Shown here piece by piece: positions 1 to 64,000 of a DNA stretch of 64,000 bases (positions are counted from its first letter, which is position 1; the number at the start of each line of letters is the position of its first letter). This stretch comes from Teichococcus aestuarii (GTDB lineage Bacteria; Pseudomonadota; Alphaproteobacteria; Acetobacterales; Acetobacteraceae), in the NCBI RefSeq assembly GCF_003116135.1, contig NZ_PDOA01000007.1:124001-188000 (forward strand). The letters run 5' to 3'. The notes beneath the pieces were generated by a model. That model saw only the letters and a list, made by a program, of their open reading frames with translations, was not told the DNA's origin and searched no databases. Position numbers and translations under genes: made by a program.

Positions 1-573
1 CTGTCCGGGCTCGGCATCGGCCTCTCCGCCGGCATCGCCCTGGCGCTGGTCGCCGGCCTCTCGAAGCTGGGCGAGGAGATCGTCGACGCGCCGATGCAGA
101 TGCTGCGCACCATGCCCTTCCTGGCGCTGGTGCCGCTGTTCATCCTGTGGTTCGGCATCGGCGAGACGCCGAAGATCGCGCTGGTGGCGCTCGGCGCCGC
201 CTTCCCGGTCTACCTCACGCTGTTCTCCGGCATCCGCGGCGTGGAGCCCAAGCTGGTGGAGGCGGGGCGCATCTTCGGCCTCGACCGGCGCGGGCTGATA
301 CGCCACGTCATCCTGCCCGGCGCGCTGCCCTCTGCGCTGGTCGGGCTGCGCTACGCGCTGGGCAGCGCCTGGCTCAGCCTCGTCATCGCCGAGCAGATCA
401 ACGCGACCGCCGGCATCGGCTTCCTGGTCAACGACGCGCGCGAGTTCCTGCGCACCGACGTCATCGTGGTGGGGCTGCTGGTCTATGCGCTGCTCGGCCT
501 CGGCGCCGATGCGCTGGTCCGCCTCGTCGAGCGCCGGGCGCTGGCCTGGCGCCCCAGCCTGGTGAAGGAGTGA
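1..573 (+). CDS. ssuC: ABC transporter permease, SsuC/TauC type (5' partial)
   Basis: The reading frame is open from the first base, so the N-terminus lies outside the window; about 190 residues remain. They are hydrophobic and contain the typical binding-protein-dependent permease segment, with an EAGRIFGLDRRGLIRHVILPGALP stretch (EAA loop, given here by its ends EAG and LPGALP) near residues 85-107, which contacts the ATPase. The last helices and a basic C-terminus are present. The neighbours (ATPase, SsuD-like monooxygenase, SsuA-like binding protein) indicate uptake of alkanesulfonates or similar organosulfur compounds across the inner membrane. Family assignment is firm; the exact substrate is inferred. 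Confidence 0.85.
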   Translation: MSGLGIGLSAGIALALVAGLSKLGEEIVDAPMQMLRTMPFLALVPLFILWFGIGETPKIALVALGAAFPVYLTLFSGIRGVEPKLVEAGRIFGLDRRGLIRHVILPGALPSALVGLRYALGSAWLSLVIAEQINATAGIGFLVNDAREFLRTDVIVVGLLVYALLGLGADALVRLVERRALAWRPSLVKE

Positions 574-581
574 CCGCCGCC

Positions 582-1310
582 ATGGCGCCGCAGAACAACA
601 ATGCCGCCCCGCTCCGCGTCCGCAACCTGACCCGCCGCTTCGGCGAGAACACGGTGCTGCACGGGCTGGACCTCGACCTCGCCCCCGGCAGCTTCACCGC
701 GCTGCTCGGCCGCAGCGGCTCCGGCAAGAGCACCCTGCTGCGCACGCTGGCCGAGCTGGACCCGGCGCCGGAGGGCGCCCGGCTGGAGCTGCCCCGCCCG
801 GTGGCCGTGGCCTTCCAGGAGCCGCGCCTGCTGCCCTGGAAGACGGTGTGGCAGAACGTCTCGCTCGGCCTGCCCGGCCGCGACGCCCGCCCCCGCGCCG
901 AGGCCGCGCTGGAGGAGGTGGGCCTCTCCCACCGCGTCGAGGCCTGGCCCGCCACCCTCTCGGGCGGCGAGGCGCAGCGCACCGCCCTGGCCCGCGCCCT
1001 GGTGCGCTCGCCCCGCCTGCTGCTGCTGGACGAGCCCTTCGCGGCGCTCGACGCGCTGACCCGCATCCGCATGCACGCGCTGGTGCTGGAGCTGTGGCGC
1101 CGCCACGGCCCCACCACCCTGATCGTGACGCATGACGTGGACGAGGCCGTGCTGCTGGCCGACCGCGTGCTGGTCCTGGAGCACGGGCGCATCGCCGAGG
1201 ATGTGGCGGTGGAGCTGCCGCGCCCGCGCCGCCATGCCGACCCCGGCTTCGCCGCGCTGCGCCGGCGGCTGCTGGAGGCGCTGGGCGTCTCGCTGGAGGA
1301 GGCGGCGTGA
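582..1310 (+). CDS. ssuB: ABC transporter ATP-binding protein, SsuB/TauB type
   Basis: This is a 242-residue nucleotide-binding subunit. Walker A GRSGSGKS is at about 43-50, the Q-loop FQEPRLLPW near 83, the LSGGE signature near 136, Walker B LLLLDEP near 155 and the H-loop THDVDEA near 187. The wording of the Q-loop and D-loop is that of the nitrate/sulfonate/taurine subfamily. The ATG at 582 lies 8 bp after the permease stop; a GTG at 570 overlaps that stop and is a possible alternative. It powers the permease encoded immediately upstream. Its stop overlaps the start of the acyl-CoA dehydrogenase gene (TGATG), which suggests translational coupling. Confidence 0.9.
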   Translation: MAPQNNNAAPLRVRNLTRRFGENTVLHGLDLDLAPGSFTALLGRSGSGKSTLLRTLAELDPAPEGARLELPRPVAVAFQEPRLLPWKTVWQNVSLGLPGRDARPRAEAALEEVGLSHRVEAWPATLSGGEAQRTALARALVRSPRLLLLDEPFAALDALTRIRMHALVLELWRRHGPTTLIVTHDVDEAVLLADRVLVLEHGRIAEDVAVELPRPRRHADPGFAALRRRLLEALGVSLEEAA

Positions 1311-2452
1311 TGGACGGCCTGGCCCAGCCCGCGCCGCTGGCCGATCTGGTCCGCGCCTTCGCCGCTGGCGCCGCCGCGCATGACCGCGCCGGCAGCTTCC
1401 CGCACGAGAATTTCGCGCTGCTGCGCGAGGCCGGGCTGCCCGGCCTGACCGTGCCGCGCCGCTGGGGCGGCGAGGAGGCGGGCCTCGCGCGCTGCACCGC
1501 CGTCATCGGCACCCTCGCCGAGGGATGCCCGGCCACCGCGCTGGTGCTGGCCATGCAGCTCATCCAGCTCCGCACCCTGCTGGCCGACCCCGCCTGGCCC
1601 GAGGCGCTGCGCGCCCGGCTGGCGCGCGAGGCGGTGGAGGAGGGTGCGCTGTTCAACGCGCTGCGGGTGGAGCCTGAGCTCGGCACCCCCGCCCGCGGCG
1701 GCCTGCCCGCCACCATCCTGCGCCGCTCGCCGGAAGGCTGGCGCCTCTCGGGCCGCAAGATCTACTCGACCGGCGCGCCGGCGCTGCGCTGGATGCTGGT
1801 CTGGGCCCGCACGGACGAGGCCAGCCCGCGCACCGGCCTGGCGCTGGTCGAGGCCGGCACCCCCGGCCTGCGGATCGAGGAAAGCTGGGACCAGGCGGGG
1901 CTGCGCGCCTCGGGCAGCCACGACGTGGTGTTCGAGGAGGTGGCCCTGCCGCTGGCCCAGGCGCCGGACCTGCGCCCGCCGGCCGACTGGGCACGCCCGG
2001 ATGCCGCCGTGGCGGCCTGGAACACCCTGCCCATCGCCGCGCTCTACACCGGCGTGGCCCGCGCGGCGCGCGACTGGCTGGTGCGGTTCCTGCGCGATCG
2101 CGTGCCAGGCAGCCTCGGCGCGCCGCTCGCCACCCTGCCGCGGATGCAGGAGGCGGTGGGCCGCATCGAGGCGCTGCTGCTGGCCAATGACCGGATCATC
2201 GCCTCGGCCGCTGCCGCCCAGGATGCGGGGGAGGGGCCTTCCGCCGCCGAGAGCGGGCTGATCAAGACGCTCGCCGCCGAGAACGCCATCCAGGTGGTGC
2301 AGGAGGCCGTGGCGCTCTGCGGCAACCATGCGCTCGCCCGCGCCAATCCGCTGGAGCGGCACCTGCGCGACGTGCTCTGCGCCCGCATCCACACGCCCCA
2401 GCCCGACGCCGCCCACACCCTCGCCGGGCGCCTCGCCCTCGGCCTGGCCTGA
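1310..2452 (+). CDS. acyl-CoA dehydrogenase family protein, SfnB/DszC-like
   Basis: This 380-residue flavoprotein has the acyl-CoA dehydrogenase fold: an N-terminal helical part, a middle beta domain (ILRRSPEGWRLSGRKIYSTGAP region, residues about 140-162, where FAD packs) and a C-terminal helical domain. In sulfur-scavenging operons such members (SfnB, DszC-like) act as flavin-dependent oxygenases or desulfurising enzymes, not in beta-oxidation. The start ATG overlaps the ssuB stop by one base; GTG 1307 is an alternative. Lying between ssuB and an SsuD-like gene, it probably oxidises the imported organosulfur compound or an intermediate. The reaction is inferred from context. Confidence 0.8.
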   Translation: MDGLAQPAPLADLVRAFAAGAAAHDRAGSFPHENFALLREAGLPGLTVPRRWGGEEAGLARCTAVIGTLAEGCPATALVLAMQLIQLRTLLADPAWPEALRARLAREAVEEGALFNALRVEPELGTPARGGLPATILRRSPEGWRLSGRKIYSTGAPALRWMLVWARTDEASPRTGLALVEAGTPGLRIEESWDQAGLRASGSHDVVFEEVALPLAQAPDLRPPADWARPDAAVAAWNTLPIAALYTGVARAARDWLVRFLRDRVPGSLGAPLATLPRMQEAVGRIEALLLANDRIIASAAAAQDAGEGPSAAESGLIKTLAAENAIQVVQEAVALCGNHALARANPLERHLRDVLCARIHTPQPDAAHTLAGRLALGLA

Positions 2453-2468
2453 ACACCGGAGGACCGCC

Positions 2469-3572
2469 ATGAGCCATCCGCTCGAATTCATCGGCATGAT
2501 CCAGCCGCGCCAGCAGTCGGAAATCCACCCGGCCAGCGGCCCGGCCATTGACCCCGGCTATCTGCGCGCCTCCGCCCAGGCGCATGACCAGGGCGGCTTC
2601 GACCGCATCCTGATCGGCTGGTACAGCAACGGGCCGGACGGGCTGCAGCTCGCCACCCATGCCGCCGCGCACACCGAGAAGGTGGGCTTCCTCGTTGCCC
2701 ACCGCCCCGGCTTCCAGGCGCCGAGCACGGCGGCCCGCGCCTTCGCCACGCTCGACCAGCTCAGCGGCGGCCGTGCCGCGCTGCACGCCATCTCGGGCGG
2801 CGACGACACCGACCAGGCGCGCGACGGCGACTGGCTGAACAAGGATGACCGCTACGCCCGCACGGACGAGTATCTCTCCATCCTGAAGGCCATCTGGACC
2901 GCCAAGGGTCCGGTGGACCACGAGGGGGAGTACTACCGCATCAAGGGTGCCTCGCCCGAGGTGCGGAGCGTGCAGCAGCCGCGCATCCCGCTCTATTTCG
3001 GCGGCGCCTCCGAGGCGGCGCTGCGCGTGGCCGGCCGCCACGCCGATGTCTATGCCCTCTGGGGCGAGACCCGCGCCCAGGTGCGCGAGATCGTGGCGCG
3101 GGTGCGGGCCGAGGCGGCGAAGCACGGGCGCGAGAAGGAGGTGCGCTTCAGCCTCTCCTTCCGCCCGATCCTGGCGGAGACGGAGAGCGCGGCCTGGGAG
3201 AAGGCGGAGCGCATCCTGCACCGCATCCGCCAGGTACGCGGCCAGGCGGCGCTCGGTGCCGGCGGTACGGCGCCGCAGAATGCCGGCTCGCAGCGCCTGC
3301 TGGACGCCGCCGCGCTGGGCGACCGGCCGGAGGGGCGCCTCTACACCGCCATCGCGCGGGAGACCGGGGCGCGGGGCAACACCACCGCCCTCGTCGGCAC
3401 GCCGGAGCAGGTGGCGGAAGCCTTCCTCGAATACCACGAGCTCGGCGTCTCCACCTTCCTCATCCGCGGCTTCGACCCGTTGGAGGATGCGGTGGAATAC
3501 GGCCGCTCCCTGCTGCCCGCCACGCGCCGCCTGCTGGCGGAGCGGCTGAAGAAGAAGGACCTCGCGGCATGA
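2469..3572 (+). CDS. ssuD: LLM-class flavin-dependent monooxygenase, SsuD-like
   Basis: This 367-residue bacterial-luciferase-like monooxygenase aligns by eye along its length with E. coli SsuD. Shared features include DPGYL near residue 28, TLDQLSGGRA near 94, the PLYFGGAS substrate/flavin motif near 174 and the ALVGTPEQVAEAF segment near 305. SsuD enzymes use FMNH2 and O2 to cleave alkanesulfonates to aldehyde and sulfite. A GGAGGA ribosome-binding site sits at 2458-2463, 5 bp before ATG. No flavin reductase (ssuE) is present in the window, so FMNH2 must come from elsewhere. Dimethylsulfone-type substrates remain possible because of the SfnB-like neighbour. Confidence 0.82.
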   Translation: MSHPLEFIGMIQPRQQSEIHPASGPAIDPGYLRASAQAHDQGGFDRILIGWYSNGPDGLQLATHAAAHTEKVGFLVAHRPGFQAPSTAARAFATLDQLSGGRAALHAISGGDDTDQARDGDWLNKDDRYARTDEYLSILKAIWTAKGPVDHEGEYYRIKGASPEVRSVQQPRIPLYFGGASEAALRVAGRHADVYALWGETRAQVREIVARVRAEAAKHGREKEVRFSLSFRPILAETESAAWEKAERILHRIRQVRGQAALGAGGTAPQNAGSQRLLDAAALGDRPEGRLYTAIARETGARGNTTALVGTPEQVAEAFLEYHELGVSTFLIRGFDPLEDAVEYGRSLLPATRRLLAERLKKKDLAA

Positions 3573-4540
3573 GCCTGCACCTGAACCGCCGCGCCCTGCT
3601 GCTGGGCGCCGCCGCGCTGGCGGCGCCGCTGGCCGCCCCCCGCCTCCTCCGCGCCCAGTCCCCGCTGCGCGTCGGCGACCAGCGCGGCAATGCCCGCGCG
3701 GTGATGGAGGCCGCCGGCGTGCTGAAGGACCTTGAGGGCCTCATCACCTGGAGCGAATTTCCCGCCGCCGCGCCGCTGGTGGAGGCGCTGAACGCCGGCG
3801 CCATCGACACCGGGCTGGTGGGGGACGCGCCCTTCACCTTCGGCGCCGCCGCCGGCGTGCCGGCCAAGGCCATCGCCGCCACGCGGCAGAAGCAGGACGG
3901 GCTGGCCATCCTGGTGCCGAAGGACAGCCCCGCACGCTCCTTCGCCGACCTGAAGGGCAAGCGCATCGCCACGGGGCGCGGCTCGATCGGCCACCAGCTG
4001 GTGCTGGCGGCGCTGGAGGCGAACAAGCTGCCGCAGGATGCCGTGACCTTCGTCTTCCTGCTGCCTTCGGATGCCAAGGCGGCCTACAGCAGCGGCGCGG
4101 TCGAGGCCTGGTCCACCTGGGAGCCCTATGTCTCGCAGGAGGAGGTGCTGGCCGGCTCCCGCCGGGTGCAGGACGGCAACGGCATCACCCCCGGCCTCAG
4201 CTTCCAGGCGGCGCGGGACGACGCCATCGCCGCCCGCCGTCCGGAGCTGGAGGATTTCGTCCGCCGCCTCGCCCGGGCGCGGGCCTGGGCCAATGGGAAC
4301 ATCCCGGCCTATGCGAAGAGCTGGTCCGAGCTGATGAAGGTGCCGGAGCCGGTGGCCCTGCAATGGTTCGAGCGCGCCCGCACCCGCGTGGTGCCGATCG
4401 ACGACGCGGTGGTGGCGGACGAGCAGGGGAATATCGATCTTTATACCCGCGCGGGGCTGGTGCGCCGGCGGGTTCGCGCCGAGGATATCCTCGACCGGAG
4501 CTTCGCGGCGGCGATCGCCGCGGGTAACGCGGCGGCATAA
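3569..4540 (+). CDS. ssuA: ABC transporter substrate-binding protein, SsuA/NrtA type
   Basis: This 323-residue periplasmic binding protein starts with a Tat-like signal peptide (NRRALLLGAAAL, then an AQS cleavage region near residue 29). The mature part shows the sulfonate/nitrate-family pattern: an LVEALNAGAIDTGLVGDAPF segment near 71-90 and a VEAWSTWEPYV segment near 178-188. Its ATG overlaps the monooxygenase stop (ATGA), so it is co-translated with the operon even though binding-protein genes usually come first. It should deliver the sulfur compound to the permease at the window start. Confidence 0.87.
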   Translation: MSLHLNRRALLLGAAALAAPLAAPRLLRAQSPLRVGDQRGNARAVMEAAGVLKDLEGLITWSEFPAAAPLVEALNAGAIDTGLVGDAPFTFGAAAGVPAKAIAATRQKQDGLAILVPKDSPARSFADLKGKRIATGRGSIGHQLVLAALEANKLPQDAVTFVFLLPSDAKAAYSSGAVEAWSTWEPYVSQEEVLAGSRRVQDGNGITPGLSFQAARDDAIAARRPELEDFVRRLARARAWANGNIPAYAKSWSELMKVPEPVALQWFERARTRVVPIDDAVVADEQGNIDLYTRAGLVRRRVRAEDILDRSFAAAIAAGNAAA

Positions 4541-4603
4541 CACCTGCCGCGGGCAACGCGGCGGCCTGAGACCCGCCGCCGGATCGAGAGGGAGCCAGAC
4601 ACC

Positions 4604-5098
4604 ATGCCGCATGACGGCCACGACCACAGCCATGACGTCCCCGAGGATGGCTGGAAGCACAGCGGCGTCCGGGTGATCCCGGGCGACAGCCTGGACACCA
4701 ACACCGCCAGCACGCCGGGCATGAACCGCGCCGCCGCCATCAACGCGGCGCGCGTGGGCGCGCAGAAGATCTGGGCTGGCACGGTTCACATCCATGCCAA
4801 CGCCAAGACCGGCGCGCACCACCACGGCCCGCTGGAGAGCGTGATCTACGTGGTCAAGGGCCGCGCCCGGATGCGCTGGGGCGAGAAGCTGGAATTCGTG
4901 GCCGAGGCCGGCCCGGGCGACTTCATCTACGTGCCGCCCTATGTGCCGCACCAGGAGATCAACGCCTCCACCGACGAGACGCTGGAATGCGTGCTGGTGC
5001 GCTCGGACAACGAGGCGGTGGTGGTGAACCTCGACATCGAGCCGGCGGAGAAGCCGGAGAACGTCCCCTGGATCGACCCGATCCACAAGCATCCCTGA
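4604..5098 (+). CDS. cupin domain protein
   Basis: This 164-residue protein has one cupin barrel. Motif 1 is seen around residues 68-86 (HIHANAKTGAHHHGPLESV, a His cluster and a Glu likely to bind a metal) and motif 2 around 105-116 (GPGDFIYVPPYVPHQ). The N-terminus is His-rich (MPHDGHDHSHD). It follows the sulfonate operon by 63 bp in the same direction and ends at a strong terminator, so it may be its last gene. Cupins of this kind can be dioxygenases or small-molecule binders; no specific reaction can be assigned. Confidence 0.8.
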   Translation: MPHDGHDHSHDVPEDGWKHSGVRVIPGDSLDTNTASTPGMNRAAAINAARVGAQKIWAGTVHIHANAKTGAHHHGPLESVIYVVKGRARMRWGEKLEFVAEAGPGDFIYVPPYVPHQEINASTDETLECVLVRSDNEAVVVNLDIEPAEKPENVPWIDPIHKHP

Positions 5099-5116
5099 GG
5101 CTGCGCGCAGCGGACG

Positions 5117-5152
5117 GGAAAGGGCCGGGGCGGGGACGCCCCGGCCCTTTCC
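5117..5152. terminator. strong hairpin terminator between convergent genes
   Basis: A perfect 16-bp inverted repeat (GGAAAGGGCCGGGGCG and its complement) with a 4-base loop GGGA lies between the convergent cupin and MYG1 genes. The arm ends in CCC TTT on the plus strand and the symmetry gives the same on the minus strand, so it can terminate both transcripts. Confidence 0.8.
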
Positions 5153-5171
5153 GCATTCAGCTCCCCAGGAT

Positions 5172-6101
5172 TCAGCTTCCCAGGGCGATGGCCTTGCGCG
5201 CCATCTCCCGCGCGCCGTCCCGCGTGCGGGCGGCGCCGACGAAGCGGCGCAGATGCGTGAACACCGCATCCGGCACGCCACTCGCCTCGGCCAGCGCCGC
5301 GTCCTGCAGCCCGGCCCAGGCCTCCGGCAGCGGCAGGCGCTGGGCGAAGGAGCCCGGCTCGGGCGGCATGGCATCGACCATCCAGTTGCCGTTCGAGGCG
5401 GGGTAGAGGGCGAAGAGCACCGGCAGGTTGTGGGTGAAGACGGCGCCCTTCCAGGGCATGCCGCGCTCCAGCTCCAGCACGCGCTGGTCGGCGGAGCGGG
5501 CATGGGCGGCCAGCACCTCGGCATCGGCCGCCATGCGGCCGCGCAGCACCTCCACCCGGCGGCGCAGCACGCCCTCGGCCAGGGCGGCGGCTTCCAGGAA
5601 GGCGGCATCGGCCGCGGCGTCGCCGCCCGCGGAATCCCAGCCCGGGTTGAAGTCGCCGACGAGAGCGGCGAGGCCCAGCACGTCCCGCTCCGGCGCCGTG
5701 CCGTTGTCGATCTCGTCGATGCGGCGGACCACCGCCTGGTCGATCTCGGCGGCGATGGCGGCGGCGAGGCCGGCGGCCTCCGGCGGCAGGATCGCCCGCA
5801 CGGCGGCATGGCCATGGGTCTGCCAGATCAGCCCGGCGGCGCTGTAGGGGGTGCCATCGGCGCGGGTGGGGGCGCCGCGCTGGTGATGGTCGAAGCGCCG
5901 GGCCTCGGCATCGTAGCGGGCGCCGACATCCCAGACGATATCCGCCGCGGCGATGAGGGCGGCGTCCCGCGTGCGGGTCAGCTCATGGTCCTCGCCCGCC
6001 TTGCCCAGCCCCAGCGCCAGGCGCAGCACGCCATAGGCGAAGACCTCGTCGCAATGGAACTTGCCGCTGTGGGTGACGAGGCGGAGGCGGGGCTGGGACA
6101 T
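5172..6101 (-). CDS. MYG1 family metal-dependent hydrolase
   Basis: This 309-residue protein is of the UPF0160/MYG1 family. The signature residues are visible: THSGKFHCDE at residues 10-19, a DIVWDVGARYD segment near 54-64 and FDHHQRG near 70-76, the DHH-type phosphoesterase metal site. A second Asp/Glu-rich segment (EIDQAVVRRIDEIDNG) lies near 123-138. Eukaryotic MYG1 is a 3'-5' RNA exonuclease; bacterial members are presumed nucleases or phosphoesterases. The length is usual for bacteria. It is transcribed away from the VOC gene and shares no operon. Family firm, role inferred. Confidence 0.85.
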   Translation of the reverse strand: MSQPRLRLVTHSGKFHCDEVFAYGVLRLALGLGKAGEDHELTRTRDAALIAAADIVWDVGARYDAEARRFDHHQRGAPTRADGTPYSAAGLIWQTHGHAAVRAILPPEAAGLAAAIAAEIDQAVVRRIDEIDNGTAPERDVLGLAALVGDFNPGWDSAGGDAAADAAFLEAAALAEGVLRRRVEVLRGRMAADAEVLAAHARSADQRVLELERGMPWKGAVFTHNLPVLFALYPASNGNWMVDAMPPEPGSFAQRLPLPEAWAGLQDAALAEASGVPDAVFTHLRRFVGAARTRDGAREMARKAIALGS

Positions 6102-6195
6102 GAGGGTGGATTTCCAGTCGGGAGCGGAGCGGCAGCAGCTACACGCTTCCGCGCCCCGCGTCAGCCCCGCCGCGGCGGTTTGACGCTGGGCCGTG

Positions 6196-6210
6196 CTTGT
6201 CGGACAAGTG
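6196..6210. promoter_or_regulatory. inverted repeat upstream of the VOC gene
   Basis: CTTGTC-G-GACAAG is a perfect inverted repeat (6196-6208) 29 bp before the VOC start. It contains CGGACAAGTG (6201-6210), identical over 10 bases to the second tandem palindrome in the IclR/liv promoter at 13449-13462. It could be a regulator half-site. A TTGACG hexamer at 6180-6185 could be a -35 element. Confidence 0.35.
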
Positions 6211-6236
6211 GAGGCTCATCCAAGGAGGACGCGGGA

Positions 6237-6620
6237 ATGACCGCCTGCCGCATCGACCACCTGCACCTGCGCAGCCCCGACCCGGAGGCGGCCGCCCGCT
6301 TCTACGTCTCGGCGCTGGAGGCACGGGAGACCGGCCGCCAGGACGTCAATGGCGCGCTGCGGATCATGCTGGATCTCGGCGGGCTGATGCTGTTCATCGA
6401 GGCCGTGCCGCCCGAGACGCCGAAGCCGCCGCCGGCGCCCTTCCAGGGCATCGAGCATATCGGCCTGACGGTGCCGGACCTGGATGCCGCCATTGCCGAA
6501 CTGGCGGGGAAGGGCGTGCCGCTCACCTCCGGCCCGCGCGAGGTGCGCCCCGGCCTGCGCATTGCCTTCATCGACGCCCCCGACAAGGTGCGCATCGAGC
6601 TGCTGGAACGCCGCGGCTGA
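6237..6620 (+). CDS. VOC (glyoxalase/epimerase) superfamily protein
   Basis: This 127-residue protein has two beta-alpha-beta-beta-beta modules. The first starts at IDHLHLRSPDPEAAARFY (residues 6-23) and the second at IEHIGLTVPDLDAAIAEL (about 72-89). Metal-ligand positions are consistent with His at the module starts and Glu at the ends (MLFIEA; RIELLE). It resembles methylmalonyl-CoA epimerase and lactoylglutathione-lyase relatives; substrate unknown. An AAGGAGGA ribosome-binding site at 6222-6229 fixes the start. It is a single-gene unit ending at a hairpin shared with the convergent MBL gene. Confidence 0.8.
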   Translation: MTACRIDHLHLRSPDPEAAARFYVSALEARETGRQDVNGALRIMLDLGGLMLFIEAVPPETPKPPPAPFQGIEHIGLTVPDLDAAIAELAGKGVPLTSGPREVRPGLRIAFIDAPDKVRIELLERRG

Positions 6621-6625
6621 ACTGA

Positions 6626-6679
6626 CAGAAAAAGATGAGAGGGGTCCGGGGAGAGAATTCCTTCTCTCCCTGGTCTTCC
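6626..6679 (+). repeat. dispersed GAATTC-core hairpin element, copy 1 (terminator-like)
   Basis: An A-rich lead (CAGAAAAAGATGAGAGGGG) is followed by a hairpin with arms CCGGGGAGAGAA and TTCTCTCCCTGG (6646-6657 and 6662-6673, one G-T pair) and loop TTCC. The same design recurs at 8526-8574 (inverted) and 33134-33189. It lies between convergent genes and is likely a bidirectional terminator. Confidence 0.7.
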
Positions 6680-7564
6680 TCAGAAGGCGAGGTCCCTGGC
6701 CTCCGGCACCAGCCGGTAGCCCTGGGCGTCCTTCGCCAGCCGGGCGCAGCCCGGGAAATGCACGTGCATCCCCACGAAGCGCTGCCGGTCGGCCGCCACC
6801 CGGTCGAAGACGCGGCGCCGTGTCTCGGCGGCCTGGGCCGGGTCCACGTCGAACTGCATGGTCACCTCCGGCCGCGCCACCTGCACTTCCGGCACATGCA
6901 CGATGTCGCCCCAGATCAGCAGGCTGTCCTCGCCGGAGGCAATCAGGTAGCCGCAATGCCCCGGCGTGTGGCCGGGAAGATGCACGGCGGTGACGCCGGG
7001 GAAGATCTCCGCCCCGTCCGCGAACAGGGCCAGCCGGTCGCGGTAGGGCGCGACCTGGGTGCGGGCGGCGGCGAAATAGGGCACGCCCTGGCCGCTGGCG
7101 CCGGCGCGGCTGGCGGCGCCGTCATCCTCCCAGTAGGCCAGCTCCGCCGCGTGCATCCCGAGCGTCGCGCCGGGGAAGATGGCCTGGCCCGAGGCATCCG
7201 CCAGCGCGTTGGAATGGTCGGGGTGGAGATGGGTCAGCAGCACCGTGTCGATCTCGCCCGGCGCCACGCCGGCGGCGGCGAGGTTGCCGAGCATCTTCCC
7301 GGCGCTCGCCTGGAGGCTGCCGCCGCAGCCGGTATCCACCAGCGCCGCCCGCCCGCCCGCGCGGATGAGGAAGGTGTTGACCGAGGTGCGGCGCGGCGTC
7401 GGCCGGAAGCTCTCCGTCAGCAGCCGGTCGATCTCCTCCGGCGCGATGTTCTGCAGCACCGCGTTGGAGGCGTTGAGGAAGCCGTCGCTGACGGCGGTGA
7501 CGACGATCTCGCCGACACGCAGGTGGTGCAGGCCGGGAACCTGCTCGGTGGGAAGCGGGGGCAA
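6680..7564 (-). CDS. MBL-fold metallo-hydrolase
   Basis: This 294-residue protein has the metallo-beta-lactamase fold. The zinc-binding HLHPDHS motif is near residues 114-120, a later metal His is in HLPGHTPGHCG near 193-203, an Asp is in LLIWGDIVHV near 218-227 and a final His is in GMHVHFPG near 269. The LVDTGCGG segment near 82 is typical. Members include lactonases and organophosphate hydrolases. It is the last gene of the Liv/CatC/SMP-30 unit, 15 bp after the lactonase, which suggests hydrolysis of an ester or lactone intermediate; the substrate is unknown. Confidence 0.83.
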   Translation of the reverse strand: MPPLPTEQVPGLHHLRVGEIVVTAVSDGFLNASNAVLQNIAPEEIDRLLTESFRPTPRRTSVNTFLIRAGGRAALVDTGCGGSLQASAGKMLGNLAAAGVAPGEIDTVLLTHLHPDHSNALADASGQAIFPGATLGMHAAELAYWEDDGAASRAGASGQGVPYFAAARTQVAPYRDRLALFADGAEIFPGVTAVHLPGHTPGHCGYLIASGEDSLLIWGDIVHVPEVQVARPEVTMQFDVDPAQAAETRRRVFDRVAADRQRFVGMHVHFPGCARLAKDAQGYRLVPEARDLAF

Positions 7565-7579
7565 GGGGGTGTCGTCCTC

Positions 7580-8506
7580 TCAGGCCGTCTCGTGGTTCAG
7601 CACCAGCCCGGCCTCGTGCCAGGGCATCGAGACCAGCTTGCCGGTGGTGGAGAGGGTGATGTAGGCGGTGCGCCGGTCCGCGCCGCCGAAGCAGATGTTG
7701 GTGGGCATCACCTCTGGCATCTTCTCGACATGCAGGATCTGGCCAGCGGGCGAGACGGTGGTGATCTCGCCGCTCACCAGCGTCGCCACGCAGATATTGC
7801 CGGCGGCGGTGACGGCCAGGCTGTCCAGCCGCCGGAAGCCGGGGAACTGGCAGACCAGCGTGCCGCCATGCACCACCGGCCAAGGGTTCTTGCGCAGCTT
7901 ACCGGGGCCGAGGATCTCCCAGGACCAGAGGCGTCCCGTCTCCGTCTCCGCCACGTACAGGGTGCGGCCATCGGGCGAGAGGCCGATGCCGTTGCCGCCG
8001 CCGGGGATGGGGTGCGCCGCCTCGACGATGCGCGAGCCATCCGCCGCCGCCCAGTAGACGCCGCCATGGTCGCGGTCCCGCGCCCGCACCTTGCCGAGAT
8101 CGGTGAACCAGAAGCCGCCCTGGTTGTCGAACACCAGGTCGTTCGGGCCGCGCAGGGGGCGGCCATCGCATTCGGTGTAGAGCACCGTGACCGCGCCCGT
8201 GGCGGGGTCGATGCGCTCGATGCGGCCGCCCGAGTAATCCTCGGGCTGGTGCGTGGGGCGCAGGATGCCCGGCTCCTCGTGCCAGCCGAAGCCGCCATTG
8301 TTGCAGAGGTAGAGCTGGCCGTCCGGGCCCATCGCCAGGCCGTTCGGGCCGCCGCCGGGGCGGGCGATGACGCTGCGCGTGCCGTCCGGCGCGACGCGGC
8401 TGACCACCTGGGCGGCGATCTCCACCAGGGCGATGGAGCCGTCGGGCAGCGCCACGGGGCCCTCGGGGAAGCGCAGCCCCTCGGCCAGAACCTTCAACTC
8501 AGACAT
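7580..8506 (-). CDS. SMP-30/gluconolactonase-family lactonase
   Basis: This 308-residue protein is a six-bladed beta-propeller of the SMP-30/LRE family. Typical segments are LRFPEGPVALPDGSI (residues 11-25, with the metal-binding Glu), GPNGLAMGPDGQLYLCNNGG near 53-72, RGPNDLVFDNQGGFWFTD near 119-136 (metal Asn) and GNGIGLSPDGRTLYVAET near 171-188 (metal Asn/Asp). Such enzymes hydrolyse sugar or other lactones using one divalent metal. It sits between a muconolactone-isomerase-like gene and an MBL hydrolase, so an enol-lactone or related lactone is a plausible substrate. Confidence 0.85.
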   Translation of the reverse strand: MSELKVLAEGLRFPEGPVALPDGSIALVEIAAQVVSRVAPDGTRSVIARPGGGPNGLAMGPDGQLYLCNNGGFGWHEEPGILRPTHQPEDYSGGRIERIDPATGAVTVLYTECDGRPLRGPNDLVFDNQGGFWFTDLGKVRARDRDHGGVYWAAADGSRIVEAAHPIPGGGNGIGLSPDGRTLYVAETETGRLWSWEILGPGKLRKNPWPVVHGGTLVCQFPGFRRLDSLAVTAAGNICVATLVSGEITTVSPAGQILHVEKMPEVMPTNICFGGADRRTAYITLSTTGKLVSMPWHEAGLVLNHETA

Positions 8507-8525
8507 GTTCGACGTTCCTCAAGCC

Positions 8526-8574
8526 AGTCAAAGTGCGGGGGAAGGAATTCCCCCGCGCCCCCATCTTCTTTCTG
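8526..8574 (-). repeat. dispersed GAATTC-core hairpin element, copy 2 (inverted)
   Basis: On the minus strand this reads CAGAAAGAAGATGGGGGC followed by a hairpin with arms GCGGGGGAA and TTCCCCCGC and loop TTCC (plus-strand positions 8535-8556). It shares the A-rich lead and GAATTC core with the copies at 6626 and 33134. It separates catC-like and lactonase genes of the same strand, so it may reduce readthrough into the distal genes. Confidence 0.65.
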
Positions 8575-8580
8575 CAAGTT

Positions 8581-8856
8581 TCAGATCGCGGAGGGGTGGC
8601 GGGCCAGCGGCGTCACCTGGATGTCCATGTAGGGGAACAGGGGCAGGCTGCTCAGCAGCGCGTGCAGCGCATCGGCGTCCGGCACGTCGATGATCGAGAT
8701 GTTGGCGTAGCGGCCAGCCACGCGCCACAGATGCGGCCACTTGCCCTGGCGCTGGAGGTCCTGCGCCACGGCCTTCTCGCGCGCCTTGATGTCATCCGCC
8801 TGCGCGGCGGGCATGTCGTGCGGCAGGCGCACTTCCATCTGCACATGAAACAGCAT
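8581..8856 (-). CDS. catC: muconolactone delta-isomerase (CatC family)
   Basis: This 91-residue protein matches CatC over nearly its full length. Shared stretches are MLFHVQMEV at the start, the HLWRVAGRYAN segment near 43-53 and LPLFPYMDIQV near 71-81, and the catalytic Glu27 (KAREK) is kept. CatC isomerises muconolactone to beta-ketoadipate enol-lactone in the catechol branch of the beta-ketoadipate pathway. catA and catB are not nearby; instead it follows a Liv transporter and precedes an SMP-30 lactonase. It may therefore act on a substituted muconolactone or analogue. Family is certain, physiological substrate inferred. Confidence 0.87.
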   Translation of the reverse strand: MLFHVQMEVRLPHDMPAAQADDIKAREKAVAQDLQRQGKWPHLWRVAGRYANISIIDVPDADALHALLSSLPLFPYMDIQVTPLARHPSAI

Positions 8857-8868
8857 CGCGTCGTCTCC

Positions 8869-9599
<731 letters not shown>

Positions 9600-9603
<4 letters not shown>

Positions 9604-10349
9604 GTGCGGCGCTCCCCGAAATAGATGCCGATCAGCTCCGGATCGCGCAGGATCTCCTGCGGCTCGCCTTCGGCCAGCTTGGCGCCACGGTCGAGGAAGG
9701 CGATGCGGTCCGCGAGCTCCGTGACGATGTCGAGGTTGTGCTCGATCAGGCAGATGGTGACGCCCTCCGCCGCCGCCTGCCGCACCAGCGAGACGAAGCG
9801 GGCGCGCGAGTTCACGTCGAGCCCCGAGGCCGGCTCGTCGAGCAGCCAGATGCGCGAGCCCGTCGCCAGGATGCGGGCCACCGAGAGGAATTTCCGCTCG
9901 GCATAGGCGAGGTCCATGGCCCGCGCCCCGGCCTGCGCGGTGAGGCCGGTCCGCTCCAGCGCCTGGTCCACCGCCGCCTCCCGCGCGCGGCGGGCGGAGC
10001 GCCCGCCCGGCTGCCACAGCCAGGCGGTGTGCTCGATGGCGGCGAGCACGTTCTCCCGCACCGTCATGCGGCCGAACAGCCGCAGGTCCTGGAAGCTGCG
10101 CGCCACGCCCATGCGGGCGATGTGGTGCGGCGAGCGGCCGCGGATCGAGGCGCCGTCGAGCAGCACCTCGCCGGAATCGGCCTCGATGTTGCCGGTGATG
10201 AGGTTGAACAGCGTGGTCTTGCCCGCGCCATTCGGCCCGACCAGCGCGGTGAGCACGCCGGGGCGCAGGTCCATGTCGACCTTCTGCACCGCGGCCAGCC
10301 CGCCGAACTTCTTGTCCAGCCCGCGGACGGAGAGCAGCGGCGCGCTCAT
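9600..10349 (-). CDS. livG: branched-chain amino acid-type ABC transporter ATPase LivG
   Basis: This 249-residue protein has Walker A GPNGAGKT near 38-45, a VARSFQDLRLF Q-loop near 83-93 and an LAYAERKFLSVARIL signature region near 149-163. The latter departs from the usual LSYGQQR, keeping only the Tyr and lacking the GQQ residues. Walker B IWLLDEPASGLD is near 169 and the IEHNLDIV H-loop near 205. It overlaps livM and livF by 4 bp each. It supplies ATP hydrolysis for the LivHM permease pair. The altered signature (AERK in place of GQQR) is worth noting but the rest is intact. Confidence 0.88.
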
Positions 10350-11224
10350 CGGCGCCCCGCCGACTGGCCGGCGATGCCCGCGGGCCGGAAGATCATCAGC
10401 AGTGCCATGGCCAGACCGTAGATGAACTGTTGCACCGCGCCGATCTGCGTCGGCGGGATGAAGGGCAGGAAGGAGAGGGCGGCGGGCAGCAGCAGCAGCA
10501 GCAGCACGCCGACCAGCGGCCCCGCCAGCGTCGCCGTGCCGCCGATGATGACCATGGCCATGATCAGGATCGACTGCTCCAGCGTGAAGCTCTCGACGTT
10601 GACGAACATCATGTAGAAGGAGAACAGCGCGCCGCCGACGCCGGCCAGGGCGCAGCCCAGCACCACCACCAGCGTCTTGAGCTGCCGCACATCCTTGCCG
10701 AAGGCCTCCGCCGCGCTCTCGCTGTCGCGGATCGCCATCAGCGCGCGGCCGAAGCTGCCGCGCATCAGCAGGCGGATGGCGAGCAGGATCAGCCCGAGGA
10801 TGACGAGGCAGAGGGTGAGGAAGGTGCCCTGCGCCGAGACATCGAAGCCGAGCAGGGTGGGCAGCGGGATGCCGACCAGCCCGCCATGCCCGCCGGTGAA
10901 GCCGTGCGCCTCGGAGAACACCGTGACCGCCATCATCTGCAGGCCGAGGCTGGCGGCGACGAAATACTCGCCCCTTACGCGCAGCGCCGGCAGGGCGAGG
11001 CCGAGCGAGAGCAGCGCGGCCAGCGCTCCGCCCGCGAGGCAGGCCAGCAGCACGTCGGGCACCACTAGCATGGCCACCTGCGCGCCGGCATAGGCGCCGA
11101 GGCCGAAGAACACCGCGTGCGCCACGCTGAAGATGCCGGCATAGCCGATCAGCAGGTTCAGGCTGGCGGCCAGGATGCCGAAGATGGTGGCCAGGGTGGC
11201 GAGGTTGAGGAGATAGGCGGTCAT
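10346..11224 (-). CDS. livM: branched-chain amino acid-type ABC permease LivM
   Basis: This 292-residue integral membrane protein has about eight hydrophobic helices. It begins TAYLLNLATLATIFGILAAS, followed by the GYAGIFSVAHAVFFGLGAY motif at about residues 28-46 that is diagnostic of LivM. A longer upstream reading frame exists, but the ATG at 11224 overlaps the livH stop (ATGA) and starts at the conserved N-terminus. It forms the membrane channel with LivH. Confidence 0.88.
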   Translation of the reverse strand: MTAYLLNLATLATIFGILAASLNLLIGYAGIFSVAHAVFFGLGAYAGAQVAMLVVPDVLLACLAGGALAALLSLGLALPALRVRGEYFVAASLGLQMMAVTVFSEAHGFTGGHGGLVGIPLPTLLGFDVSAQGTFLTLCLVILGLILLAIRLLMRGSFGRALMAIRDSESAAEAFGKDVRQLKTLVVVLGCALAGVGGALFSFYMMFVNVESFTLEQSILIMAMVIIGGTATLAGPLVGVLLLLLLPAALSFLPFIPPTQIGAVQQFIYGLAMALLMIFRPAGIAGQSAGRR

Positions 11225-12090
11225 CGGGTCACCGCCTGGCCGAACAGGCCGCTGGGCTTGAAGAGGATGAAGGCGAACAGCACGACGAAGCCGGCCGCCG
11301 CGCTCCACTGCGTGTCCAGCACGCCGATGACGAGGTTCTCCACCACGCCCAGCAGCAGCCCGGCCAGCGCCGCGCCGCGCAGGCTGCCGATGCCGCCCAC
11401 CACGGCGGCGGCGAGGCTGATCAGCATCACCTGGTGCGAGATGGCCGGCTGCAGGCCGGAGGTCATGGTGGTGAGGATCGCTCCCGGCACCGCCAGCGCC
11501 GAGCCCAGCCCGAAGGCGAGCATGGAGAGGCGGCGGGAGGAGAGGCCGTAGGCGCGCAGCAGCTCCGGGTTTTCCGAGAGCGCGCGCAGCCCGATGCCGG
11601 CCCGCGTCCGCTCCAGGAACAGCGTGACCAGCACGAACAGCGCGATGGCGACGCCCGCCGCCACCCAGAAGATGTCGGCGAGATAGATGCCGGGCGCCAC
11701 CTGCCGCGCCATCGTCAGCTCCGAGCTGACGCTGACAAAGCCGCGCCCGAAGCCCAGCTCGATGACGCTCTGCACCACGATGCTCATGCCGAAGGCGGCG
11801 ACGAACACGGTGAAGAAGGAGCCCTCATGCCGCTGGATGGGCCGGTAGACGAAGGCATCCATCGCCAGCCCGAAGGCCACGGCAAGGGCCAGCGCGGCCA
11901 GGATGCCGACCGGCCAGGGCAGGCCGGCATCGGTGCAGGCGAGGTAGGCGTAGCCCGCCAGCGCGAAGGTGGCGCCATGCGCCACGTGGAACACCCGCGT
12001 GGCGCCGAAGATCAGCGCGAAGCCCGCAGCGGTGAGCGCGTAGATGGCCCCCGTCTGCAGGCCGCTGATGAAAAGCTGAAGAAACAGCAT
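11221..12090 (-). CDS. livH: branched-chain amino acid-type ABC permease LivH
   Basis: This 289-residue membrane protein opens with LFLQLFISGLQTGAIYALTA, and the GATRVFHVAHGATFALAGY motif follows at about residues 32-50. The C-terminal region carries GGIGSLRGAALAGLLLGVVEN, also typical of LivH. The start at ATG 12090 lies 4 bp after the binding-protein stop. It is the partner of LivM in the importer. Confidence 0.88.
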   Translation of the reverse strand: MLFLQLFISGLQTGAIYALTAAGFALIFGATRVFHVAHGATFALAGYAYLACTDAGLPWPVGILAALALAVAFGLAMDAFVYRPIQRHEGSFFTVFVAAFGMSIVVQSVIELGFGRGFVSVSSELTMARQVAPGIYLADIFWVAAGVAIALFVLVTLFLERTRAGIGLRALSENPELLRAYGLSSRRLSMLAFGLGSALAVPGAILTTMTSGLQPAISHQVMLISLAAAVVGGIGSLRGAALAGLLLGVVENLVIGVLDTQWSAAAGFVVLFAFILFKPSGLFGQAVTR

Positions 12091-12094
12091 CGAA

Positions 12095-13222
12095 TCAGGC
12101 GATCTTCTGCAACCGGCCGCCGCGGATCTGGCCGATCTGCAGCGGCATGGCCATGGTGCCGCCATCCTCCAGCACGCCCTCGCCGCCGACCAGCGCGAAG
12201 CGCCGCACGCGCTGCAGCTCGGCCAGCAGGCTCTCGCCCGTCACCTCGGTGCCGGCCTTCTCCAGCCCCTGCGCCAGCAGCGCGAAGAGGCGCATGGCGT
12301 TGTAGTAGTTCTGGTTGTAGCTGGTCGGGTCGCCATTGTGCTTGGCGCGCCAGTCCTTGACGAAGCGCTGCGTCACCGGGTCGCCCTGGTCCCAGTCGGA
12401 GACCTGGCTGGTGACGATCAGCCCCTCGCTCTCCGGCAGCCCCACGACGGAGGGGATGGTGCCGGCGGAATAGGTGATGATCTGCTGGGTGATGCCGTTG
12501 TCGCGCAGCTGCTTGATGATCTGCGACTGCTGCGCGCCATAGCTGGCGAAGTACACCGCGTCCGGCTTCGAATCCCGCACCCGCGCGGCGATGGCGGCGA
12601 ATTGCTGCGTGGCGGGCGGGATGCTGTGCGCCCCCACCAGCTCGCCGCCCGTCTCGGCCAGGCCCTTGCGCAGCTCCTGCACCACGCTGTTGCCCAGCGG
12701 GTCGTCCACATAGATCAGGGCGATGCGCTTGAGCTTCTCCTTCTGCAGCCAGGGCAGCAGGGCGCGCACCTCCTGGTTCACCAGCGGGATGACGTTCCAG
12801 TAGTAGGGCGAGAGGCCGGCGAGGTCGGGGCCGACGCCGCCGCCATTGACCATCATCACCTTGGCCCGCGTCCCGATCGGCGCCGCCGCCTTGGAGACGC
12901 CGGTAAAGCCGATCATCACCCACACGGCCTTGTCCACATTGGCCAGCTTGGTCATGCCCACCGCGCCGCCCTGCGGCGTGGCCAGGCTGTCCTGCACCGC
13001 CATGGTGATGGGCCGCTTCAGCATGTTGTCGGCGCGGATATGCTCCAGCGCCAGCTCGATCCCCTTCGTGAACAGGCCGCCATACTCGGCGTTCGGCCCC
13101 GACATGGGGAAGAGCGTGCCCACCACATGCGGCGCGGATTGGGCGCTGGCGAGCCGTGGCGCCGTCAGCACCGCGGCGCCGGCCGCGACGAAGCCACGGC
13201 GGCTCAGGACATGCTTGTTCAT
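12095..13222 (-). CDS. livJ: ABC transporter substrate-binding protein, LivJ/type I periplasmic fold
   Basis: This 375-residue protein begins with a Tat-type signal (SRRGFVAAGAAVLTA, cleavage near ASAQ-S at residue 28). The mature domain has the Leu/Ile/Val-binding fold: GTLFPMSGPNAEYGGLFTKG near 35-54, and AEYGG with a following TKGIELALEHI helix. Binding proteins of this class in catabolic clusters often bind aromatic acids. The AGGAGGAG ribosome-binding site at 13231-13238 (minus strand) fixes ATG 13222. It is the first gene of the seven- or eight-gene minus-strand unit running to the MBL hydrolase. Confidence 0.88.
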   Translation of the reverse strand: MNKHVLSRRGFVAAGAAVLTAPRLASAQSAPHVVGTLFPMSGPNAEYGGLFTKGIELALEHIRADNMLKRPITMAVQDSLATPQGGAVGMTKLANVDKAVWVMIGFTGVSKAAAPIGTRAKVMMVNGGGVGPDLAGLSPYYWNVIPLVNQEVRALLPWLQKEKLKRIALIYVDDPLGNSVVQELRKGLAETGGELVGAHSIPPATQQFAAIAARVRDSKPDAVYFASYGAQQSQIIKQLRDNGITQQIITYSAGTIPSVVGLPESEGLIVTSQVSDWDQGDPVTQRFVKDWRAKHNGDPTSYNQNYYNAMRLFALLAQGLEKAGTEVTGESLLAELQRVRRFALVGGEGVLEDGGTMAMPLQIGQIRGGRLQKIA

Positions 13223-13590
13223 GATCTGCTTCTCCTCCTGGACGTGTTCTGGCTGTCTGCCGGGGGAAGAGGGCCTGGCGGGGCGGGCACAGGAGCCATC
13301 CCGTCCGGACGCGGCCATGCCTCCTTCCGCTGCGGTTCCGCGCATGGCGCACCTTCCTCCCCCGCCCGCGCTTGCTGCGCGGGACGCTGTTTCGTTGTCG
13401 CGCGGCCTGTTCGCCGCATGGTCCATCTGCGGACAAATGTCCGGCAGACGGACAAGTGTCCGTTTCCGACCGCAACCTCGGACCCTCGCGCAAGGCCTGT
13501 CAAGAGTGAAGTTCCTTTGCGGCGCAACAAGCATTCGCTCTTGCCCCGCCGCATGAGGCGGCGTTAATCCGGCGGCGCTCCTTGTCGCGC
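13223..13590. other. divergent intergenic region livJ / iclR
   Basis: This 368-bp region lies between livJ (minus) and the IclR gene (plus). It holds the livJ ribosome-binding site and the tandem palindromes at 13430-13462. It also has a less GC-rich stretch at about 13495-13545 where promoters are likely, though no clear -35/-10 pair could be chosen. No small gene is convincing here. Confidence 0.6.
13430..13462. promoter_or_regulatory. tandem palindromic operator, likely IclR-type
   Basis: Two perfect 14-bp palindromes, CGGACA-AA-TGTCCG (13430-13443) and CGGACA-AG-TGTCCG (13449-13462), lie 19 bp centre to centre, in the shared promoter of livJ and the IclR gene. IclR-family dimers bind palindromes of about this size, often two in tandem as a tetramer. 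Assignment to the adjacent regulator is inferred from position. Confidence 0.7.
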
Positions 13591-14466
13591 ATGACAGGGC
13601 GGCGCGTGGCGGAAAGGCAGGGCGTGCGAACGGATCCCGACCTCGCGGAGACAGGGCAGGACAGCGGCGGGCAGGACGCCGGCGAGACGGCGGGGGGCGG
13701 GGGAGCGCGCGGGCTCGAGTTCGTGCTGTCGCTGGAGCGGGGCCTGGCCGTGCTCTGCGCCTTCGGGCCGGGGCGGGAGCGGATGACGCTGACCCAGGTG
13801 GCCGCGCTCACCGGCCTCAGCCGCGGCACGGCGCGGCGCTTCCTGCTGACCCTGGCGGAGCTGGATTTCCTGGCCAGCGACGGCAAGCTGTTCTGGCTGA
13901 CGCCGAAGGTGCTGCGCTTCAGCCATGGCTACCTCGCCTCCTTCGGCCGCAGCGAGGCGGCGCGGCCGCACCTGCAGGCCATCAGCGACCACTTCAACGA
14001 AAGCTGCTCGCTGGCGGTGCTGGACGGGGCGGAGGTGGTCTATGTGGCGCGGGTCGAGGCGCGGCGCGTCTTCTCCTCGCGAATCGATATCGGCACGCGA
14101 TTGCCGGCGCATTGCACGGCGCTGGGCCGGGTGCTGCTGGGCGGGCTGGAGCCGGAGGCGCTGGAAGCCTGGATGGCGCGCTACCCGCTGGCCCCCTGGA
14201 CCGAGCGCACGGTGGTGGACCCCGCCCTGTTCCGGCAGCGCATCCAGGAGGCGCGGCGGCAGCGCCATGCCATCATCGATGGCGAGACCGAGCTGGGCAG
14301 CCGCTCCATCGCCGTGCCGGTGCCGGACCCCGCGGGGCGCACGGTCGCGGCGCTCAACATCGGCGCCTCGGCGGCGCGGGTCTCGCTGGCCCAGATGCGG
14401 CGGGAGATGCTACCCGCCCTGCGTGCCGCCGCCGAGCGCATCGCAACCCTGGCTTTGCCATGGTGA
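13591..14466 (+). CDS. IclR family transcriptional regulator (PcaR/PcaU-like)
   Basis: This 291-residue regulator has an N-terminal winged helix (residues about 45-105; MTLTQVAALTGLSRGTARRFLLTL is the helix-turn-helix region) and a C-terminal IclR effector domain. That domain carries the GTRLPAHCTALGRVLL segment near 168-183, characteristic of the PcaR/PcaU/PobR subgroup that senses beta-ketoadipate-pathway intermediates. ATG 13591 is chosen over an upstream TTG at 13582. It is divergent from the liv-catC unit and probably controls it and itself through the tandem palindromes upstream. Confidence 0.86.
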   Translation: MTGRRVAERQGVRTDPDLAETGQDSGGQDAGETAGGGGARGLEFVLSLERGLAVLCAFGPGRERMTLTQVAALTGLSRGTARRFLLTLAELDFLASDGKLFWLTPKVLRFSHGYLASFGRSEAARPHLQAISDHFNESCSLAVLDGAEVVYVARVEARRVFSSRIDIGTRLPAHCTALGRVLLGGLEPEALEAWMARYPLAPWTERTVVDPALFRQRIQEARRQRHAIIDGETELGSRSIAVPVPDPAGRTVAALNIGASAARVSLAQMRREMLPALRAAAERIATLALPW

Positions 14467-14486
14467 GGGAAAAATCCGCCGCGCGG

Positions 14487-14515
14487 TTGACGGGGCACAG
14501 CTTCGCGACTTGATT
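14487..14515 (+). promoter_or_regulatory. candidate sigma-70 promoter for the alpha/beta hydrolase
   Basis: TTGACG (14487-14492), a 17-bp spacer and TTGATT (14510-14515) lie 30 bp before the start at 14546. The -35 is good and the -10 is weak (3 of 6). Confidence 0.35.
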
Positions 14516-14545
14516 TTTGCCGTTATTCCATTGCAATGCCCACGC

Positions 14546-15889
14546 ATGGCACTGCCCGCTTCCCGTTCTTCCCTGCCCCGTCTGCTGTCTTTCGGGGATT
14601 ATGAGGGCGAATACTTCGCTTCCGCTTCGGCCACCCATCTCGTGGTTGCCTTGACGGGCGTCGGCGACGTACGGGAACGTCTGAAATCCTACGATTTCTA
14701 CCGCACGCTGACCAACCGCCCGCAGGCGGACAGCCTGCTGCTGCGGGACCAGAGCCGCAGCTGGTTCCACAATCCCGCCGGGCGGGACGCGCTGATCGAG
14801 GCCTGCCGCGGCATCGTCAACGGGGGCGGCTATGCGACAGTCACCTTCCTCGGCATCAGCATGGGGGCCTATGGCGCGCTGAGCCTGGGCCGGCTGTTCC
14901 CGGGCGCGCGCATCCTGGCCATGTCGCCGCCCTTCTCGCTGGACACCGCCCGGCACGGGCGCAACGTGGTGCGCCACAAGCGCTGGCTGGACGCCAACGC
15001 CCTCCATGCGCCGACCGACCTCGACACGCCCGGCGAGAACGAGCACCTCATCCTGTTCGGCGATGCGGAACCGATCGACATCCTCAACCTCCAGCGGTTC
15101 CAGGCGGTCGGTTTTCCCGGCCTGTTCGTCTGCCCGGGGGGTGAGCACAACATCGGCGCCACGCTGCAGCGCCAGCGCCGCATGTCGCTGTTCATGGACC
15201 GGCTGGCCGCTGCCGCGCCGCTGGAGGAGCTGGCGGCCGTGGCCGGGGCCTACCCGGCCTATGGCGCCTGCCACGCGGTGCAGATGCTCCGCGCGCGGGC
15301 GCATCTCTACCGCGGCGAGATGGTCGAGGCCGACCACTGCCTCAACCTGGCGCGCTGGGCGGTGGGGGAGGCCTCGCCGCATCTGTCGCTGCTGTCCCTG
15401 CTGCGCCTCGGCCTCGGTGCGCCGCAGGGCAGCGCGGTGGAAGCCGTGGCCCGGCAGGCGCGCCATCTTCCCGGGCGCAGCGTTGCCGTCCCCGTGGAGG
15501 AAGGCTGGGAGCTGAGCTTCCGGAGTTCCGAGGCACGGCAGATCGGCGGCACCACCGTGCTGGGCCCGCTGGTGCTGGGCAGCCTGCGGCGGACCGTGCC
15601 CGGCCCGGACGGCGCCTGCACCCTGTCCTTCCGCGCCGAGGCGCCGCAGCTCCACAACGCCACGGGCTGGCGCGCGCTGGAGGTGTTCGGCGGGGAGGCG
15701 GAGGGCTATCCATGCCTGCTCACCGCCGGGCCCGCGGAGGAGCGGGTGGAGATCCCTCTGGAATTGCAGGACGGGGCGGCGGAGTTCGTGCTGCGCCGTG
15801 GCTGCTTCGCCTCCGGCTTCGACGAGAAGGGCTCGGACGACCAGTTCGCCTGGTCGACCAAGCTGCGGGAGCCCCGCATCGCCGCCTGA
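14546..15889 (+). CDS. alpha/beta hydrolase-fold protein of unknown function
   Basis: This 447-residue protein has no signal peptide. Residues about 28-225 look like an alpha/beta hydrolase: the HLVVALTGVGD strand, a nucleophile elbow GISMGA with Ser105, a LILFGDAEPID segment that could supply the acid and a GGEHNIG segment that could supply the His. The last 130 residues or so look like a beta-sandwich domain (PSGV-free, many aromatic and hydrophobic alternations). It is convergent with the secreted protease, 12 bp apart. Enzymes of this shape may be esterases or surface-polymer hydrolases; I do not recognise a named family. Confidence 0.7.
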   Translation: MALPASRSSLPRLLSFGDYEGEYFASASATHLVVALTGVGDVRERLKSYDFYRTLTNRPQADSLLLRDQSRSWFHNPAGRDALIEACRGIVNGGGYATVTFLGISMGAYGALSLGRLFPGARILAMSPPFSLDTARHGRNVVRHKRWLDANALHAPTDLDTPGENEHLILFGDAEPIDILNLQRFQAVGFPGLFVCPGGEHNIGATLQRQRRMSLFMDRLAAAAPLEELAAVAGAYPAYGACHAVQMLRARAHLYRGEMVEADHCLNLARWAVGEASPHLSLLSLLRLGLGAPQGSAVEAVARQARHLPGRSVAVPVEEGWELSFRSSEARQIGGTTVLGPLVLGSLRRTVPGPDGACTLSFRAEAPQLHNATGWRALEVFGGEAEGYPCLLTAGPAEERVEIPLELQDGAAEFVLRRGCFASGFDEKGSDDQFAWSTKLREPRIAA

Positions 15890-15901
15890 CCCACGGCCGC
15901 T

Positions 15902-18900
15902 TCAGCCCAGCAGGAAATCCTGCGCCGAGAGGGCGGAGAGCTGGATGCCGTCCAGCACCAGCGCGGTGCCGCTGGCGTCTTGCAGCAGCACGTCCGCGCC
16001 GGCCTGCTGCAGCCAGTAGCCCGCCGGCCAGCCGTCCGCCGCCGCCGGCGGGAAGCCCTGCAGCACCACCACATCGCCTTCGGCGGGGCGGAAATCGGTG
16101 ATGTGGTCCGTGCCCTGGCCGGCCTGGAGGATGAAGCGGTCCGCGCCGCTGCCGCCTGTCAGGATGTCCGGCCCATGCCCCCCGTCGAGCGTGTCGTTGC
16201 CGCCCCCGCCGGACAGCCGGTTGGCCTGGGCATTGCCGAGGATGAGGTTGTCCAGCGCGTTGCCGGTGCCGCGCAGGGGCTGGCTGCCGCGCAGCACCAG
16301 CGCCTCCACCGCCTCGGGCAAGGTGTGGCTGATCCAGCTCTGCACCGTGTCCCAGCCTTCGCCGGCGTTCTCCATCACGGAATCCTTGGAGTGCGCGACG
16401 TGGAAGATGTCGTCGCCAAGCCCGCCGATCATCTGGTTGGTTCCGGCGCCGCCATGGAACTGGTCGTTGCCGGCGCCGCCGAACAGCGTGTCGTTCCCGC
16501 CCTCGCCATAGAGGATGTCGTCGCCATCCTCGCCGGAGAGGATGTTGCCGGCCGCATTGCCGTAGAGGATGTTGTTCCCGGCATTGCCCGCGCCATCGAG
16601 CGCCTGCTCGCCCATCAGGCGGAGCTGCTCGACATTCGCCGCCAGGATGTGGCTGATCCAGCTTCGCACCGCATCGAGGCCTTCCCCCGGCCTTTCCACC
16701 ACCAGGTCGCCGTTGTCGTCGACGATGTAGATGTCGTCGCCCATGCCGCCCTCCAGCCGGTCCGCACCGGCGCCGCCATCGAGGGTGTCGTGACCCGCCA
16801 TGCCGTGCACGGTGTCGTCGCCCGCGCCGGCGGTGATGATGTTGTTCTGGGCATTGCCGGCAATGGTGTTGGCCAGGCTGTTGCCGGTGCCGTGGATCTT
16901 CGCGTTGCCCATCAGCTGGAGATGCTCGACATGCGCCGGCAGCACGAAGCTGGCCCAGCTCTGCACCGTGTCCGTGCCCTCGCCGGCCTTCTCCACCACT
17001 TCGTTGCCGGCGGCGGCGATCAGGTAGAGATCGTCGCCCGGGCCGCCGGCCAGGCGGTTGCGCCCGGCGCCTCCATCCAGCCGGTCATTCCCCGCGCCGC
17101 CGATCAGCGTGTCGTCGCCGCCGCGGCCCAGCAGCCAGTCGTCGCCGGCCCCGCCATCCAGCACATTGTTCGCCTCGTTCCCGATCAGCACGTTCTCGCC
17201 GGCATTGCCGGTGCCGTTCAGCCGCTCGGCGCCCATCAGGCGCAGCCATTCCACGCCCGCCGACAGCACGTGGCTGACGCTGGCTTCCGCCGTGTCGAGG
17301 CCTTCCCCGGCGCGCTCCTCGATACGGTCGCCCGTGGAATCGACGATGTAGGTGTCGTTGCCGGCGCCGCCCGCCATCAGGTCGTTGCCGCTGCCGCCAT
17401 CGAGGCGGTCCTCGCCCTCGCCGCCGATCAGCGTGTCGTCGCCCGCCATGCCGCGCAGCGTGTCATTGCCGCGGTGGCCGTCGAGGCGGTTGGCGGCGGC
17501 ATTGCCGATCAGCGTGTCGCCGCCATCGCCGCCATCGGCGTTCTCGATGCGCGTGCCGGGCGCCAGCACCAGCACCTGCCCGGCGATGCGGCTGGCCCCG
17601 CCCGGCGAGAGATCGATCAGCGAGGCGGTGGTGACGGCGGCGGCGTTCAGCGTGTCGGTGCCGGCGTCATCCTGCAGGAGCGTCCGGCCTGGATCGGCGG
17701 CCACCTGCGCGGCATACTCATCGGTGAAGACATGCACCGTGTCGTCGCTGGCGGGCGCGCCGTAGAGCGTCAGCGACCAGCTCGCCAGCCGGCCGCCCGT
17801 CCCGGCGGCGAGGTCCTCCACCCGCAGCGTCCATTCGCCCCGCGCCTGCTCCCAGAGGAACTGCACGCTGCTGAAGGTGAAGACCAGATGGCCATCCACC
17901 TCCTTGTAGCGGCCGAGGCCGAGCTGATCGAGCAGCACGCTCTCCGTGCCGCCCGGGGAGATCAGGGTGATCCGGAGCTGGCCGGGCCTGGCGTGGAGGA
18001 GGTCCACGGAGATCTCCGCCCGCTCGACCAGCAGATCACCCTCGATCGTCACACCCTGGCTGGCGGTGCCGAGATCGGGCAGGTCCAGCACCCCCCCGGA
18101 GGTGGCGCTGGCGGTGTGGAGACTGGCCTCGGTGGCCGGGGCGGTGCGCCAGCTTTCGGCCAGCCGCACCGCGGCCTGCGCATCCACCAGCCCGAAGCCG
18201 GCCCCGCGCGAGACATGCAGGCCGCCGCCATTCCAGCCGGTGCCGGCATTGACCAGCCAGCCGGCGCCGGCGGCGTCCGTCACCCTGGCGCTGAGGGCGA
18301 GGATGGTCTGCACGTCGCGGTAGCCGAGGGCGGGGTTGGCCTCCAGCATCAGCGCCACGGTGGCCGAGACCAGCGGCGCCGCCCAGGAGGTGGCGCTGGC
18401 CGGGGCCACCACCAGCAACGCCGCGCCGGGGTTGGAGAAGGGCTGCACCGCGCCGGTGGAATCCGTGGCGCCGACGGCGATGCTGTGGCGGTTGTTGAGG
18501 TAGCTGTGGCTGTTGACGTCGTCGCCCGTGGCGCCGTTGTTGCCGGCGGAGCGCACGATGACGGTGCCGAGGCCGCCACGCCCCGCCGACGCCGCGTGCA
18601 GGATGGCGGCGGCGGCCCCGGCATACTCCGCGCTACCGAAATCGTCGCGGAAGTACTCGCCCGAGCGGCTCCAGGAGTTCTGCGAGATATCGACCTGATG
18701 CTGCAGGGCCAGCAGCGCCGTCTCCTGCGCCACGGTGCGCGCATCCCGCGTGTCGAAGCGGTAGGCGACCAGCCTTGCACCGAAGGCGGCGCCGATATCG
18801 CCGATGCCGTTGTTGGCCCGCGCGCCGATGATGAGCGCGACCGTGGTGCCATGCTGGTCGCCGGAGGTGGTGCTGGCGTCGTCATCACCCTCGAGGGCGT

Positions 18901-19087
18901 CGTAATCTGCCGCCACGTCCATCTGGCCGCCCAGATCGCGCAACGCGTAGTTGACGCCGGCATCGACGATGCCGATGCGGATGCCGGCGCCGGTGTACTG
19001 CGCATAGAGCGGTGTGGCGTTGATGCCCGTGCCGTCCTGAAGCTCCCACTGCGCGGCGTATCCGGGGTCGTTGAAGGACTGTGCCAC
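15902..19087 (-). CDS. S8 serine peptidase with P domain and RTX repeats, likely secreted by type I
   Basis: About 1061 residues. The subtilisin-like domain (1-310) has the catalytic triad: Asp42 (GIVDAG), His79 (GDQHGTT) and Ser234 (SATSWAAP, Ala in place of the usual Gly of GTS), with oxyanion Asn183 (SAGNNGA). Residues about 325-445 are a proprotein-convertase P domain. From about 515 there are glycine/aspartate nonapeptide calcium-binding repeats (GGAGNDTL type). These are organised into four 99-108-residue modules and a C-terminal segment ending in hydrophobic residues, the usual type I secretion signal. No signal peptide is seen. Start choice: GTG 19087 lies 6 bp after AGGAGG; GTG 19090 and TTG 19129 are alternatives. 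No type I exporter genes are in the window. Confidence 0.85.
16117..17350 (-). repeat. four tandem RTX modules inside the protease gene
   Basis: On the protein, four modules start with Y/F-[IHL]-V-type strands: YIVDSTGD (17350), YLIAAAGN (17026), YIVDDNGD (16729) and FHVAHSKD (16405). Each contains GEG-[LTW]-DT, a VLxxxVExLxLMG strand and a run of nonapeptides. Three complete modules are 108, 99 and 108 residues long, so they differ by exactly one nonapeptide. This indicates growth by duplication. Confidence 0.75.
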
Positions 19088-19120
19088 CACCTGCCTCCTG
19101 CCTGCTGTGCAGGAGGCAGG
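19087..19120 (-). promoter_or_regulatory. hairpin enclosing the ribosome-binding site of the RTX protease
   Basis: On the mRNA, arms CCTGCCTCCTG and CAGGAGGCAGG (plus-strand 19110-19120 and 19090-19100) form a perfect 11-bp stem with a 9-base loop CACAGCAGG. The 3' arm contains the whole AGGAGG ribosome-binding site and ends at the first possible GTG start. Translation should be blocked until the stem opens. Confidence 0.7.
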
Positions 19121-19207
19121 GGTAGGCAAGTGCCCGCTCCAATTGGTTAAAGAGGCACAAAGAGTCCTTTCCGTGCCCGGACGACGCCGGAGCGGCTTCG
19201 GAAGCCG

Positions 19208-19540
19208 TTATCGCGGGGTGCAGAACATGTCCCGCAGCAGGGCGAGAAGCCGGGCCACGCGCGGGTCAGCCACGCGGTAGTGGAGCGTGGTGCCTTCCCG
19301 CCGCGCCACCACCAGCCCATCCTCGCGCAGCCGGGCCAGATGCTGCGAGACACCCGGCTGCGACAGGCCGAGGCGTGCCGTGAGCGCTCCCACCGTCATC
19401 TCGCCCGCCTCCGTCAGGTGGCAGAGCAGCAGCAGGCGCGGCTCGCTGGCCAGCTGCCGCAGCAGCGCCGCCGCCTGGGTGGCGCTGGCCTGCAGCTGGA
19501 GGGCCTCGGCCTGCGCCGGCATGGCCTCCCGCCCGCTCAT
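19208..19540 (-). CDS. ArsR family regulator, SqrR/BigR-like two-cysteine type
   Basis: This 110-residue winged-helix repressor has the helix-turn-helix at about 48-72 (TVGALTARLGLSQPGVSQHLARL). It lacks the ELCVCDL metal site of arsenic and cadmium sensors. Instead it has exactly two cysteines, Cys40 (LLLLCHL) and Cys107 (LRDMFC), the positions and surroundings used by the persulfide sensors SqrR and BigR to form a polysulfide link. Its ATG overlaps the cydX stop (ATGA), so it is the last gene of the cyd operon. It probably ties terminal-oxidase expression to sulfide or redox state. Family is firm; the sensing role is inferred. Confidence 0.83.
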   Translation of the reverse strand: MSGREAMPAQAEALQLQASATQAAALLRQLASEPRLLLLCHLTEAGEMTVGALTARLGLSQPGVSQHLARLREDGLVVARREGTTLHYRVADPRVARLLALLRDMFCTPR

Positions 19541-19647
19541 GTCTCCGGCGCGCCGCGCCCTTCCTCCATCAGCTCGAACCACATGGCGTTCAGCACGGCG
19601 AAGGCGGCGGCGAGGGGGAGGCCCAGCAGCCAAGCGAAGTACCACAT
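19537..19647 (-). CDS. cydX: cytochrome bd oxidase small subunit CydX
   Basis: This 36-residue protein has one membrane helix and the CydX hallmarks: MWYFAWLLGLPLA at the start, then a central Asn and the FELMEE acidic end. CydX stabilises the CydAB haem site. It lies 19 bp after cydB and overlaps the ArsR start by 4 bp (ATGA). It is too short for ordinary gene-length cut-offs but its position and sequence are convincing. Confidence 0.9.
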   Translation of the reverse strand: MWYFAWLLGLPLAAAFAVLNAMWFELMEEGRGAPET

Positions 19648-19666
19648 CGGGCGGTTTCCTTTCCGG

Positions 19667-20815
19667 TCAGTAGCTGTCGGCGCTGCCGCGCACGCTGTGC
19701 TCGTCCACCTTGCCCCACAGCACCCGGTAGACCCAGGCGGTGTAGGCGAGGATGAGCGGCAGGAAGAGCACCGTGGCGACGAGCATGATGAACAGCGTCA
19801 GGTGCGAGGAGGAGCTGTCCCACACCGTCAGGCTGGAGCGGGGGTCGAGCGAGGAGGGCAGAAGGAAGGGGAAGAGCGACAGCCCCACCGTGCTGATGAT
19901 GCCGAAATTGGCGAGCTTGCTGCACAGCAGGGTGCTCACCTCCCGCCCCGCCCGCAGGCCGAGCAGGGCGCCCAGCAGCCCCAGGAAGCCGCAGGCGGGG
20001 GCCAGCAGCATCCACGGGTGGGCGGCGTAGTTGGCGAGCCAAGCCGCCCCTTCCCGCGCCACCTCCTTCAGCAGCGGCGCGGAGGGGCCGGCGGGATCGA
20101 TCGGGCTGGTGATGCGGTAGCCCGCCATCAGCGCCACCCACACGCCCCCGAGCGCGAACAGGCCGATCGCCGCCAGCGCCGCCACGCCGCCGTAGCGCCG
20201 GCCGCGCTCGGCGACCGGGCCGCTGGCCTTCAGCGAGAGCCAGGCGCCGCCATGCATCACCATCATGCAGAGCGAGAGCGCGCCGCAGAGCAGGGCGAAG
20301 GGGTTGAGCAGGCCGAAGAAGCTGCCCTCGTAGCGGATGCCGTATTCCTCGGTAAGGCGGAAGGGCACGCCCTGCAGCACGTTGCCCACCGCCACGCCGA
20401 AGATCAGCGCGGGGACGAAGCCGCCGGTGAACAGCGCCCAGTCCCACGCCATGCGCCAGCGCGGGTCGTCGCGCTTGCCGCGGTACTTGAAGCCGACGGG
20501 GCGCAGGATCAGCGCCGCCAGCACCACGAACATGGCGAGGTAGAAGCCCGAGAAGGACACCGCGTAGAGCGGCGGCCAGGCGGCGAAGATGGCGCCGCCG
20601 CCGAGGATCAGCCACACCTGGTTGCCCTCCCAGGTGGGGGCGATGCTGTTGATGGCGACGCGCCGCTCCATGTCGGTGCGGCCGACGAAGGGCAGCAGCG
20701 CGCCGACGCCGAGGTCGAAGCCGTCGGCCACGGCGAAGCCGATCAGCAGCACGCCGAGCAGCGCCCACCAGATCAGCCGCAGGGTGGGGTAGTCGAGCAG
20801 TTCATGCAGGATCAT
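19667..20815 (-). CDS. cydB: cytochrome bd ubiquinol oxidase subunit II
   Basis: This 382-residue integral membrane protein starts with the diagnostic [27 protein letters not shown] stretch (residues about 13-39, given as LRLIWW...DGFDLGVG). WEGNQVWLI is near residue 62 and [13 protein letters not shown] near 100. CydB supports CydA in the quinol-oxidising, O2-reducing complex in the inner membrane. It starts 6 bp after cydA and is followed by cydX. The length matches the family. Confidence 0.95.
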
Positions 20816-20821
20816 GGCACG

Positions 20822-22405
20822 TCACTCCGCCGGCAGGGCGCGCAGCGGCGCCGCGGGAGCTGCGGGATGCGCGGGAGCCGAGGATGCCGGTCCCTTGCGG
20901 ATGGCCTTCAGCATCAGCCCCATCTCGACCACCGCCAGCACGCTGTAGATCAGGGTGAAGCCGGCGATGGTCAGCAGCACCTCGGTGACGCCGAGATGCG
21001 AGACCGCCATGGCGGTGGGCAGCACGCCCTCGATGATCCAGGGCTGGCGGCCGTATTCGGCGACGATCCAGCCCAACTCGGCGGCGACCCAGGGCAGCGG
21101 GATGCTGCACACCGCCACCCAGAGCAGCCAGCGGTGCCGGTCCAGCCGGTGCCGGGCAGAGAGGTAGAAGAAGGTGGCGGTGAGCAGGATGAAGAACATC
21201 CCGAGCCCGACCATGATCCGGAACGACCAGAACAGCGGCGCCACCTGCGGCACCGTGTCCCAGGCCGCGCGGCTGATCTGCTCCGGCGTGGCCTCGCGGG
21301 GGTCGTCGAGGTAGCGGCGCAGCAGGTAGGCGTAGCCGAGCTGGCGGCCATGCGCCTCGAAGGCCTGCTGCAACGCCGCCGGCACCGCCGCGCCGCGCGG
21401 CAGGGCGCGGATCTGCTGGAGCGCGTCATAGGCCAGGATGCCCTGGCGCACCCGCTCCTCCGCCCGCGCCACCAGCGCCTTGATGCCCGGCACCTCGGTG
21501 GTGAGCGAGCGGGTGGCGATCAGCCCCATCAGGCCGGGGATGTGGATGGCGTAGTGCGTCTCGCGCGCCTCCTGGTCGGGGAAGCCGAAGGCGGTGAAGG
21601 CGGCGGGCGCCGGCTCCGTCTCCCACATCGCCTCGATGGCGGCGAGCTTCATCTGCTGGTGCTCAGTGGCCAGGTAGCCGCTCTCGTCGCCGAGCACGAC
21701 GACGGAGAGCGAGGCGGCGAGGCCGAAGGAGGCGGCCACCGTCATCGAGCGCCGCGCCAGCGCCACGTGCCGCCCCTTCAGCAGGTACCAGGCGGAGACG
21801 CCGAGCACGAAGAGGGCCGCCGTGACATAGCCGGCCGAGACGGTGTGGACGAACTTCGCCTGCGCCACCGGGTTGAACAGCACGGCCCAGAAGTCGGCCA
21901 CCTCCATCCGCATGGTCTGCGGGTTGAAGGCGGCGCCGACGGGGTTCTGCATCCAGCCATTGGCGATCAGGATCCAGAGCGCCGAGAGGTTGGAGCCGAG
22001 CGCCACGGCCCAGGTGGCCGCGAGGTGGCCGAGCTTCGAGAGCCTGTCCCAGCCGAAGAAGAACAGCCCGACGAAGGTGGCCTCCAGGAAGAAGGCCATC
22101 AGCCCCTCGATGGCGAGCGGGGCGCCGAAGATGTCGCCGACATAGTGGCTGTAGTAGCTCCAGTTCATGCCGAACTGGAATTCCATGGTCAGTCCGGTGG
22201 CCACGCCGAGCACGAAGTTGATGCCGAACAGCGTGCCCCAGAAGCGCGTCATCTCCCGCCACACGGCGCGGCCGGTCATGACATAGACCGTCTCCATGAT
22301 GGCCAGCAGGATCGACAGGCCGATGGTCAGCGGCACGAAGAGGAAGTGGTAGAGCGCGGTCAGGGCGAATTGCAGCCGTGACAACGCGACGACGTCGAGT
22401 TCCAT
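20822..22405 (-). CDS. cydA: cytochrome bd ubiquinol oxidase subunit I
   Basis: This 527-residue subunit contains the three haems. Axial ligands are seen at His20 (ALYHFLF), His187 (FVHTVSAGY) and Met398 (FRIMVGLGM), and the quinol-side motif GWIVAEYGRQPW is near 445-456. The length and GRQPW context resemble the long-Q-loop E. coli type. It oxidises quinol and reduces O2 with high affinity, and such oxidases resist sulfide, cyanide and NO. It follows cydC by 85 bp in the operon and precedes cydB by 6 bp. Confidence 0.95.
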   Translation of the reverse strand: MELDVVALSRLQFALTALYHFLFVPLTIGLSILLAIMETVYVMTGRAVWREMTRFWGTLFGINFVLGVATGLTMEFQFGMNWSYYSHYVGDIFGAPLAIEGLMAFFLEATFVGLFFFGWDRLSKLGHLAATWAVALGSNLSALWILIANGWMQNPVGAAFNPQTMRMEVADFWAVLFNPVAQAKFVHTVSAGYVTAALFVLGVSAWYLLKGRHVALARRSMTVAASFGLAASLSVVVLGDESGYLATEHQQMKLAAIEAMWETEPAPAAFTAFGFPDQEARETHYAIHIPGLMGLIATRSLTTEVPGIKALVARAEERVRQGILAYDALQQIRALPRGAAVPAALQQAFEAHGRQLGYAYLLRRYLDDPREATPEQISRAAWDTVPQVAPLFWSFRIMVGLGMFFILLTATFFYLSARHRLDRHRWLLWVAVCSIPLPWVAAELGWIVAEYGRQPWIIEGVLPTAMAVSHLGVTEVLLTIAGFTLIYSVLAVVEMGLMLKAIRKGPASSAPAHPAAPAAPLRALPAE

Positions 22406-22490
22406 CCGATCCCGCCGGGGTGCAGCCGGCGTCCTCTCGATGTTGCGGCCGGCGCCGGAGCGCGTCGGCCGTGAAGCCCGGGGCGGCGCC

Positions 22491-24164
22491 TCAGCCGGGG
22501 CGCAGCGCGGCGAGGGCGGCGGCGAAGCCCGCCTCGCCCCGCCGGTGCTCGCCCACGAGGCGGCCTTCCTCCAGCAGCAGCAGCCGGTCGGCCAGCGCGG
22601 CCTCGCGGCGCAGATGGGTGCAGATCAGCAGGCTCGCGCCCTCCGCCCGGGCGGCGAGGCGGGCCAGCACATCGGCGGCGAGGGCGCCGTCCATCCCCTC
22701 GGTCGGCTCGTCGAGCAGCCAGAGGGGGGCGCCGCGCAGCAGCAGCCGGGCCAGCGCCAGGCGGCGGGACTGGCCGCCGGAAAGCCCGGCGCCGCCCTCG
22801 CCGAGGCGCGCCTCCAGCCCCTCGGGCAGGGTGGCGACATGCGCGGCGAGGCCCGCATCGGCCAGCGCGCGCCAGAGGCGGGCATCGTCGGCCGTGGGGT
22901 CGGCCAGCAGCAGGTTGCCGCGCAGCGTGTCCTGGAACAGCTCGGTCCGCTGGGTCAGCAGGGTGGCGGGCAGGGCGGCCACCTGCCCCTCCCACGGCGC
23001 CAGCTCGCCGGCCACCAGCGCCAGCAGGGTGGATTTGCCCGCGCCGCTGGCACCGATGACCGCCACGTGCTCACCCCGCGCCACGCGCAGGCTGATGCCG
23101 CGCAGCGCCGGGTGGGCGGCGCCCTCGTGTCCGGCAGTGACGCTCTCCAGCCGCAGCGCCTCGCCCGTGGCGGGCAGCGGCAGGGGGGCGGGGGGCGCCG
23201 CGGGCGCCAGGCGCGGCGCGAGGCGGCGGGCGGCCAGCAAGGTGCGGCCCAACTCCACCGCGCCGCGCCGCAGCGCGCCGAAGGGCTCCAGCGCGGCAAG
23301 CGCCAGCAGCAGCGCCAGCGCCGCCTGCGGCGCGGTGATGCGCCCGGCCTCTGCCAGCGCGCCCACCGCCAGCAGCGTGCCGCAGAGCGCCGCCGTGCCG
23401 GCCAGTGCAAAGCCGAGCCCGGCCTGGGTCTCGATGCGGTGGGCGGTGTCCTCGGCGGCGGCGAGGCGGGCCTCGGCGCGCAGCGTGGCGGCGTGCTGCG
23501 CCGGCAGGCGGCCGGCCATCAGCAGCTCCGGCTGGCCGGAGAGCAGGTCGATGGCGCGGGCGCGCAGCGCCTCGGTTGCCAGGGCACGGCGGCGTGCGGG
23601 CCGCGCCCCCGCCCGCGCCGCCCGCAGCGGCACCAGGAGCCCCGCCCCCAGCAGCAGCGCCAGCATGCCCGCCCCCAGCGCCGGGTGCAGCAGCCCGAGC
23701 GCCAGACCGGTGGCCAGTGCCACGGCCAGCGCCGCGCCGGCCGGCACCAGCAGGCGGAGATAGAGCCCGTCCAGCGCATCGACATCGGCGGTGAGGCGGA
23801 ACAGCAGCCGGGCGGGGCGGGCCAGCAGGTGGCGCGCGGCGCCGGGCGCGGCCCAGCCGCGGAACAGCCGCTCGCGCAGCGCCGCCAGCAGGGCCAGCGT
23901 CGCGTCATGCGTCACCAGCCGCTCGCCATAGCGGCCGGCGGTGCGGACCAGCGCCAGCAGGCGGATGCCGGCGGCGGGGCGGAACACGTCGAAGCCCAGC
24001 GCGCCGGCTCCTCCGGCCAGGGCCGTGGCCGTGATGAACCAGCCGGAGAGGCCGAGCAGCGCCGCGCCCGCCAGGGTGGTCAGCGCCGCCAGCGCCGCGC
24101 CGCCGAGCAGCGCGTCGCGCCGCTCCCGCCAGAACAGCGCCAGCAGGGGGAGGAGTGCCTTCAT
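22491..24164 (-). CDS. cydC: ABC exporter subunit CydC for cytochrome bd assembly
   Basis: This 557-residue fused ABC exporter half has six N-terminal helices (residues 1-300) and a nucleotide-binding domain with Walker A GASGAGKS near 370, signature LSGGQSRRLALARLLL near 465 and Walker B LWLLDEPTEGMD near 485. With CydD it exports glutathione/cysteine and binds haem, which is needed for bd oxidase assembly. ATG 24164 overlaps the cydD stop (ATGA). Walker A and B identify it as the catalytic half in the usual sense. Confidence 0.92.
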   Translation of the reverse strand: MKALLPLLALFWRERRDALLGGAALAALTTLAGAALLGLSGWFITATALAGGAGALGFDVFRPAAGIRLLALVRTAGRYGERLVTHDATLALLAALRERLFRGWAAPGAARHLLARPARLLFRLTADVDALDGLYLRLLVPAGAALAVALATGLALGLLHPALGAGMLALLLGAGLLVPLRAARAGARPARRRALATEALRARAIDLLSGQPELLMAGRLPAQHAATLRAEARLAAAEDTAHRIETQAGLGFALAGTAALCGTLLAVGALAEAGRITAPQAALALLLALAALEPFGALRRGAVELGRTLLAARRLAPRLAPAAPPAPLPLPATGEALRLESVTAGHEGAAHPALRGISLRVARGEHVAVIGASGAGKSTLLALVAGELAPWEGQVAALPATLLTQRTELFQDTLRGNLLLADPTADDARLWRALADAGLAAHVATLPEGLEARLGEGGAGLSGGQSRRLALARLLLRGAPLWLLDEPTEGMDGALAADVLARLAARAEGASLLICTHLRREAALADRLLLLEEGRLVGEHRRGEAGFAAALAALRPG

Positions 24165-25894
24165 AGCGTGATCACCCGGTCCATGCGCGCCGCCAGCACG
24201 GGGTCGTGCGTCGCCAGCAGCAGGGTGCGGCCCTGGCACAGCGCCAGCAGCGTCTCGGTGAGGGCGGCCGCCGTGGCGGCATCCAGATGCGCGGTGGGCT
24301 CGTCGGCCAGCACCAGGGTGGCGGCGGGGTCGGCCAGGGCGCGGGCCATCGCCAGGCGCAGCGCCTCGCCGCCCGAGAGGCCGGCGCCGCCCTCGCCAAC
24401 CCCGCCTTCCGCGCCGAGGCCGGCCAGGCGCAGGGCGCGCGCCGTCTCCGGGCGGCCGAGCCCGGCGCGGCCCAGCGCCACATTGGCATGGCGGGAGCCG
24501 GCGAAGAGGTGCGGCCGCTGCCCCACCCAGGCGATGCGGCGGCGCAGCGCGGCGGCATTCGCCGCGTCGAGCGGCACGCCGCCGATGCGGATGCGCCCGG
24601 CGCCGGGTTCCGCCAACCCTGCCAGCAGGGCGAGCAGGGTGGACTTGCCGGTGCCGCTCGGCCCCAGCAGCGCCACATGCTCGCCGGGCGCGAGGGAGAG
24701 GGAGATCTCCGCCAGCGTATCGCGCGCCGCGCCGGGGTGGCGGAAGCGCAGGCCCTCGGCCAGGAGGGCGGGGGGCGGGGCCGGCCGGGGCGCGGGGGCG
24801 GCCTCCAGCGCGCCGGGCAGGGCGAGCGCATCAGGCGCGGCCAGGGCGCGCAGGGCGCCGAGCGCGGCCTCGCCGGCGGCGCGGTCGTGCCAGGCGGCGC
24901 ACATCTCGCGCAGCGGCTCGAAGAAGGCCGGCGCCAGCAGCAGGATGAACAACCCGCCGCCGAGGCTGAGCGGCGCGCCCCAGCTTCCGGCCTCCAACTG
25001 CCCGAGCAGGTGGAAACCGACATAGACGGCCACCAGCGCCACGCCGAGCGCCGAGAACAGCTCCATCACCGCCGAGGAGAGGAAGGCGATGCGCAGCACC
25101 GCCATGCTCCGCTCCCGCAGGCTTTCCGCCTGGGCGCGCAGCCGGGTGGCGGTGGCCTCCACGGCGCCGAGGGCACGGATGCTGGCCAGCCCCCGCAGCC
25201 GGTCCAGCAGGAAGCCGTTCATGCCGCCCAGCTCCAGCAGCCGCGCCTCGCTGGCGGCCTTCGCCCGCAGGCCGATCAGCGCCATGAAGAGCGGGATCAT
25301 CGGTGCCGCCAGCAGCAGCGCCAGCGCCGCCAGCCAGGAGAAGGGCAGGATGGCGAGCAGGATGAGTGGCGGCAGCAGCGTGGCGCGCAGCCGCGCGGCG
25401 CGGAAGCGCAGCAGGTAGGGCAGAACCGCCTCGGCCTGCTCGGCCAGCACGCTGGCGGCGGCGCCGGAGGCGGGGCGGGTGGCGTCGAGCGGCGAGCGCG
25501 TGGCCAGCGCCGTGAGCGCCTCCGCCCGCAGCGTGCCGAGCAGGGCGCGCGCGGCGGCGAAGGCGATGCGCCCGCCGCGCGCCTCAAGCCCCGCCCGGGC
25601 GAGGCCGAGCAGCGCCACCAGCCCGGCGGGCCAGAGCATCTCCGCCAGCCCGCCACCCTCGGCGAGGCGTGCCACGGCCAGCGCCAGCAGCGCCGCCTGC
25701 GGCAGCCAGAGCAGCCCGGCCAGCGCCTGCAGCAGCGCGCCGCGCCGCACGCCGGCGGGCAGCGGGGTGGCGCGCGGCCGACGCGGGGGGGAGGGGGCCG
25801 CCGCGGGCACGGGCGCGGCCTGCGGGACCTGCCCCGGCGCCTGCGGCAGGAGAGGGGCTTCGAAGCTGAGGGAGGCGGTCTCGCGCGGGGCCAC
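24161..25894 (-). CDS. cydD: ABC exporter subunit CydD for cytochrome bd assembly
   Basis: This 577-residue exporter half is the first gene of the cyd operon. A Pro/Ala-rich N-terminal tail (about 45 residues) precedes the six-helix domain. The ATPase domain has Walker A GPSGTGKS near 395 and signature LSGGEALRLAMARAL near 495, with Walker B LVLADEPTAHLD near 515. The start appears to be GTG at 25894. It works with CydC. A FixK/FNR-type box lies 56 bp upstream. Confidence 0.92.
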   Translation of the reverse strand: MAPRETASLSFEAPLLPQAPGQVPQAAPVPAAAPSPPRRPRATPLPAGVRRGALLQALAGLLWLPQAALLALAVARLAEGGGLAEMLWPAGLVALLGLARAGLEARGGRIAFAAARALLGTLRAEALTALATRSPLDATRPASGAAASVLAEQAEAVLPYLLRFRAARLRATLLPPLILLAILPFSWLAALALLLAAPMIPLFMALIGLRAKAASEARLLELGGMNGFLLDRLRGLASIRALGAVEATATRLRAQAESLRERSMAVLRIAFLSSAVMELFSALGVALVAVYVGFHLLGQLEAGSWGAPLSLGGGLFILLLAPAFFEPLREMCAAWHDRAAGEAALGALRALAAPDALALPGALEAAPAPRPAPPPALLAEGLRFRHPGAARDTLAEISLSLAPGEHVALLGPSGTGKSTLLALLAGLAEPGAGRIRIGGVPLDAANAAALRRRIAWVGQRPHLFAGSRHANVALGRAGLGRPETARALRLAGLGAEGGVGEGGAGLSGGEALRLAMARALADPAATLVLADEPTAHLDAATAAALTETLLALCQGRTLLLATHDPVLAARMDRVITL

Positions 25895-25950
25895 GCCGGA
25901 ACATCCTTGGTTGCGCGGCGCTGCTTTAGAACCTGGGCTTGGCGGGGGCC

Positions 25951-25964
25951 TTGCGCTGCATCAA
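25951..25964 (-). promoter_or_regulatory. FixK/FNR-type box upstream of cydD
   Basis: The minus strand reads TTGATGCAGCGCAA, fitting TTG(A/C)-N6-(T/G)CAA, the site of FixK/FNR-class regulators. It is 56 bp before the cydD start. Bd oxidases are commonly induced under low O2 through such sites. Confidence 0.6.
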
Positions 25965-25991
25965 GTTTCAGAACGGAGCGCTTATATATTT

Positions 25992-26009
25992 GGCCGTTTA
26001 TGAACGGCC
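25992..26009. promoter_or_regulatory. 18-bp palindrome in the cydD / binding-protein intergenic region
   Basis: GGCCGTT-TATG-AACGGCC is a perfect inverted repeat next to an AT-rich run (TTATATATTT at 25982-25991). It lies 80 bp before the forward binding-protein gene. It may be an operator; no regulator can be named. Confidence 0.35.
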
Positions 26010-26089
26010 GCTTCACGCGCGGCGCCGCGACCGGCGGCATGGAACTTGCTGTGCCCTGCGTATCCTCATGCAGGGACAGACCGCACGTG

Positions 26090-27703
26090 ATGAAGACGAG
26101 CATCATCGCCGCCGCCGCCATGATGGCCGCGGCCAGCTGGGCTGGAATGGGCGGCGCGCAGGCGCAGGCACCGCAGAAGGTGCTGCGCATCGCCATGACC
26201 GCCGCCGACGTGCCGACCACCACCGGCATGCCGAACAATGGCTACGAGGGCATGCGCTTCCTCGGCTACCCGGTGTTCGAGAGCCTCGTGCTGTGGGACC
26301 TCTCCAGCCCCGACAGGCTGGCCGGCCTGCGCCCCGGCCTCGCCGAGCGCTGGGAGCAGGACCCCTCCGACCCGAAGAAGTGGGTGTTCCACCTGCGCCG
26401 CGGCGTCAGCTTCCACGATGGCGCGCCGTTCGACGCCGATGCCGTCATCTGGAACATGGACCGCTTCTTCCGGGAAGGCGCGCCGCAGGCCGAGGCGCAG
26501 GGCGCCGCCATCACGCGCGGCCGTGTCGCCGGCCTCGCCGCCTACCGCAAGATCGACGACTTCACGGTGGAGATCGAGACAGCGCGGCCGATCTCCTACT
26601 TCCCCTACCTCTCCGTCTACATCCTCTTCGCTTCGCCCAAGGCGTGGGAGGATGCGGGGCGGGACTGGGCGAAGGTGGCGCTCGCCCCGGCCGGCACGGG
26701 GCCGTTCCGCATCACCCGCTTCGTGCCGCGCCAGAGCGTCGAGCTGACGCGCAACGACAACTACTGGGACACGGCGCGCCGCGCGAAGCTCGACCGCATC
26801 GTGCTGATGCCCGTTCCGGAGGCAACCGCGCGCCTGGCCGCGCTGCGCAGCGGGCAGGTGGACTGGATCGAGGTGCCGCCGCCGGATGGCATCCCCTCGC
26901 TGAAGCAGGCCGGCTTCCAGGTGGTGACCAATTCCTACCCGCATGTCTGGCCCTGGGTCTTCGCCGCCGGCAAGGCGGGCAGCCCGGTGACCGATGTGCG
27001 GGTGCGTCAGGCGCTGAACTACTGCTTCGACCGCGAGGGGCTGGTGGGCCTGCTGAACGGCACGGCCGAGCCGGCGGTGGGCTTCTACAACAAGAGCAAC
27101 CCTCTCTTCGGCAAGCCTGAGAACGCCTATACGCTGGACCCGAAGCGCGGCCGCGCGCTGCTGGCCGAGGCCGGCTATGGCCCGCAGAAGCCGCTGAAGC
27201 TGGTGGTCGGCATCTCCACCTCCGGCTCCGGCCAGATGCTGCCGCTGCCGATGAACGAGGCGCTGCAGGAATCGCTGCGCGAGCATTGCGGCGTGGAGGT
27301 CAGCTTCCGCACGGTGGAGTGGAACACGCTGCTCGGCGCGCAGCGCGCGGCACCGGACCAGCCGGCCTGGCTGGGGGCGGATGCGGTCAACATCTCGCTC
27401 GTCTCCTCCGACCCGTCGCAGATGGCGCGCTGGTTCCTCGGCGCCAACGCCGCGCCGCGCGGCTCGAATGCCGGCCACTGGATAGACCCGGCCTTCGACG
27501 AGGCGTTCCGCCGCATCGAGACCACCAGCGACCCGGCGGAATCCCAGGCCGCCATCCGCGCCGCGCATGAGCGCCTGGTCGATGGCGCCCCCTGGCTCTA
27601 CGTGGTGCACGACCTCAACCCGCGCGCCATGTCCAGCCGCGTCACCGGCTTCGTCTCGGCCCAGTCCTGGTTCCAGGACCTGACGCGGGTGGACATGAAA
27701 TGA
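26090..27703 (+). CDS. peptide/nickel-type ABC transporter substrate-binding protein
   Basis: This 537-residue family-5 binding protein has an N-terminal signal (residues 1-26, ending AQAQA). Hallmarks are LRPGLAERWEQDPSDPKKWVFHLRRGVSFHDG, given by its ends, at about 76-107, TGPFRITRF near 203-211 and VRVRQALNYCFDREGLVG near 302-319. The start ATG follows an in-frame GTG at 26087. It overlaps the amidase gene by 4 bp. No permease or ATPase genes follow, so it must share a transporter or be a stand-alone component. Its neighbours suggest the substrate is an amide or peptide-like compound. Confidence 0.85.
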   Translation: MKTSIIAAAAMMAAASWAGMGGAQAQAPQKVLRIAMTAADVPTTTGMPNNGYEGMRFLGYPVFESLVLWDLSSPDRLAGLRPGLAERWEQDPSDPKKWVFHLRRGVSFHDGAPFDADAVIWNMDRFFREGAPQAEAQGAAITRGRVAGLAAYRKIDDFTVEIETARPISYFPYLSVYILFASPKAWEDAGRDWAKVALAPAGTGPFRITRFVPRQSVELTRNDNYWDTARRAKLDRIVLMPVPEATARLAALRSGQVDWIEVPPPDGIPSLKQAGFQVVTNSYPHVWPWVFAAGKAGSPVTDVRVRQALNYCFDREGLVGLLNGTAEPAVGFYNKSNPLFGKPENAYTLDPKRGRALLAEAGYGPQKPLKLVVGISTSGSGQMLPLPMNEALQESLREHCGVEVSFRTVEWNTLLGAQRAAPDQPAWLGADAVNISLVSSDPSQMARWFLGANAAPRGSNAGHWIDPAFDEAFRRIETTSDPAESQAAIRAAHERLVDGAPWLYVVHDLNPRAMSSRVTGFVSAQSWFQDLTRVDMK

Positions 27704-29124
27704 GCGGCGAGACCCCGCTGCACTTCAGGACCATCGCCGAGCTCTCGGCGCTGATCCGCGACCGGCGGCTCTCGCCGGTCGAACTGATGCAGAGCTGCCT
27801 CGACCGCATCCACGCGCTGGACGGGCGGCTGAACAGTGTGCTGCTGCTGCTGGAGGAGCCGGCCCTGGCGGCGGCGCGCCAGGCGGAGGCGGAGATCGCC
27901 GCCGGGCGCTGGCGCGGGCCGCTGCACGGCATTCCCATCGGCATCAAGGACATCTACGAGACGGCCGGCATCCCCACCACCGGCCACTCCGCCCTGTTCC
28001 GCGACCATGTGCCGGCGGAGGACGCCACCACCATCCGCCGCCTGCGCGAGGCGGGGGCGGTGCTGTTCGGCAAGCTCTCCACCTGGGAATTCGCCATCGG
28101 CGGCACCTCCTTCGACCTGCCCTGGCCGCCGGCGCGCAACCCGTGGGACACGGAGCGCGACCCCACCGGCTCCTCCACCGGCTCGGCGGTGGCCGTGGCG
28201 GCGGGGCTGTGCCCGGGCGCCATGGGCACCGACACGGGCGGCTCGATCCGCGCCCCCGCCGCCTGGTGCGGCATCGCCGGCCACAAGCCGACCTACGGGC
28301 TGGTCAGCCGGCGCGGCGTGCTGCCGCTGGCCTTCTCGCTCGATCATGCCGGGCCGATGTGCTGGACCGCCGAGGATTGCGCGCTGATGATGGCGGTGCT
28401 GGCGGGGCATGACCCGCTGGACCCCGGCAGCGCCGACGTGCCGGTGCCGGATTTCTCGGCCGCGCTCGGCGATCCGGGCAGCCTCGCCGGGCTGCGCGTC
28501 GGCGTGGTGCGCCACTTCTACGAGGAGGACGTGCCCTGCGAGCCGGCGGTGCTGGCGGGGGTGGAGGATGCGCTGCGCGCGCTGCGCGGCCTCGGCGCCA
28601 CCCTCACCGATGTGCGGCTCTCGCCCTTCGGCCTGTGGAGCGCGGTGGGCAACCTGATCTCGCGCGCCGAATCCTACGCCGTGCACGCGGAATCGCTGAA
28701 GGCGACGCCGGAGCTGTATGGCAGCTATGGCCGCCGCCGGCTGATGGCCGGCGCCTTCGTCTCCTCGGCCGACTACATCAACGCCCAGCGCGAGCGCGGG
28801 CGGCTGGTGGAGGAGGTGCGGGCGGCGCTGCGCGAGGTGGACGTGCTGGTCTTCCCCTCGGCGCGCGACGTGGCGGGGCCGATGGGGGTGGACATGCTGG
28901 GCGCGGCGCTGCCGCCCTTCTTCAGCCGGCCCTTCAACCTGACGGGCAGCCCGGCCGTCTCGGTATGCAGCGGCTTCTCGGCGGAGGGGCTGCCGGTGAG
29001 CCTGCAGATCGGCGGCCGTGCCTTCGAGGACCCGCTGGTGCTGAAGGTGGGCAGCGCGGTGGAGCGGGCGCTCGGCACCCGCGCGCGGCGCCCCGCGCTG
29101 GCGATGGCGGAGATGGCGGCATGA
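27700..29124 (+). CDS. amidase, amidase-signature family
   Basis: This 474-residue hydrolase has the Ser-cisSer-Lys triad region: the Lys in PIGIKDIYETAG near residue 83, the cis-Ser in GSSTGSAVAVAAG near 155-167 and the nucleophile Ser in TDTGGSIRAPA near 175-185. It hydrolyses a carboxamide, releasing ammonia or an amine. ATG overlaps the binding-protein stop (ATGA), and the small AtzG-like gene overlaps its own stop. This order resembles AtzE-AtzG amidohydrolase pairs. The substrate is probably the compound captured by the upstream binding protein. Confidence 0.85.
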   Translation: MSGETPLHFRTIAELSALIRDRRLSPVELMQSCLDRIHALDGRLNSVLLLLEEPALAAARQAEAEIAAGRWRGPLHGIPIGIKDIYETAGIPTTGHSALFRDHVPAEDATTIRRLREAGAVLFGKLSTWEFAIGGTSFDLPWPPARNPWDTERDPTGSSTGSAVAVAAGLCPGAMGTDTGGSIRAPAAWCGIAGHKPTYGLVSRRGVLPLAFSLDHAGPMCWTAEDCALMMAVLAGHDPLDPGSADVPVPDFSAALGDPGSLAGLRVGVVRHFYEEDVPCEPAVLAGVEDALRALRGLGATLTDVRLSPFGLWSAVGNLISRAESYAVHAESLKATPELYGSYGRRRLMAGAFVSSADYINAQRERGRLVEEVRAALREVDVLVFPSARDVAGPMGVDMLGAALPPFFSRPFNLTGSPAVSVCSGFSAEGLPVSLQIGGRAFEDPLVLKVGSAVERALGTRARRPALAMAEMAA

Positions 29125-29324
29125 GCGACGGCTTCGCGCAGCGCCTGCGCGCCCTGGGCCTCTCCGTGCCCGAGAGCGAGATCGCGCCGCTGGAGCGCAT
29201 GGTGATGGACCTGGAGGCGGCCGCGAAGCTGCTGCGGGTGCCGCGCCCCGTCGCGCAGGAGCCGGTGACGGTGTTCCGGCTGGAGCATCCGGTGCCCGCG
29301 CCGGATCACGCCGGCCGCGGGTAG
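29121..29324 (+). CDS. AtzG-like / GatC-like small amidase partner
   Basis: This 67-residue protein starts at an ATGA overlap with the amidase stop. Its sequence, with two amphipathic helices (GFAQRLRALGLSVPESEIAP and a following LERMVMDLEAAAKLLR helix) and an extended FRLEHP tail, fits the GatC/AtzG fold. That fold wraps around and stabilises amidase-signature subunits. It is probably a dedicated partner of the amidase. The length of about 67 residues matches AtzG. Confidence 0.7.
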   Translation: MSDGFAQRLRALGLSVPESEIAPLERMVMDLEAAAKLLRVPRPVAQEPVTVFRLEHPVPAPDHAGRG

Positions 29325-29644
29325 AGGGTCGCCGGGGGGCGAAGCGCGCTTCCCGGTTCTCGTACGGCCGCCCGAGGCTGCCAGAGGCCATGCCGCCTCC
29401 GGCGGCCCTTTCGCGCCGCCCCCGCCATGTCGCTGCCGGCGTGGCAGGCGGCAGGTGGTGGGCGGCGCGGGCCGGATGACAGCGCCGCCATCTCCATCAA
29501 CTTTGCTTCCGCCGGCCGCGACAGGCTGGTGAATCCTGGCGCCGGCTGGCCTCGCGGTCCCGGAGCACGCTTGCATCGCCGCGTCAGAATGGCATTATTC
29601 TGTATACCGCCGAGTGTATCAGGCCAAAAGACGAGGATACGTTC
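29325..29644 (+). other. intergenic region upstream of the TRAP operon
   Basis: This 320-bp stretch has no convincing gene. The first 250 bp are GC-rich without a clear signal. The last 70 bp turn AT-rich (TTGCAT at 29571, CATTATTCTGTATACC at 29593-29608, then GTGTATCA at 29614-29621) and probably hold the TRAP operon promoter. TGTATAC and GTGTATC look like half-sites of a regulator, possibly of the GntR FCD class. Confidence 0.5.
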
Positions 29645-30634
29645 ATGACGAAGATCACCCGCCGCGCGGCCCTGGCCGCGGGCCTGGCCCTGCCATGGCT
29701 GGGCGGCACCGCCCGCGCCCAGGCCACCCGCCTGCGCTTCGCCCACCCCCACCCCGAATCCGACAGCTGGCACCGCGCCGCGCTGCTCTTCGCGCAGACG
29801 CTGAAGGAACGCTCCAACGGCGCGCTGACCGTGCAGGTCTTCGGAAATGGCGCGCTGGGCAGCGACCCCACCACCATCTCCTCCGCGCGCGGCGGCACGC
29901 TCGACATCGCGCTGACGGGCAACCCGTTCTTCACCGGCCTGGCGCCGAAGCTGAACGTGCTCGACCTGCCCTTCCAGTTCCGCGACCGCAAGCATGTGGC
30001 CGCCGTGCTGGACGGCCCGATCGGCGACAAGCTGAAGCCCGAGCTGGAAGCCTCCGGCCTGGTCACGCTGGGCTTCTGGGACATCGGCTTCCGCAACCTG
30101 ACCAATTCCCGGCGCGCGGTGCAGAACGCCGAGGATGTGCGCGGCCTCAAGATCCGCACCACGCCCAACCCGGCGCACATCAAGGCCTTCCAGCTGCTCG
30201 GCGCCAACCCGCTGCCGATGCCCTTCACCGAGCTGTTCACCGCCATGGAGACGCGCACCGTGGACGGGCAGGAGAACCCGACCACGCTGATCCTGAACGC
30301 GCGCTTCCACGAGGTGCAGAAGCATCTCAGCCTGACGCGGCATGCCTACACCGCCGGCATCCTGGCGATGTCGAAGCAGCGGCTGGAGGCGCTGCCGAAG
30401 GCGCAGCAGGATCTGGTGCGCGCCGTCGCTGCCGAGGTCACGCCGAAGCAGCGGCAGATGAACGAGGAGGCCGAGCCCGGCTCCATCGCCAAGCTGAAGC
30501 AGGAGGGGATGCAGGTGGTGGAGGCGCCGGACCGCGATTCCATGGCGAAGATCGTCGCCGAGGCGGTGCGCGACGACTACGCCGGCCGCTACGGCGCCGA
30601 GCTGCCCGAAGCCATCCTCTCCACCGGCGCCTGA
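29645..30634 (+). CDS. TRAP transporter substrate-binding protein, DctP family
   Basis: This 329-residue periplasmic receptor has a Tat-like signal (ITRRAALAAGLALP, cleavage near ARAQA-T). The conserved DctP features include LDLPFQFRDRKHV near 101-113 and the FRNLTNSRRAVQNAEDVRGLKIRT segment near 148-171 with the substrate-carboxylate Arg, plus a PLPMPFTELFTAMETRTVDGQENP region near 188-210. It binds a carboxylic acid and hands it to the DctQM permease encoded downstream after the cyclase gene. Confidence 0.9.
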   Translation: MTKITRRAALAAGLALPWLGGTARAQATRLRFAHPHPESDSWHRAALLFAQTLKERSNGALTVQVFGNGALGSDPTTISSARGGTLDIALTGNPFFTGLAPKLNVLDLPFQFRDRKHVAAVLDGPIGDKLKPELEASGLVTLGFWDIGFRNLTNSRRAVQNAEDVRGLKIRTTPNPAHIKAFQLLGANPLPMPFTELFTAMETRTVDGQENPTTLILNARFHEVQKHLSLTRHAYTAGILAMSKQRLEALPKAQQDLVRAVAAEVTPKQRQMNEEAEPGSIAKLKQEGMQVVEAPDRDSMAKIVAEAVRDDYAGRYGAELPEAILSTGA

Positions 30635-30665
30635 ATCGCCGCACCAGCCTGGGAGTAGCGGCGCG

Positions 30666-31349
30666 ATGCGCCTGATCGACCTTTCCATGCCCATCGCGCC
30701 GCATTTCCGCTGGCGTACGCAGATCGCCATCGCCGGCGACATCGCCGCCGGCGACCAGTTCCGCATCAGCCGCCTGGATGGCCCCTGCCATGGCTTCAGC
30801 CATGTCGACGCGCAGGCGCACATCCTGGCCGATGCCCCCACTATCGAGAGCACGCCGCTCGACCGCGTGGTGGGGCCGGCGCGCATCCTGAACCTGCGCG
30901 ACGCGCCGGCCAACGCGGCGATCGACGCGGCGCGGCTGCGCGCCGCCGATCCCGGCGGGCCGGAGGGCGAGATCCTGCTGCTCTCCGCCGGCTGGGACCG
31001 CCAGCGGGACTACAACACCCGCGAATTCTGGACCGAGGCCCCCTGGCTGACCCGCGACGCGGCGGAGCACCTCGCCACGCTGCGGCCGAAGGCGGTGGCC
31101 TTCGACTTCCCGCAGGACTTCCCCATCCGCCTGCTGCTGGACCAGCAGGAGGTGCCCTTCGACCAGCACGTGACGCACGACGTGCTGCTGCGCCACGGCG
31201 TCACCCTCATCGAGTACCTGGTGAACACCAGCGCCCTGGCCGGGCCGCGCACCTTCCTCTGCGCCGCGCCGCTGCTGATCCCGGGCGCCGATGGCGCGCC
31301 GGCGCGGATCTTCGCCATCGAGGGATTGCCGGAGGGCCTTCCCGCATGA
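30666..31349 (+). CDS. cyclase family (KynB-like) metal hydrolase
   Basis: This 227-residue protein has the HGFSHVDAQAH motif at about 44-54, corresponding to the HxGTHxDxPxH zinc motif of the cyclase/kynurenine formamidase family, and FDQHVTHDVLLRHGVTLIEYL near 162-182. Members hydrolyse N-formylkynurenine, isatin or related amides and lactones. The gene sits inside a TRAP operon, between the binding protein and DctQ (overlap of 4 bp), so it probably processes the imported acid or generates it. Substrate unknown. Confidence 0.82.
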   Translation: MRLIDLSMPIAPHFRWRTQIAIAGDIAAGDQFRISRLDGPCHGFSHVDAQAHILADAPTIESTPLDRVVGPARILNLRDAPANAAIDAARLRAADPGGPEGEILLLSAGWDRQRDYNTREFWTEAPWLTRDAAEHLATLRPKAVAFDFPQDFPIRLLLDQQEVPFDQHVTHDVLLRHGVTLIEYLVNTSALAGPRTFLCAAPLLIPGADGAPARIFAIEGLPEGLPA

Positions 31350-31852
31350 TCGGGCGCCTGGCCGACCGCGCCTTCTCCCTGGCGGAGTGGCTGCTGGTGC
31401 TGGCGCTGGGGGCCATGGTGATCATGGTGTTCGGCAATGTGGTGCTGCGCTACGCCTTCGATTCCGGCATCACCGTCAGCGACGAGCTGTCGCGCCTGCT
31501 GTTCGTCTGGCTCACCTTCCTCGGCGCCGTGGTGGTGCTGCGGCAGGGCGGGCATCTGGGCTTCGACCTGGTGACGAACGCGCTGCCGAAGGCGGGCCGG
31601 CGTGTCTGCCGCATCGTCTCCGACCTGCTGATGCTGCTCTGCTGCGGCGTCTTCCTGTGGGGCGCCTGGGCGCAGGCGGCGATGAACATGGGCAACCTGG
31701 CGCCCGTCTCCGGCGTGCCGCTGGGCTGGACCTATGCGGCGGCGGTGGTGGCTGGGGCCGGCCTCGGCCTCGTCGCCCTGGCCGATCTCGCCGCGGCCCT
31801 GGCCGGGCGCGAGCCGCCGGCGCGCGACATGGAAGGGGAGGCGGGGGCATGA
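31346..31852 (+). CDS. TRAP transporter small permease, DctQ family
   Basis: This 168-residue membrane protein has four hydrophobic helices, beginning at about residue 12, with the GITVSDELSRLLFVWLTFLGA segment near 40-60 that is characteristic of DctQ. It overlaps the cyclase stop (ATGA) and the DctM start (ATGA). It couples the binding protein to the large permease. Confidence 0.88.
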   Translation: MIGRLADRAFSLAEWLLVLALGAMVIMVFGNVVLRYAFDSGITVSDELSRLLFVWLTFLGAVVVLRQGGHLGFDLVTNALPKAGRRVCRIVSDLLMLLCCGVFLWGAWAQAAMNMGNLAPVSGVPLGWTYAAAVVAGAGLGLVALADLAAALAGREPPARDMEGEAGA

Positions 31853-33126
31853 CGCTCCTCATCTTCGCCGGCGTGCTGCTCGCCGCCATGTCGCTCGGCA
31901 TGCCGATCGCCTTCGCGCTGATGGTCTCATCCCTGGCGCTGATGTGGCACCTGGACGCCTTCGACGCGCAGGGCCTGGCGTTGCAGATGATCAACGGCGC
32001 GGATAGCTTCCCGCTGCTGGCCATCCCCTTCTTCATGCTGGCCGGCGAGGCGATGAACGCCGGCGGCCTCTCGCGCCGGCTGGTCGGGCTGGGGATGAAG
32101 CTGGTCGGCCATGTGCGCGGCGGGCTGGGCTATGTGGCGGTCATCGCCGCCATCTTCCTCGCCTCCCTCTCCGGCTCGGCGGTGGCCGACACGGCGGCGC
32201 TGGCGGCGGTGCTGCTGCCGGTGATGAAGCAGGCCGGGCACGACGTGCCGCGCTCGGCCGGGCTGATGGCGGCGGGCGGCATCATCGCCCCCGTCATCCC
32301 GCCCTCGATCGGCTACATCGTCTTCGGCGTGGCGGCGAATGTCTCCATCACCTCGCTGTTCCTGGCCGGCATCGTGCCGGGCATCCTGATGGGGCTGGCG
32401 CTGGCGGTCACCTGGGCGGTCTGCGCCCGCAACGAGGGGGCGGCGGTGCTGCCGCGGGCGAGCTGGGCCGAGCGACTGCAGGCGCTGAAGGAGGCGGGGC
32501 TGGCGCTCGGCCTGCCGGCGCTGATCATCGGCGGCCTGCGCTTCGGCATCTTCACGCCCACCGAGGCGGCGGTGGTCGCGGCGGTCTATGCGCTGGCGGT
32601 GGGCATGCTGGTCTATCGCGAGCTGCACCCGCGCGACCTGCCGAAGGTCATGCTGGCCGCCGTGCGGACCAGCGCGGCGGTGATGTTCCTGGTGGCCGCG
32701 GCCGCTGTCTCCGCCTACCTCATCACCATCGCCGACATCCCCGGCGAGGTGCGCGGCCTGCTCGAGCCCTTCATGGGCGAGCGCATCCTCCTGATGCTGG
32801 CGATCATGCTGCTGGTGGTGGTGGTGGGCACGGCGCTCGACTTCATCCCCACCATCCTGATCCTGACGCCGGTGCTGATGCCCATCGTGCGCGAGGCGGG
32901 GATCGACCCGGTCTATTTCGGCGTGCTGTTCATCATGAACAACGCCATCGGCCTGCTGACGCCGCCGGTGGGCACGGTGCTGAACGTGGTCTGCTCGGTG
33001 GGGCGGGTCCGCATGGGCGCGGTGGTGCGGGGCGTGATGCCTTTCCTCACCGCGCAGATCGTGGTGCTGCTGGCGCTGGTGATGATGCCCTGGCTGGTGC
33101 TCGGCCCGCTGCGCTGGATGCGCTGA
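31849..33126 (+). CDS. TRAP transporter large permease, DctM family
   Basis: This 425-residue integral membrane protein has about twelve helices. Conserved stretches include PLLAIPFFMLAGEAMNAGG near 55-73, LASLSGSAVADTAALAAVLLP near 104-124 and PPSIGYIVFGVAANVSI near 148-164. It is the Na+-dependent secondary transporter of the DctPQM complex. It ends before copy 3 of the GAATTC hairpin element, shared with the convergent amidohydrolase. Confidence 0.92.
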   Translation: MTLLIFAGVLLAAMSLGMPIAFALMVSSLALMWHLDAFDAQGLALQMINGADSFPLLAIPFFMLAGEAMNAGGLSRRLVGLGMKLVGHVRGGLGYVAVIAAIFLASLSGSAVADTAALAAVLLPVMKQAGHDVPRSAGLMAAGGIIAPVIPPSIGYIVFGVAANVSITSLFLAGIVPGILMGLALAVTWAVCARNEGAAVLPRASWAERLQALKEAGLALGLPALIIGGLRFGIFTPTEAAVVAAVYALAVGMLVYRELHPRDLPKVMLAAVRTSAAVMFLVAAAAVSAYLITIADIPGEVRGLLEPFMGERILLMLAIMLLVVVVGTALDFIPTILILTPVLMPIVREAGIDPVYFGVLFIMNNAIGLLTPPVGTVLNVVCSVGRVRMGAVVRGVMPFLTAQIVVLLALVMMPWLVLGPLRWMR

Positions 33127-33133
33127 AGACGGG

Positions 33134-33189
33134 CAGAGAAAAGAAGAGGGGGCACCGGGGGAGAATTCATTCTCCCCCAGCCTTTCTTC
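33134..33189 (+). repeat. dispersed GAATTC-core hairpin element, copy 3 (terminator-like)
   Basis: The A-rich lead CAGAGAAAAGAAGAGGGGG is followed by hairpin arms GGGGGAGAAT and ATTCTCCCCC (33157-33166 and 33169-33178), then CCTTTCTT. It lies just after dctM and at the end of the convergent amidohydrolase gene. Same family as the copies at 6626 and 8526. Confidence 0.7.
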
Positions 33190-34111
33190 ATCCCGCTGCC
33201 GGAAGGCCGAGCCGGTAGAGCCGGATGGCGTTGTCGTGGAACAGCGCAAGCTGCTCTGCCCAGGGCAGGTCCTCGACGGCGGCGCGGAAGCCGTCGAAAA
33301 TGGTCTCGAAGCTGCCGCACAGCCCGTCCACCGGGAAGTTGGAGGCGAACAGGCAGCGCCCGGCCCCGAAGATCTCGATCGTCTCGCGGATGATGGCGCG
33401 GTTGTCCTCCAGCCGCCAGGGCCGCCCTGGCAGCCCGAGGCCGGAGATCTTCACCCAGACCTGCGGCGCCGTGGCGAGCCGCCGCATCGCCGCCCGCCAG
33501 CCGGCCAGCCCTTCCTCGCTGCGGTCGGAGGGCAGGCCGGTGTGGTTGAGCACCAGCGGCGTCTCCGGGTGCGCCGCGACCAAGTCGAGCGCCTCGTCAA
33601 GATGCCACCAGGGCGTCTGCAGCTCGAAGTGCAGCCCGTGCGCGGCGAGGCGCGCATAGCCGGCGCGCCAGCGCGGGTCGCCCATCGAGCCGGGGGCGCC
33701 GCGCTCCACCTGGGCGGGGGAGGGGGCGGCGCGCGGCTTGTGCCGCACTCCCTTCACCAGCGGCAGCGCGGCCTGGGCGGCCAGCACCGCCTCCACATCC
33801 GCCCGGTCCAGCCAGGCCTGGGCGACATGCGCGGCCGGCCGCCCGGTGCGCGCCGCCAGCCCGGCCATCCACCGGCTCTCGCCGGTGGGGTCGGCCGGGT
33901 TCCATTCCCCCTCCATCGTCACGCTGGCGACGACGCGGTGGTGGCCGGTCAGCGCGTCGTAATCCTCCGGCAGGAAGGGCCGGCCGCGCATGGCGCCATA
34001 GTCGCCATAGCGGAAGGGGATCATCGGCCGGCGAGGGTCCAGCCAGGGGTAGTCGTTGCGCACCGGGTCCCAGAAATGGTGGTGCGCGTCGATGACCGGC
34101 AGGTCACGCAT
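33188..34111 (-). CDS. amidohydrolase family protein (fuconolactonase / PDC hydrolase-like)
   Basis: This 307-residue TIM-barrel hydrolase carries the DAHHHFWDP motif at residues 8-16 that is typical of the amidohydrolase-2 subfamily (2-pyrone-4,6-dicarboxylate hydrolase, L-fucono-1,5-lactonase). VKGVRHKPR is near 118, LVLNHTGLPS near 185-194 and the LFASNFPVDGLCGS region, with its terminal Asp, near 250-263. The stop of tctA lies inside its first codons (overlap 8 bp), so it is the distal gene of the tct operon. It probably opens a lactone imported by TctABC. Confidence 0.84.
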   Translation of the reverse strand: MRDLPVIDAHHHFWDPVRNDYPWLDPRRPMIPFRYGDYGAMRGRPFLPEDYDALTGHHRVVASVTMEGEWNPADPTGESRWMAGLAARTGRPAAHVAQAWLDRADVEAVLAAQAALPLVKGVRHKPRAAPSPAQVERGAPGSMGDPRWRAGYARLAAHGLHFELQTPWWHLDEALDLVAAHPETPLVLNHTGLPSDRSEEGLAGWRAAMRRLATAPQVWVKISGLGLPGRPWRLEDNRAIIRETIEIFGAGRCLFASNFPVDGLCGSFETIFDGFRAAVEDLPWAEQLALFHDNAIRLYRLGLPAAG

Positions 34112-35588
34112 GGGCGGGGCGGCTTCGGAAGGTCTTCCAGGCGGTGCCGAGCCAGAGGCCGAGCACGGCCAGCGCCAGCACGGCCGCGATCGGGCGGGAG
34201 ACGAGGGTGAGCGGATCGCCCTCGCCCTTCATCAGCGTCTGGATGAAGTTGAACTCCACCACCTTGCCCAGCACCAGGCCCAGGATGGCCGGCGCCACGG
34301 GGATGTCGTTCTCCTCCATGAACCAGCCGAGCGCGCCCATCGCCAGCATCATGCCGACATCGAACAGCGCGTTGTTGATGGCGTAGGCGCCGACGATGCA
34401 GGCCACCAGGATGAAGGCCGCGATGATGCCGCGCGGCACGGCCAGGATGTGCCGCGCCGCGCGGATGACCAGCAGCCCGAGCGGGATCATCAGCAGGTTG
34501 GCCAGGATGAAGACGATGAACACGGCGTAGATCAGGTCCGGTGACTTGACGAAGATGGCCGGCCCCGGCTCCATCCCCTTCAGCACCAGCACGCCGATGA
34601 CGATGGCGGTGATGGAATCGCCCGGGATGCCGAAGACGATGGTGGGCACCCAGGCGCCGGCCAGCGCCGAGTTGTTGGAGGCGCCAGCCTCGGCCAGCCC
34701 CTCGACATGGCCGGTGCCGAACTTCTCCGGCGTGCGCGAGAATTTGCGGCTGATGGCGTAGGAGATCCAGGCGGCGATGTCCGCCCCGGCGCCAGGCAGC
34801 GCGCCGATCAGCGTGCCGACGATGTTGCCGCGCAGGATCTGCTTCCGCCAGGTCCACGCGTCGCGCATCATGCCGCGCAGCGGGCTGCTGTAGGGCGGCA
34901 CGCGCACCGTCGCGCCGCCGCGCACCGTCATCAGCCGGATCAGCTCCGGAATGGCGAAGAAGCCGATCAGCGCCGGCACGAAATCCACGCCCCCCATCAG
35001 CTCGGTGGAGCCGAAGGCGAAGCGGGTGACGCCCGTCGCCACGTCGATGCCGACGCAGGAGAGGAACAGGCCTAGCAGCAGCGCCAGCAGCCCGCGCAGC
35101 GGCGAGCCGACGGCCAGGAAGGCGGCGCAGGTGAGGCCCAGCATGCCGAGCCAGAAATACTCGGGCGAGGAGAAGCGGGTGGCGAAGATGGCCAGCGTCG
35201 GCGCCGCCATGATCAGCACCAGCGTGCCGAACACCCCGCCGATGGCGGAGGAGACCATGCACATGCCAAGGCCGCGCCAGGGCTCGCCCCGCTGCGTCAT
35301 CTTGTAGGCTTCGTCGGCATAGGCGGCGGAGGCCGGGGTGCCGGGGATGCGCAGCAGCGCCGCCGGGATGTCGCCCGAGAAGATGGCCATGGCCGTCAGC
35401 GCGACGATCGAGGCGATGGCCGGCACCGGCTCCATGAAGAAGGTGAAGGGCACCAGCAGCGCCGTGCCCATCACCGCCGTCAGCCCGGGGACGGCGCCCA
35501 GCACGATGCCAAGGCCGCTGGCGAGCAGGATGACGCCCAGCGTGCCGGGGCTCAGCACATGGCCGAAGGCGAGCAGCAGGCTGTCCAT
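34104..35588 (-). CDS. tctA: tripartite tricarboxylate transporter permease TctA
   Basis: This 494-residue membrane protein has the TctA duplication of about six plus six helices. The GAVPGLTAVMGTALLVPFTF segment lies near 31-50 and its repeat GALPGAGADIAAWISYAISR near 250-269; the PG motif occurs in both halves. ATG 35588 shares one base with the tctB stop. It forms the large channel subunit. Its C-terminal codons overlap the start of the amidohydrolase gene. Confidence 0.92.
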   Translation of the reverse strand: MDSLLLAFGHVLSPGTLGVILLASGLGIVLGAVPGLTAVMGTALLVPFTFFMEPVPAIASIVALTAMAIFSGDIPAALLRIPGTPASAAYADEAYKMTQRGEPWRGLGMCMVSSAIGGVFGTLVLIMAAPTLAIFATRFSSPEYFWLGMLGLTCAAFLAVGSPLRGLLALLLGLFLSCVGIDVATGVTRFAFGSTELMGGVDFVPALIGFFAIPELIRLMTVRGGATVRVPPYSSPLRGMMRDAWTWRKQILRGNIVGTLIGALPGAGADIAAWISYAISRKFSRTPEKFGTGHVEGLAEAGASNNSALAGAWVPTIVFGIPGDSITAIVIGVLVLKGMEPGPAIFVKSPDLIYAVFIVFILANLLMIPLGLLVIRAARHILAVPRGIIAAFILVACIVGAYAINNALFDVGMMLAMGALGWFMEENDIPVAPAILGLVLGKVVEFNFIQTLMKGEGDPLTLVSRPIAAVLALAVLGLWLGTAWKTFRSRPAHA

Positions 35589-36055
35589 CAGAGCCAGCCC
35601 TCCAGCAGGCCCGGCGGCAGCGGCACGCGCAGCACCATGACGAAGAGCAGGTGGAAGCCGATGGCGCCCAGCACCGCCGTGACCGCCGCGCGCACCGGCG
35701 CGATACCGAGGCGGAGCTGCACCGCCAGCAGGATGGCGATGGCGAGGGGGATGAAGCCCACCGTCTCGGCCAGCAGGGCGAAGAGGACGATGCTGGCCAC
35801 CAGCAGCGCCACATTGGTGGCCGCCCAGCGGTCCCGCATCCAGGCGGGGGCGCGCAGCCACGGCTCCCCCGGCTGCCGGCCGGCGGCCAGCAGCAGGCCG
35901 GTGCCGGCGGCCATCACGCCGCCGCCCAGGAGCGCGGGGAAGAACCCCGCCCCCAGCTCCTGCCCCGGCACGCCCGGCAGGCGCAGGGAGGCCGCCAGCA
36001 GCAGCCCCCCCAGCCCGAGCGTCAGCACGCCCAGCGCGCGGTCGTTCAGCCGCAT
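35588..36055 (-). CDS. tctB: tripartite tricarboxylate transporter small permease TctB
   Basis: This 155-residue protein has four predicted hydrophobic helices and the GAGFFPALLGGGVMAAG motif near 35-51, typical of TctB. It sits between tctC and tctA, 5 bp after tctC. TctB sequences are poorly conserved, so position supports the call as much as sequence. Confidence 0.85.
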   Translation of the reverse strand: MRLNDRALGVLTLGLGGLLLAASLRLPGVPGQELGAGFFPALLGGGVMAAGTGLLLAAGRQPGEPWLRAPAWMRDRWAATNVALLVASIVLFALLAETVGFIPLAIAILLAVQLRLGIAPVRAAVTAVLGAIGFHLLFVMVLRVPLPPGLLEGWL

Positions 36056-36060
36056 GTGGT

Positions 36061-37041
36061 TCAGCCCCGCGCCAGGCCCAGCTCGCCCAGCAGCGTGGCC
36101 GCCGTCCGGCCAAAGCGGGTGGTGAACTCGGCGAAGGCCTCCGGCGTCTCCCAGACCGGCACGATGCCGCGCGCGGTCATGGTCTGGCGCACCTCGGGGC
36201 GGGCATGGCCGCGGCCGGCCGCCTCGATCAGCCGGGTGCGCACCGGGGCGGGCAGGCCGCGCGGCGCCACCATCGCGAACCAGTTCTCATAGATCCAGTC
36301 GACGCCCAGCTCCTTCAGCGTCGGCACGTCGGGGAAGGAGGTCACGCGCTTCTCCGCCATCACCGCCAGCACGCGCACCTGCCCCGCCTCGACCAGCGGC
36401 TTGGCCTCGATGGGCGAGCCGGTGAAGACCGAAATGCCGCCCGCCACCAAGTCCTGCAGCGCCGGCGCGCCGCCCTGGCTCGGGATCCAGCGGATGCTGT
36501 CCGCCTCCATCCCCAGCGCCTTGGCCAGGCCGGCGGCGGCGAGGTGCCAGGAGCCGCCGGTGGAGACGCCCGAGCCGGTGAACTGTCCCTTGCGCGCCTC
36601 GCGCAGCGCCGCGGCGAAGGACTTGAAGTCCTGCCACGGCCCGTCCGCCTTCACCGTGATGCCGGCGGGGATGCTGGCGATGCGCGAGATCAGGTCGAAG
36701 CTCTGCGGCCCGATGTCGGACTGGCCCAGCGTCTTGAAGTTGACGAATTCCGAGGTGCCGCAGCCGATGGTGTAGCCATCGCGCGCGGCGTTGGCGATGG
36801 CGGCGTGGCCGACGATGCCATTGCCGCCGGTGCGGTTGACCACGTTCACCGGCTGGCCGAACTCCGGCTCCAGCCCGGAGGCGAGGATGCGCGTGACGGT
36901 GTCGGCGCCGCCGCCGGCCGCCCAGGGCACCACCATGGTGACGGGCCGGCTAGGCCAGGACTGCGCCCGCGCGCGGCCCGGCAGCAGGGCCGGCAAGGCG
37001 AGGGCTCCGGCCAGGCCGGCGAGACCACGACGTGAGATCAT
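36061..37041 (-). CDS. tctC: Bug-family (TctC) periplasmic substrate-binding protein
   Basis: This 326-residue protein has a signal peptide with a Tat-like start (ISRRGLAGLAGALAL) ending near AQSWPS at residue 28. It carries PVTMVVPWAAGGGADTVTRILA near 33-54 and GGNGIVGHAAIANA near 73-86, both Bug hallmarks. The AGGAGGAGG ribosome-binding site is 8 bp upstream. It captures the carboxylate or lactone for TctAB. It is divergent from the GntR regulator gene. Confidence 0.9.
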   Translation of the reverse strand: MISRRGLAGLAGALALPALLPGRARAQSWPSRPVTMVVPWAAGGGADTVTRILASGLEPEFGQPVNVVNRTGGNGIVGHAAIANAARDGYTIGCGTSEFVNFKTLGQSDIGPQSFDLISRIASIPAGITVKADGPWQDFKSFAAALREARKGQFTGSGVSTGGSWHLAAAGLAKALGMEADSIRWIPSQGGAPALQDLVAGGISVFTGSPIEAKPLVEAGQVRVLAVMAEKRVTSFPDVPTLKELGVDWIYENWFAMVAPRGLPAPVRTRLIEAAGRGHARPEVRQTMTARGIVPVWETPEAFAEFTTRFGRTAATLLGELGLARG

Positions 37042-37278
37042 TCTTGTTCCTCCTCCTCATGACGGGTGGCGCGGGAATGGCTGCCCCGGACCACGCATCC
37101 ATGTCTCCCCTCCTCCCATGCGGCCGGGCCGGTTCGTCCGGTGCGTGGCGGAGGAATTTTTTGTCGGAGTTTTGTGCTCTGTATGTAGTATGATTGCAAG
37201 AGGCATCGCATCGCCGCCGCCGATGCGGCATAATGCGCCGGGCGGCGCCCTTTCCGCTGCAGGAACAAGACCCTATCG
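37042..37278. promoter_or_regulatory. divergent promoter region tctC / GntR regulator
   Basis: The 237-bp region becomes AT-rich at 37155-37200. TCTGTATGTAGTATGATTG (37178-37196) resembles the TGTAT-type half-sites bound by FCD-class GntR regulators. It is a reasonable operator for the GntR product at 37279, but no perfect palindrome was seen. Confidence 0.35.
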
Positions 37279-37980
37279 ATGCAAGACGCCGACCTCGCGC
37301 CCAGCACTGCCGCCTCTTCCGCCGGGGCCGCCGAGAACGCGCCCATCGCCCGGCAGACGCTGCACGAGCAGGTGGCGAGCCGGCTGCGGGACATGGTGAC
37401 CGATGGCCGGCTGGCGCCTGGCCAGCGCATCAACGAGGTGGCGCTGGGCCAGACGCTCGGCGTCTCCCGCACGCCGCTGCGCGAGGCGCTGAAGACCCTG
37501 GCCGGGGAAGGGCTGGTGGAGCTGGTGCCGGCGCGCGGCGCCGTGGTGCGCGCCTTCACCATGCAGGACGTGGCGGAGAGCATGGAGGTGCTGAAGGTGC
37601 TGGAGCAGCAGGCCGCCCGCCGCGCCTGCGAGCACGCCCCGGAGGCGGAGATCGGCCGCATCCTCGCGCTGCACGCGATGATGCGCGAGCGCTACGCGGC
37701 GCGCGACCGGCTGCCCTACTTCAAGCTGAACCAGGCCGTGCACTCAGCCATCGTCGCCGCCTCGGGCAACCAGACCCTGGCACGGCATTACGACATGCTG
37801 CAGGCGCAGATGAAGCGTATCCGCTTCATCGGCCATGAGGGGGCGGACAAATGGGCCGCCGCCATGGCCGAGCATGAGGAGATGATGGAATGCCTCGCGC
37901 GGCGCGACGGCGCCGGGCTGGCCGCGGTGGTCGGCCGCCACCATGACAGGGGCGTGGAGCGCATGCGCGGCTCCCTGTAG
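37279..37980 (+). CDS. GntR family transcriptional regulator, FCD domain
   Basis: This 233-residue regulator has an N-terminal winged helix (TLHEQVASRLRDMVTDGRLAPGQRINEVALG at about 27-57, then SRTPLREALKTLAGEGLV near 63-80). A C-terminal FCD ligand domain follows, with the metal-binding pattern Asp/His...HxxxxxA (NQAVHSAIVAASGN near 152-165 and the EMMECLARRD helix). It is divergent from tctCBA and the amidohydrolase and probably represses them in response to their substrate. Confidence 0.88.
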   Translation: MQDADLAPSTAASSAGAAENAPIARQTLHEQVASRLRDMVTDGRLAPGQRINEVALGQTLGVSRTPLREALKTLAGEGLVELVPARGAVVRAFTMQDVAESMEVLKVLEQQAARRACEHAPEAEIGRILALHAMMRERYAARDRLPYFKLNQAVHSAIVAASGNQTLARHYDMLQAQMKRIRFIGHEGADKWAAAMAEHEEMMECLARRDGAGLAAVVGRHHDRGVERMRGSL

Positions 37981-38067
37981 CCACCTTTGCGCTGCGGGAG
38001 CCGCGCCGGCCGGGCTCCGTGGCAACGCCGCCCGGGTGAGGCGCAGCGCCGGCTGTGACAGCGCGCG

Positions 38068-38096
38068 TTTTGCCTTATAAGGCCATTGATGGAATA
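38068..38096 (+). promoter_or_regulatory. candidate promoter with CCTTATAAGG palindrome
   Basis: TTGCCT (38068-38073), a 17-bp spacer and AATAAT (38091-38096) form a good sigma-70-like promoter 61 bp before the histidine kinase start. CCTTATAAGG (38071-38080), a perfect 10-bp palindrome, overlaps the -35 and could be an operator. Confidence 0.45.
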
Positions 38097-38156
38097 ATCT
38101 GCTGTCATAGGCAGTGATATCCGCGTTCATCCGCCATTGGGGGAGGGGGATGCCTC

Positions 38157-40472
38157 GTGGAGCGTGTGGGTCGGAGCGACATGCCTGATCTCGGCAGCAG
38201 AAGCCGGAACCTCCTGTCCCGCCGCCTGCTCTGGAGCGGAGCTTTCTGCGGATGGCTGTTCTGCTCCCTCGCGGCCTGGTGGGTTGCGGAGCATTCGGCC
38301 GCCCGGATCGACCGGGAGGCACGCAGCGCCGCGCTGGCACGGGTGGAGGTGGCGGCGGAGGCGGTGCAGCAGAACATGCTGCGGCTGCTGGAGGCCGTCC
38401 ACGGCCTGTACGACCTCGCCCAGACCCGCCAGAACCTGGTGGCGGAGCACCGGGGGACGATGGCCGTCATGCTGGAGCAGCACCTCGCCTCCGTCGCCGA
38501 GGCCGGTCGCTTCGGGCTGCTGCAGGTGGGGGTGATCGGCGCCGATGGATGGCTGGCCTGGTCCTCCGTGCCGGGCTGGGACCGCGTCTATCTGGGCGAC
38601 CGGGAGCATTTCACCGTCCATCTCAACCGTCCTCCGGCGCTGTTCGTCAGCAAGCCGCTGGTCGGGCGCGCCTCGGGGCGCTGGAGCGTGCAGTTCACCC
38701 GGCCGTTGCAGAGCCTGACCGGCGGCTTCGGCGGCGTGGTGGTGGTCTCGATCGATCCGCTGAAGCTGTCGGAGGATCTCGCCCTGCTGCGCAAAGGCAC
38801 GGAGGGCTCGTCGCTCCTGCTGCGCGAGGATGGCGGGGTGCTGGCCTACAGCCACGATGTCGGGCCCCTGCTGGGAAAGAGCCTCGGCGCCAAATCGGCC
38901 CTGTTCCAGCTCCATTCCGCCCGTCCGGCAGGCAGCTTCGAGACGGTCAGCATCATCGACGGCCGGCCCAAATTCGTCGGCTTCCGCAAGCTGGCGGAGG
39001 CGCCGATCATTGTCTGCGCGGCCATGGATGTTGAGTCCGAGATGGCGGCGACGGCCTTCGTGGCGCCCTCCCTGCGGGTCGCGGCGGCGGCCTTCGCGGC
39101 GCTGCTGCTGGCCACCATGGCGCTCGGCCTGCTGTGGCTCGACCGCCGCCGTGCCCTGCGCGACCTGAAGCGCGCCCGGCGGGAGAACGAGGCGGCGATG
39201 CAGCGCCTCTCCCAATCCGACCGGATGGAGGCGCTGGGCCGGCTGGCGGGCGGCATCGCGCATGACTTCAACAACATCCTCCAGGCCGTGCTGGGCGGCA
39301 CCAAGCTGATCAGCCGCCGGTCCAAGGACGCCGCCCAGGTCGAGCGGCTGGCGCGGATGATCACCGAGGCGGCGGAGCGCGGCGCCTCCGTCTCGCGCCG
39401 CCTGCTCACCTTCGCGCGGCGGGCCGAGCTGCATGCCACGCCCGTCCAGGTGGGCGAGCTGCTGGCCGGGCTGCACGAGATCCTCAGCCATACGCTGGGA
39501 CCCTCCGTGCAGGTGCGGCTGTCCATCGCCCCGGACCTGCCCCCCGCCCTGCTGGACCGCGGGCAGCTCGAGACGGTGCTGATCAACCTCGCGGTGAATG
39601 CGCGGGACGCGATGGAGCCGATGGGCGGCGGCCAGCTGACCCTGGCGGTCTCGATGGACACGCTGGCGGCCGCGCGCGCGCAGGCAGCGGGCCTGAGGTC
39701 CGGTCCCTACCTGCGGCTGGAAGTGGCCGACACCGGCATCGGCATGGATGCGGCGACGCTCGGCCGCGCCATGGAGCCCTTTTTCACCACCAAGCCGAAG
39801 GGCAAGGGCACCGGCCTCGGCCTGGCCATGGCCAAGGGCTTCGCCGAGCAATCCGGCGGCATGCTCGTCATCGACAGCCAGCCCAGGCGTGGCACCATCG
39901 TGCGGCTCTGGCTGCCGGTGCCCGAGATTCCGGTGCCTGAGGTGCCGGTGCCTAAGGTGCCGGCCTCCGGGCCGGCCCCTGGCGCGCCGCTGACCGGCCA
40001 GGGCGACGTGGCGGAGGACCCCGCGGAAGCGCCGGCGGAAACGCCCACCGGGCGCCTCCTCCTGGTGGATGACGAGGCCAGCCTGCGCGAGACGCTGGCC
40101 GCCTGCCTGCGCGAGCAGGGCCATGCGGTGCTGGAGGCGGAGTCCGGCGTCGCCGCCCTGGCGCAGCTTTCCGCCGCGCGGCACATCGACATCCTGGTCA
40201 CCGATCTGGCAATGCCCGGGATGGACGGGCTCGCCCTGCTGGATGCGGTGCGGCAGCGCCTGCCCGCGCTGCCGGCGCTGCTGTTCACCGGCTTCGCCGG
40301 GGATGCCAGCGTCGCGGCCTTCACCGATGCGGCGCGCTCCGGCCCCTTCGCGGTGCTGCGCAAGCCGGCCTCGCCGGATGCCGTCATTGCGCAGGTGGGC
40401 GTGCTGCTGGCGGCCAGCCGCGTGCATGGCCCGCAGCAGGATCGACGGCAGGAGAAGGCCTGCGACGCCTGA
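38157..40472 (+). CDS. hybrid sensor histidine kinase with C-terminal receiver
   Basis: This 771-residue protein has a membrane helix at 25-45, a periplasmic sensor of about 255 residues (Cache-like, with a YLGDREHFTVHL segment near 148) and a second helix near 303-325. Then follow HisKA (GGIAHDFNNIL, His369), the ATPase domain (NLAVNARDAM near 480, DTGIGMD near 525, GKGTGLGLAM near 555), a Pro-Val-rich linker and a receiver domain with the phospho-acceptor Asp683 (LVTDLAMPGMDG). GTG 38157 is preferred because GGGAGGGGG precedes it; ATG 38181 is possible. No response regulator with an output domain is adjacent. Confidence 0.88.
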   Translation: MERVGRSDMPDLGSRSRNLLSRRLLWSGAFCGWLFCSLAAWWVAEHSAARIDREARSAALARVEVAAEAVQQNMLRLLEAVHGLYDLAQTRQNLVAEHRGTMAVMLEQHLASVAEAGRFGLLQVGVIGADGWLAWSSVPGWDRVYLGDREHFTVHLNRPPALFVSKPLVGRASGRWSVQFTRPLQSLTGGFGGVVVVSIDPLKLSEDLALLRKGTEGSSLLLREDGGVLAYSHDVGPLLGKSLGAKSALFQLHSARPAGSFETVSIIDGRPKFVGFRKLAEAPIIVCAAMDVESEMAATAFVAPSLRVAAAAFAALLLATMALGLLWLDRRRALRDLKRARRENEAAMQRLSQSDRMEALGRLAGGIAHDFNNILQAVLGGTKLISRRSKDAAQVERLARMITEAAERGASVSRRLLTFARRAELHATPVQVGELLAGLHEILSHTLGPSVQVRLSIAPDLPPALLDRGQLETVLINLAVNARDAMEPMGGGQLTLAVSMDTLAAARAQAAGLRSGPYLRLEVADTGIGMDAATLGRAMEPFFTTKPKGKGTGLGLAMAKGFAEQSGGMLVIDSQPRRGTIVRLWLPVPEIPVPEVPVPKVPASGPAPGAPLTGQGDVAEDPAEAPAETPTGRLLLVDDEASLRETLAACLREQGHAVLEAESGVAALAQLSAARHIDILVTDLAMPGMDGLALLDAVRQRLPALPALLFTGFAGDASVAAFTDAARSGPFAVLRKPASPDAVIAQVGVLLAASRVHGPQQDRRQEKACDA

Positions 40473-40577
40473 GCCGCCCCGCCAGGCGGACGGACTTTCG
40501 CCGCGCCCCGCCTGCGGGCAGAATGGGAACAAAGGAGGGCCGCATGGCACAGAGGCGAAGCTGCTCCGGTGCGTGGC

Positions 40578-41381
40578 ATGGCTGAGGCGCCGGTTCCCGA
40601 GGCGGCCATGTCCGATGCGCCGGCGCTCAGCGTCGAAGGCTTCGAGGGGCCGCTCGATTTCCTGCTTGAGATGGTGCGGCGGCACCGGGTCGATCTGGGC
40701 CGGCTGTCCATCGTGACACTGACCGACCAGTTCGTCGCCGCGCTGGAGACCAGCGCCGGCCGCGTGCCGCTGGAGCGGCGCACCGCCTGGGTGGTCATGG
40801 CCAGTGACCTCATCCTGCTGCGGTCGCAGCTGCTGACCCCGGCGAGCCTGGCCGAGGCGGCACAGGCGGAGCAGGAGGCGGAGCGCCGACTGGAGATGCT
40901 GAGCGAGCTGGCACGGATGCGCGCCGCCGCCGCCTGGCTGGCCGCAAGGCCGCAGCTGCGGCAGGAGGTGCATGGCCGGGGCGATGTCCGGCGTGCCGCG
41001 CGCCCGCAGCCGGAGCTGCTGCTGGCCTTCCTGGAGGCCACGCTGGTGCTGCTGGAAGGCCGCCCGCGCTCCGGCAGCGGGGCGGAGGCCGCCGCCCCGG
41101 CACGCGTGGCGCCGCTCGACCTCTGGCGCATCCCGGAGGCGCTCGAGCGGCTGCGGGCCCTGCTGGCCGGGCGCCCCATGCCCCTGCCGCTGGCCGAGGC
41201 GCTGCCGCCCGCCGCGCCCGCCGGCCGCCCGGCGGGCCGGCTGCGCCGCCGTTCGGCCTGGGCCAGCACCTTCCTGGCCGGGCTCGAGCTGGAGCGGCTG
41301 GGCGAGGCAACGCTGTCCCAGGCCGCGCCCTTCGGCGCCATCGCGCTGCACGCCGCCCCGGCGGACCGGGCGGCGGCCTGA
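40578..41381 (+). CDS. scpA: segregation and condensation protein A (ScpA)
   Basis: This 267-residue kleisin-type protein has the N-terminal [22 protein letters not shown] segment at about 21-42 that binds SMC. The C-terminal winged helix ends in [26 protein letters not shown] near 231-256. It should link SMC heads in chromosome condensation. scpB, usually next to scpA, is absent from the window. The start could be ATG 40578 or GTG 40569. It may be a second copy, or scpA may simply be separated here. Confidence 0.8.
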
Positions 41382-41420
41382 AGCCTTTTCCGCTCGCACC
41401 GGCTCACGGAAAAGGCTTTT
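41381..41420 (+). terminator. hairpin terminator after scpA
   Basis: A perfect 12-bp inverted repeat, AAGCCTTTTCCG (41381-41392) with its complement at 41407-41418, has a 14-base loop and ends in TTTT. It follows the scpA stop directly and precedes the convergent pirin gene. Confidence 0.75.
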
Positions 41421-41482
41421 GGCTCGTCGTTTCCACGAGCATCTTCACGCGGTCAGGCGAAGCGGCCCGCTTGCGATCCGCT

Positions 41483-42454
41483 CTAGCTTGTCGGGGAGCC
41501 GGCGGCGGGAGACTGCACGCCGGCCCGCACCCGCAGGCGCTCCTCCGGCAGGGGGATGAACTCCTGCTCGTCGCCGGGCACCTTGGCGAAGCGGCCGGAC
41601 TTCCAGTCCGCCTTGGCCTGCTCGATGCGCTCGCGCGAGGAGGAGACGAAGTTCCAGAACAGGTAGCGCGGCCCGTCCATCGCCGCGCCGCCCAGCAGCA
41701 GCAGCCGGGCGCCGCGCGGGCCGGCCCGCAGCGCCAGGCGGTCCCCCGCGCGGAACACCAGCATGCGGCCGGGATCGAACGCCTCGCCCGCCACGCTCAC
41801 CGAACCCTCCAGCACATAGGCGGCGCGTTCCTCATGGTGGTCGGGCAGGGGCAGGGCGGCCCCGGCGGCGAGCACCGCATCGGCGTAGAACAGCCCGTCC
41901 TGGCCGCCGGCGGGGGAGCGCCCGCCCCAGCCTTCGCCGGCGATCAGCCGCAGGCGCAGCCCCGGCTCCTCCAGCACGGGGAGGGCGGCGGCAGGATGAT
42001 GCGCGAAATCCGGCGCGCGCTCCTCCTGCGCCTTCGGCAGCGCCACCCAGGACTGGATGCCGAACAGCCGGCTGCCACTGGCGCGCAGCGCCGGGGCGGT
42101 GCGCTCGGAATGGGCGATGCCGCGGCCCGCCGTCATCCAGTTCACGTCGCCCGGCCGGATGGGCTGGTCGCTGCCCAGGCTGTCCTTGTGCTGGATGGCG
42201 CCCTCGAACAGGTAGGTGACGGTGGAGAGGCCGATATGCGGGTGTGGCCGCACATCCAGCCCGCGCCCGGAGAGGAACTCGCCGGGGCCCATCTGGTCGA
42301 AGAAGATGAAGGGGCCGACCATCTGCCGCCCCCGCGCCGGCAGGGCGCGGCGGACCTCGAAGCCGCCCACGTCATGCGCCCGCGGCAGCAGCACGGCTTC
42401 CACCCCCGCCGGCAGGGGCGGCAGCTTCCCGGCAGGGTCGTTCTCAACGCTCAT
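41483..42454 (-). CDS. pirin family protein
   Basis: This 323-residue bicupin has the pirin metal site: [15 protein letters not shown], given here as the HPHIG pair of histidines near 72-76, followed by HSERT near 115-119 with the Glu. The N-terminal cupin is well conserved and the C-terminal cupin ends in a phosphate-like tail. Some bacterial pirins are quercetin dioxygenases, others redox sensors. ATG 42454 is preferred over the longer frame start at 42484. It is divergent from the alcohol dehydrogenase. Function unproven. Confidence 0.85.
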
Positions 42455-42650
42455 GACCAGCCCTCCCGTGCGAAGGCCCAGCATGGGGGAGGCGGCGCCC
42501 GCCCCGCAAGCCCGGCGCCGGCCGGTCTGTTCCGCTTCCGCTCAGAACCGGGGGGGCGCCGGCGGGCACCGGTGCGGGAGGCCATGGGACACGAGCCCCA
42601 GCGCCTGGAAACGGGGACTGGCAGGCCACGTGAACCTTGCGCTGCGCCGT

Positions 42651-42660
42651 GGGTTAACCC
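42651..42660. promoter_or_regulatory. palindrome GGGTTAACCC upstream of the alcohol dehydrogenase
   Basis: A perfect 10-bp palindrome ends 22 bp before the ATG at 42683. Placed between the divergent pirin and dehydrogenase genes it could be a regulator site; it is short enough to occur by chance. Confidence 0.25.
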
Positions 42661-42682
42661 CCCGCAAGCAAGGGAGCTGCCG

Positions 42683-43852
42683 ATGAAAGCGCTGACATGG
42701 CATGGCAAGGGCGACATCCGGTGCGACAGCGTGCCGGACCCCCGGATCGAGCATCCGCGCGATGCCATCATCAAGGTCACGGCCTGCGCGATCTGCGGCT
42801 CGGACCTGCACCTGTTCGACGGCGTGATGCCCTCGATGAAGAGCGGCGACGTGCTCGGCCATGAGACGATGGGCGAGGTGGTCGAGGTCGGGCCCGAGAC
42901 CAAGAACCTGAAGGTGGGGGACCGGGTGGTGGTGCCCTTCACCATCTCCTGCGGCGAGTGCTTCTTCTGCAAGCGCGGCTTCTACTCCGGCTGCGAGCGC
43001 AGCAACCCCAACCGCGCCATGGCCGAGAAGATGTGGGGCCACTCGCCGGCGGGCCTGTTCGGCTACTCGCACATGCTGGGCGGCTATGCGGGCGGGCAGG
43101 CGGAATACCTGCGCGTGCCCTATGCCGATGTCGGCCCGATCAAGGTGCCCTCGCACCTGACGGACGAGCAGGTGCTGTTCCTGTCGGACATCTTCCCCAC
43201 CGGCTACATGGCGGCGGATTTCTGCAACATCCAGCAGGGCGACACCATCGCCATCTGGGGCTGCGGGCCGGTGGGCCTCATGGCCATCCGCAGCGCCTTC
43301 CTGCTCGGCGCGGGGCGCGTCATCGCCATCGACACGGTGCCGGAGCGGCTGGCGATGGCGCGGCAGGCCGGCGCGCTCACCCTCGACTTCCATGACGAGG
43401 ACATCTACGAGCGCATCCAGGACCTGACGAATGGCCGCGGCGCTGATGCCTGCATCGACGCGGTGGGCACCGAGGCGGATGGCACGGCCAGCATCGATTC
43501 CGTGGTCGACCGGGTGAAGGCCGCCGTCTATCTGGGCACCGACCGGCCGCATGTGCTGCGCCAGGCCATCCATTGCTGCCGCAACTTCGGCACTGTCTCC
43601 ATTGTCGGCGTCTATGGCGGGCTGCTGGACAAGGTGCCGATGGGTTCGGCCATCAACCGGGGCCTCACCTTCCGCATGGCGCAGACCCCGGTGCAGCACT
43701 ACATGCCGAAGCTGCTGGAGCGCATCGAGAAGGGGGAGATCGACCCCTCCTTCATCATCACCCACCGCGCCGGCCTGGAAGACGGCCCCGAGCTCTACAA
43801 GAAGTTCCGCGACAAGCAGGATGGCTGCGTGAAGGTCGTCCTCAAGCCCTGA
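42683..43852 (+). CDS. zinc-dependent alcohol dehydrogenase family protein
   Basis: This 389-residue medium-chain dehydrogenase has catalytic zinc ligands in CAICGSDLH (Cys37 region) and GHETMGEV (His/Glu near 59-60). The structural zinc cluster is [16 protein letters not shown] near 90-105. The Rossmann motif is [21 protein letters not shown], with a GxGxxG-type glycine run near 193-198. It resembles the glutathione-independent formaldehyde dehydrogenase branch. It is a single-gene unit ending at a strong terminator. Confidence 0.87.
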
Positions 43853-43868
43853 GCCGAGGGGCGAGATG

Positions 43869-43902
43869 GAAAGGGCGGGGGGAGCGATCCCCCCGCCCTT
43901 TC
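43869..43902. terminator. hairpin terminator between dehydrogenase genes
   Basis: A perfect 14-bp inverted repeat, GAAAGGGCGGGGGG (43869-43882) and its complement (43889-43902), has loop AGCGAT and is followed by TTC. It lies between the convergent alcohol and PQQ dehydrogenases and can serve both strands. Confidence 0.8.
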
Positions 43903-43903
43903 T

Positions 43904-46399
43904 TCATGACCCGCGCGGCAGCGCGTAGGCGATCACGTGGTCGCCGGTCTTGGTGCCCAGCGAGCCATGCCCGCCGGCCACCACGAGCAGGTACTGCCGC
44001 CCGTCCCGCCCGCGATAGGTCATCGGCGTGGCCTGCCCGCCCGCTGGCAGGCGGCTTTCCCAGAGCTGGCGGCCATCCGTCACGTCATAGGCCCGCACAT
44101 AGTAGTCGATGGTGCCGGAGAGGAAGGCGACGCCGCCGGCCGTGACCATCGGCCCGCCGAGGTTCGGCACGCCCATGCGGAACGGCAGGGGCACCGGCGC
44201 GGCATCCCGCGTCGTGCCGTTCCTGTGCTTCCAGACGATCTCGCCGGTGGTCAGGTCGGCGCCGGCCACGTAGCCCCAGGGCGGTGCCTGGCAGGGCAGG
44301 CCGAGGGCGGAGGTGAAGGGATAGAGCTGCACGGCGTAGGGCGCGCCGAAATTCTCGTTCAGCGCCGGCAGGCTGCCATCCGGCCGGTTGCTGCCCTGCA
44401 CGTAGAGCGTGGTGTCGTCATGCCGCGGCACCAGGCGGGAGATGAAGGCGAGGTAGGCGGGGGTGGTGAAGGCCACCTGCCGCGCCGGGTCCACCGCGAC
44501 GCTGCCCCAGTTGAACACGCCGAAATTGCCCGGATAGACCAGCGAGCCCTGCAGCGAGGGCGGGGTGTAGCGCCCCTCGTAGCGCAGTCGGCGGAGCTGG
44601 ATGCGGCAGGCGAGCTGGTCGAACAGCGTGGCGCCCCACATGTCGGCGCCTGTCAGCGGCGGCGGATCGTAGGAGAGGCGGGAGACGGGCTGGGTGGGCG
44701 CCGTGCGGTCGCCCTCCACGGCACCCTGCGGGACGGGCTGCTCGGTCACCGGCAGGACCGGCTCGCCCGTCTCGCGGTTCAGCACGTAGAGCTCGCCCTG
44801 CTTGGTGGGCTGCACCAGGGCCGGCACGCGCCGGCCGTTGACGGTGAGGTCCAGCAGGCTGGGCTGCGAGGGCACGTCGTAATCCCACAGATCGTGGTGC
44901 ACGGTCTGGAACACCCAGCGCACCCGCCCCGTCGCCAGCTCCAGCGCCACCACGGCGGAGGAATAGCGGGCGCTGTCCTCGTCGCGGTTGGCGCCCCACT
45001 GGTCCGGCGGCTGGTTGCCCATCGGGACATAGACCAGGCCCAGCGCCTCGTCGACGCTGGAGATCGACCAGCTGTTGGGCGAGTTGGGCGTATAGGTCTG
45101 GCCGGCCGGCAGCGGCTCGGTCTGTTCCGGGTTGCCGGAATCCCAGTTCCACACCAGCCCGCCGCTGTTCACGTCGAAGGCGCGGATGACGCCGGAGGGC
45201 TCGCGGGTCGAGACATTGTCCAGCACCGTGCCGCCGACGATGACGAGGTTGCGCGTCACCACCACGGGCGAGGTGGAGTAGTAGCCGCCTGGATTGGGGT
45301 TGGGCATGTTGGCCCAGAGATTGATCTGGCCGCCTTCGCCGAAGCTGGTGCAGACGCCGCCCGTCTCCGGGTCCAGCGCGATCAGCCGGCCGTCGGCGGT
45401 CGGCATGAAGAGCTTGCGCGCGCAGTTGTCCACGCCGCGCGCCCCTTCGGTGGCCGCGGGCACGGAGACGGAGGTGGCGGCCGTGTTCTCCATCGCCGGG
45501 CGGGCCCCCTCGGGCGCTGTGGCGGCGGCGGCGCCCGCCGGGTATGCGGCCGGGTCGTGGTAGGACAGGCCGCGGCAGGTCAGGTGCTGCAGTGCCAGGC
45601 CGTCCCGGATCTTCGGCTCGTAGCGCCAGATCTCCTGCCCCGTATCGGCATCGAGGGCGATGACGTTCTGATGCGGGGTGCAGAGATACAGCCGCCCGCC
45701 CACCTTCAGCGGCGTCACCTGGAAGGTGGTCTCCACCGGGTCGCCTGGCTGGCCGGGGATGTCGCCCGTGCGGTACTGCCAGGCCACCTCCAGCCTGTCC
45801 ACGTTCTGCGGCGTGATCTGGTCCAGCGGCGAATAGCGCTGGCCCATGCCGGTGCGGCCATAGGCGTGCCACTCGCCCTCGGGGATGGTGCGGGCCTCGG
45901 GCGGCAGCGTCGCGCGCGCCTCGGGCAGGCGGCCCTCGATGCGGTGCGGGTCGTTGAACAGGGCGGCGCCGGCGACGCCCAGCGCCAGCACCAGCACCAC
46001 CGAAAGCGCCAGCCCGCTGCCGCGCAGCGCGCTGACGCGGCGCGCCTCGCCCGGCTCGCCCAGGGCCCGCGTCACCCACGGGGTCAGCAGCAGCGCGCCG
46101 AGCACGAAGATCACGTCGCCGCGCGCCGCCAGCGGCCACCAGTCGAGCCCGGCCTCCCACACCGCCCAGACCAGCGTGGCCAGGGTCAGCAGGGCGTAGA
46201 GCAGGAGGGCCGCCGGTCGCCGGCGCCAGAGCAGCCATGCCGTGCCCAGCATCGCCGCACCGGCGAGCGAATAATACCAGGAGCCTCCCAGGACGATCAG
46301 CCAGAGCCCGCCGCCCAGGGCGGCCAGGCCGAGCAGCGCCAGGAGGATGGCCAGCAGCCGTGGCGCCCAGCCCGATGATGATGTGCGCGATGTCTGCAT
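43904..46399 (-). CDS. membrane-bound PQQ-dependent dehydrogenase (glucose/quinate/shikimate family)
   Basis: About 831 residues. Five N-terminal membrane helices (residues 10-140) carry the quinone site. They are followed by a periplasmic eight-bladed propeller with EWHAYGRTGMGQRYSPLDQI near 177-196, GGTVLDN near 400 and GYVAGADLTTGEIVWKHRNG near 708-727, typical PQQ-docking tryptophan repeats. It oxidises a sugar or polyol in the periplasm and passes electrons to ubiquinone. Starts at 46417 (ATG) and 46438 (GTG) are possible; ATG 46399 begins at the conserved N-terminus. Glucose, quinate or another polyol cannot be told apart from sequence alone. Confidence 0.88.
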   Translation of the reverse strand: MQTSRTSSSGWAPRLLAILLALLGLAALGGGLWLIVLGGSWYYSLAGAAMLGTAWLLWRRRPAALLLYALLTLATLVWAVWEAGLDWWPLAARGDVIFVLGALLLTPWVTRALGEPGEARRVSALRGSGLALSVVLVLALGVAGAALFNDPHRIEGRLPEARATLPPEARTIPEGEWHAYGRTGMGQRYSPLDQITPQNVDRLEVAWQYRTGDIPGQPGDPVETTFQVTPLKVGGRLYLCTPHQNVIALDADTGQEIWRYEPKIRDGLALQHLTCRGLSYHDPAAYPAGAAAATAPEGARPAMENTAATSVSVPAATEGARGVDNCARKLFMPTADGRLIALDPETGGVCTSFGEGGQINLWANMPNPNPGGYYSTSPVVVTRNLVIVGGTVLDNVSTREPSGVIRAFDVNSGGLVWNWDSGNPEQTEPLPAGQTYTPNSPNSWSISSVDEALGLVYVPMGNQPPDQWGANRDEDSARYSSAVVALELATGRVRWVFQTVHHDLWDYDVPSQPSLLDLTVNGRRVPALVQPTKQGELYVLNRETGEPVLPVTEQPVPQGAVEGDRTAPTQPVSRLSYDPPPLTGADMWGATLFDQLACRIQLRRLRYEGRYTPPSLQGSLVYPGNFGVFNWGSVAVDPARQVAFTTPAYLAFISRLVPRHDDTTLYVQGSNRPDGSLPALNENFGAPYAVQLYPFTSALGLPCQAPPWGYVAGADLTTGEIVWKHRNGTTRDAAPVPLPFRMGVPNLGGPMVTAGGVAFLSGTIDYYVRAYDVTDGRQLWESRLPAGGQATPMTYRGRDGRQYLLVVAGGHGSLGTKTGDHVIAYALPRGS

Positions 46400-46532
46400 G
46401 ATGCACCCAGGTTCCATGACGGGGCGCCGGCCGCACAAAGCGCGACGCCGCCCTGGCTTGTGAACCCAGGCGAGGGAACTTCGTTCCTTGGAAGGGTGGC
46501 TTTTCGGCGCCGGGGAAGCGGCGGGCGAAGCC

Positions 46533-46691
46533 TCAGCGGCGGCGTAGCAGCACGAAGGCCACCAGCACGGCCGCCGCCGCCAGCAGGCCCATCATGGCCT
46601 GCACCACCGGGTAGTTCTCCGCCTCGCGTCCGACCAGCAGCGTGGCCAGCGCGCCACCCAGCAGCAGAATCACGCGCACGACAAGCCCCAT
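46533..46691 (-). CDS. small two-helix membrane protein
   Basis: This 52-residue protein has two hydrophobic helices (residues 3-22 and 28-48) and a basic end LLRRR. I do not recognise a family. A longer frame begins at 46739, but the ATG at 46691 follows GGCCGTG and lies 54 bp from a perfect FixK/FNR box, so it should be induced when O2 is low. It could be a membrane accessory to respiration; no function can be given. Confidence 0.6.
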   Translation of the reverse strand: MGLVVRVILLLGGALATLLVGREAENYPVVQAMMGLLAAAAVLVAFVLLRRR

Positions 46692-46745
46692 GGCACGGCC
46701 TTTCCCGAAACAGGACCATCCTGCGCCAGCATCGGCCACGCGGCC

Positions 46746-46759
46746 TTGACGCAGGTCAA
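46746..46759 (-). promoter_or_regulatory. perfect FixK/FNR-type box
   Basis: TTGAC-GCAG-GTCAA is a perfect palindrome of the FNR/FixK/Anr class, 54 bp before the small membrane protein gene. The distance is almost the same as for the cydD box. Confidence 0.65.
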
Positions 46760-46769
46760 GCAGTGGGAG

Positions 46770-46791
46770 CCGCGCGGCCGGGGCCGCGCGG
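46770..46791 (-). terminator. GC hairpin downstream of the acidic-tail gene
   Basis: CCGCGCGGCC and GGCCGCGCGG (46770-46779, 46782-46791) form a near-continuous stem; the effective loop is about 4 bases. It lies just after the gene at 46799-47110 and before the FixK box. No T-run, so termination is only suggested. Confidence 0.45.
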
Positions 46792-46798
46792 CGTAGCC

Positions 46799-47110
46799 TC
46801 AGGCCTCCGGCTCGTCCGGGTCGTTAATCGGCACCAGGAACATCACCTCGAGGGCGTCCTCGTCGTCCTCATCCTCATCCTCTTCGTCCTCCTCCTCGTC
46901 CTCGCCCTCGTCGGACTGGAAGTCGGCGGCCTCCTCCTCCGTGGCGGGGCGCAGCGTCAGGGCGGCCTGACCGTCCCAGAGCGGCGTGGCATCGTGCAGC
47001 AGGCGGCGCAGGTCGGCCTGGAAGGCCTCGCTTTCCACGATGTCGCGGGCCTCCTCCTCATCCGCCCCGATGACGGCGATGGGCCGGCCGGCGATTTCCA
47101 GCGTGAACAT
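46799..47110 (-). CDS. hypothetical protein with a long acidic tail
   Basis: This 103-residue protein starts with a structured part (residues 1-65; FTLEIAGRPIAVIGADEEEA, then a helix with a LRRLLHDATPLWDG segment). A run of about 20 Asp and Glu residues follows at positions 67-89. The last residues (MFLVPINDPDEPE) are again ordered-looking. ATG 47110 is chosen; the frame is open far upstream but that part is antisense to the hydroxylase gene. Acidic tails occur on metal- or DNA-mimic proteins; no function is assigned. Confidence 0.65.
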   Translation of the reverse strand: MFTLEIAGRPIAVIGADEEEARDIVESEAFQADLRRLLHDATPLWDGQAALTLRPATEEEAADFQSDEGEDEEEDEEDEDEDDEDALEVMFLVPINDPDEPEA

Positions 47111-47434
47111 GGCAGTTCTGTCTCCAGCGTTGGTGGGTTGCTTGCGGTGCGGGGCCGACCCGCCCCCTGGGCACCTGTGCCCCGGGCCGGACCGGCCGCC
47201 ACCAGGCCGCGGCCCGATGGAGGCCCGGATACCGCCCGCCTTCGGCGGCAAGATGCGCAGCATTGCCGGCTTCTGGCTACCGTCTGCCGCAGATTTCATG
47301 GCGCGCGGCGCGCCACCCCTTGACCGGCCGGGAGGGAAAGGTCCTTTGACACGGAAGCGCCGGCCGCCTTCATTTGCGGCCCGGAGCGCCCGCCCCCGTC
47401 CACCGGGGCACGCCAGACACGAAGGACCGACCGC
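47111..47434. other. divergent intergenic region
   Basis: This 324-bp region separates the acidic-tail gene (minus) from the hydroxylase gene (plus). It is GC-rich. A TTGACA hexamer at 47346-47351 with TTCATT 17 bp later (47369-47374) is a candidate promoter for the hydroxylase. No small gene is convincing. Confidence 0.45.
47346..47374 (+). promoter_or_regulatory. candidate promoter of the AspH-type hydroxylase
   Basis: A consensus -35 TTGACA (47346-47351), a 17-bp spacer and TTCATT (47369-47374) lie 60 bp before the ATG at 47435. The -10 matches poorly. Confidence 0.4.
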
Positions 47435-48262
47435 ATGACTCACGACCCGGCCGCGGCGGCGCGGCAGGAGGCACCCCAGCAGACCTTCGGCACCGCCAAC
47501 ATCGCGCCCCTGGAGCGCCCAAGCGCGACCACGCGCTTCTTCATGGGCATCGTCGCGGCGGCGGAGCGGCTGAACCTGCGCTGTTCCAAGGTCGGCAACC
47601 CGCCCGTCTACGACAACGCCACCTTCCCCTGGGCCGCCGAGATCGAGCGCGAATGGCCGCTGATCCGCCGCGAGCTGGAGCAGGTGCTGCTGCGGCAGAG
47701 CGAGCTGCCGAGCTTCCATGACATCTCCACCGACGTGCAGACCATCAGCAAGGACAGCGCGTGGAAGACCTTCTTCCTGGCCGGCTATGGCCTGTCCTCG
47801 CAGGAGAACATCCGGCGCTGCCCGGAGACCTGGCGGATCGTGCAGAAGATCCCCGGCCTCAAGACGGCGATGTTCTCGATCTTCGAGCCGGGCAAGCACC
47901 TGCCGCCGCACCGCGGGCCCTATAACGGCGTGCTGCGCCTGCATCTCGGCCTGATCGTGCCGGAGCAGAGCGACCGCCTCGCCATCCGCGTCGACAAGCA
48001 GGTCTGCCACTGGCATGAGGGCCACGCGCTGATCTTCGACGACGCCTACGAGCACGAGGCGTGGAACCACACCGACAAGACCCGGGTGGTGCTGTTCGTG
48101 GATTTCGTCAAGCCGCTGCGCTTCCCGGCCCGGCTGGCGAACTGGCTGCTGCTGAACATGGCGGTGTTCACCCCCTTCATCCGCGAAGGGCTCGACAACC
48201 ACAAGGCGTGGGAGAAGAAGTTCTACGCCGAGGCCGAGGCCCTGCGGAACCGCAAGGACTGA
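47435..48262 (+). CDS. aspartyl/asparaginyl beta-hydroxylase domain protein (LpxO-like)
   Basis: This 275-residue Fe(II)/2-oxoglutarate oxygenase has the metal motif in PPHRGPYNGVLRLHLGL (first His near 158) and IFDDAYEHEAWNHTDKTRVVL (second His and 2-oxoglutarate Arg near 203-225). A hydrophobic C-terminal segment (LANWLLLNMAVFTPFI) may attach it to the membrane, as in LpxO, which hydroxylates lipid A acyl chains. It may modify lipid A or ornithine lipids. It ends before a GC-rich hairpin. Confidence 0.82.
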   Translation: MTHDPAAAARQEAPQQTFGTANIAPLERPSATTRFFMGIVAAAERLNLRCSKVGNPPVYDNATFPWAAEIEREWPLIRRELEQVLLRQSELPSFHDISTDVQTISKDSAWKTFFLAGYGLSSQENIRRCPETWRIVQKIPGLKTAMFSIFEPGKHLPPHRGPYNGVLRLHLGLIVPEQSDRLAIRVDKQVCHWHEGHALIFDDAYEHEAWNHTDKTRVVLFVDFVKPLRFPARLANWLLLNMAVFTPFIREGLDNHKAWEKKFYAEAEALRNRKD

Positions 48263-48267
48263 GCGGG

Positions 48268-48306
48268 GCGGCGCCGCGCCCGGAAGCCGGGGCGGCGCCG
48301 CGTTTT
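48268..48306 (+). terminator. GC-rich hairpin with T-run after the hydroxylase gene
   Basis: GCGGCGCCGC occurs at 48268-48277 and again at 48292-48301, followed by G-TTTT. Because the sequence is self-complementary, the two copies can pair into a 10-bp stem. It lies between convergent genes. Confidence 0.6.
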
Positions 48307-48311
48307 CACCC

Positions 48312-48761
48312 TCAGGCGGCCTGCGAGGTTTCCATCATCCAGGCGCGGTGCCGCTTCTCGTCCTGCAGCGCCCGCTCGAACACCTGCCGCACTTCCGCCG
48401 GCGCCTCGCTGTGCGCGCTGGCGCGCTCATAGGCGGTGACGGTGTCCTCCTCGTTGCTGCGCATCGCCTGCAGGATGGCGCCATCGCCCATGATGCTCGC
48501 CATCGCCACCTTGCCGGTGGTGAGCAGCTGCTTCATGTCGCCTTCCATGGGGGCGTCGGTGCCGAGCTGGTTCGCCATCTGCGTCAGCTCCTGCACATGC
48601 CGGTCATGGTCGCCCTTGAAGCTGGCGATCTGCTGCTTGTAGGCCGGGTTGTCGAGGCGCGCGATCACCTGCTCATAGGCGGCGATGGCGTCATGCTCGA
48701 GCAGCAGCAGGTTCTTGACCAGCTTGGGCAGGGTGCTCTCGGTGCCGACGGTGGTGACCAT
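48312..48761 (-). CDS. ferritin-like four-helix protein (DUF2383/PA2169-type)
   Basis: This 149-residue protein is a predicted four-helix bundle. Glu/His residues sit in LLLLEHDAIAAYEQV near 18-32, FKGDHDRHVQEL near 48-59, NEEDTVTAYERA near 103-114 and LQDEKRHRAWM near 131-141, the pattern of a diiron site. Members are induced by stress. It lies 58 bp downstream of the manganese catalase and probably shares its transcript, hinting at a role against peroxide or iron stress. Confidence 0.8.
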   Translation of the reverse strand: MVTTVGTESTLPKLVKNLLLLEHDAIAAYEQVIARLDNPAYKQQIASFKGDHDRHVQELTQMANQLGTDAPMEGDMKQLLTTGKVAMASIMGDGAILQAMRSNEEDTVTAYERASAHSEAPAEVRQVFERALQDEKRHRAWMMETSQAA

Positions 48762-48819
48762 GGTGCTCTCCTTGTCGTTGTTGCGGAGTCGTCTTGCGGG
48801 CGGGGCTGCGGCGCAGCCC

Positions 48820-49692
48820 TCACATGCCCGGCGGCTTGCCGATCTGCTCCGCCTGGGCGCCGGACCCGGCGCGGGCCGGACCGAGCACCGGCTCCTCGCC
48901 CAGCGCCGTGTTCTGCATCACGCTGAACTGCGCCTTGCCGTCCATCGACGGGCCGGTGGTGAAGCGCCCCTCCGGCGGCGGCGCGCCCGTCGCGTCCGTG
49001 CCCAGGAAGACGTAGCTGAAATCCTGCCGCTCCAGCGCCTGGTCGAAGCTGTTCGGAATCGGCAGCGCGGCGCTGCCGCCCATCTCCTCGATCGCCGCCA
49101 GCCATTGCTGCTGGTGCATGGTGTCGCGCGCGATGAGGAAGCTCAGCATGTCCTTCATGCCGGGATCATGCGCGGCGTTGTAGAGGCGGACGGCCAGGGT
49201 GCGGCCCGTCGCCTCGGCCGTGACATTGGCGTACATGTCGGCGGCCAGGTTGCCGCTGGCATAGACATGCGAGCAGTCGAAGGGGACGCCGTCCGCGTTG
49301 GTGGGCATCGCGGCGAGGCCGGTGGACAGCAGGTGACGCTGCAGCATCCCCTCCACGATGTGCCGCGGCCGCTCGCCGCCCATCACCGCGTTCACCACCG
49401 GGTTGGCCTCGGCGGCGCTTTCCTGCAGGCTGAGCGGCGCGGTCTCAAGGTTCATCGCCACGGCCGTGGCCAGCATCTCGATATGGCCGATCTCTTCCGT
49501 CGCCGTGTGCAGCAGCATGTCGCGGTACTTGGTGTTCGGACCGCGCGCGCCCCAGGCCTGGAAGAAGTACTGCAGGCAGACGCGGATCTCACCCTCGACG
49601 CCGCCGATCGCCTGCTGCAACTGGCGGGCGAAAAGCGGGTCCGGCGTCTCGACACGAACCGGATACTGCAGTCGCTTGTCGTGGAAGTACAT
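48820..49692 (-). CDS. manganese catalase
   Basis: This 290-residue non-haem catalase has the dimanganese ligands visible: Glu35 (GGVEGEIRV), Glu67 and His70 (TEEIGHIEM), a Glu in the VTAEATGR region near 152 and the His of ARDTMHQQQW near 184. It converts H2O2 to water and O2. The C-terminal 70 residues are the usual variable tail. It precedes the ferritin-like gene on the same strand. Confidence 0.9.
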   Translation of the reverse strand: MYFHDKRLQYPVRVETPDPLFARQLQQAIGGVEGEIRVCLQYFFQAWGARGPNTKYRDMLLHTATEEIGHIEMLATAVAMNLETAPLSLQESAAEANPVVNAVMGGERPRHIVEGMLQRHLLSTGLAAMPTNADGVPFDCSHVYASGNLAADMYANVTAEATGRTLAVRLYNAAHDPGMKDMLSFLIARDTMHQQQWLAAIEEMGGSAALPIPNSFDQALERQDFSYVFLGTDATGAPPPEGRFTTGPSMDGKAQFSVMQNTALGEEPVLGPARAGSGAQAEQIGKPPGM

Positions 49693-49859
49693 GCGGATTT
49701 CCCTTGCTTCGAGTGGCCCTGATCATGGGCATCGCCCCTCAGCAAACGGGCCGCCCCGCGAAGGTTCCCGTGAAAGCGCTACCTGGATTTACGCGCGGCC
49801 GCGGGACGGTGATGCTGCCGGCCGCGCGCCGCGCGGTGCGGCGCTGAGGGGACATAGGG

Positions 49860-51035
49860 ATGGAATCGGAGACGGGCGCTTTCCTGCCAGGCCCACGCCT
49901 GGAGATCGCCGGCGCCGCGGAGGGCCCGCTCGCCGGGCTGCGCTTCGCCGCGAAGGACCTGTTCGACGTGGCGGGCCACCCGACCGCCGCCGGCAACCCG
50001 GACTGGGCGCGGGGCCGGCCGCTGCCGCAGCGCCATGCCTGGGCGGTGCAGGCGCTGCTGGAGGCCGGGGCCAGGTTGGTGGGCAAGACCGTCACCTGCG
50101 AGATCTCGCTCGGCATCCTGGGCTTCAACGCGCATTGCGGCACGCCGCCCAACCCGGCGGCGCCCGGCTGCCTGCCGGGCGGCTCCTCCAGCGGCTCCGC
50201 CTCGGCCGTGGCGGCGGGGCTGGCCGACATCGCGCTCGGCACGGATAGCGGCGGCTCGGTGCGGGTGCCGGCCAGCCTCTGCGGCCTGTACGGGCTGCGG
50301 CCGACCCATGGGCGCATCCCCTTCGAGGGTGTCTGCGCCCAGGCGCCGAGCTTCGACACCGCCGGCTGGTTCGCCCGCGACGCGGAGACCTTCGCGCGGG
50401 CCGGCGCCGTGCTGCTGGGCGAGGCGCCGGTGGAGCCGGCGCCGGCGCCCCTGCTGCTCGCGGAGGACGCCTTTGCCCTGGCGGACGGGCCGGTGCAGGC
50501 GGCGCTGCGCCCGCAGGCGGCGCGGGTGGCAGCGCTGCTCGGCGGCGCGCCGCGCGCCATGACGCTGGGCGAGGCGGGGGAGCTGGCCGCCTGGGGCTCG
50601 CAGCGCAACGTGCTGCAGCGCGCCGAGGGCTGGCAGACCTTCCGCGGCTGGATCGACGCGGTGAATCCGCGCCTCGCCTTCAACGTGGCGCGCAACCTGA
50701 GCTTCGCGGCCAGCCTGACGGAGGCGCAGATCGCCGTCGCCGCCGCGCTGCGGCACCGGGTGCGGGAGCGGGCGCGCAGCCTGCTGGAAGGCGGCGCCAT
50801 CCTCTGCATCCCCACCACGCCTTTCACCGCGCCGCCCCTGGGCCTGCCGCTGCAGGAGCTGGATGCGCTGTCGGAGCGGATCGGGCTGCTGACCTCCTTC
50901 GCCGGGCTGACCGGCGTGCCGCAGCTCAGCCTGCCGCTGGCGCAGGTGGCGGGGCGTCCGGTCGGCCTGTCGCTGCTGGCCTGGCGGGGGCAGGATGCGC
51001 GGCTGCTCGGCATCGCGCGCGCCCTGGCCGGCTGA
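49860..51035 (+). CDS. amidase, amidase-signature family
   Basis: This 391-residue enzyme has the signature-family triad: Lys in FAAKDLFDVAG near residue 32, cis-Ser in PGGSSSGSASAVAAG near 108-122 and the nucleophile Ser in TDSGGSVRVPA near 130-140. It is shorter than typical (about 450-480), mostly through a compact C-terminal half. No AtzG-like partner follows. It precedes an HSL-type esterase by 64 bp, possibly co-transcribed. Substrate unknown. Confidence 0.85.
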   Translation: MESETGAFLPGPRLEIAGAAEGPLAGLRFAAKDLFDVAGHPTAAGNPDWARGRPLPQRHAWAVQALLEAGARLVGKTVTCEISLGILGFNAHCGTPPNPAAPGCLPGGSSSGSASAVAAGLADIALGTDSGGSVRVPASLCGLYGLRPTHGRIPFEGVCAQAPSFDTAGWFARDAETFARAGAVLLGEAPVEPAPAPLLLAEDAFALADGPVQAALRPQAARVAALLGGAPRAMTLGEAGELAAWGSQRNVLQRAEGWQTFRGWIDAVNPRLAFNVARNLSFAASLTEAQIAVAAALRHRVRERARSLLEGGAILCIPTTPFTAPPLGLPLQELDALSERIGLLTSFAGLTGVPQLSLPLAQVAGRPVGLSLLAWRGQDARLLGIARALAG

Positions 51036-51099
51036 GGCGCGGCTTGGCGGCGCGGCCGCCGGCTGCTTCCATGCCGCCGCAACCGAGGAGGCGCCGCCA

Positions 51100-52062
51100 A
51101 TGCCCGATTACCGCACCGACCCCCGCATGGACCCGGAGATGGCCGCCTTCCAGGCCATGATGGACGAGCGGGCCAAGGACTTCCCGCCGATCCGCCTGGA
51201 GCGCCCCTTCGACGCGGCGCGCGCCAGCAACGACGCGCTGAACCTCACCCTCGGCGGCGGCCCGGAGATGGCCGAGAGCCGCGACATCTGGCTGCTGGTG
51301 CGCGGCCGCCGCATCGCCTGCCGGCTGCACTGGCCGGCCGGCGCCGAGGGCCCGCTGCCCGTGCTGGTCTATCTGCATGGCGGCGGCTGGGTGTGGAACA
51401 GCATCGACACGCATGACCGCACCATGCGCGAGTATGCCGCCGCCGCCGGCTGCGCCGTGCTGGGTCCGGACTACGCGCTGAGCCCGGAGGCGGTGTTCCC
51501 GCAGGCGCTGGAGGAATGCGCCGGCGTGGCGCGGCAGCTGGCCGCGCGCGGCGCGGAATGGGGGCTGGATGGCACCCGCATGGTGCTGGGCGGCGATTCC
51601 GCCGGCGCCAACCTCGCCCTCGGCGCCGCGCTGCTGCTGCGCCAGCAGGCGCCGGAGCTGGTGCTGCGCGGCCTGCTGCTTGGCTACGGAGTCTATGACA
51701 GCCGGCTCGACACGCCCTCCTACGAGGAATTCGCCGAGGGCTACGGCCTGACCCGCGCGCGGATGCGCTTCTACTGGGATGCCTACGCGCCGCAGCAGGC
51801 GGACCGCCACGGCCCCTTCGCCGCGCCGCTGCGCGCCGACCTGCGCGGCCTGCCGCCCGTGCACATGACGCTGACGGAGCTCGACGTGCTGGCCAGCGAG
51901 AACCTCGCCATGGCCGGGGCGCTGCGCGCGGCGGGCGTGGCGGTGGAGGCGGCGGCGTTCCCCGGCACCGTGCACGGCTTCCTGCGCGCCGCCGGCCATG
52001 TCGGCGCCGCCGACCGGGCCTTCGCGCAGGCCGGGGCCTGGCTGCGCCGCGTTCTGGGCTGA
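51100..52062 (+). CDS. alpha/beta hydrolase, hormone-sensitive-lipase (HSL) type
   Basis: This 320-residue esterase has the HGGGW oxyanion motif near residue 94, the nucleophile GGDSAGAN near 163-170 (Ser in GDSAG), an Asp in TELDVLASE near 262 and the catalytic His in GTVHGFLR near 292. It hydrolyses short-chain esters. ATG 51100 follows AGGAGG at 51087-51092; the longer upstream frame is not likely. It is convergent with the binding-protein gene at 52081. Confidence 0.86.
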   Translation: MPDYRTDPRMDPEMAAFQAMMDERAKDFPPIRLERPFDAARASNDALNLTLGGGPEMAESRDIWLLVRGRRIACRLHWPAGAEGPLPVLVYLHGGGWVWNSIDTHDRTMREYAAAAGCAVLGPDYALSPEAVFPQALEECAGVARQLAARGAEWGLDGTRMVLGGDSAGANLALGAALLLRQQAPELVLRGLLLGYGVYDSRLDTPSYEEFAEGYGLTRARMRFYWDAYAPQQADRHGPFAAPLRADLRGLPPVHMTLTELDVLASENLAMAGALRAAGVAVEAAAFPGTVHGFLRAAGHVGAADRAFAQAGAWLRRVLG

Positions 52063-52080
52063 ACGCGGCGCGGCACGGCC

Positions 52081-53682
52081 TCAGGCGCGGCGCACGCCCC
52101 AGGGATAGGGCATGCTGCCCTGCACGAAGCCGCTCAGGTTGTTGCGGTAGGCGGTGCGGGCGACGAACTGGCCGAGCGGGATGGTGGCCACATCGTCCTG
52201 CGCCAGGGCGTTGATCTGGTCGGCCAGGGATTTGCGGGAGGCCTCGTCCGGCGCTTCCAGCCAGGACTGGATCATCGCCTCCATGCGCGGGCTCTCATAC
52301 CAGCCGAACCAGCCCGACGCCCCCGGCCCCTTCACCAGCGAGGACACGCCCGGATTGGCATAGCCCATGGCCGAGCCATAGGTGTGGAAGATGCTCCAGC
52401 CGCCCTTCTCCACCGGCTCGCGGCTGACGCGGCGCTGCACCACCGTGCCCCAGTCCGTCTCGGCCAGCTCCACATTCATGCCGATCTGCCGCAGCAGGTC
52501 GGCCGTCACCTGGCCGTGCGGGCCGATCAGCGGGAAGTCGGTGGGGTTGATGATCACCACCTTCTCCCCCTTGTAGCCGGATTCCGCCAGCCGGGCCTTG
52601 GCGCTGTCCAGGCCGCGCGGCGGCCGGGTCAGTTCGGAGAGATCCTCCGTGCCGTAGGGGGTGCCGCAGGGGAACAGGCTGCGGCACTCGCGCCACAGCG
52701 CCTTGTCCTGCCCGATCGTCACCTGCATGTAGTCGGCCTGGTTCACCGCCAGCGCCACGGCCTGCCGCGTCTTCAGGTCGTTGAAGGGCGGCTGCAGGTG
52801 GTTCAGCCGCATCAGGCTCATGAAGCCGGCGGGGAACAGCGTGTCCAGCTTGATGTTGCGGTTGCGCTGCAGGGTGGGCTGCAGGTCGATCAGCGGCTGC
52901 TCGACCCAGTCCACCTCGCCGGCCTGGAGCGCCGCGGCGGCGGTCGCCGGGTCGGGCATGATGTGCCACTCGACGCGCTCGAAATGCGCCACCTTGCCGC
53001 CGCTGGCCCATTCCGGCGCTTCCTGGCGCGGCCGGTAGCCGTCGAACTTCGTGTAGACGGCGCGGCTGCCGGCGACGAACTCATCCGCCCTGAAGCGGTA
53101 CGGGCCGGAACCCACCACCTCGCTCACCTGCGCGTTGGCATCGGTGCGCGCCAGCCGCTCCGGCATGACGAAGGCCACGTTGGCGTCCGGCTTGGCGATG
53201 GCGTCCAGCAGCATCGGGAAGGGGCGCGTCAGGCGGATTTCCACCGTGCGGTCGTCGGCGGCGCCCCAGCGCTCCACCACCTTGGCCAGCAACTGCCCGA
53301 AGGGGTCGCGCTTCGACCAGCGCTCCAGGCTGGCGGCGGCGTCCTGCGCGCGCACCGGCTCGCCATCGTGGAAGCGCAGCCCCTCGCGCAGGCGGATGCG
53401 CCAGACGCGGCCATCGTCGGAGACGGTGTGGCCCTCGGCCATCTGCGGCTGCGGCTTCTGTGCGGCGTTCACCGCGTAGAGCGTGTCGTACACATGGTAG
53501 CCGTGGATCTGCGTGACGATCGCCGAGGTCCAGATCGGGTCCAGCGCCGTGAGGTTGGCCTGCGGCACGAAGCGCAGCGTGGCGGCGCGCGAGGCCTGGG
53601 CGAGACCGGGCGATGCGAGCGGCGGCAGGGCGAGGGCGAGACCCCCCAGCCCGGCGCCCTGGAGGAGCGAGCGGCGTTGCAT
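52081..53682 (-). CDS. peptide/dipeptide-type ABC transporter substrate-binding protein
   Basis: This 533-residue family-5 binding protein begins with a Tat-like signal (QRRSLLQGAGLGGLALAL, cleavage near AQASRA at about 31). Typical segments are LREGLRFHDGEPVRAQDAAASLERW near 98-122, VVGSGPYRFR near 190-199 and RQAVALAVNQADY near 306-318. No permease or ATPase genes adjoin, so it is an orphan binding protein. It is divergent from the FadR-like regulator gene 161 bp away, which may control it. Confidence 0.84.
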   Translation of the reverse strand: MQRRSLLQGAGLGGLALALPPLASPGLAQASRAATLRFVPQANLTALDPIWTSAIVTQIHGYHVYDTLYAVNAAQKPQPQMAEGHTVSDDGRVWRIRLREGLRFHDGEPVRAQDAAASLERWSKRDPFGQLLAKVVERWGAADDRTVEIRLTRPFPMLLDAIAKPDANVAFVMPERLARTDANAQVSEVVGSGPYRFRADEFVAGSRAVYTKFDGYRPRQEAPEWASGGKVAHFERVEWHIMPDPATAAAALQAGEVDWVEQPLIDLQPTLQRNRNIKLDTLFPAGFMSLMRLNHLQPPFNDLKTRQAVALAVNQADYMQVTIGQDKALWRECRSLFPCGTPYGTEDLSELTRPPRGLDSAKARLAESGYKGEKVVIINPTDFPLIGPHGQVTADLLRQIGMNVELAETDWGTVVQRRVSREPVEKGGWSIFHTYGSAMGYANPGVSSLVKGPGASGWFGWYESPRMEAMIQSWLEAPDEASRKSLADQINALAQDDVATIPLGQFVARTAYRNNLSGFVQGSMPYPWGVRRA

Positions 53683-53772
53683 GGCGTATTCCTTCCCTGA
53701 TCCCCGTCTTTGGGCGGTTGCCGGGAGGCTAGGCAGCGTATCGCCGGAGGGTCAAGGCATGGCTGGCTGGTC

Positions 53773-53815
53773 TTGACGGGCACTGACCGGCGCCATACCG
53801 TGGTCTTACCAGTTG
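53773..53815 (+). promoter_or_regulatory. promoter and FadR-like operator of the GntR gene
   Basis: TTGACG (53773-53778) may be the -35, with a poor -10 at 53796-53801 (TACCGT). TGGT-CTT-ACCA (53801-53811) overlaps it; read on the minus strand as AACTGGTAAGACCA it closely resembles the FadR-class operator. A related TGGTCTTGAC occurs at 53768. Autoregulation by the adjacent gene is likely. Confidence 0.5.
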
Positions 53816-53843
53816 GCCCCCGAATGGCCCGGAGAGAGAACGC

Positions 53844-54611
53844 TTGGAGGAAACGCTGCGCATCACCCGCCCCGACGAGGCGGGCGCCAAGGGCTTCGAC
53901 AAGGTCTTCGCCTTCCTGCGCGAGCAGTTGCTGAACGGCACCATCCGTCCCGGCGACCGCCTCATCGCGGAGCGCGAGCTGGCCGTGCAGCTCGGCGTCA
54001 GCCGCCCGGTCCTGCGCGAGGCGCTGCGGGCGCTGGCCATGCTCGGCGTGGTGGAGATCCGCCAGGGCATGGGCACGGTGGTGCGCCGGCCGGACGTCTC
54101 GGTGCTCGGCGAGTTCTTCACCTTTGTGCTGGCGCAGCAATCCGACATCACCGACGACGTGATGCAGGCACGCATCGCCATCGAGTGCCAGGCGGTGCGG
54201 CTGGCCTGCCAGCGCGCCATGGAGTCCGACTTCACCCGGCTGCGCGAGGCGCTGGCGCGGATCGAGGCGACAATCGACGAGCCGGTGGCCGGTGGCCTGG
54301 CCGACTTCGCCTTCCACCAGCTTCTCGTCGAGGCCGCGCATTCCGCCACGCTGCGCAGCGTCTACAGCGCCATCAGCGACCTGCTGACCCGCTCCCACAT
54401 CGCCCGGCGCGAGGTGGTGCGGGTCAGCCCCGAGATGCGCGCGCATCTCGTCGAGGACCACCGCCGCATCTACATCGCGCTGCTCTCGCGCGACGAGCGG
54501 CAGGTGGACGAGACGCTGCGCGAGCATTTCGCCATCGGCCATGAATTCCGCCTCCGCAATGCCATGGAGGCGGCGCGCCGGGCCCCGGCGCCGCAGGAGA
54601 ACACCGAATGA
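53844..54611 (+). CDS. GntR family transcriptional regulator, FadR-like (FCD)
   Basis: This 255-residue regulator has a winged helix at about 15-80 (LIAERELAVQLGVSRPVLREALRALAMLGVVEI is the recognition region, given by its ends) and an FCD domain with metal/ligand histidines (FHQLLVEAAHSA near 155-166 and EHFAIGHEF near 228). It starts with TTG at 53844, placed 7 bp after GGAGAG; no in-frame ATG fits. Its stop overlaps the rpiB-like start (ATGA), so it leads the catabolic operon and probably represses it. Confidence 0.86.
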   Translation: MEETLRITRPDEAGAKGFDKVFAFLREQLLNGTIRPGDRLIAERELAVQLGVSRPVLREALRALAMLGVVEIRQGMGTVVRRPDVSVLGEFFTFVLAQQSDITDDVMQARIAIECQAVRLACQRAMESDFTRLREALARIEATIDEPVAGGLADFAFHQLLVEAAHSATLRSVYSAISDLLTRSHIARREVVRVSPEMRAHLVEDHRRIYIALLSRDERQVDETLREHFAIGHEFRLRNAMEAARRAPAPQENTE

Positions 54612-55054
54612 AGATCGTCATCGGCAGCGACCATGCCGGCTTTCCGCTGAAGGCGGACGTCATCGCCCATATCCGCGCCCTCGGCCACGAGGTGCAGGAT
54701 GTCGGCTCCTTCACGCCCGACCCGGTGGACTTCCCCGACATCGCCCGCGCGGTGTGCGACACGGTGCGGAAGGGTGGCGCCGAGCGCGGCCTGCTGGTCT
54801 GCGGCACCGGCGTCGGCGCCGTCATCGCCGCCAACAAGATGCGCGGCATCCGCGCCGCCGTCTGCCACGACGCGCATTCCGCCCACCAGTCGGTGGAGCA
54901 TGACGACGTGAACGTCATGTGCATCGGCGCGCAGATCGTCGGCCCCTGGCTGGCGCGCGACCTGGTGGCGAGCTTCCTCGCCGCCGAGTTCCACGCGACC
55001 GAGGACCATGTGCGCCGCGTGCAGAAGCTGCACGCCATGGAAAACGAGGACTGA
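54608..55054 (+). CDS. rpiB: RpiB/LacA/LacB-family sugar-phosphate isomerase
   Basis: This 148-residue protein has the RpiB fold: SDHAGFPLK at 7-15, catalytic Cys in LLVCGTGVGA near 62-71 and GIRAAVCHDAHSAHQSVEHDD near 80-100. Compared with E. coli RpiB the SRQHNDTNV segment is SVEHDDVNV, so the conserved Arg that helps hold the phosphate is replaced. This suggests a substrate other than ribose 5-phosphate, such as a tetrose phosphate. It overlaps the regulator gene (ATGA). Confidence 0.85.
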   Translation: MKIVIGSDHAGFPLKADVIAHIRALGHEVQDVGSFTPDPVDFPDIARAVCDTVRKGGAERGLLVCGTGVGAVIAANKMRGIRAAVCHDAHSAHQSVEHDDVNVMCIGAQIVGPWLARDLVASFLAAEFHATEDHVRRVQKLHAMENED

Positions 55055-55094
55055 TCCGCCGCCCCCGGCGGGGGCGGACACGGGAGGGAATGGC

Positions 55095-55982
55095 ATGACG
55101 GGAACCGTCGGATTCATCGGCCTCGGCACCATGGGCTGCGACATGGCGCGCAACCTGCTGAAGGCCGGCTGGCGTGTGCAGGGCCACGATGTGCGCGAAG
55201 GCGCGGCGCAGGCCATGGCGGCGGAGGGGCTGGTGCCCGCCGCCAGCGTGGCGGAGGCCGCCGCGGGCGCCGACATCGTCGTCACCATGCTGCCGGACAC
55301 GCCGCATGTGCAGGCGGTGGTGCTGGGCGAGGGCGGGCTGCTGGCCAACCCGCCCGCCGGGCGGCTGGTGGTGGACATGAGCACCATCGCCCCCACCGCC
55401 GTGCGCGAGATGCACGTCCGGCTGAAGGCGGCCGGCACCGGCTTCCTCGACGCGCCCGTCTCCGGCGGGCCGCAGGGGGCGAAGGCCGGCACGCTCAGCA
55501 TCATGGTGGGCGGCGAGGCGGCGGATTTCGCCCGCGCCCGGCCGGTGCTGGCGGCCATGGGCACCACCATCAACCATGTGGGGGAGAGCGGCGCGGGCCA
55601 GACGGTGAAGCTGTGCAACCAGCTCATCTGCGGCATCAACCTGCAGGCGGTGTGCGAGGCGCTGGCCCTCGGCCGTGCCGCCGGCGTCGACCTGTCGCAG
55701 ATGCGCGAGGTGCTGCTGGGCGGTTCCGCCGCCTCCTGGATGCTCGACCGGCTGGGCCCGGCCATGATCGCCGGCGAGACGGGGGCGGGGTTCCGCATCG
55801 ACCTGATGCTGAAGGACCTCCGCCTGGTGCGCGAGCTGTCCGATGCCCTGGCCGTGCCGCTGCCCGGCACCGCGCTGGTGACGACGCAGTATGTCGAGGC
55901 CCGCGCGCATGGCGAGGGCGGCAACGGCAACCAGGCGCTGTTCAAGGTCTATGACCGCATGACGAACCAGGCGGCGGGCTGA
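55095..55982 (+). CDS. NAD(P)-dependent beta-hydroxyacid dehydrogenase (HIBADH family)
   Basis: This 295-residue dehydrogenase has the Rossmann motif GFIGLGTMGCDMARNL at 5-20, the substrate-binding DAPVSGGPQGAKAGTL near 119-134 and the catalytic Lys in GAGQTVKLCNQL near 167-178. Members oxidise 3-hydroxyisobutyrate, tartronate semialdehyde or tetronates. GGGAGGGAA precedes ATG by a few bases. In this operon it may act on the product of the isomerase or on an imported sugar acid. Confidence 0.86.
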   Translation: MTGTVGFIGLGTMGCDMARNLLKAGWRVQGHDVREGAAQAMAAEGLVPAASVAEAAAGADIVVTMLPDTPHVQAVVLGEGGLLANPPAGRLVVDMSTIAPTAVREMHVRLKAAGTGFLDAPVSGGPQGAKAGTLSIMVGGEAADFARARPVLAAMGTTINHVGESGAGQTVKLCNQLICGINLQAVCEALALGRAAGVDLSQMREVLLGGSAASWMLDRLGPAMIAGETGAGFRIDLMLKDLRLVRELSDALAVPLPGTALVTTQYVEARAHGEGGNGNQALFKVYDRMTNQAAG

Positions 55983-56001
55983 GCCGGATGGGGGCGCGGC
56001 C

Positions 56002-56685
56002 ATGAACCTCCGGCTCGATTTCGGCGTCGTCTGGGAGCGCTGGCCGCTGTTCGTGGACGGCGCCTGGATGACGCTGCAACTGGCGGTGCTGGCGACGCTG
56101 TTCGGCTTCGCCCTCGGCGCGCTCTGCGCCGTGGGGCGGCGCAGCGGCCCGCCCTGGCTGGCCGGGCTCTGCGGCGCCTATGTCGAGGCGATCCGCAACA
56201 CGCCGCTGCTGGTGCAGATCTTCCTGGTGTATTTCGGCCTCGCCAGCCTCGGCTTCTCGCTCTCCGCCTTCACCGTGGCGGCGTTGGCGCTGACCATCAA
56301 TGTCGGCGCCTACACCACCGAGATCATGCGCGCGGGCTTCGACTCCATCCCCCGCGGGCAGCTCGAGGCGGGGGAGTGCCTCGGCCTCTCCCAGCGGCAG
56401 GTCTACTGGCACGTGCTGCTGCTGCCGGCGATGGAGCGCGTCTATCCGGCGCTGACCAGCCAGTTCGTGCTGCTGATGCTGGCCTCCTCCGTCACCTCGC
56501 AGATCTCGGCGGAGGAGCTGACGGCGGTGGCCAACTACATCCAGTCCGACACCTACCGCGCCTTCGAATCCTACATCACCGTGGCGGTGTTCTACCTGGC
56601 GCTGTCCTTCGTCATGCGGCTGGGCTTCTGGGGGCTGGGGCTGCTGCTCTTCCCGCGCCGCCGCCGCCTTGGCACGCCGCTGTGA
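56002..56685 (+). CDS. polar amino acid-type ABC transporter permease
   Basis: This 227-residue permease has five hydrophobic helices and the EAA loop region (EAGECLGLSQRQVYWHVLLLPA, ends EAGECLGL...LLLPA, near 121-142). AIRNTPLLVQIFLVYFGL near 66-83 is the hallmark of His/Glu/Gln permeases. It is followed by a second permease, an ATPase and a binding protein, giving a complete importer. Confidence 0.9.
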   Translation: MNLRLDFGVVWERWPLFVDGAWMTLQLAVLATLFGFALGALCAVGRRSGPPWLAGLCGAYVEAIRNTPLLVQIFLVYFGLASLGFSLSAFTVAALALTINVGAYTTEIMRAGFDSIPRGQLEAGECLGLSQRQVYWHVLLLPAMERVYPALTSQFVLLMLASSVTSQISAEELTAVANYIQSDTYRAFESYITVAVFYLALSFVMRLGFWGLGLLLFPRRRRLGTPL

Positions 56686-56695
56686 GGAGGACGCC

Positions 56696-57370
56696 ATGAT
56701 CGCGACCCAACTCGGTGCCTCGCATCTCCAGTTCCTGCTCCAGGGCGCGCTGTGGACGGTGGTGCTCTCCGCCATCGCGCTGGTGGGCGGCGGGCTGCTG
56801 GGCTTCCTGGTGGCGCTGTGCCGCGTCTCCGCCAGCCGCGCCGTGCGCATCGCGTCCGGCGTCTATGTGCAGGTGGTGCAGGGCACGCCGCTGCTGGTCA
56901 TCATGTTCCTGGTGTTCTTCGGCCTGCCGCCGCTGGGCATCAACGTCTCGCCGCTCACCGCCGCCAGCGCCTCGCTGATCCTCTATGTCAGCGCCTATAT
57001 GGGCGAGATCTGGCGCGGCTGCATCGAATCCGTGCCGAAGCCGCAATGGGAAGCCGCCGAGTGCCTGGCGATGAGCCGCACCCAGCGCATGTTCTACGTG
57101 GTGCTGCCGCAGGCGGTGCGCATCGCCACGCCGCCCACGGTCGGCTTCCTGGTGCAGATCGTCAAGAACACCTCGCTCGCCTCCGTGGTCGGCTTCGTCG
57201 AGCTGGCGCGCGCCGGGCAGATCATCAACAACAGCCTGTTCGAGCCCTTCCTCGTCTATCTCATCATCGCGCTGCTCTACTTCGCGATGTGCTATCCGCT
57301 CTCCCGCTGGAGCCGGCGGCTCGAACGCAGGACCGGCTATGCGCGCCGGCAGCAGGTGGTGACCCCATGA
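56696..57370 (+). CDS. polar amino acid-type ABC transporter permease
   Basis: This 224-residue second permease has the same family pattern (VVQGTPLLVIMFLVFFGLP near 61-79 and an EAAECLAMSRTQRMFYVVLPQA loop, ends EAAE...LPQA, near 117-138). ATG 56696 has GAGGAGG upstream at 56685-56691. Its stop overlaps the ATPase start (ATGA). It pairs with the preceding permease as a heterodimer. Confidence 0.9.
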   Translation: MIATQLGASHLQFLLQGALWTVVLSAIALVGGGLLGFLVALCRVSASRAVRIASGVYVQVVQGTPLLVIMFLVFFGLPPLGINVSPLTAASASLILYVSAYMGEIWRGCIESVPKPQWEAAECLAMSRTQRMFYVVLPQAVRIATPPTVGFLVQIVKNTSLASVVGFVELARAGQIINNSLFEPFLVYLIIALLYFAMCYPLSRWSRRLERRTGYARRQQVVTP

Positions 57371-58119
57371 GCCAGCCCACTTCCTCCTCCGCCGGCCCCG
57401 TCGTCGCGCTGCGCGACGTGCACAAGAGCTTCGGCAGCCTCAAGGTGCTCGACGGCGTCTCCTTCGAGGTGGCGCGCGGCGAGGTGCTGGCCATCATCGG
57501 CCGCAGCGGCTCCGGCAAGAGCACGGCGCTGCGCTGCATCGACCGGCTGGAGACCATCGAATCCGGCGAGATCACCGTCTGCGGCCACCGCGTCAGCGAC
57601 CCGAAGCTGCCGCTGCGCGCGCTGCGGCTCGATGTCGGCATCGTCTTCCAGAGCTACAACCTGTTTCCGCACCTGACCATCGAGGAGAACATCTGCCTCG
57701 CGCCGGTGACGGTGAAGGGACGGCGCCGCGCCGAGGCGCGTGAGACGGCGCGCCGCGTGCTGGGCCAGGTGGGCCTCGGCGACAAGCTCGATTCCTACCC
57801 CGAGCAGCTCTCCGGCGGCCAGCAGCAGCGCGCCGCCATCGCCCGCAGCCTGGCGATGGAGCCGCAGGTGATGCTGTTCGACGAGGTGACCTCCGCCCTC
57901 GACCCGGAGCTGACCGGGGAGGTGCTGCGCGTCATCGAGCAGCTCGCCGCCGGCGGCATGACGATGGTAATGGTGACGCACGAGATGGGCTTCGCCCGGC
58001 GCGTTGCCGACCGCATCGTGTTCATGCACCGCGGCAAGGTCTGGGAGACCGGGCCGGCCACGATTCTCGAGGCGCCGGAGACGGCCGAGCTGCGGCAGTT
58101 CGTCGGCAGCGGCCTCTGA
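57367..58119 (+). CDS. polar amino acid-type ABC transporter ATP-binding protein
   Basis: This 250-residue ATPase has Walker A GRSGSGKS near 41-48, Q-loop FQSYNLFPHLT near 93-103, signature LSGGQQQRAAIARSL near 147-161 and Walker B MLFDEVTSALDPE near 169-181 (GlnQ-like DEVTSALDPE). The ATG overlaps the permease stop. It drives the importer of the operon. Confidence 0.92.
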   Translation: MSQPTSSSAGPVVALRDVHKSFGSLKVLDGVSFEVARGEVLAIIGRSGSGKSTALRCIDRLETIESGEITVCGHRVSDPKLPLRALRLDVGIVFQSYNLFPHLTIEENICLAPVTVKGRRRAEARETARRVLGQVGLGDKLDSYPEQLSGGQQQRAAIARSLAMEPQVMLFDEVTSALDPELTGEVLRVIEQLAAGGMTMVMVTHEMGFARRVADRIVFMHRGKVWETGPATILEAPETAELRQFVGSGL

Positions 58120-58150
58120 TTCCACAAACAGGACACGGGAGAGTTCCAGA

Positions 58151-58966
58151 ATGAGCAACGTCACACGCAAGCAGTTCCTCGGCGGCGGCGCCGCGCTGGC
58201 CGCGCTCGTCGCGCTCGGCGGCCGCCCCGCCCGCGCCGACCAGCTCGACGACATCATGCGCGCCAAGAAGATCCGCGTGGCCACCGACCTCGCCATCCCG
58301 CCCTCCGGCATGATGAGCCCGCAGATGGAGCCGATCGGCTCCGACGTGGAGGTGGCCAAGCTGCTGGCGCAGGATTGGGGCCTGGAGCTGGAGTTCGTGC
58401 AGACCACGGGCGCCACCCGCATCCCGAACGTGCAGACCAACAAGGCCGACATCATCATCTCCACCCTCTCCGTCACGCCGGAGCGGGCGAAGGTCGTCGC
58501 CTTCTCCAAGCCGTATGCGGCGCTGCAATCGGTGGTGGGCGGCGCGCGCGACCTGCCGGTGAAGGGCCTGGCCGACCTGCGCGGCCGCGCCGTCACCGTC
58601 ACCCGCGGCACGACGCAGGACACCGAGCTGACCGGCCTCGCCCGCGAGCACGGCTTCCGCGTCGTCCGCTACGACGACGACGCCACCATGGTGACGGCGG
58701 CGGTGAGCGGGCAGGCGGAGATGGTGGCCACCTCCGCCACCCTGGTGGCGCAGATCGGCCAGCGCATCCCGGCCAAGAACTTCGAGCCGAAATTCGTGCT
58801 GCGCAACTTCGACCTCGCCATGGGGCTGCGCCAGGGCGAGACGGCGCTGATGGAGAAGGTCAATGCCTGGATCGACACCAACATCCGCAACGGCAAGCTG
58901 AACGCCATCTACAAGAAGTACCACGGCGCCGAGCTGCCCGAGCATATGCGCGGCACGGGCGCCTGA
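58151..58966 (+). CDS. polar amino acid-type ABC transporter substrate-binding protein (family 3)
   Basis: This 271-residue periplasmic protein has a signal peptide (residues 1-29, ending ARA-D). The family-3 fold shows IGSDVEVAKLLAQDWG near 62-77 and TNKADIIISTLSVTPERAKVVAFSKPY near 95-121 (ends TNKAD...FSKPY), with a C-terminal KLNAIYKKYHGAELPE segment. Family-3 proteins bind amino acids, but the neighbouring sugar enzymes suggest an amino-sugar or sugar-acid ligand. Confidence 0.88.
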   Translation: MSNVTRKQFLGGGAALAALVALGGRPARADQLDDIMRAKKIRVATDLAIPPSGMMSPQMEPIGSDVEVAKLLAQDWGLELEFVQTTGATRIPNVQTNKADIIISTLSVTPERAKVVAFSKPYAALQSVVGGARDLPVKGLADLRGRAVTVTRGTTQDTELTGLAREHGFRVVRYDDDATMVTAAVSGQAEMVATSATLVAQIGQRIPAKNFEPKFVLRNFDLAMGLRQGETALMEKVNAWIDTNIRNGKLNAIYKKYHGAELPEHMRGTGA

Positions 58967-58991
58967 GCATCACTCCCTGGGGCGGCATGGC

Positions 58992-59915
58992 ATGATCCTG
59001 GTCTTCGGCTCGATCAATCTCGACCTCGTGGCGCGGGTGCGCGCCATTCCCCGCCCCGGGGAGACGGTGCTGTCGGAGCGCTACGACCTCTCCTTCGGCG
59101 GCAAGGGCGCCAACCAGGCGGTGGCCGCGGCGCGCGCCCGGAAAGACACGGCGCTCGCCGTGCGCATGGCCAGCGCCGTGGGCGAGGATGATTTCGGCCG
59201 CTCGGCGCTGGACAACCTGGCGCGGAACGGGGTGGACATCGCGGCGGTGCGCGCCGTCGGCCTGCCCACGGGCTGCGCCTTCATCACCGTCAGCGCGGCG
59301 GGGGAGAACGCCATCACCGTGGCCAGCGGCGCCAACCGCGCCGTCTCCAGCGCGGCGCTGCCCGATGCGCTGCTGGAGGGGGTGCGGGTCCTGGTGTTGC
59401 AGATGGAGGTGCCGCCGGCCGAGGCGCTGGCGGTGGCCCGGCGCGCCCGCGCGCGCGGCGCCCGGGTGCTGCTGAACCTCGCCCCCGCGCCGGGCGAGGC
59501 CGAGGCGGCGCTGCTGCCCGCCCTCCTGGCGGAGACCGACCTGCTGGTGGCGAACGAGCACGAGGCGCTCACCGCGCTGGCGCTGCTGGGCGAGGCGGAG
59601 ACGGACCCGGAAGCGGCCATGCGGCGCCTCGCCATGCGCTGCGGCGAGGCCGGCATCGTCACCCTTGGCCGGGCCGGCGCCGTGGCCTTCACTGGCGCGG
59701 GCGAGACGCTGCGGGCCGCCGCCCTGCCCGTGGAAGCGGTGGACACCACCGGCGCCGGCGACACCTTCATGGGCATCCTGGCCGCCGCGCTGGCGGAGGG
59801 GATGCCGCTGGCGCCAGCCCTCTCGCGCGCCTGCGCCGGGGCCTCCATGGCCTGCCTCGACCCGGGCGCGCAGGCCGGCATGCCAAACGCGGCGGCGCTG
59901 GACGCGGCCGGCTAG
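58992..59915 (+). CDS. rbsK: PfkB-family sugar kinase (ribokinase-like)
   Basis: This 307-residue kinase has the PfkB signature: LSFGGKGANQAVAAARA near 33-49 and DTTGAGDTFMGIL near 248-260 with the catalytic Asp. FGSINLDLV at 5-13 is ribokinase-like. It phosphorylates a sugar or sugar derivative with ATP. Being the last gene of the RpiB/dehydrogenase/ABC operon it probably acts on the imported compound. Its TAG stop is shared, as CTAG, with the stop of the convergent LysR gene. Confidence 0.85.
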   Translation: MILVFGSINLDLVARVRAIPRPGETVLSERYDLSFGGKGANQAVAAARARKDTALAVRMASAVGEDDFGRSALDNLARNGVDIAAVRAVGLPTGCAFITVSAAGENAITVASGANRAVSSAALPDALLEGVRVLVLQMEVPPAEALAVARRARARGARVLLNLAPAPGEAEAALLPALLAETDLLVANEHEALTALALLGEAETDPEAAMRRLAMRCGEAGIVTLGRAGAVAFTGAGETLRAAALPVEAVDTTGAGDTFMGILAAALAEGMPLAPALSRACAGASMACLDPGAQAGMPNAAALDAAG

Positions 59916-60811
59916 GAAAGCGCCGCCAGCCGCCCTTCCAGCCAGCCTGCCAGCCGCTCCACCGCATCGGGCAGGCGGCGGCCGGCGCGCGCCAGCAGGT
60001 GTGCCGTGGCGTGGCGCAGCAGCGGGTCGGCCAGCGGCACGGCGACGAGCTGGCCCGCGCGCAGCTCCTCCAGTGCGGCGAAACCGGGCAGGAAGGCGAC
60101 GCCCAGCCCCGCCCGCACGAAGCGCCGCTGCAGCTCGAACGCCTCCGTCTCCAGCCGGGGTGAGAGGCGGAAACCCTCATCCGCCTCCACCCGCGCCAGC
60201 AGGCGGCGCACGCCATGGTCCTCGGGCGGCAGGGCGGCGGGCAGGGTGGCGAAGGCGCGCAGCGGCCGGGGCGTGCCATCCTCGGCCAAAGCGTGGCCCG
60301 GTGGCAGCAGCGCCGCCAGCGGCTGCGGCGCCAGACGGCGCGACACCACCCCCGCATGCGCCGGCGGGTTGTAGGCCAGGCCGAGATCCGTCTCTCCCTC
60401 GGCCACGGCGCGCAGGATCTCGCCCGTGGTGCCGAGCGCTACGCGGTAGGCGACGCCAGGATGCGCCGTGGCGAAGCCGGCCAGCCCGTTCTCCAGCAGG
60501 TCGGGCAGGAAGCCGGCGCCGCAGCGCAGCCGCACCGTGCCCTGCGGCGCGCCGCGCAGCCGGCGCAGGCGATCCTCCAGGAAGGCGGCTTCCTCGGCCT
60601 GCCGCTCGGCATGCTCGGCCAGGATGCGGCCGGCCTCGGTGGGGGTCACGCCGCGCGGCAGGCGCTCCAGCAGCGCGGTGCCGTGATGCGCCTCCAGCTC
60701 GGCCACCTGCCGGCTGACCGCCGAGGCCGCCACATGCAGCGCCTCCGCCGCGCCGCGCACCGAGCCGGCGCGCACCACCGCCAGGAAGTAGCGCAGCGCG
60801 CGCGGGTTCAT
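59912..60811 (-). CDS. LysR family transcriptional regulator
   Basis: This 299-residue regulator has an N-terminal helix-turn-helix (residues 1-60; GSVRGAAEALHVAASAVSRQVAELE is the recognition region, ends GSVRG...QVAELE) and the periplasmic-like effector domain from about 90. The start ATG 60811 is chosen over upstream frame extensions because MNPRALRYFLAVV is the typical beginning. It is divergent from the FAD oxidoreductase gene, which it probably controls. Its stop overlaps that of the kinase gene (CTAG). Confidence 0.88.
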   Translation of the reverse strand: MNPRALRYFLAVVRAGSVRGAAEALHVAASAVSRQVAELEAHHGTALLERLPRGVTPTEAGRILAEHAERQAEEAAFLEDRLRRLRGAPQGTVRLRCGAGFLPDLLENGLAGFATAHPGVAYRVALGTTGEILRAVAEGETDLGLAYNPPAHAGVVSRRLAPQPLAALLPPGHALAEDGTPRPLRAFATLPAALPPEDHGVRRLLARVEADEGFRLSPRLETEAFELQRRFVRAGLGVAFLPGFAALEELRAGQLVAVPLADPLLRHATAHLLARAGRRLPDAVERLAGWLEGRLAALS

Positions 60812-60939
60812 CGGCGGGGCAGGGGGCTCATGCGGCGGCATCCTGCGGCCCTGCCGGCGGGCTGGCAATCCACTGCCGCCGGCTTGCGCGGGGCGCCATT
60901 CGGCGCAGGATATGGGGCGACAGCAGGGGAGCAGGCGGA

Positions 60940-62049
60940 ATGCGGGTGATCGTCGTCGGCGCGGGCATCCTGGGGGCCAGCGCGGCCTATCATCTGGCCC
61001 GGGGCGGGGCGGAGGTCGTCATCCTCGACCCGATGCTGGAGGGACGCGCGACGGCGGCCGGGGCCGGCATCGTCTGCCCCTGGTCCTCCCGCGTCACGGA
61101 TGCCGACTGGTACCGGCTCTCTGGCGGCGGCGCGCGCGACTATCCGGCGCTGGTGGCGCAGCTTGCCGAGGATGGTGAGACGGATCTCGGCTACCGGCGC
61201 GTCGGCGCGCTGTGCATCGCCGGCGAGGAAGCCGGGCTGGAGGAGACCGAGGCGCGCATCCGCGCCCGCCTGCCGGCGGCGCCGGAGGCCGGCACCCTCT
61301 CCCGCCTGGCGCCGGAGGAGGCACGCGCGCTGTTCCCGCCGCTGCGGCCGGGGGAGCCGGCGCTGCATCTGAGCGGCGCGGCGCGGGTGGACGGGCGGCT
61401 GCTGGCGGCGGCGCTGCTGCGCGCGGCGCAGCGCCACGGCGCCGTGGCGCACCGGGACGTGGTGACGGGGCTGGCCACCGAGGCCGGCCGGGTCTGTGGC
61501 GCCTGGGTGGGCGGCCGGCTGTTCGGCGGCGATGCGGTGCTGCTCGCGGCCGGCGCCTGGGCGCCGCCGCTGCTGGCGCCGCTCGGCATCGATCTGGCGG
61601 TGCAGCCGCAGCGCGGCCAGATCCTGCACCTGCTGCTGCCCGGCCAGCAGACGCGGGACTGGCCGGTGCTGCTGCCCATGAGCAGCCACTACCTGCTGGC
61701 CTTCGACGATTCCCGCATCGTGGTGGGCGCCACGCGGGAGGTGGGGTCGGGCTTCGACCACCGGCTGACGGCGGGCGGCGTGATGCAGGTGCTGCGGCAG
61801 GCGCTGGGCGTGGCGCCCGGGCTGGAGACGGCGACGCTGCACGAGATGCGCATCGGCATGCGGCCGATGGGGCCCGACCTGAAGCCGCTGCTCGGCCCGG
61901 TGCCGGGGGTGGAGGGGCTGGTCATCGGCAACGGGCTGGGCGCGGGCGGGCTGACCATGGGCCCCTATGCCGGGCGGCTGCTGGCGCAGCACCTGTTGCA
62001 GGGCGGCGCCGACATACCGCTGGCGCCCTACGACCCGCTGCGCCGCTGA
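60940..62049 (+). CDS. FAD-dependent oxidoreductase, D-amino-acid-dehydrogenase (DadA)-like
   Basis: This 369-residue enzyme has the dinucleotide motif VIVVGAGILGASAAYHLA at 3-20 and the ADP-end AAGAGIVCPWSS near 38-50. The C-terminal GNGLGAGGLTMGPYAG near 329-344 closes the FAD site. It belongs to the DAO/glycine-oxidase superfamily and oxidises a D-amino or secondary-amino acid. It is divergent from the LysR gene. Substrate unknown. Confidence 0.85.
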   Translation: MRVIVVGAGILGASAAYHLARGGAEVVILDPMLEGRATAAGAGIVCPWSSRVTDADWYRLSGGGARDYPALVAQLAEDGETDLGYRRVGALCIAGEEAGLEETEARIRARLPAAPEAGTLSRLAPEEARALFPPLRPGEPALHLSGAARVDGRLLAAALLRAAQRHGAVAHRDVVTGLATEAGRVCGAWVGGRLFGGDAVLLAAGAWAPPLLAPLGIDLAVQPQRGQILHLLLPGQQTRDWPVLLPMSSHYLLAFDDSRIVVGATREVGSGFDHRLTAGGVMQVLRQALGVAPGLETATLHEMRIGMRPMGPDLKPLLGPVPGVEGLVIGNGLGAGGLTMGPYAGRLLAQHLLQGGADIPLAPYDPLRR

Positions 62050-62063
62050 GCGCCGGCTGCCGC

Positions 62064-62849
62064 TCAGGCGGCCGGGCGCCCCTCCTCCACCGCCTGCAGG
62101 GCCTGTAACTCGCCCGAGAGGCAGATCCGGTTGCGGCCTGCCCGCTTGGCGGCATAGAGGGCGCGGTCGGCCTCGGAATACAGCGCGTCGAAGCCGCGCT
62201 GGCCGCCAATGGCGGCACCGGCCGAGATGGTGATCCGCATGGCCGCGCCCTCGGCCAGCATCGGCCGGGCGGCGAAGCGGTCGCGCAGCGCCTCCAGCCG
62301 CTCCAGCACCCGCCGGCAGGGCTGGGTGGTGGAGATGAGGGCGAATTCCTCGCCACCCAGCCGGCCGAGCAGGCCGAACTCGCCGAGCATCTCCGCCATC
62401 AGCCGGCCGGCGGCGCACAGCACGGCGTCCCCCGTGCGGTGGCCATGCGTGTCGTTGACGCGCTTGAAGTGGTCGATGTCGATGATCACCAGCACCATCC
62501 AGGCGGTGCCGGCGCGCTCGGCCTCCTCCATCAGGGCGCGGCGGTTGGGCAGGCCGGTCAGCGAATCGGTGCGGCTGAGCTGCTCGAACTGCCGGCGCGA
62601 TTCGGCGAGCGCCAGATGCGCCCGCCCGATCCAGGAGAGGATGGGCGCGGCGACGACCAGCGCGATGAGGATCGTCACCGCCCAGGAGCGCAGTGCGGCG
62701 GTCCAGTCGATGAAGAAGACGAGCTGGTTGACGACATCCATCAGCAGCGCCGCGACCACGGCGGCGGTGGTGGCCCCGGCCACGTAGCGGCGCAGCCCGC
62801 GCCGGTCCTGGATCTGGGGGGCGACAATCAGCCTCAGAGGGCTTCGCAT
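62064..62849 (-). CDS. GGDEF diguanylate cyclase, membrane-bound
   Basis: This 261-residue protein has two membrane helices (about residues 24-46 and 56-75) and a GGDEF domain with the active-site motif RLGGEEFALI near 171-180. IDIDHFKRVNDTHGH near 122-136 and DSLTGLPNRRAL near 92-103 are also typical. GGEEF keeps the catalytic acidic residues, so the enzyme should make c-di-GMP. There is no clear sensor domain other than the short periplasmic part. Confidence 0.88.
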   Translation of the reverse strand: MRSPLRLIVAPQIQDRRGLRRYVAGATTAAVVAALLMDVVNQLVFFIDWTAALRSWAVTILIALVVAAPILSWIGRAHLALAESRRQFEQLSRTDSLTGLPNRRALMEEAERAGTAWMVLVIIDIDHFKRVNDTHGHRTGDAVLCAAGRLMAEMLGEFGLLGRLGGEEFALISTTQPCRRVLERLEALRDRFAARPMLAEGAAMRITISAGAAIGGQRGFDALYSEADRALYAAKRAGRNRICLSGELQALQAVEEGRPAA

Positions 62850-62951
62850 GACCACAACCCTCTGGGAGAGAGATCCGGTTGGTAGCACACCTTTGCGTGA
62901 CCTTTCCAAGACCTGTCTTTTCGTCCCGCGGCTTGCCAGGAGCGCCGGGTC

Positions 62952-63668
62952 ATGGCCAAGCAGGCGGGCCGCAGCCAAGCCGATGAGGAGGCCTCCTTGC
63001 ACAGCCGCCAGAACCCGGACAAGGCTGCCGCCCCCGATGCGGCGCCGATGTCCTCGCCCGCGCCGCCCTATACCGACTGGCTGCGTCACCGCCTGACCAT
63101 CAGCGGCCCGGCCGATGCCATGGCCCGGTTCCGCGCCGCGGCGGCGGGGCCGGGGCTGATCCCCTGGGTGCTGGATCTCGGGCGCATGGAGGAGGATTGG
63201 CGGCTGCAATTGCTGGCGCCGCCGGAGGGCGAGCCGGCGATCAGCCCGGCCGGCGCGCGCATCCTCTCCCGCCGCCTGCGGGACGCGGCGGCGGCCAACC
63301 ACCAGGCCGCCCTGGCCCGCGCCGCGGCGGACCGCGGCTGCCCCTTCGACCTGCACCGCCTGGTGCCGGTGCCCGCCGCCATCCTGGCGCTGGGGCCCGA
63401 CGACCCGGCGGCGCGGCGCTGGCTGTGGGCGCAGTGGGGCACCACCCGGGCGCTGCGCCATGTTCGCGCCCTGCCCGGCATGGAGGACGGGCGCAGCACG
63501 CGCACGGACCGGATGGCGGTGGAGTTCTGGTCGGCCGACTGGTCGCCCTGGCGCGCGCTGCTGCGCCTGCGCCAGGACTGGCCCACGCTGGTGTGGGACC
63601 TGCGGCCCGACTACCAGCGGGAGGAGGAGGGCGCCGCCCCGGCCGCGCGGGGCCGCAAACGGCGCTGA
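62952..63668 (+). CDS. conserved hypothetical protein with YubB-ferredoxin-like features
   Basis: This protein has up to 238 residues. The first 32 look like an extension, and ATG 63048 (206 residues) begins closer to the conserved part (DWLRHRLTISGP). The later half has the LWAQWGTTRALRHV and FWSADWSPWRALL segments, which resemble the NWGTKW and TAW-P pattern of the YubB/DUF1281 ferredoxin-like domain found on plasmid and accessory DNA. It ends in a basic tail (RGRKRR). Function unknown. Confidence 0.65.
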   Translation: MAKQAGRSQADEEASLHSRQNPDKAAAPDAAPMSSPAPPYTDWLRHRLTISGPADAMARFRAAAAGPGLIPWVLDLGRMEEDWRLQLLAPPEGEPAISPAGARILSRRLRDAAAANHQAALARAAADRGCPFDLHRLVPVPAAILALGPDDPAARRWLWAQWGTTRALRHVRALPGMEDGRSTRTDRMAVEFWSADWSPWRALLRLRQDWPTLVWDLRPDYQREEEGAAPAARGRKRR

Positions 63669-63675
63669 GCCCGCG

Positions 63676-64000
63676 TCACTCGATGCGGATGTTGGCCTTG
63701 CGCGCCACCTCGGCCCAGCGCGCCGTCTCGGCGGCGACGAAGCTGCGGAACGCCTCCGGCGTGCTGCCCACCGGGGTGATGCCGAGATCCTTCAGCCGGC
63801 CGGAGACGGCGGGGCTGTGCAGCGCCGCCACGGCCTCCTTGTGCAGCCGGGCGACGATGGCGGGCGGGGTCGCCGCCGGCGCGAAGAAGCCGTGCCAGGA
63901 GAGGCTCTCGAAGCCCGGCACCACGCTGGCGACCGTCGGGATCTCCGGCGCCACGGCGGCCGGCTCGGTGGAGGTGACGCCGAGGATGCGCAGCTTGCCC
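63676..64000 (-). CDS. Bug-family (TctC) substrate-binding protein, partial at window end
   Basis: The frame runs off the right edge, so only the C-terminal 107 residues are visible. LRILGVTSTEPAAVAPEIPTV and FFAPAATPPAIVARLHKEAVAAL (given as LRILGV...EIPTV and FFAPA...EAVAAL) are typical of Bug proteins. An internal GTG at 63954 should not be taken as the start. It binds a carboxylate in the periplasm; transporter unknown. Confidence 0.85.
   Translation of the reverse strand, partial: GKLRILGVTSTEPAAVAPEIPTVASVVPGFESLSWHGFFAPAATPPAIVARLHKEAVAALHSPAVSGRLKDLGITPVGSTPEAFRSFVAAETARWAEVARKANIRIE

Follow-up and report, generated by a model that had tools for sequence, protein, structure and literature searches.

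A SqrR/BigR-type regulator gene in a cytochrome bd operon of Teichococcus aestuarii, and the recurrence of the pairing among Alphaproteobacteria

Introduction

Why should an operon for cytochrome bd end in the gene of a small ArsR-family regulator? The question is raised by a 64,000-nucleotide stretch of Teichococcus aestuarii DNA (GCF_003116135.1, contig NZ_PDOA01000007.1, positions 124,001 to 188,000), called here the window, in which cydD-cydC-cydA-cydB-cydX-arsR run along the minus strand from 25894 to 19208. The original prediction, made from the letters of the DNA, took the regulator for a persulfide sensor and proposed that sulfide or low oxygen would switch the cell to the bd oxidase. 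Its premise, that cytochrome bd resists sulfide, agrees with passages in PMC9774250 and PMC11858517.

The link between such a sensor and cyd had also been called one that is not established, and this holds for one part of it. According to RNA-seq data in passages of PMC9774250 and PMC11858517, the SqrR/BigR homologue YgaV of E. coli represses cydAB when sulfide is absent, and it affects many genes (142). Induction of A. baumannii cydAB by sulfide is described in a part of PMC7315123. As YgaV control of cydAB is published, the idea is not wholly new. YgaV is, like the window regulator, of the SqrR/BigR kind, but those passages do not place it in a cyd operon, whereas the window regulator is the last gene of one. 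The neighbours named for such regulators are sqr, sox, pdo, rhd, shdr, RND, TauE and YeeE-family genes in section 6 of PMC12423496, from which cyd is absent, and sulfurtransferases, rhodaneses and transporters in section 4 of PMC10509353. The literature searched, supplementary tables aside, yielded no account of a cyd operon that carries a SqrR/BigR-type gene. It is the recurring operon-level linkage between cyd and sensor that was not found in print.

Results

We examined the operon gene by gene. The first gene, cydD (24161..25894, minus strand, GTG start), encodes one subunit of the ABC exporter that serves cytochrome bd assembly and scores 483.9 bits with NCBIfam TIGR02857 (CydD; cut-off 435). 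Its partner ABC subunit, cydC (22491..24164, minus strand), lies below both NCBIfam cut-offs (TIGR02868, 326.7 against 329.05 bits; NF008364, 358.9 against 630), and was assigned because its two best matches are the NCBIfam CydC models and because it follows cydD. On the same strand come cydA (20822..22405), the long-form cytochrome bd subunit I (Pfam PF01654, 596.4 bits, cut-off 26.2); cydB (19667..20815), subunit II (TIGR00203, 452.6 bits, cut-off 117.3); and cydX (19537..19647), a small subunit of 36 amino acids (TIGR02106, 65.1 bits, cut-off 31.6). The last gene, arsR (19208..19540, minus strand), encodes a 110-residue regulator of SqrR/BigR type by phmmer, profile and fold. Overlaps and short gaps join the genes: a 4-bp overlap between cydD and cydC is followed by gaps of 85 bp (cydC to cydA), 6 bp (cydA to cydB) and 19 bp (cydB to cydX), and the cydX stop and the arsR start share a 4-bp ATGA, with the ATG of arsR on the TGA of cydX. 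All five genes of a cydDCABX operon are thus present in order, in a near-complete genome (99.95%), and coordinates, profile matches and junctions confirm the predicted arrangement. We infer that arsR is co-transcribed with the cyd genes.

The ArsR protein has exactly two cysteines, Cys40 and Cys107. None lies between 41 and 106, so that the helix-3 region has none and the ELCVCDL motif is missing, as predicted, and in the phmmer alignment the pair falls on Cys41 and Cys107 of SqrR. A phmmer search of the PDB returned R. capsulatus SqrR on top (8.6e-21), followed by YgaV, HlyU, BigR and NolR. When a family profile built from 28 relatives was run against PDB chains, HlyU, BigR, SqrR, NolR and YgaV scored 104-126 bits; NmtR and Rv0081, which came next, reached 69 bits, and the remaining chains no more. 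The AlphaFold model (mean pLDDT 91) found reduced SqrR first in Foldseek (TMt 0.93, rmsd 1.2), and every chain among the best 28 rows was SqrR, HlyU, YgaV, BigR or NolR. In the model, Cys40 lies within helix 33-45 and Cys107 just beyond helix 93-106; the persulfide-sensing ArsR group (SSN cluster 4) carries its cysteine pair in helices 2 and 5, according to a part of PMC10509353. The protein is likewise nearer to SqrR, BigR, YgaV and HlyU than to metal sensors, and it resembles SqrR and BigR (of Xylella, Agrobacterium and A. baumannii) in fold and in both cysteine positions. A metal sensor of the ArsR/SmtB kind was ruled out, as the helix-3 CxC is missing and scores to SmtB, CzrA and NmtR are low. 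With the NCBIfam BigR equivalog NF040642 the protein scores 76 bits, short of the curated cut-off of 155, a shortfall shared by the homologues L045, L055, L058, L150 and L157 (72-92 bits), among them homologues from canonical contexts. Sequence and fold tests together give good support to a predicted place in the persulfide-sensing group.

Next, we looked at the company that relatives keep. A scan of genome contigs gave at least 571 loci, of which the best 80 were taken. Every gene around the first 25 of these, and around L045 and L048, was identified, apart from L062, which yielded no gene call; 72 of 81 regulators were placed with their neighbours, the other nine having no gene call. The usual neighbours, identified by Pfam in examples, are PDO-like metallo-beta-lactamase, rhodanese, TauE/SafE exporter and YeeE/YedE-like genes, much as for SqrR and BigR; no such gene adjoins some of the regulators, for example L060, L063 and L067. 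Several near relatives sit in arsR-rhodanese, pdo/arsR-rhodanese-TauE or arsR-RND cassettes, which are typical of persulfide sensors and therefore support the placement. The window ArsR is instead coupled to cydDCABX. Within at most 9 kb on each side (less at contig ends), cyd was found at 2 of the best 80 loci: L056, a copy of L043 from the genus-mate G005, and L104, from Microvirga, where a short-form cydAB stands with a GbsR-type gene.

A tree with SqrR, BigR and YgaV had been suggested as a check. Ours has 109 rows, few alignment columns and many open forks, deep ones included; SqrR, YgaV and HlyU group with its 105 ingroup rows, and neither BigR nor the PDB metal sensors are among the rows. 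Four of the five genus ArsR rows used as outgroup fell apart from the ingroup and the fifth fell inside. The window ArsR belongs to an 11-row group (support 89/94) that also holds L045 (from the same genus, arsR-rhodanese), L055 (from Elioraea, arsR-RND), L067, L068, the orphan L046 and the five remaining genus proteins that are linked to cyd; its nearest row by path is L055, which lies ahead of an RND pump. A dedicated cyd-only sensor clade was rejected: the first tree requires 9 label changes for cyd-adjacent regulators, and a later, quicker tree 11 among 109 rows, 4 of them forced by its starred branches alone. The cyd-adjacent label is still clustered on the later tree, with 11 changes against a shuffled mean of 15.2. 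Sequence, profile, fold, tree and the neighbourhoods of several near relatives all support the SqrR/BigR-type assignment.

We then asked how constant the pairing is within the genus. Of 17 genomes, 16 have cydA, and 13 the long form as judged by match length. The regulator gene follows cydX in G000, G002 (where cydD falls in a run of N), G003, G005 and G015, and precedes cydD in G014; these six keep arsR with cyd though its position and the flanking genes vary. A SqrR-type gene is absent beside long-form cydA in 7 of the 13 genomes, with G007 and G016 judged by contig numbers alone and the cyd contig of G012 beginning inside cydC. In G012 a lone arsR stands behind the same FNR-like box as in the window, described below, and cyd is on another contig. 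The arsR of G008 lies with a rhodanese gene far from cyd, and in G004 a degraded copy adjoins a truncated cydA. In two genus-mates, G001 and G010 (loci L054 and L152, Pfam run on L054), a MarR/GbsR-type gene of the CydE/CioR kind immediately before cydD takes the place of arsR, and a gene of this kind also occurs in the short-form cyd operon of the window genome itself (L050). CydE of Alishewanella is reportedly such a GbsR-type regulator in a cyd operon. Parts of PMC6207618 and PMC11837568 describe CydE and CioR (C. violaceum) as GbsR-type regulators of cyd/cio operons, and a passage in PMC6207618 counts 34 gbsR genes adjoining cyd. Like the window ArsR, these are small winged-helix regulators encoded in bd operons, but they are another kind of sensor, MarR/GbsR proteins of about 190 residues rather than an ArsR of 110.

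Such variable order and patchy occurrence, together with the degraded copy in G004, might be expected of a mobile arsR that landed behind cydX by chance and carries no regulatory meaning. Against a passenger of this kind stand the retention of the homologue beside cyd in 6 of 17 genomes at either operon end, the ATGA overlap that couples arsR to cydX, and an over-representation near cyd in other genera. We regard it as highly improbable.

The last point comes from searches beyond the genus, in which a gene was called SqrR-type when it exceeded 90 bits against a profile built on 83 regulators. On this scale five paralogous ArsR proteins of the genus reach 25-41 bits, and L158 (74 bits) and L338 (55.8 bits) were not counted. 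A search of the family for CydX (PF08173) put 37 of 249 genomes over the cut-off, and 32 loci outside the genus were fetched. Five of these carry a SqrR-type gene in the fetched stretch (L150, L154, L155, L157 and L165), against about 0.09 expected by chance in a rough estimate that used 0.86 SqrR-type genes per genome; a recount (225 in 249 genomes, about 0.9) barely altered this figure. The class search gave 42 of 385 genomes and, once our own genome, one duplicate locus, one near-copy and one sub-cut-off match were left out, 38 fetched loci, two of them with a SqrR-type gene (L255 and L267). For the phylum (100 of 398 genomes), 40 loci were chosen across families; the gene was found in 2 of 16 alphaproteobacterial loci (L323 and L325) and in none of the 24 others. 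The class and phylum searches together contribute 4 of 54 further alphaproteobacterial loci, and the total outside the genus is 9 of 86, in varied gene orders, with misses possible because contig ends truncate several stretches (L331 and L332, to 4 kb). The pairing is real and recurrent among the Alphaproteobacteria sampled, and it is probably functional. L155 is a weak case, with called genes between cyd and arsR.

At L150, L165, L255 and L323 arsR shares the strand of cyd and stands upstream of it. The order, on a single strand at each of the four, is arsR-rhodanese-HlyD-RND-CydP-cydA-cydB-cydX at L150, where CydP scores 29.4 of 29.6 bits and an AAATACG-N6-CGTATTT repeat precedes arsR; arsR-YgaP-TM-cydABX at L165; and RND (by eye)-arsR-cydDCAB(X) at L255. 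L323 begins with arsR, YgaP-TM, an outer-membrane efflux protein, a Crp-like gene and an SQR-like flavoprotein (82 of 525 bits with the type III SQR model, far below cut-off), and continues with CydP, cydA, cydB and YgaP-TM, the gaps being no wider than about 175 bp. At L157 thioredoxin, CMD, arsR and methyltransferase genes run towards cydABX.

Are both cysteines kept in such settings? They are retained in 83 of 87 regulators away from cyd (one of the four exceptions is cut by a contig end), in 3 of 3 references and in 11 of 16 regulators near cyd, counts that leave out L056, L158 (where position 40 is not Cys) and L047 (the degraded copy of G004, in which the first cysteine is missing). All five near-cyd exceptions (L043, L044, L154, L157 and L325) keep the first cysteine and miss the second, Cys107; L043 and L044 are genus-mates with the gene order of the window, which weighs against the predicted sulfide sensing. 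In Hyphomicrobium sHdrR, changing the second cysteine to Ser appeared to weaken repression in vivo and changing the first seemed to lock it, according to a part of PMC12423496. In the light of these variants, the loss of Cys107 suggests that dithiol sensing may have eroded in some cyd-linked branches; both cysteines are still present in the window protein.

The losses also bear on the idea that ArsR binds the cyd promoter but senses heme or thiol redox, or acts as a ligand-free feedback repressor. Two genus-mates, L154, L157 and L325 have lost Cys107 and kept the pairing with cyd; SqrR and YgaV bind heme (a passage in PMC11858517), and CioR, a bd-operon regulator of another family, can be an autorepressor (a passage in PMC11837568). 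However, the window protein has both cysteines in the right places, and its helix 3 has no metal-site cysteines. We consider this alternative improbable.

To look for a binding site, we built a 37-bp operator matrix. A core pattern fitted 48 of the 72 upstream regions of regulators, and the matrix was derived from these. The consensus of the regulators analysed here is ATATTAG-N6-CTAAATTAG-N6-CTAATA. Held-out scores ranged from 9.3 to 42.0 (median 30.7), and 540 control genes, among them genes divergent from true sites, gave -15.3, -11.0 and 9.9 bits at the 90th, 95th and 99th percentiles. The window cydD promoter scores -13.8 bits, inside the control range, and the TTAG-N6-CTAA double palindrome of BigR-type operons is missing there. 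In the whole genome TWAG-N6-CTWAWTWAG has no match at 0 or 1 mismatch, and the 32 matches that it has at two mismatches fall short of the 96 given by a reversed control. These matrix and core-pattern scans found no canonical operator at the window cydD promoter. The cydD site ranks best in 64 kb with a window-composition background (at -4.0 bits) and second in its own 20 kb with an AT-leaning one, ranks not taken as proof because AT-rich promoters rank high in a 72% GC window. Elsewhere a BigR-type operator of 26.8 bits precedes cydA of L157, which lacks Cys107, so that the best operator case is itself a one-cysteine case. L323 has operator matches beside arsR (17.6 bits) and upstream of divergent HlyD/RND-like genes (24.3 bits); L165 (2.9) and L150 (-4.2) indicate that the canonical site is not universal near cyd.

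The cydD promoter does contain a candidate site, TTGATGCAGCGCAA (25951..25964, minus strand), which resembles an FNR/FixK box. It is the only match to TTGAT-N4-[AGC][TG]CAA on both strands of the window, a pattern chosen after seeing the box, and L041 and L044 have the identical box in their cydD promoters, as does L046 upstream of arsR. Support for the predicted switch by sulfide or low oxygen is indirect: low oxygen could act through such a box, and some other genera have a BigR-type operator upstream of cydA or keep a SqrR-type gene upstream of cyd on its strand, but the window's own cydD promoter lacks the canonical operator. The AT-rich ATAAGCG (25979..25985, minus strand), 14 bp before the FNR-like box, is the sole copy in the window. 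Picked after looking, it occurs in 4 of 4 arsR-carrying cyd units (the window, L041, L044, and L040, which has no FNR-like box), three of whose promoters look orthologous, against 0 of 17 other cyd units, namely unlinked loci with listed coordinates (L136 and L160 listed but skipped). It is present in 9 of 225 upstream regions at 16 genus loci, cyd ones included, and absent at the orphan arsR of L046. Since ATAAG forms part of the operator form in L058 and L061, ATAAGCG may be a reduced BigR-type operator, or it may simply be a promoter element. A perfect inverted repeat, GGCCGTT-TATG-AACGGCC (25992..26009), lies between cydD and a divergent solute-binding-protein gene.

These promoter data speak to whether the sensor works on cyd at all. 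It could be a genuine persulfide sensor with targets elsewhere (pdo, YeeE/YedE, rhodanese, efflux) and no control of cyd, its residence in the operon merely having it made at low oxygen and so tuning sulfide defence. The lack of a canonical operator before cydD and the conserved FNR-like box would fit, as would two features of the genome: four PDO-like genes, all on contigs other than that of the regulator, and another SqrR-type gene, which stands ahead of YeeE/YedE-like genes. The canonical core is not found elsewhere in the genome either, however, ATAAGCG is common to the arsR-carrying cyd units, and other genera have the operator before cydA (L157) or the SqrR-type gene ahead on the same strand. 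Targets away from cyd are thus a serious alternative that we still judge unlikely.

Discussion

The best single reading is that ArsR is a persulfide-responsive repressor which directly controls its own cydDCABX operon. We hold the chances of direct control to be evenly balanced, because the canonical operator is missing at the window promoter. By this reading, the last gene of cydDCABX would encode a reactive-sulfur-species repressor of the SqrR/BigR/YgaV/HlyU group. At low oxygen an FNR/FixK-type activator, acting at the box upstream of cydD, would turn the operon on, and the sensor would be made along with the oxidase. The thiol-form dimer would sit on DNA, presumably at the cydD promoter, and hold expression down. 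When sulfide gives rise to persulfides, a polysulfide bridge would join Cys40 and Cys107 and the dimer would release DNA, so that more of the sulfide-resistant bd oxidase is made at a time when heme-copper oxidases are being poisoned.

In a wider frame, Alphaproteobacteria might have repeatedly assembled a sulfide-proof respiration module by setting a SqrR/BigR-type sensor in or beside the bd operon, in place of the GbsR-type CydE/CioR of sister species; we propose this tentatively, at slightly under an even chance. If the module is real, the bd oxidase would have a dedicated persulfide switch atop oxygen control, and evolution would be treating this oxidase as part of a sulfide-defence regulon. 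The presence of GbsR-type and SqrR-type regulators at cyd in one genus would then amount to a natural experiment in the rewiring of a respiratory switch. Because the bd operon itself encodes the sensor, a single deletion and a single promoter are enough to test the link. Some loci carry extra genes that could go with such a module: the SQR-like flavoprotein and CydP at L323, and an RND pump at L150 and L255.

Single-strand arsR-cyd runs and their regulators

Outside the genus, the arsR and cyd genes also lie together in runs on one strand. In a locus from another alphaproteobacterial family (L323:3950-11549), arsR is followed by genes for a YgaP-TM protein, an outer-membrane efflux protein, a Crp-like regulator, an SQR-like flavoprotein, CydP, CydA, CydB and a second YgaP-TM protein. 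The SQR-like flavoprotein scores under the SQR model's cut-off; the run possibly represents an electron path from sulfide to the bd oxidase controlled by a single sensor. A second run, in another genus of the window organism's own family (L150:4343-12514), comprises arsR, rhodanese, HlyD, RND pump, CydP-like and cydABX genes and the start of one more gene, with the repeat AAATACG-N6-CGTATTT upstream of arsR. At L157, also from another genus of that family, a strong predicted BigR-type operator (26.8 bits) precedes cydA at 1318-1354, even though the regulator nearby possesses only one of the two cysteines.

Among genus-mates, cydCABX and arsR of G012 are on different contigs. Its lone arsR (L046:9983-10345) is preceded by a cyd-type FNR-like box and flanked by a gene also present in G003, and the second cysteine of its product is one place off. 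In G004, both arsR and cydA are degraded (L047:5864-10274), cydB was not detected, and cydD and cydC are still present.

A GbsR-type regulator of the CydE/CioR kind adjoins the cyd genes in two genus-mates (L054:13205-13795 and L152:9753-10349), in the short-form cyd operon of the window genome (L050:6103-6687) and in Microvirga (L104:12797-13351). All four are preceded by a palindrome of the TTTCAG...CTGAA kind.

Other features of the window and its genome

The next gene past arsR, on the same strand (15902-19090), encodes a large protein carrying a subtilase, a P-domain and RTX repeats; a hairpin with a 12-bp stem (19090-19101 paired with 19109-19120) lies at its start. A tRNA-Gly called by ARAGORN at 9980-10071 falls within a gene reading as an ABC ATPase and is probably a false hit. 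Elsewhere in the window genome, four PDO-like metallo-beta-lactamase matches (contigs C74, C25, C9 and C23) share 46-57% identity with the PDO-like protein of locus L058.
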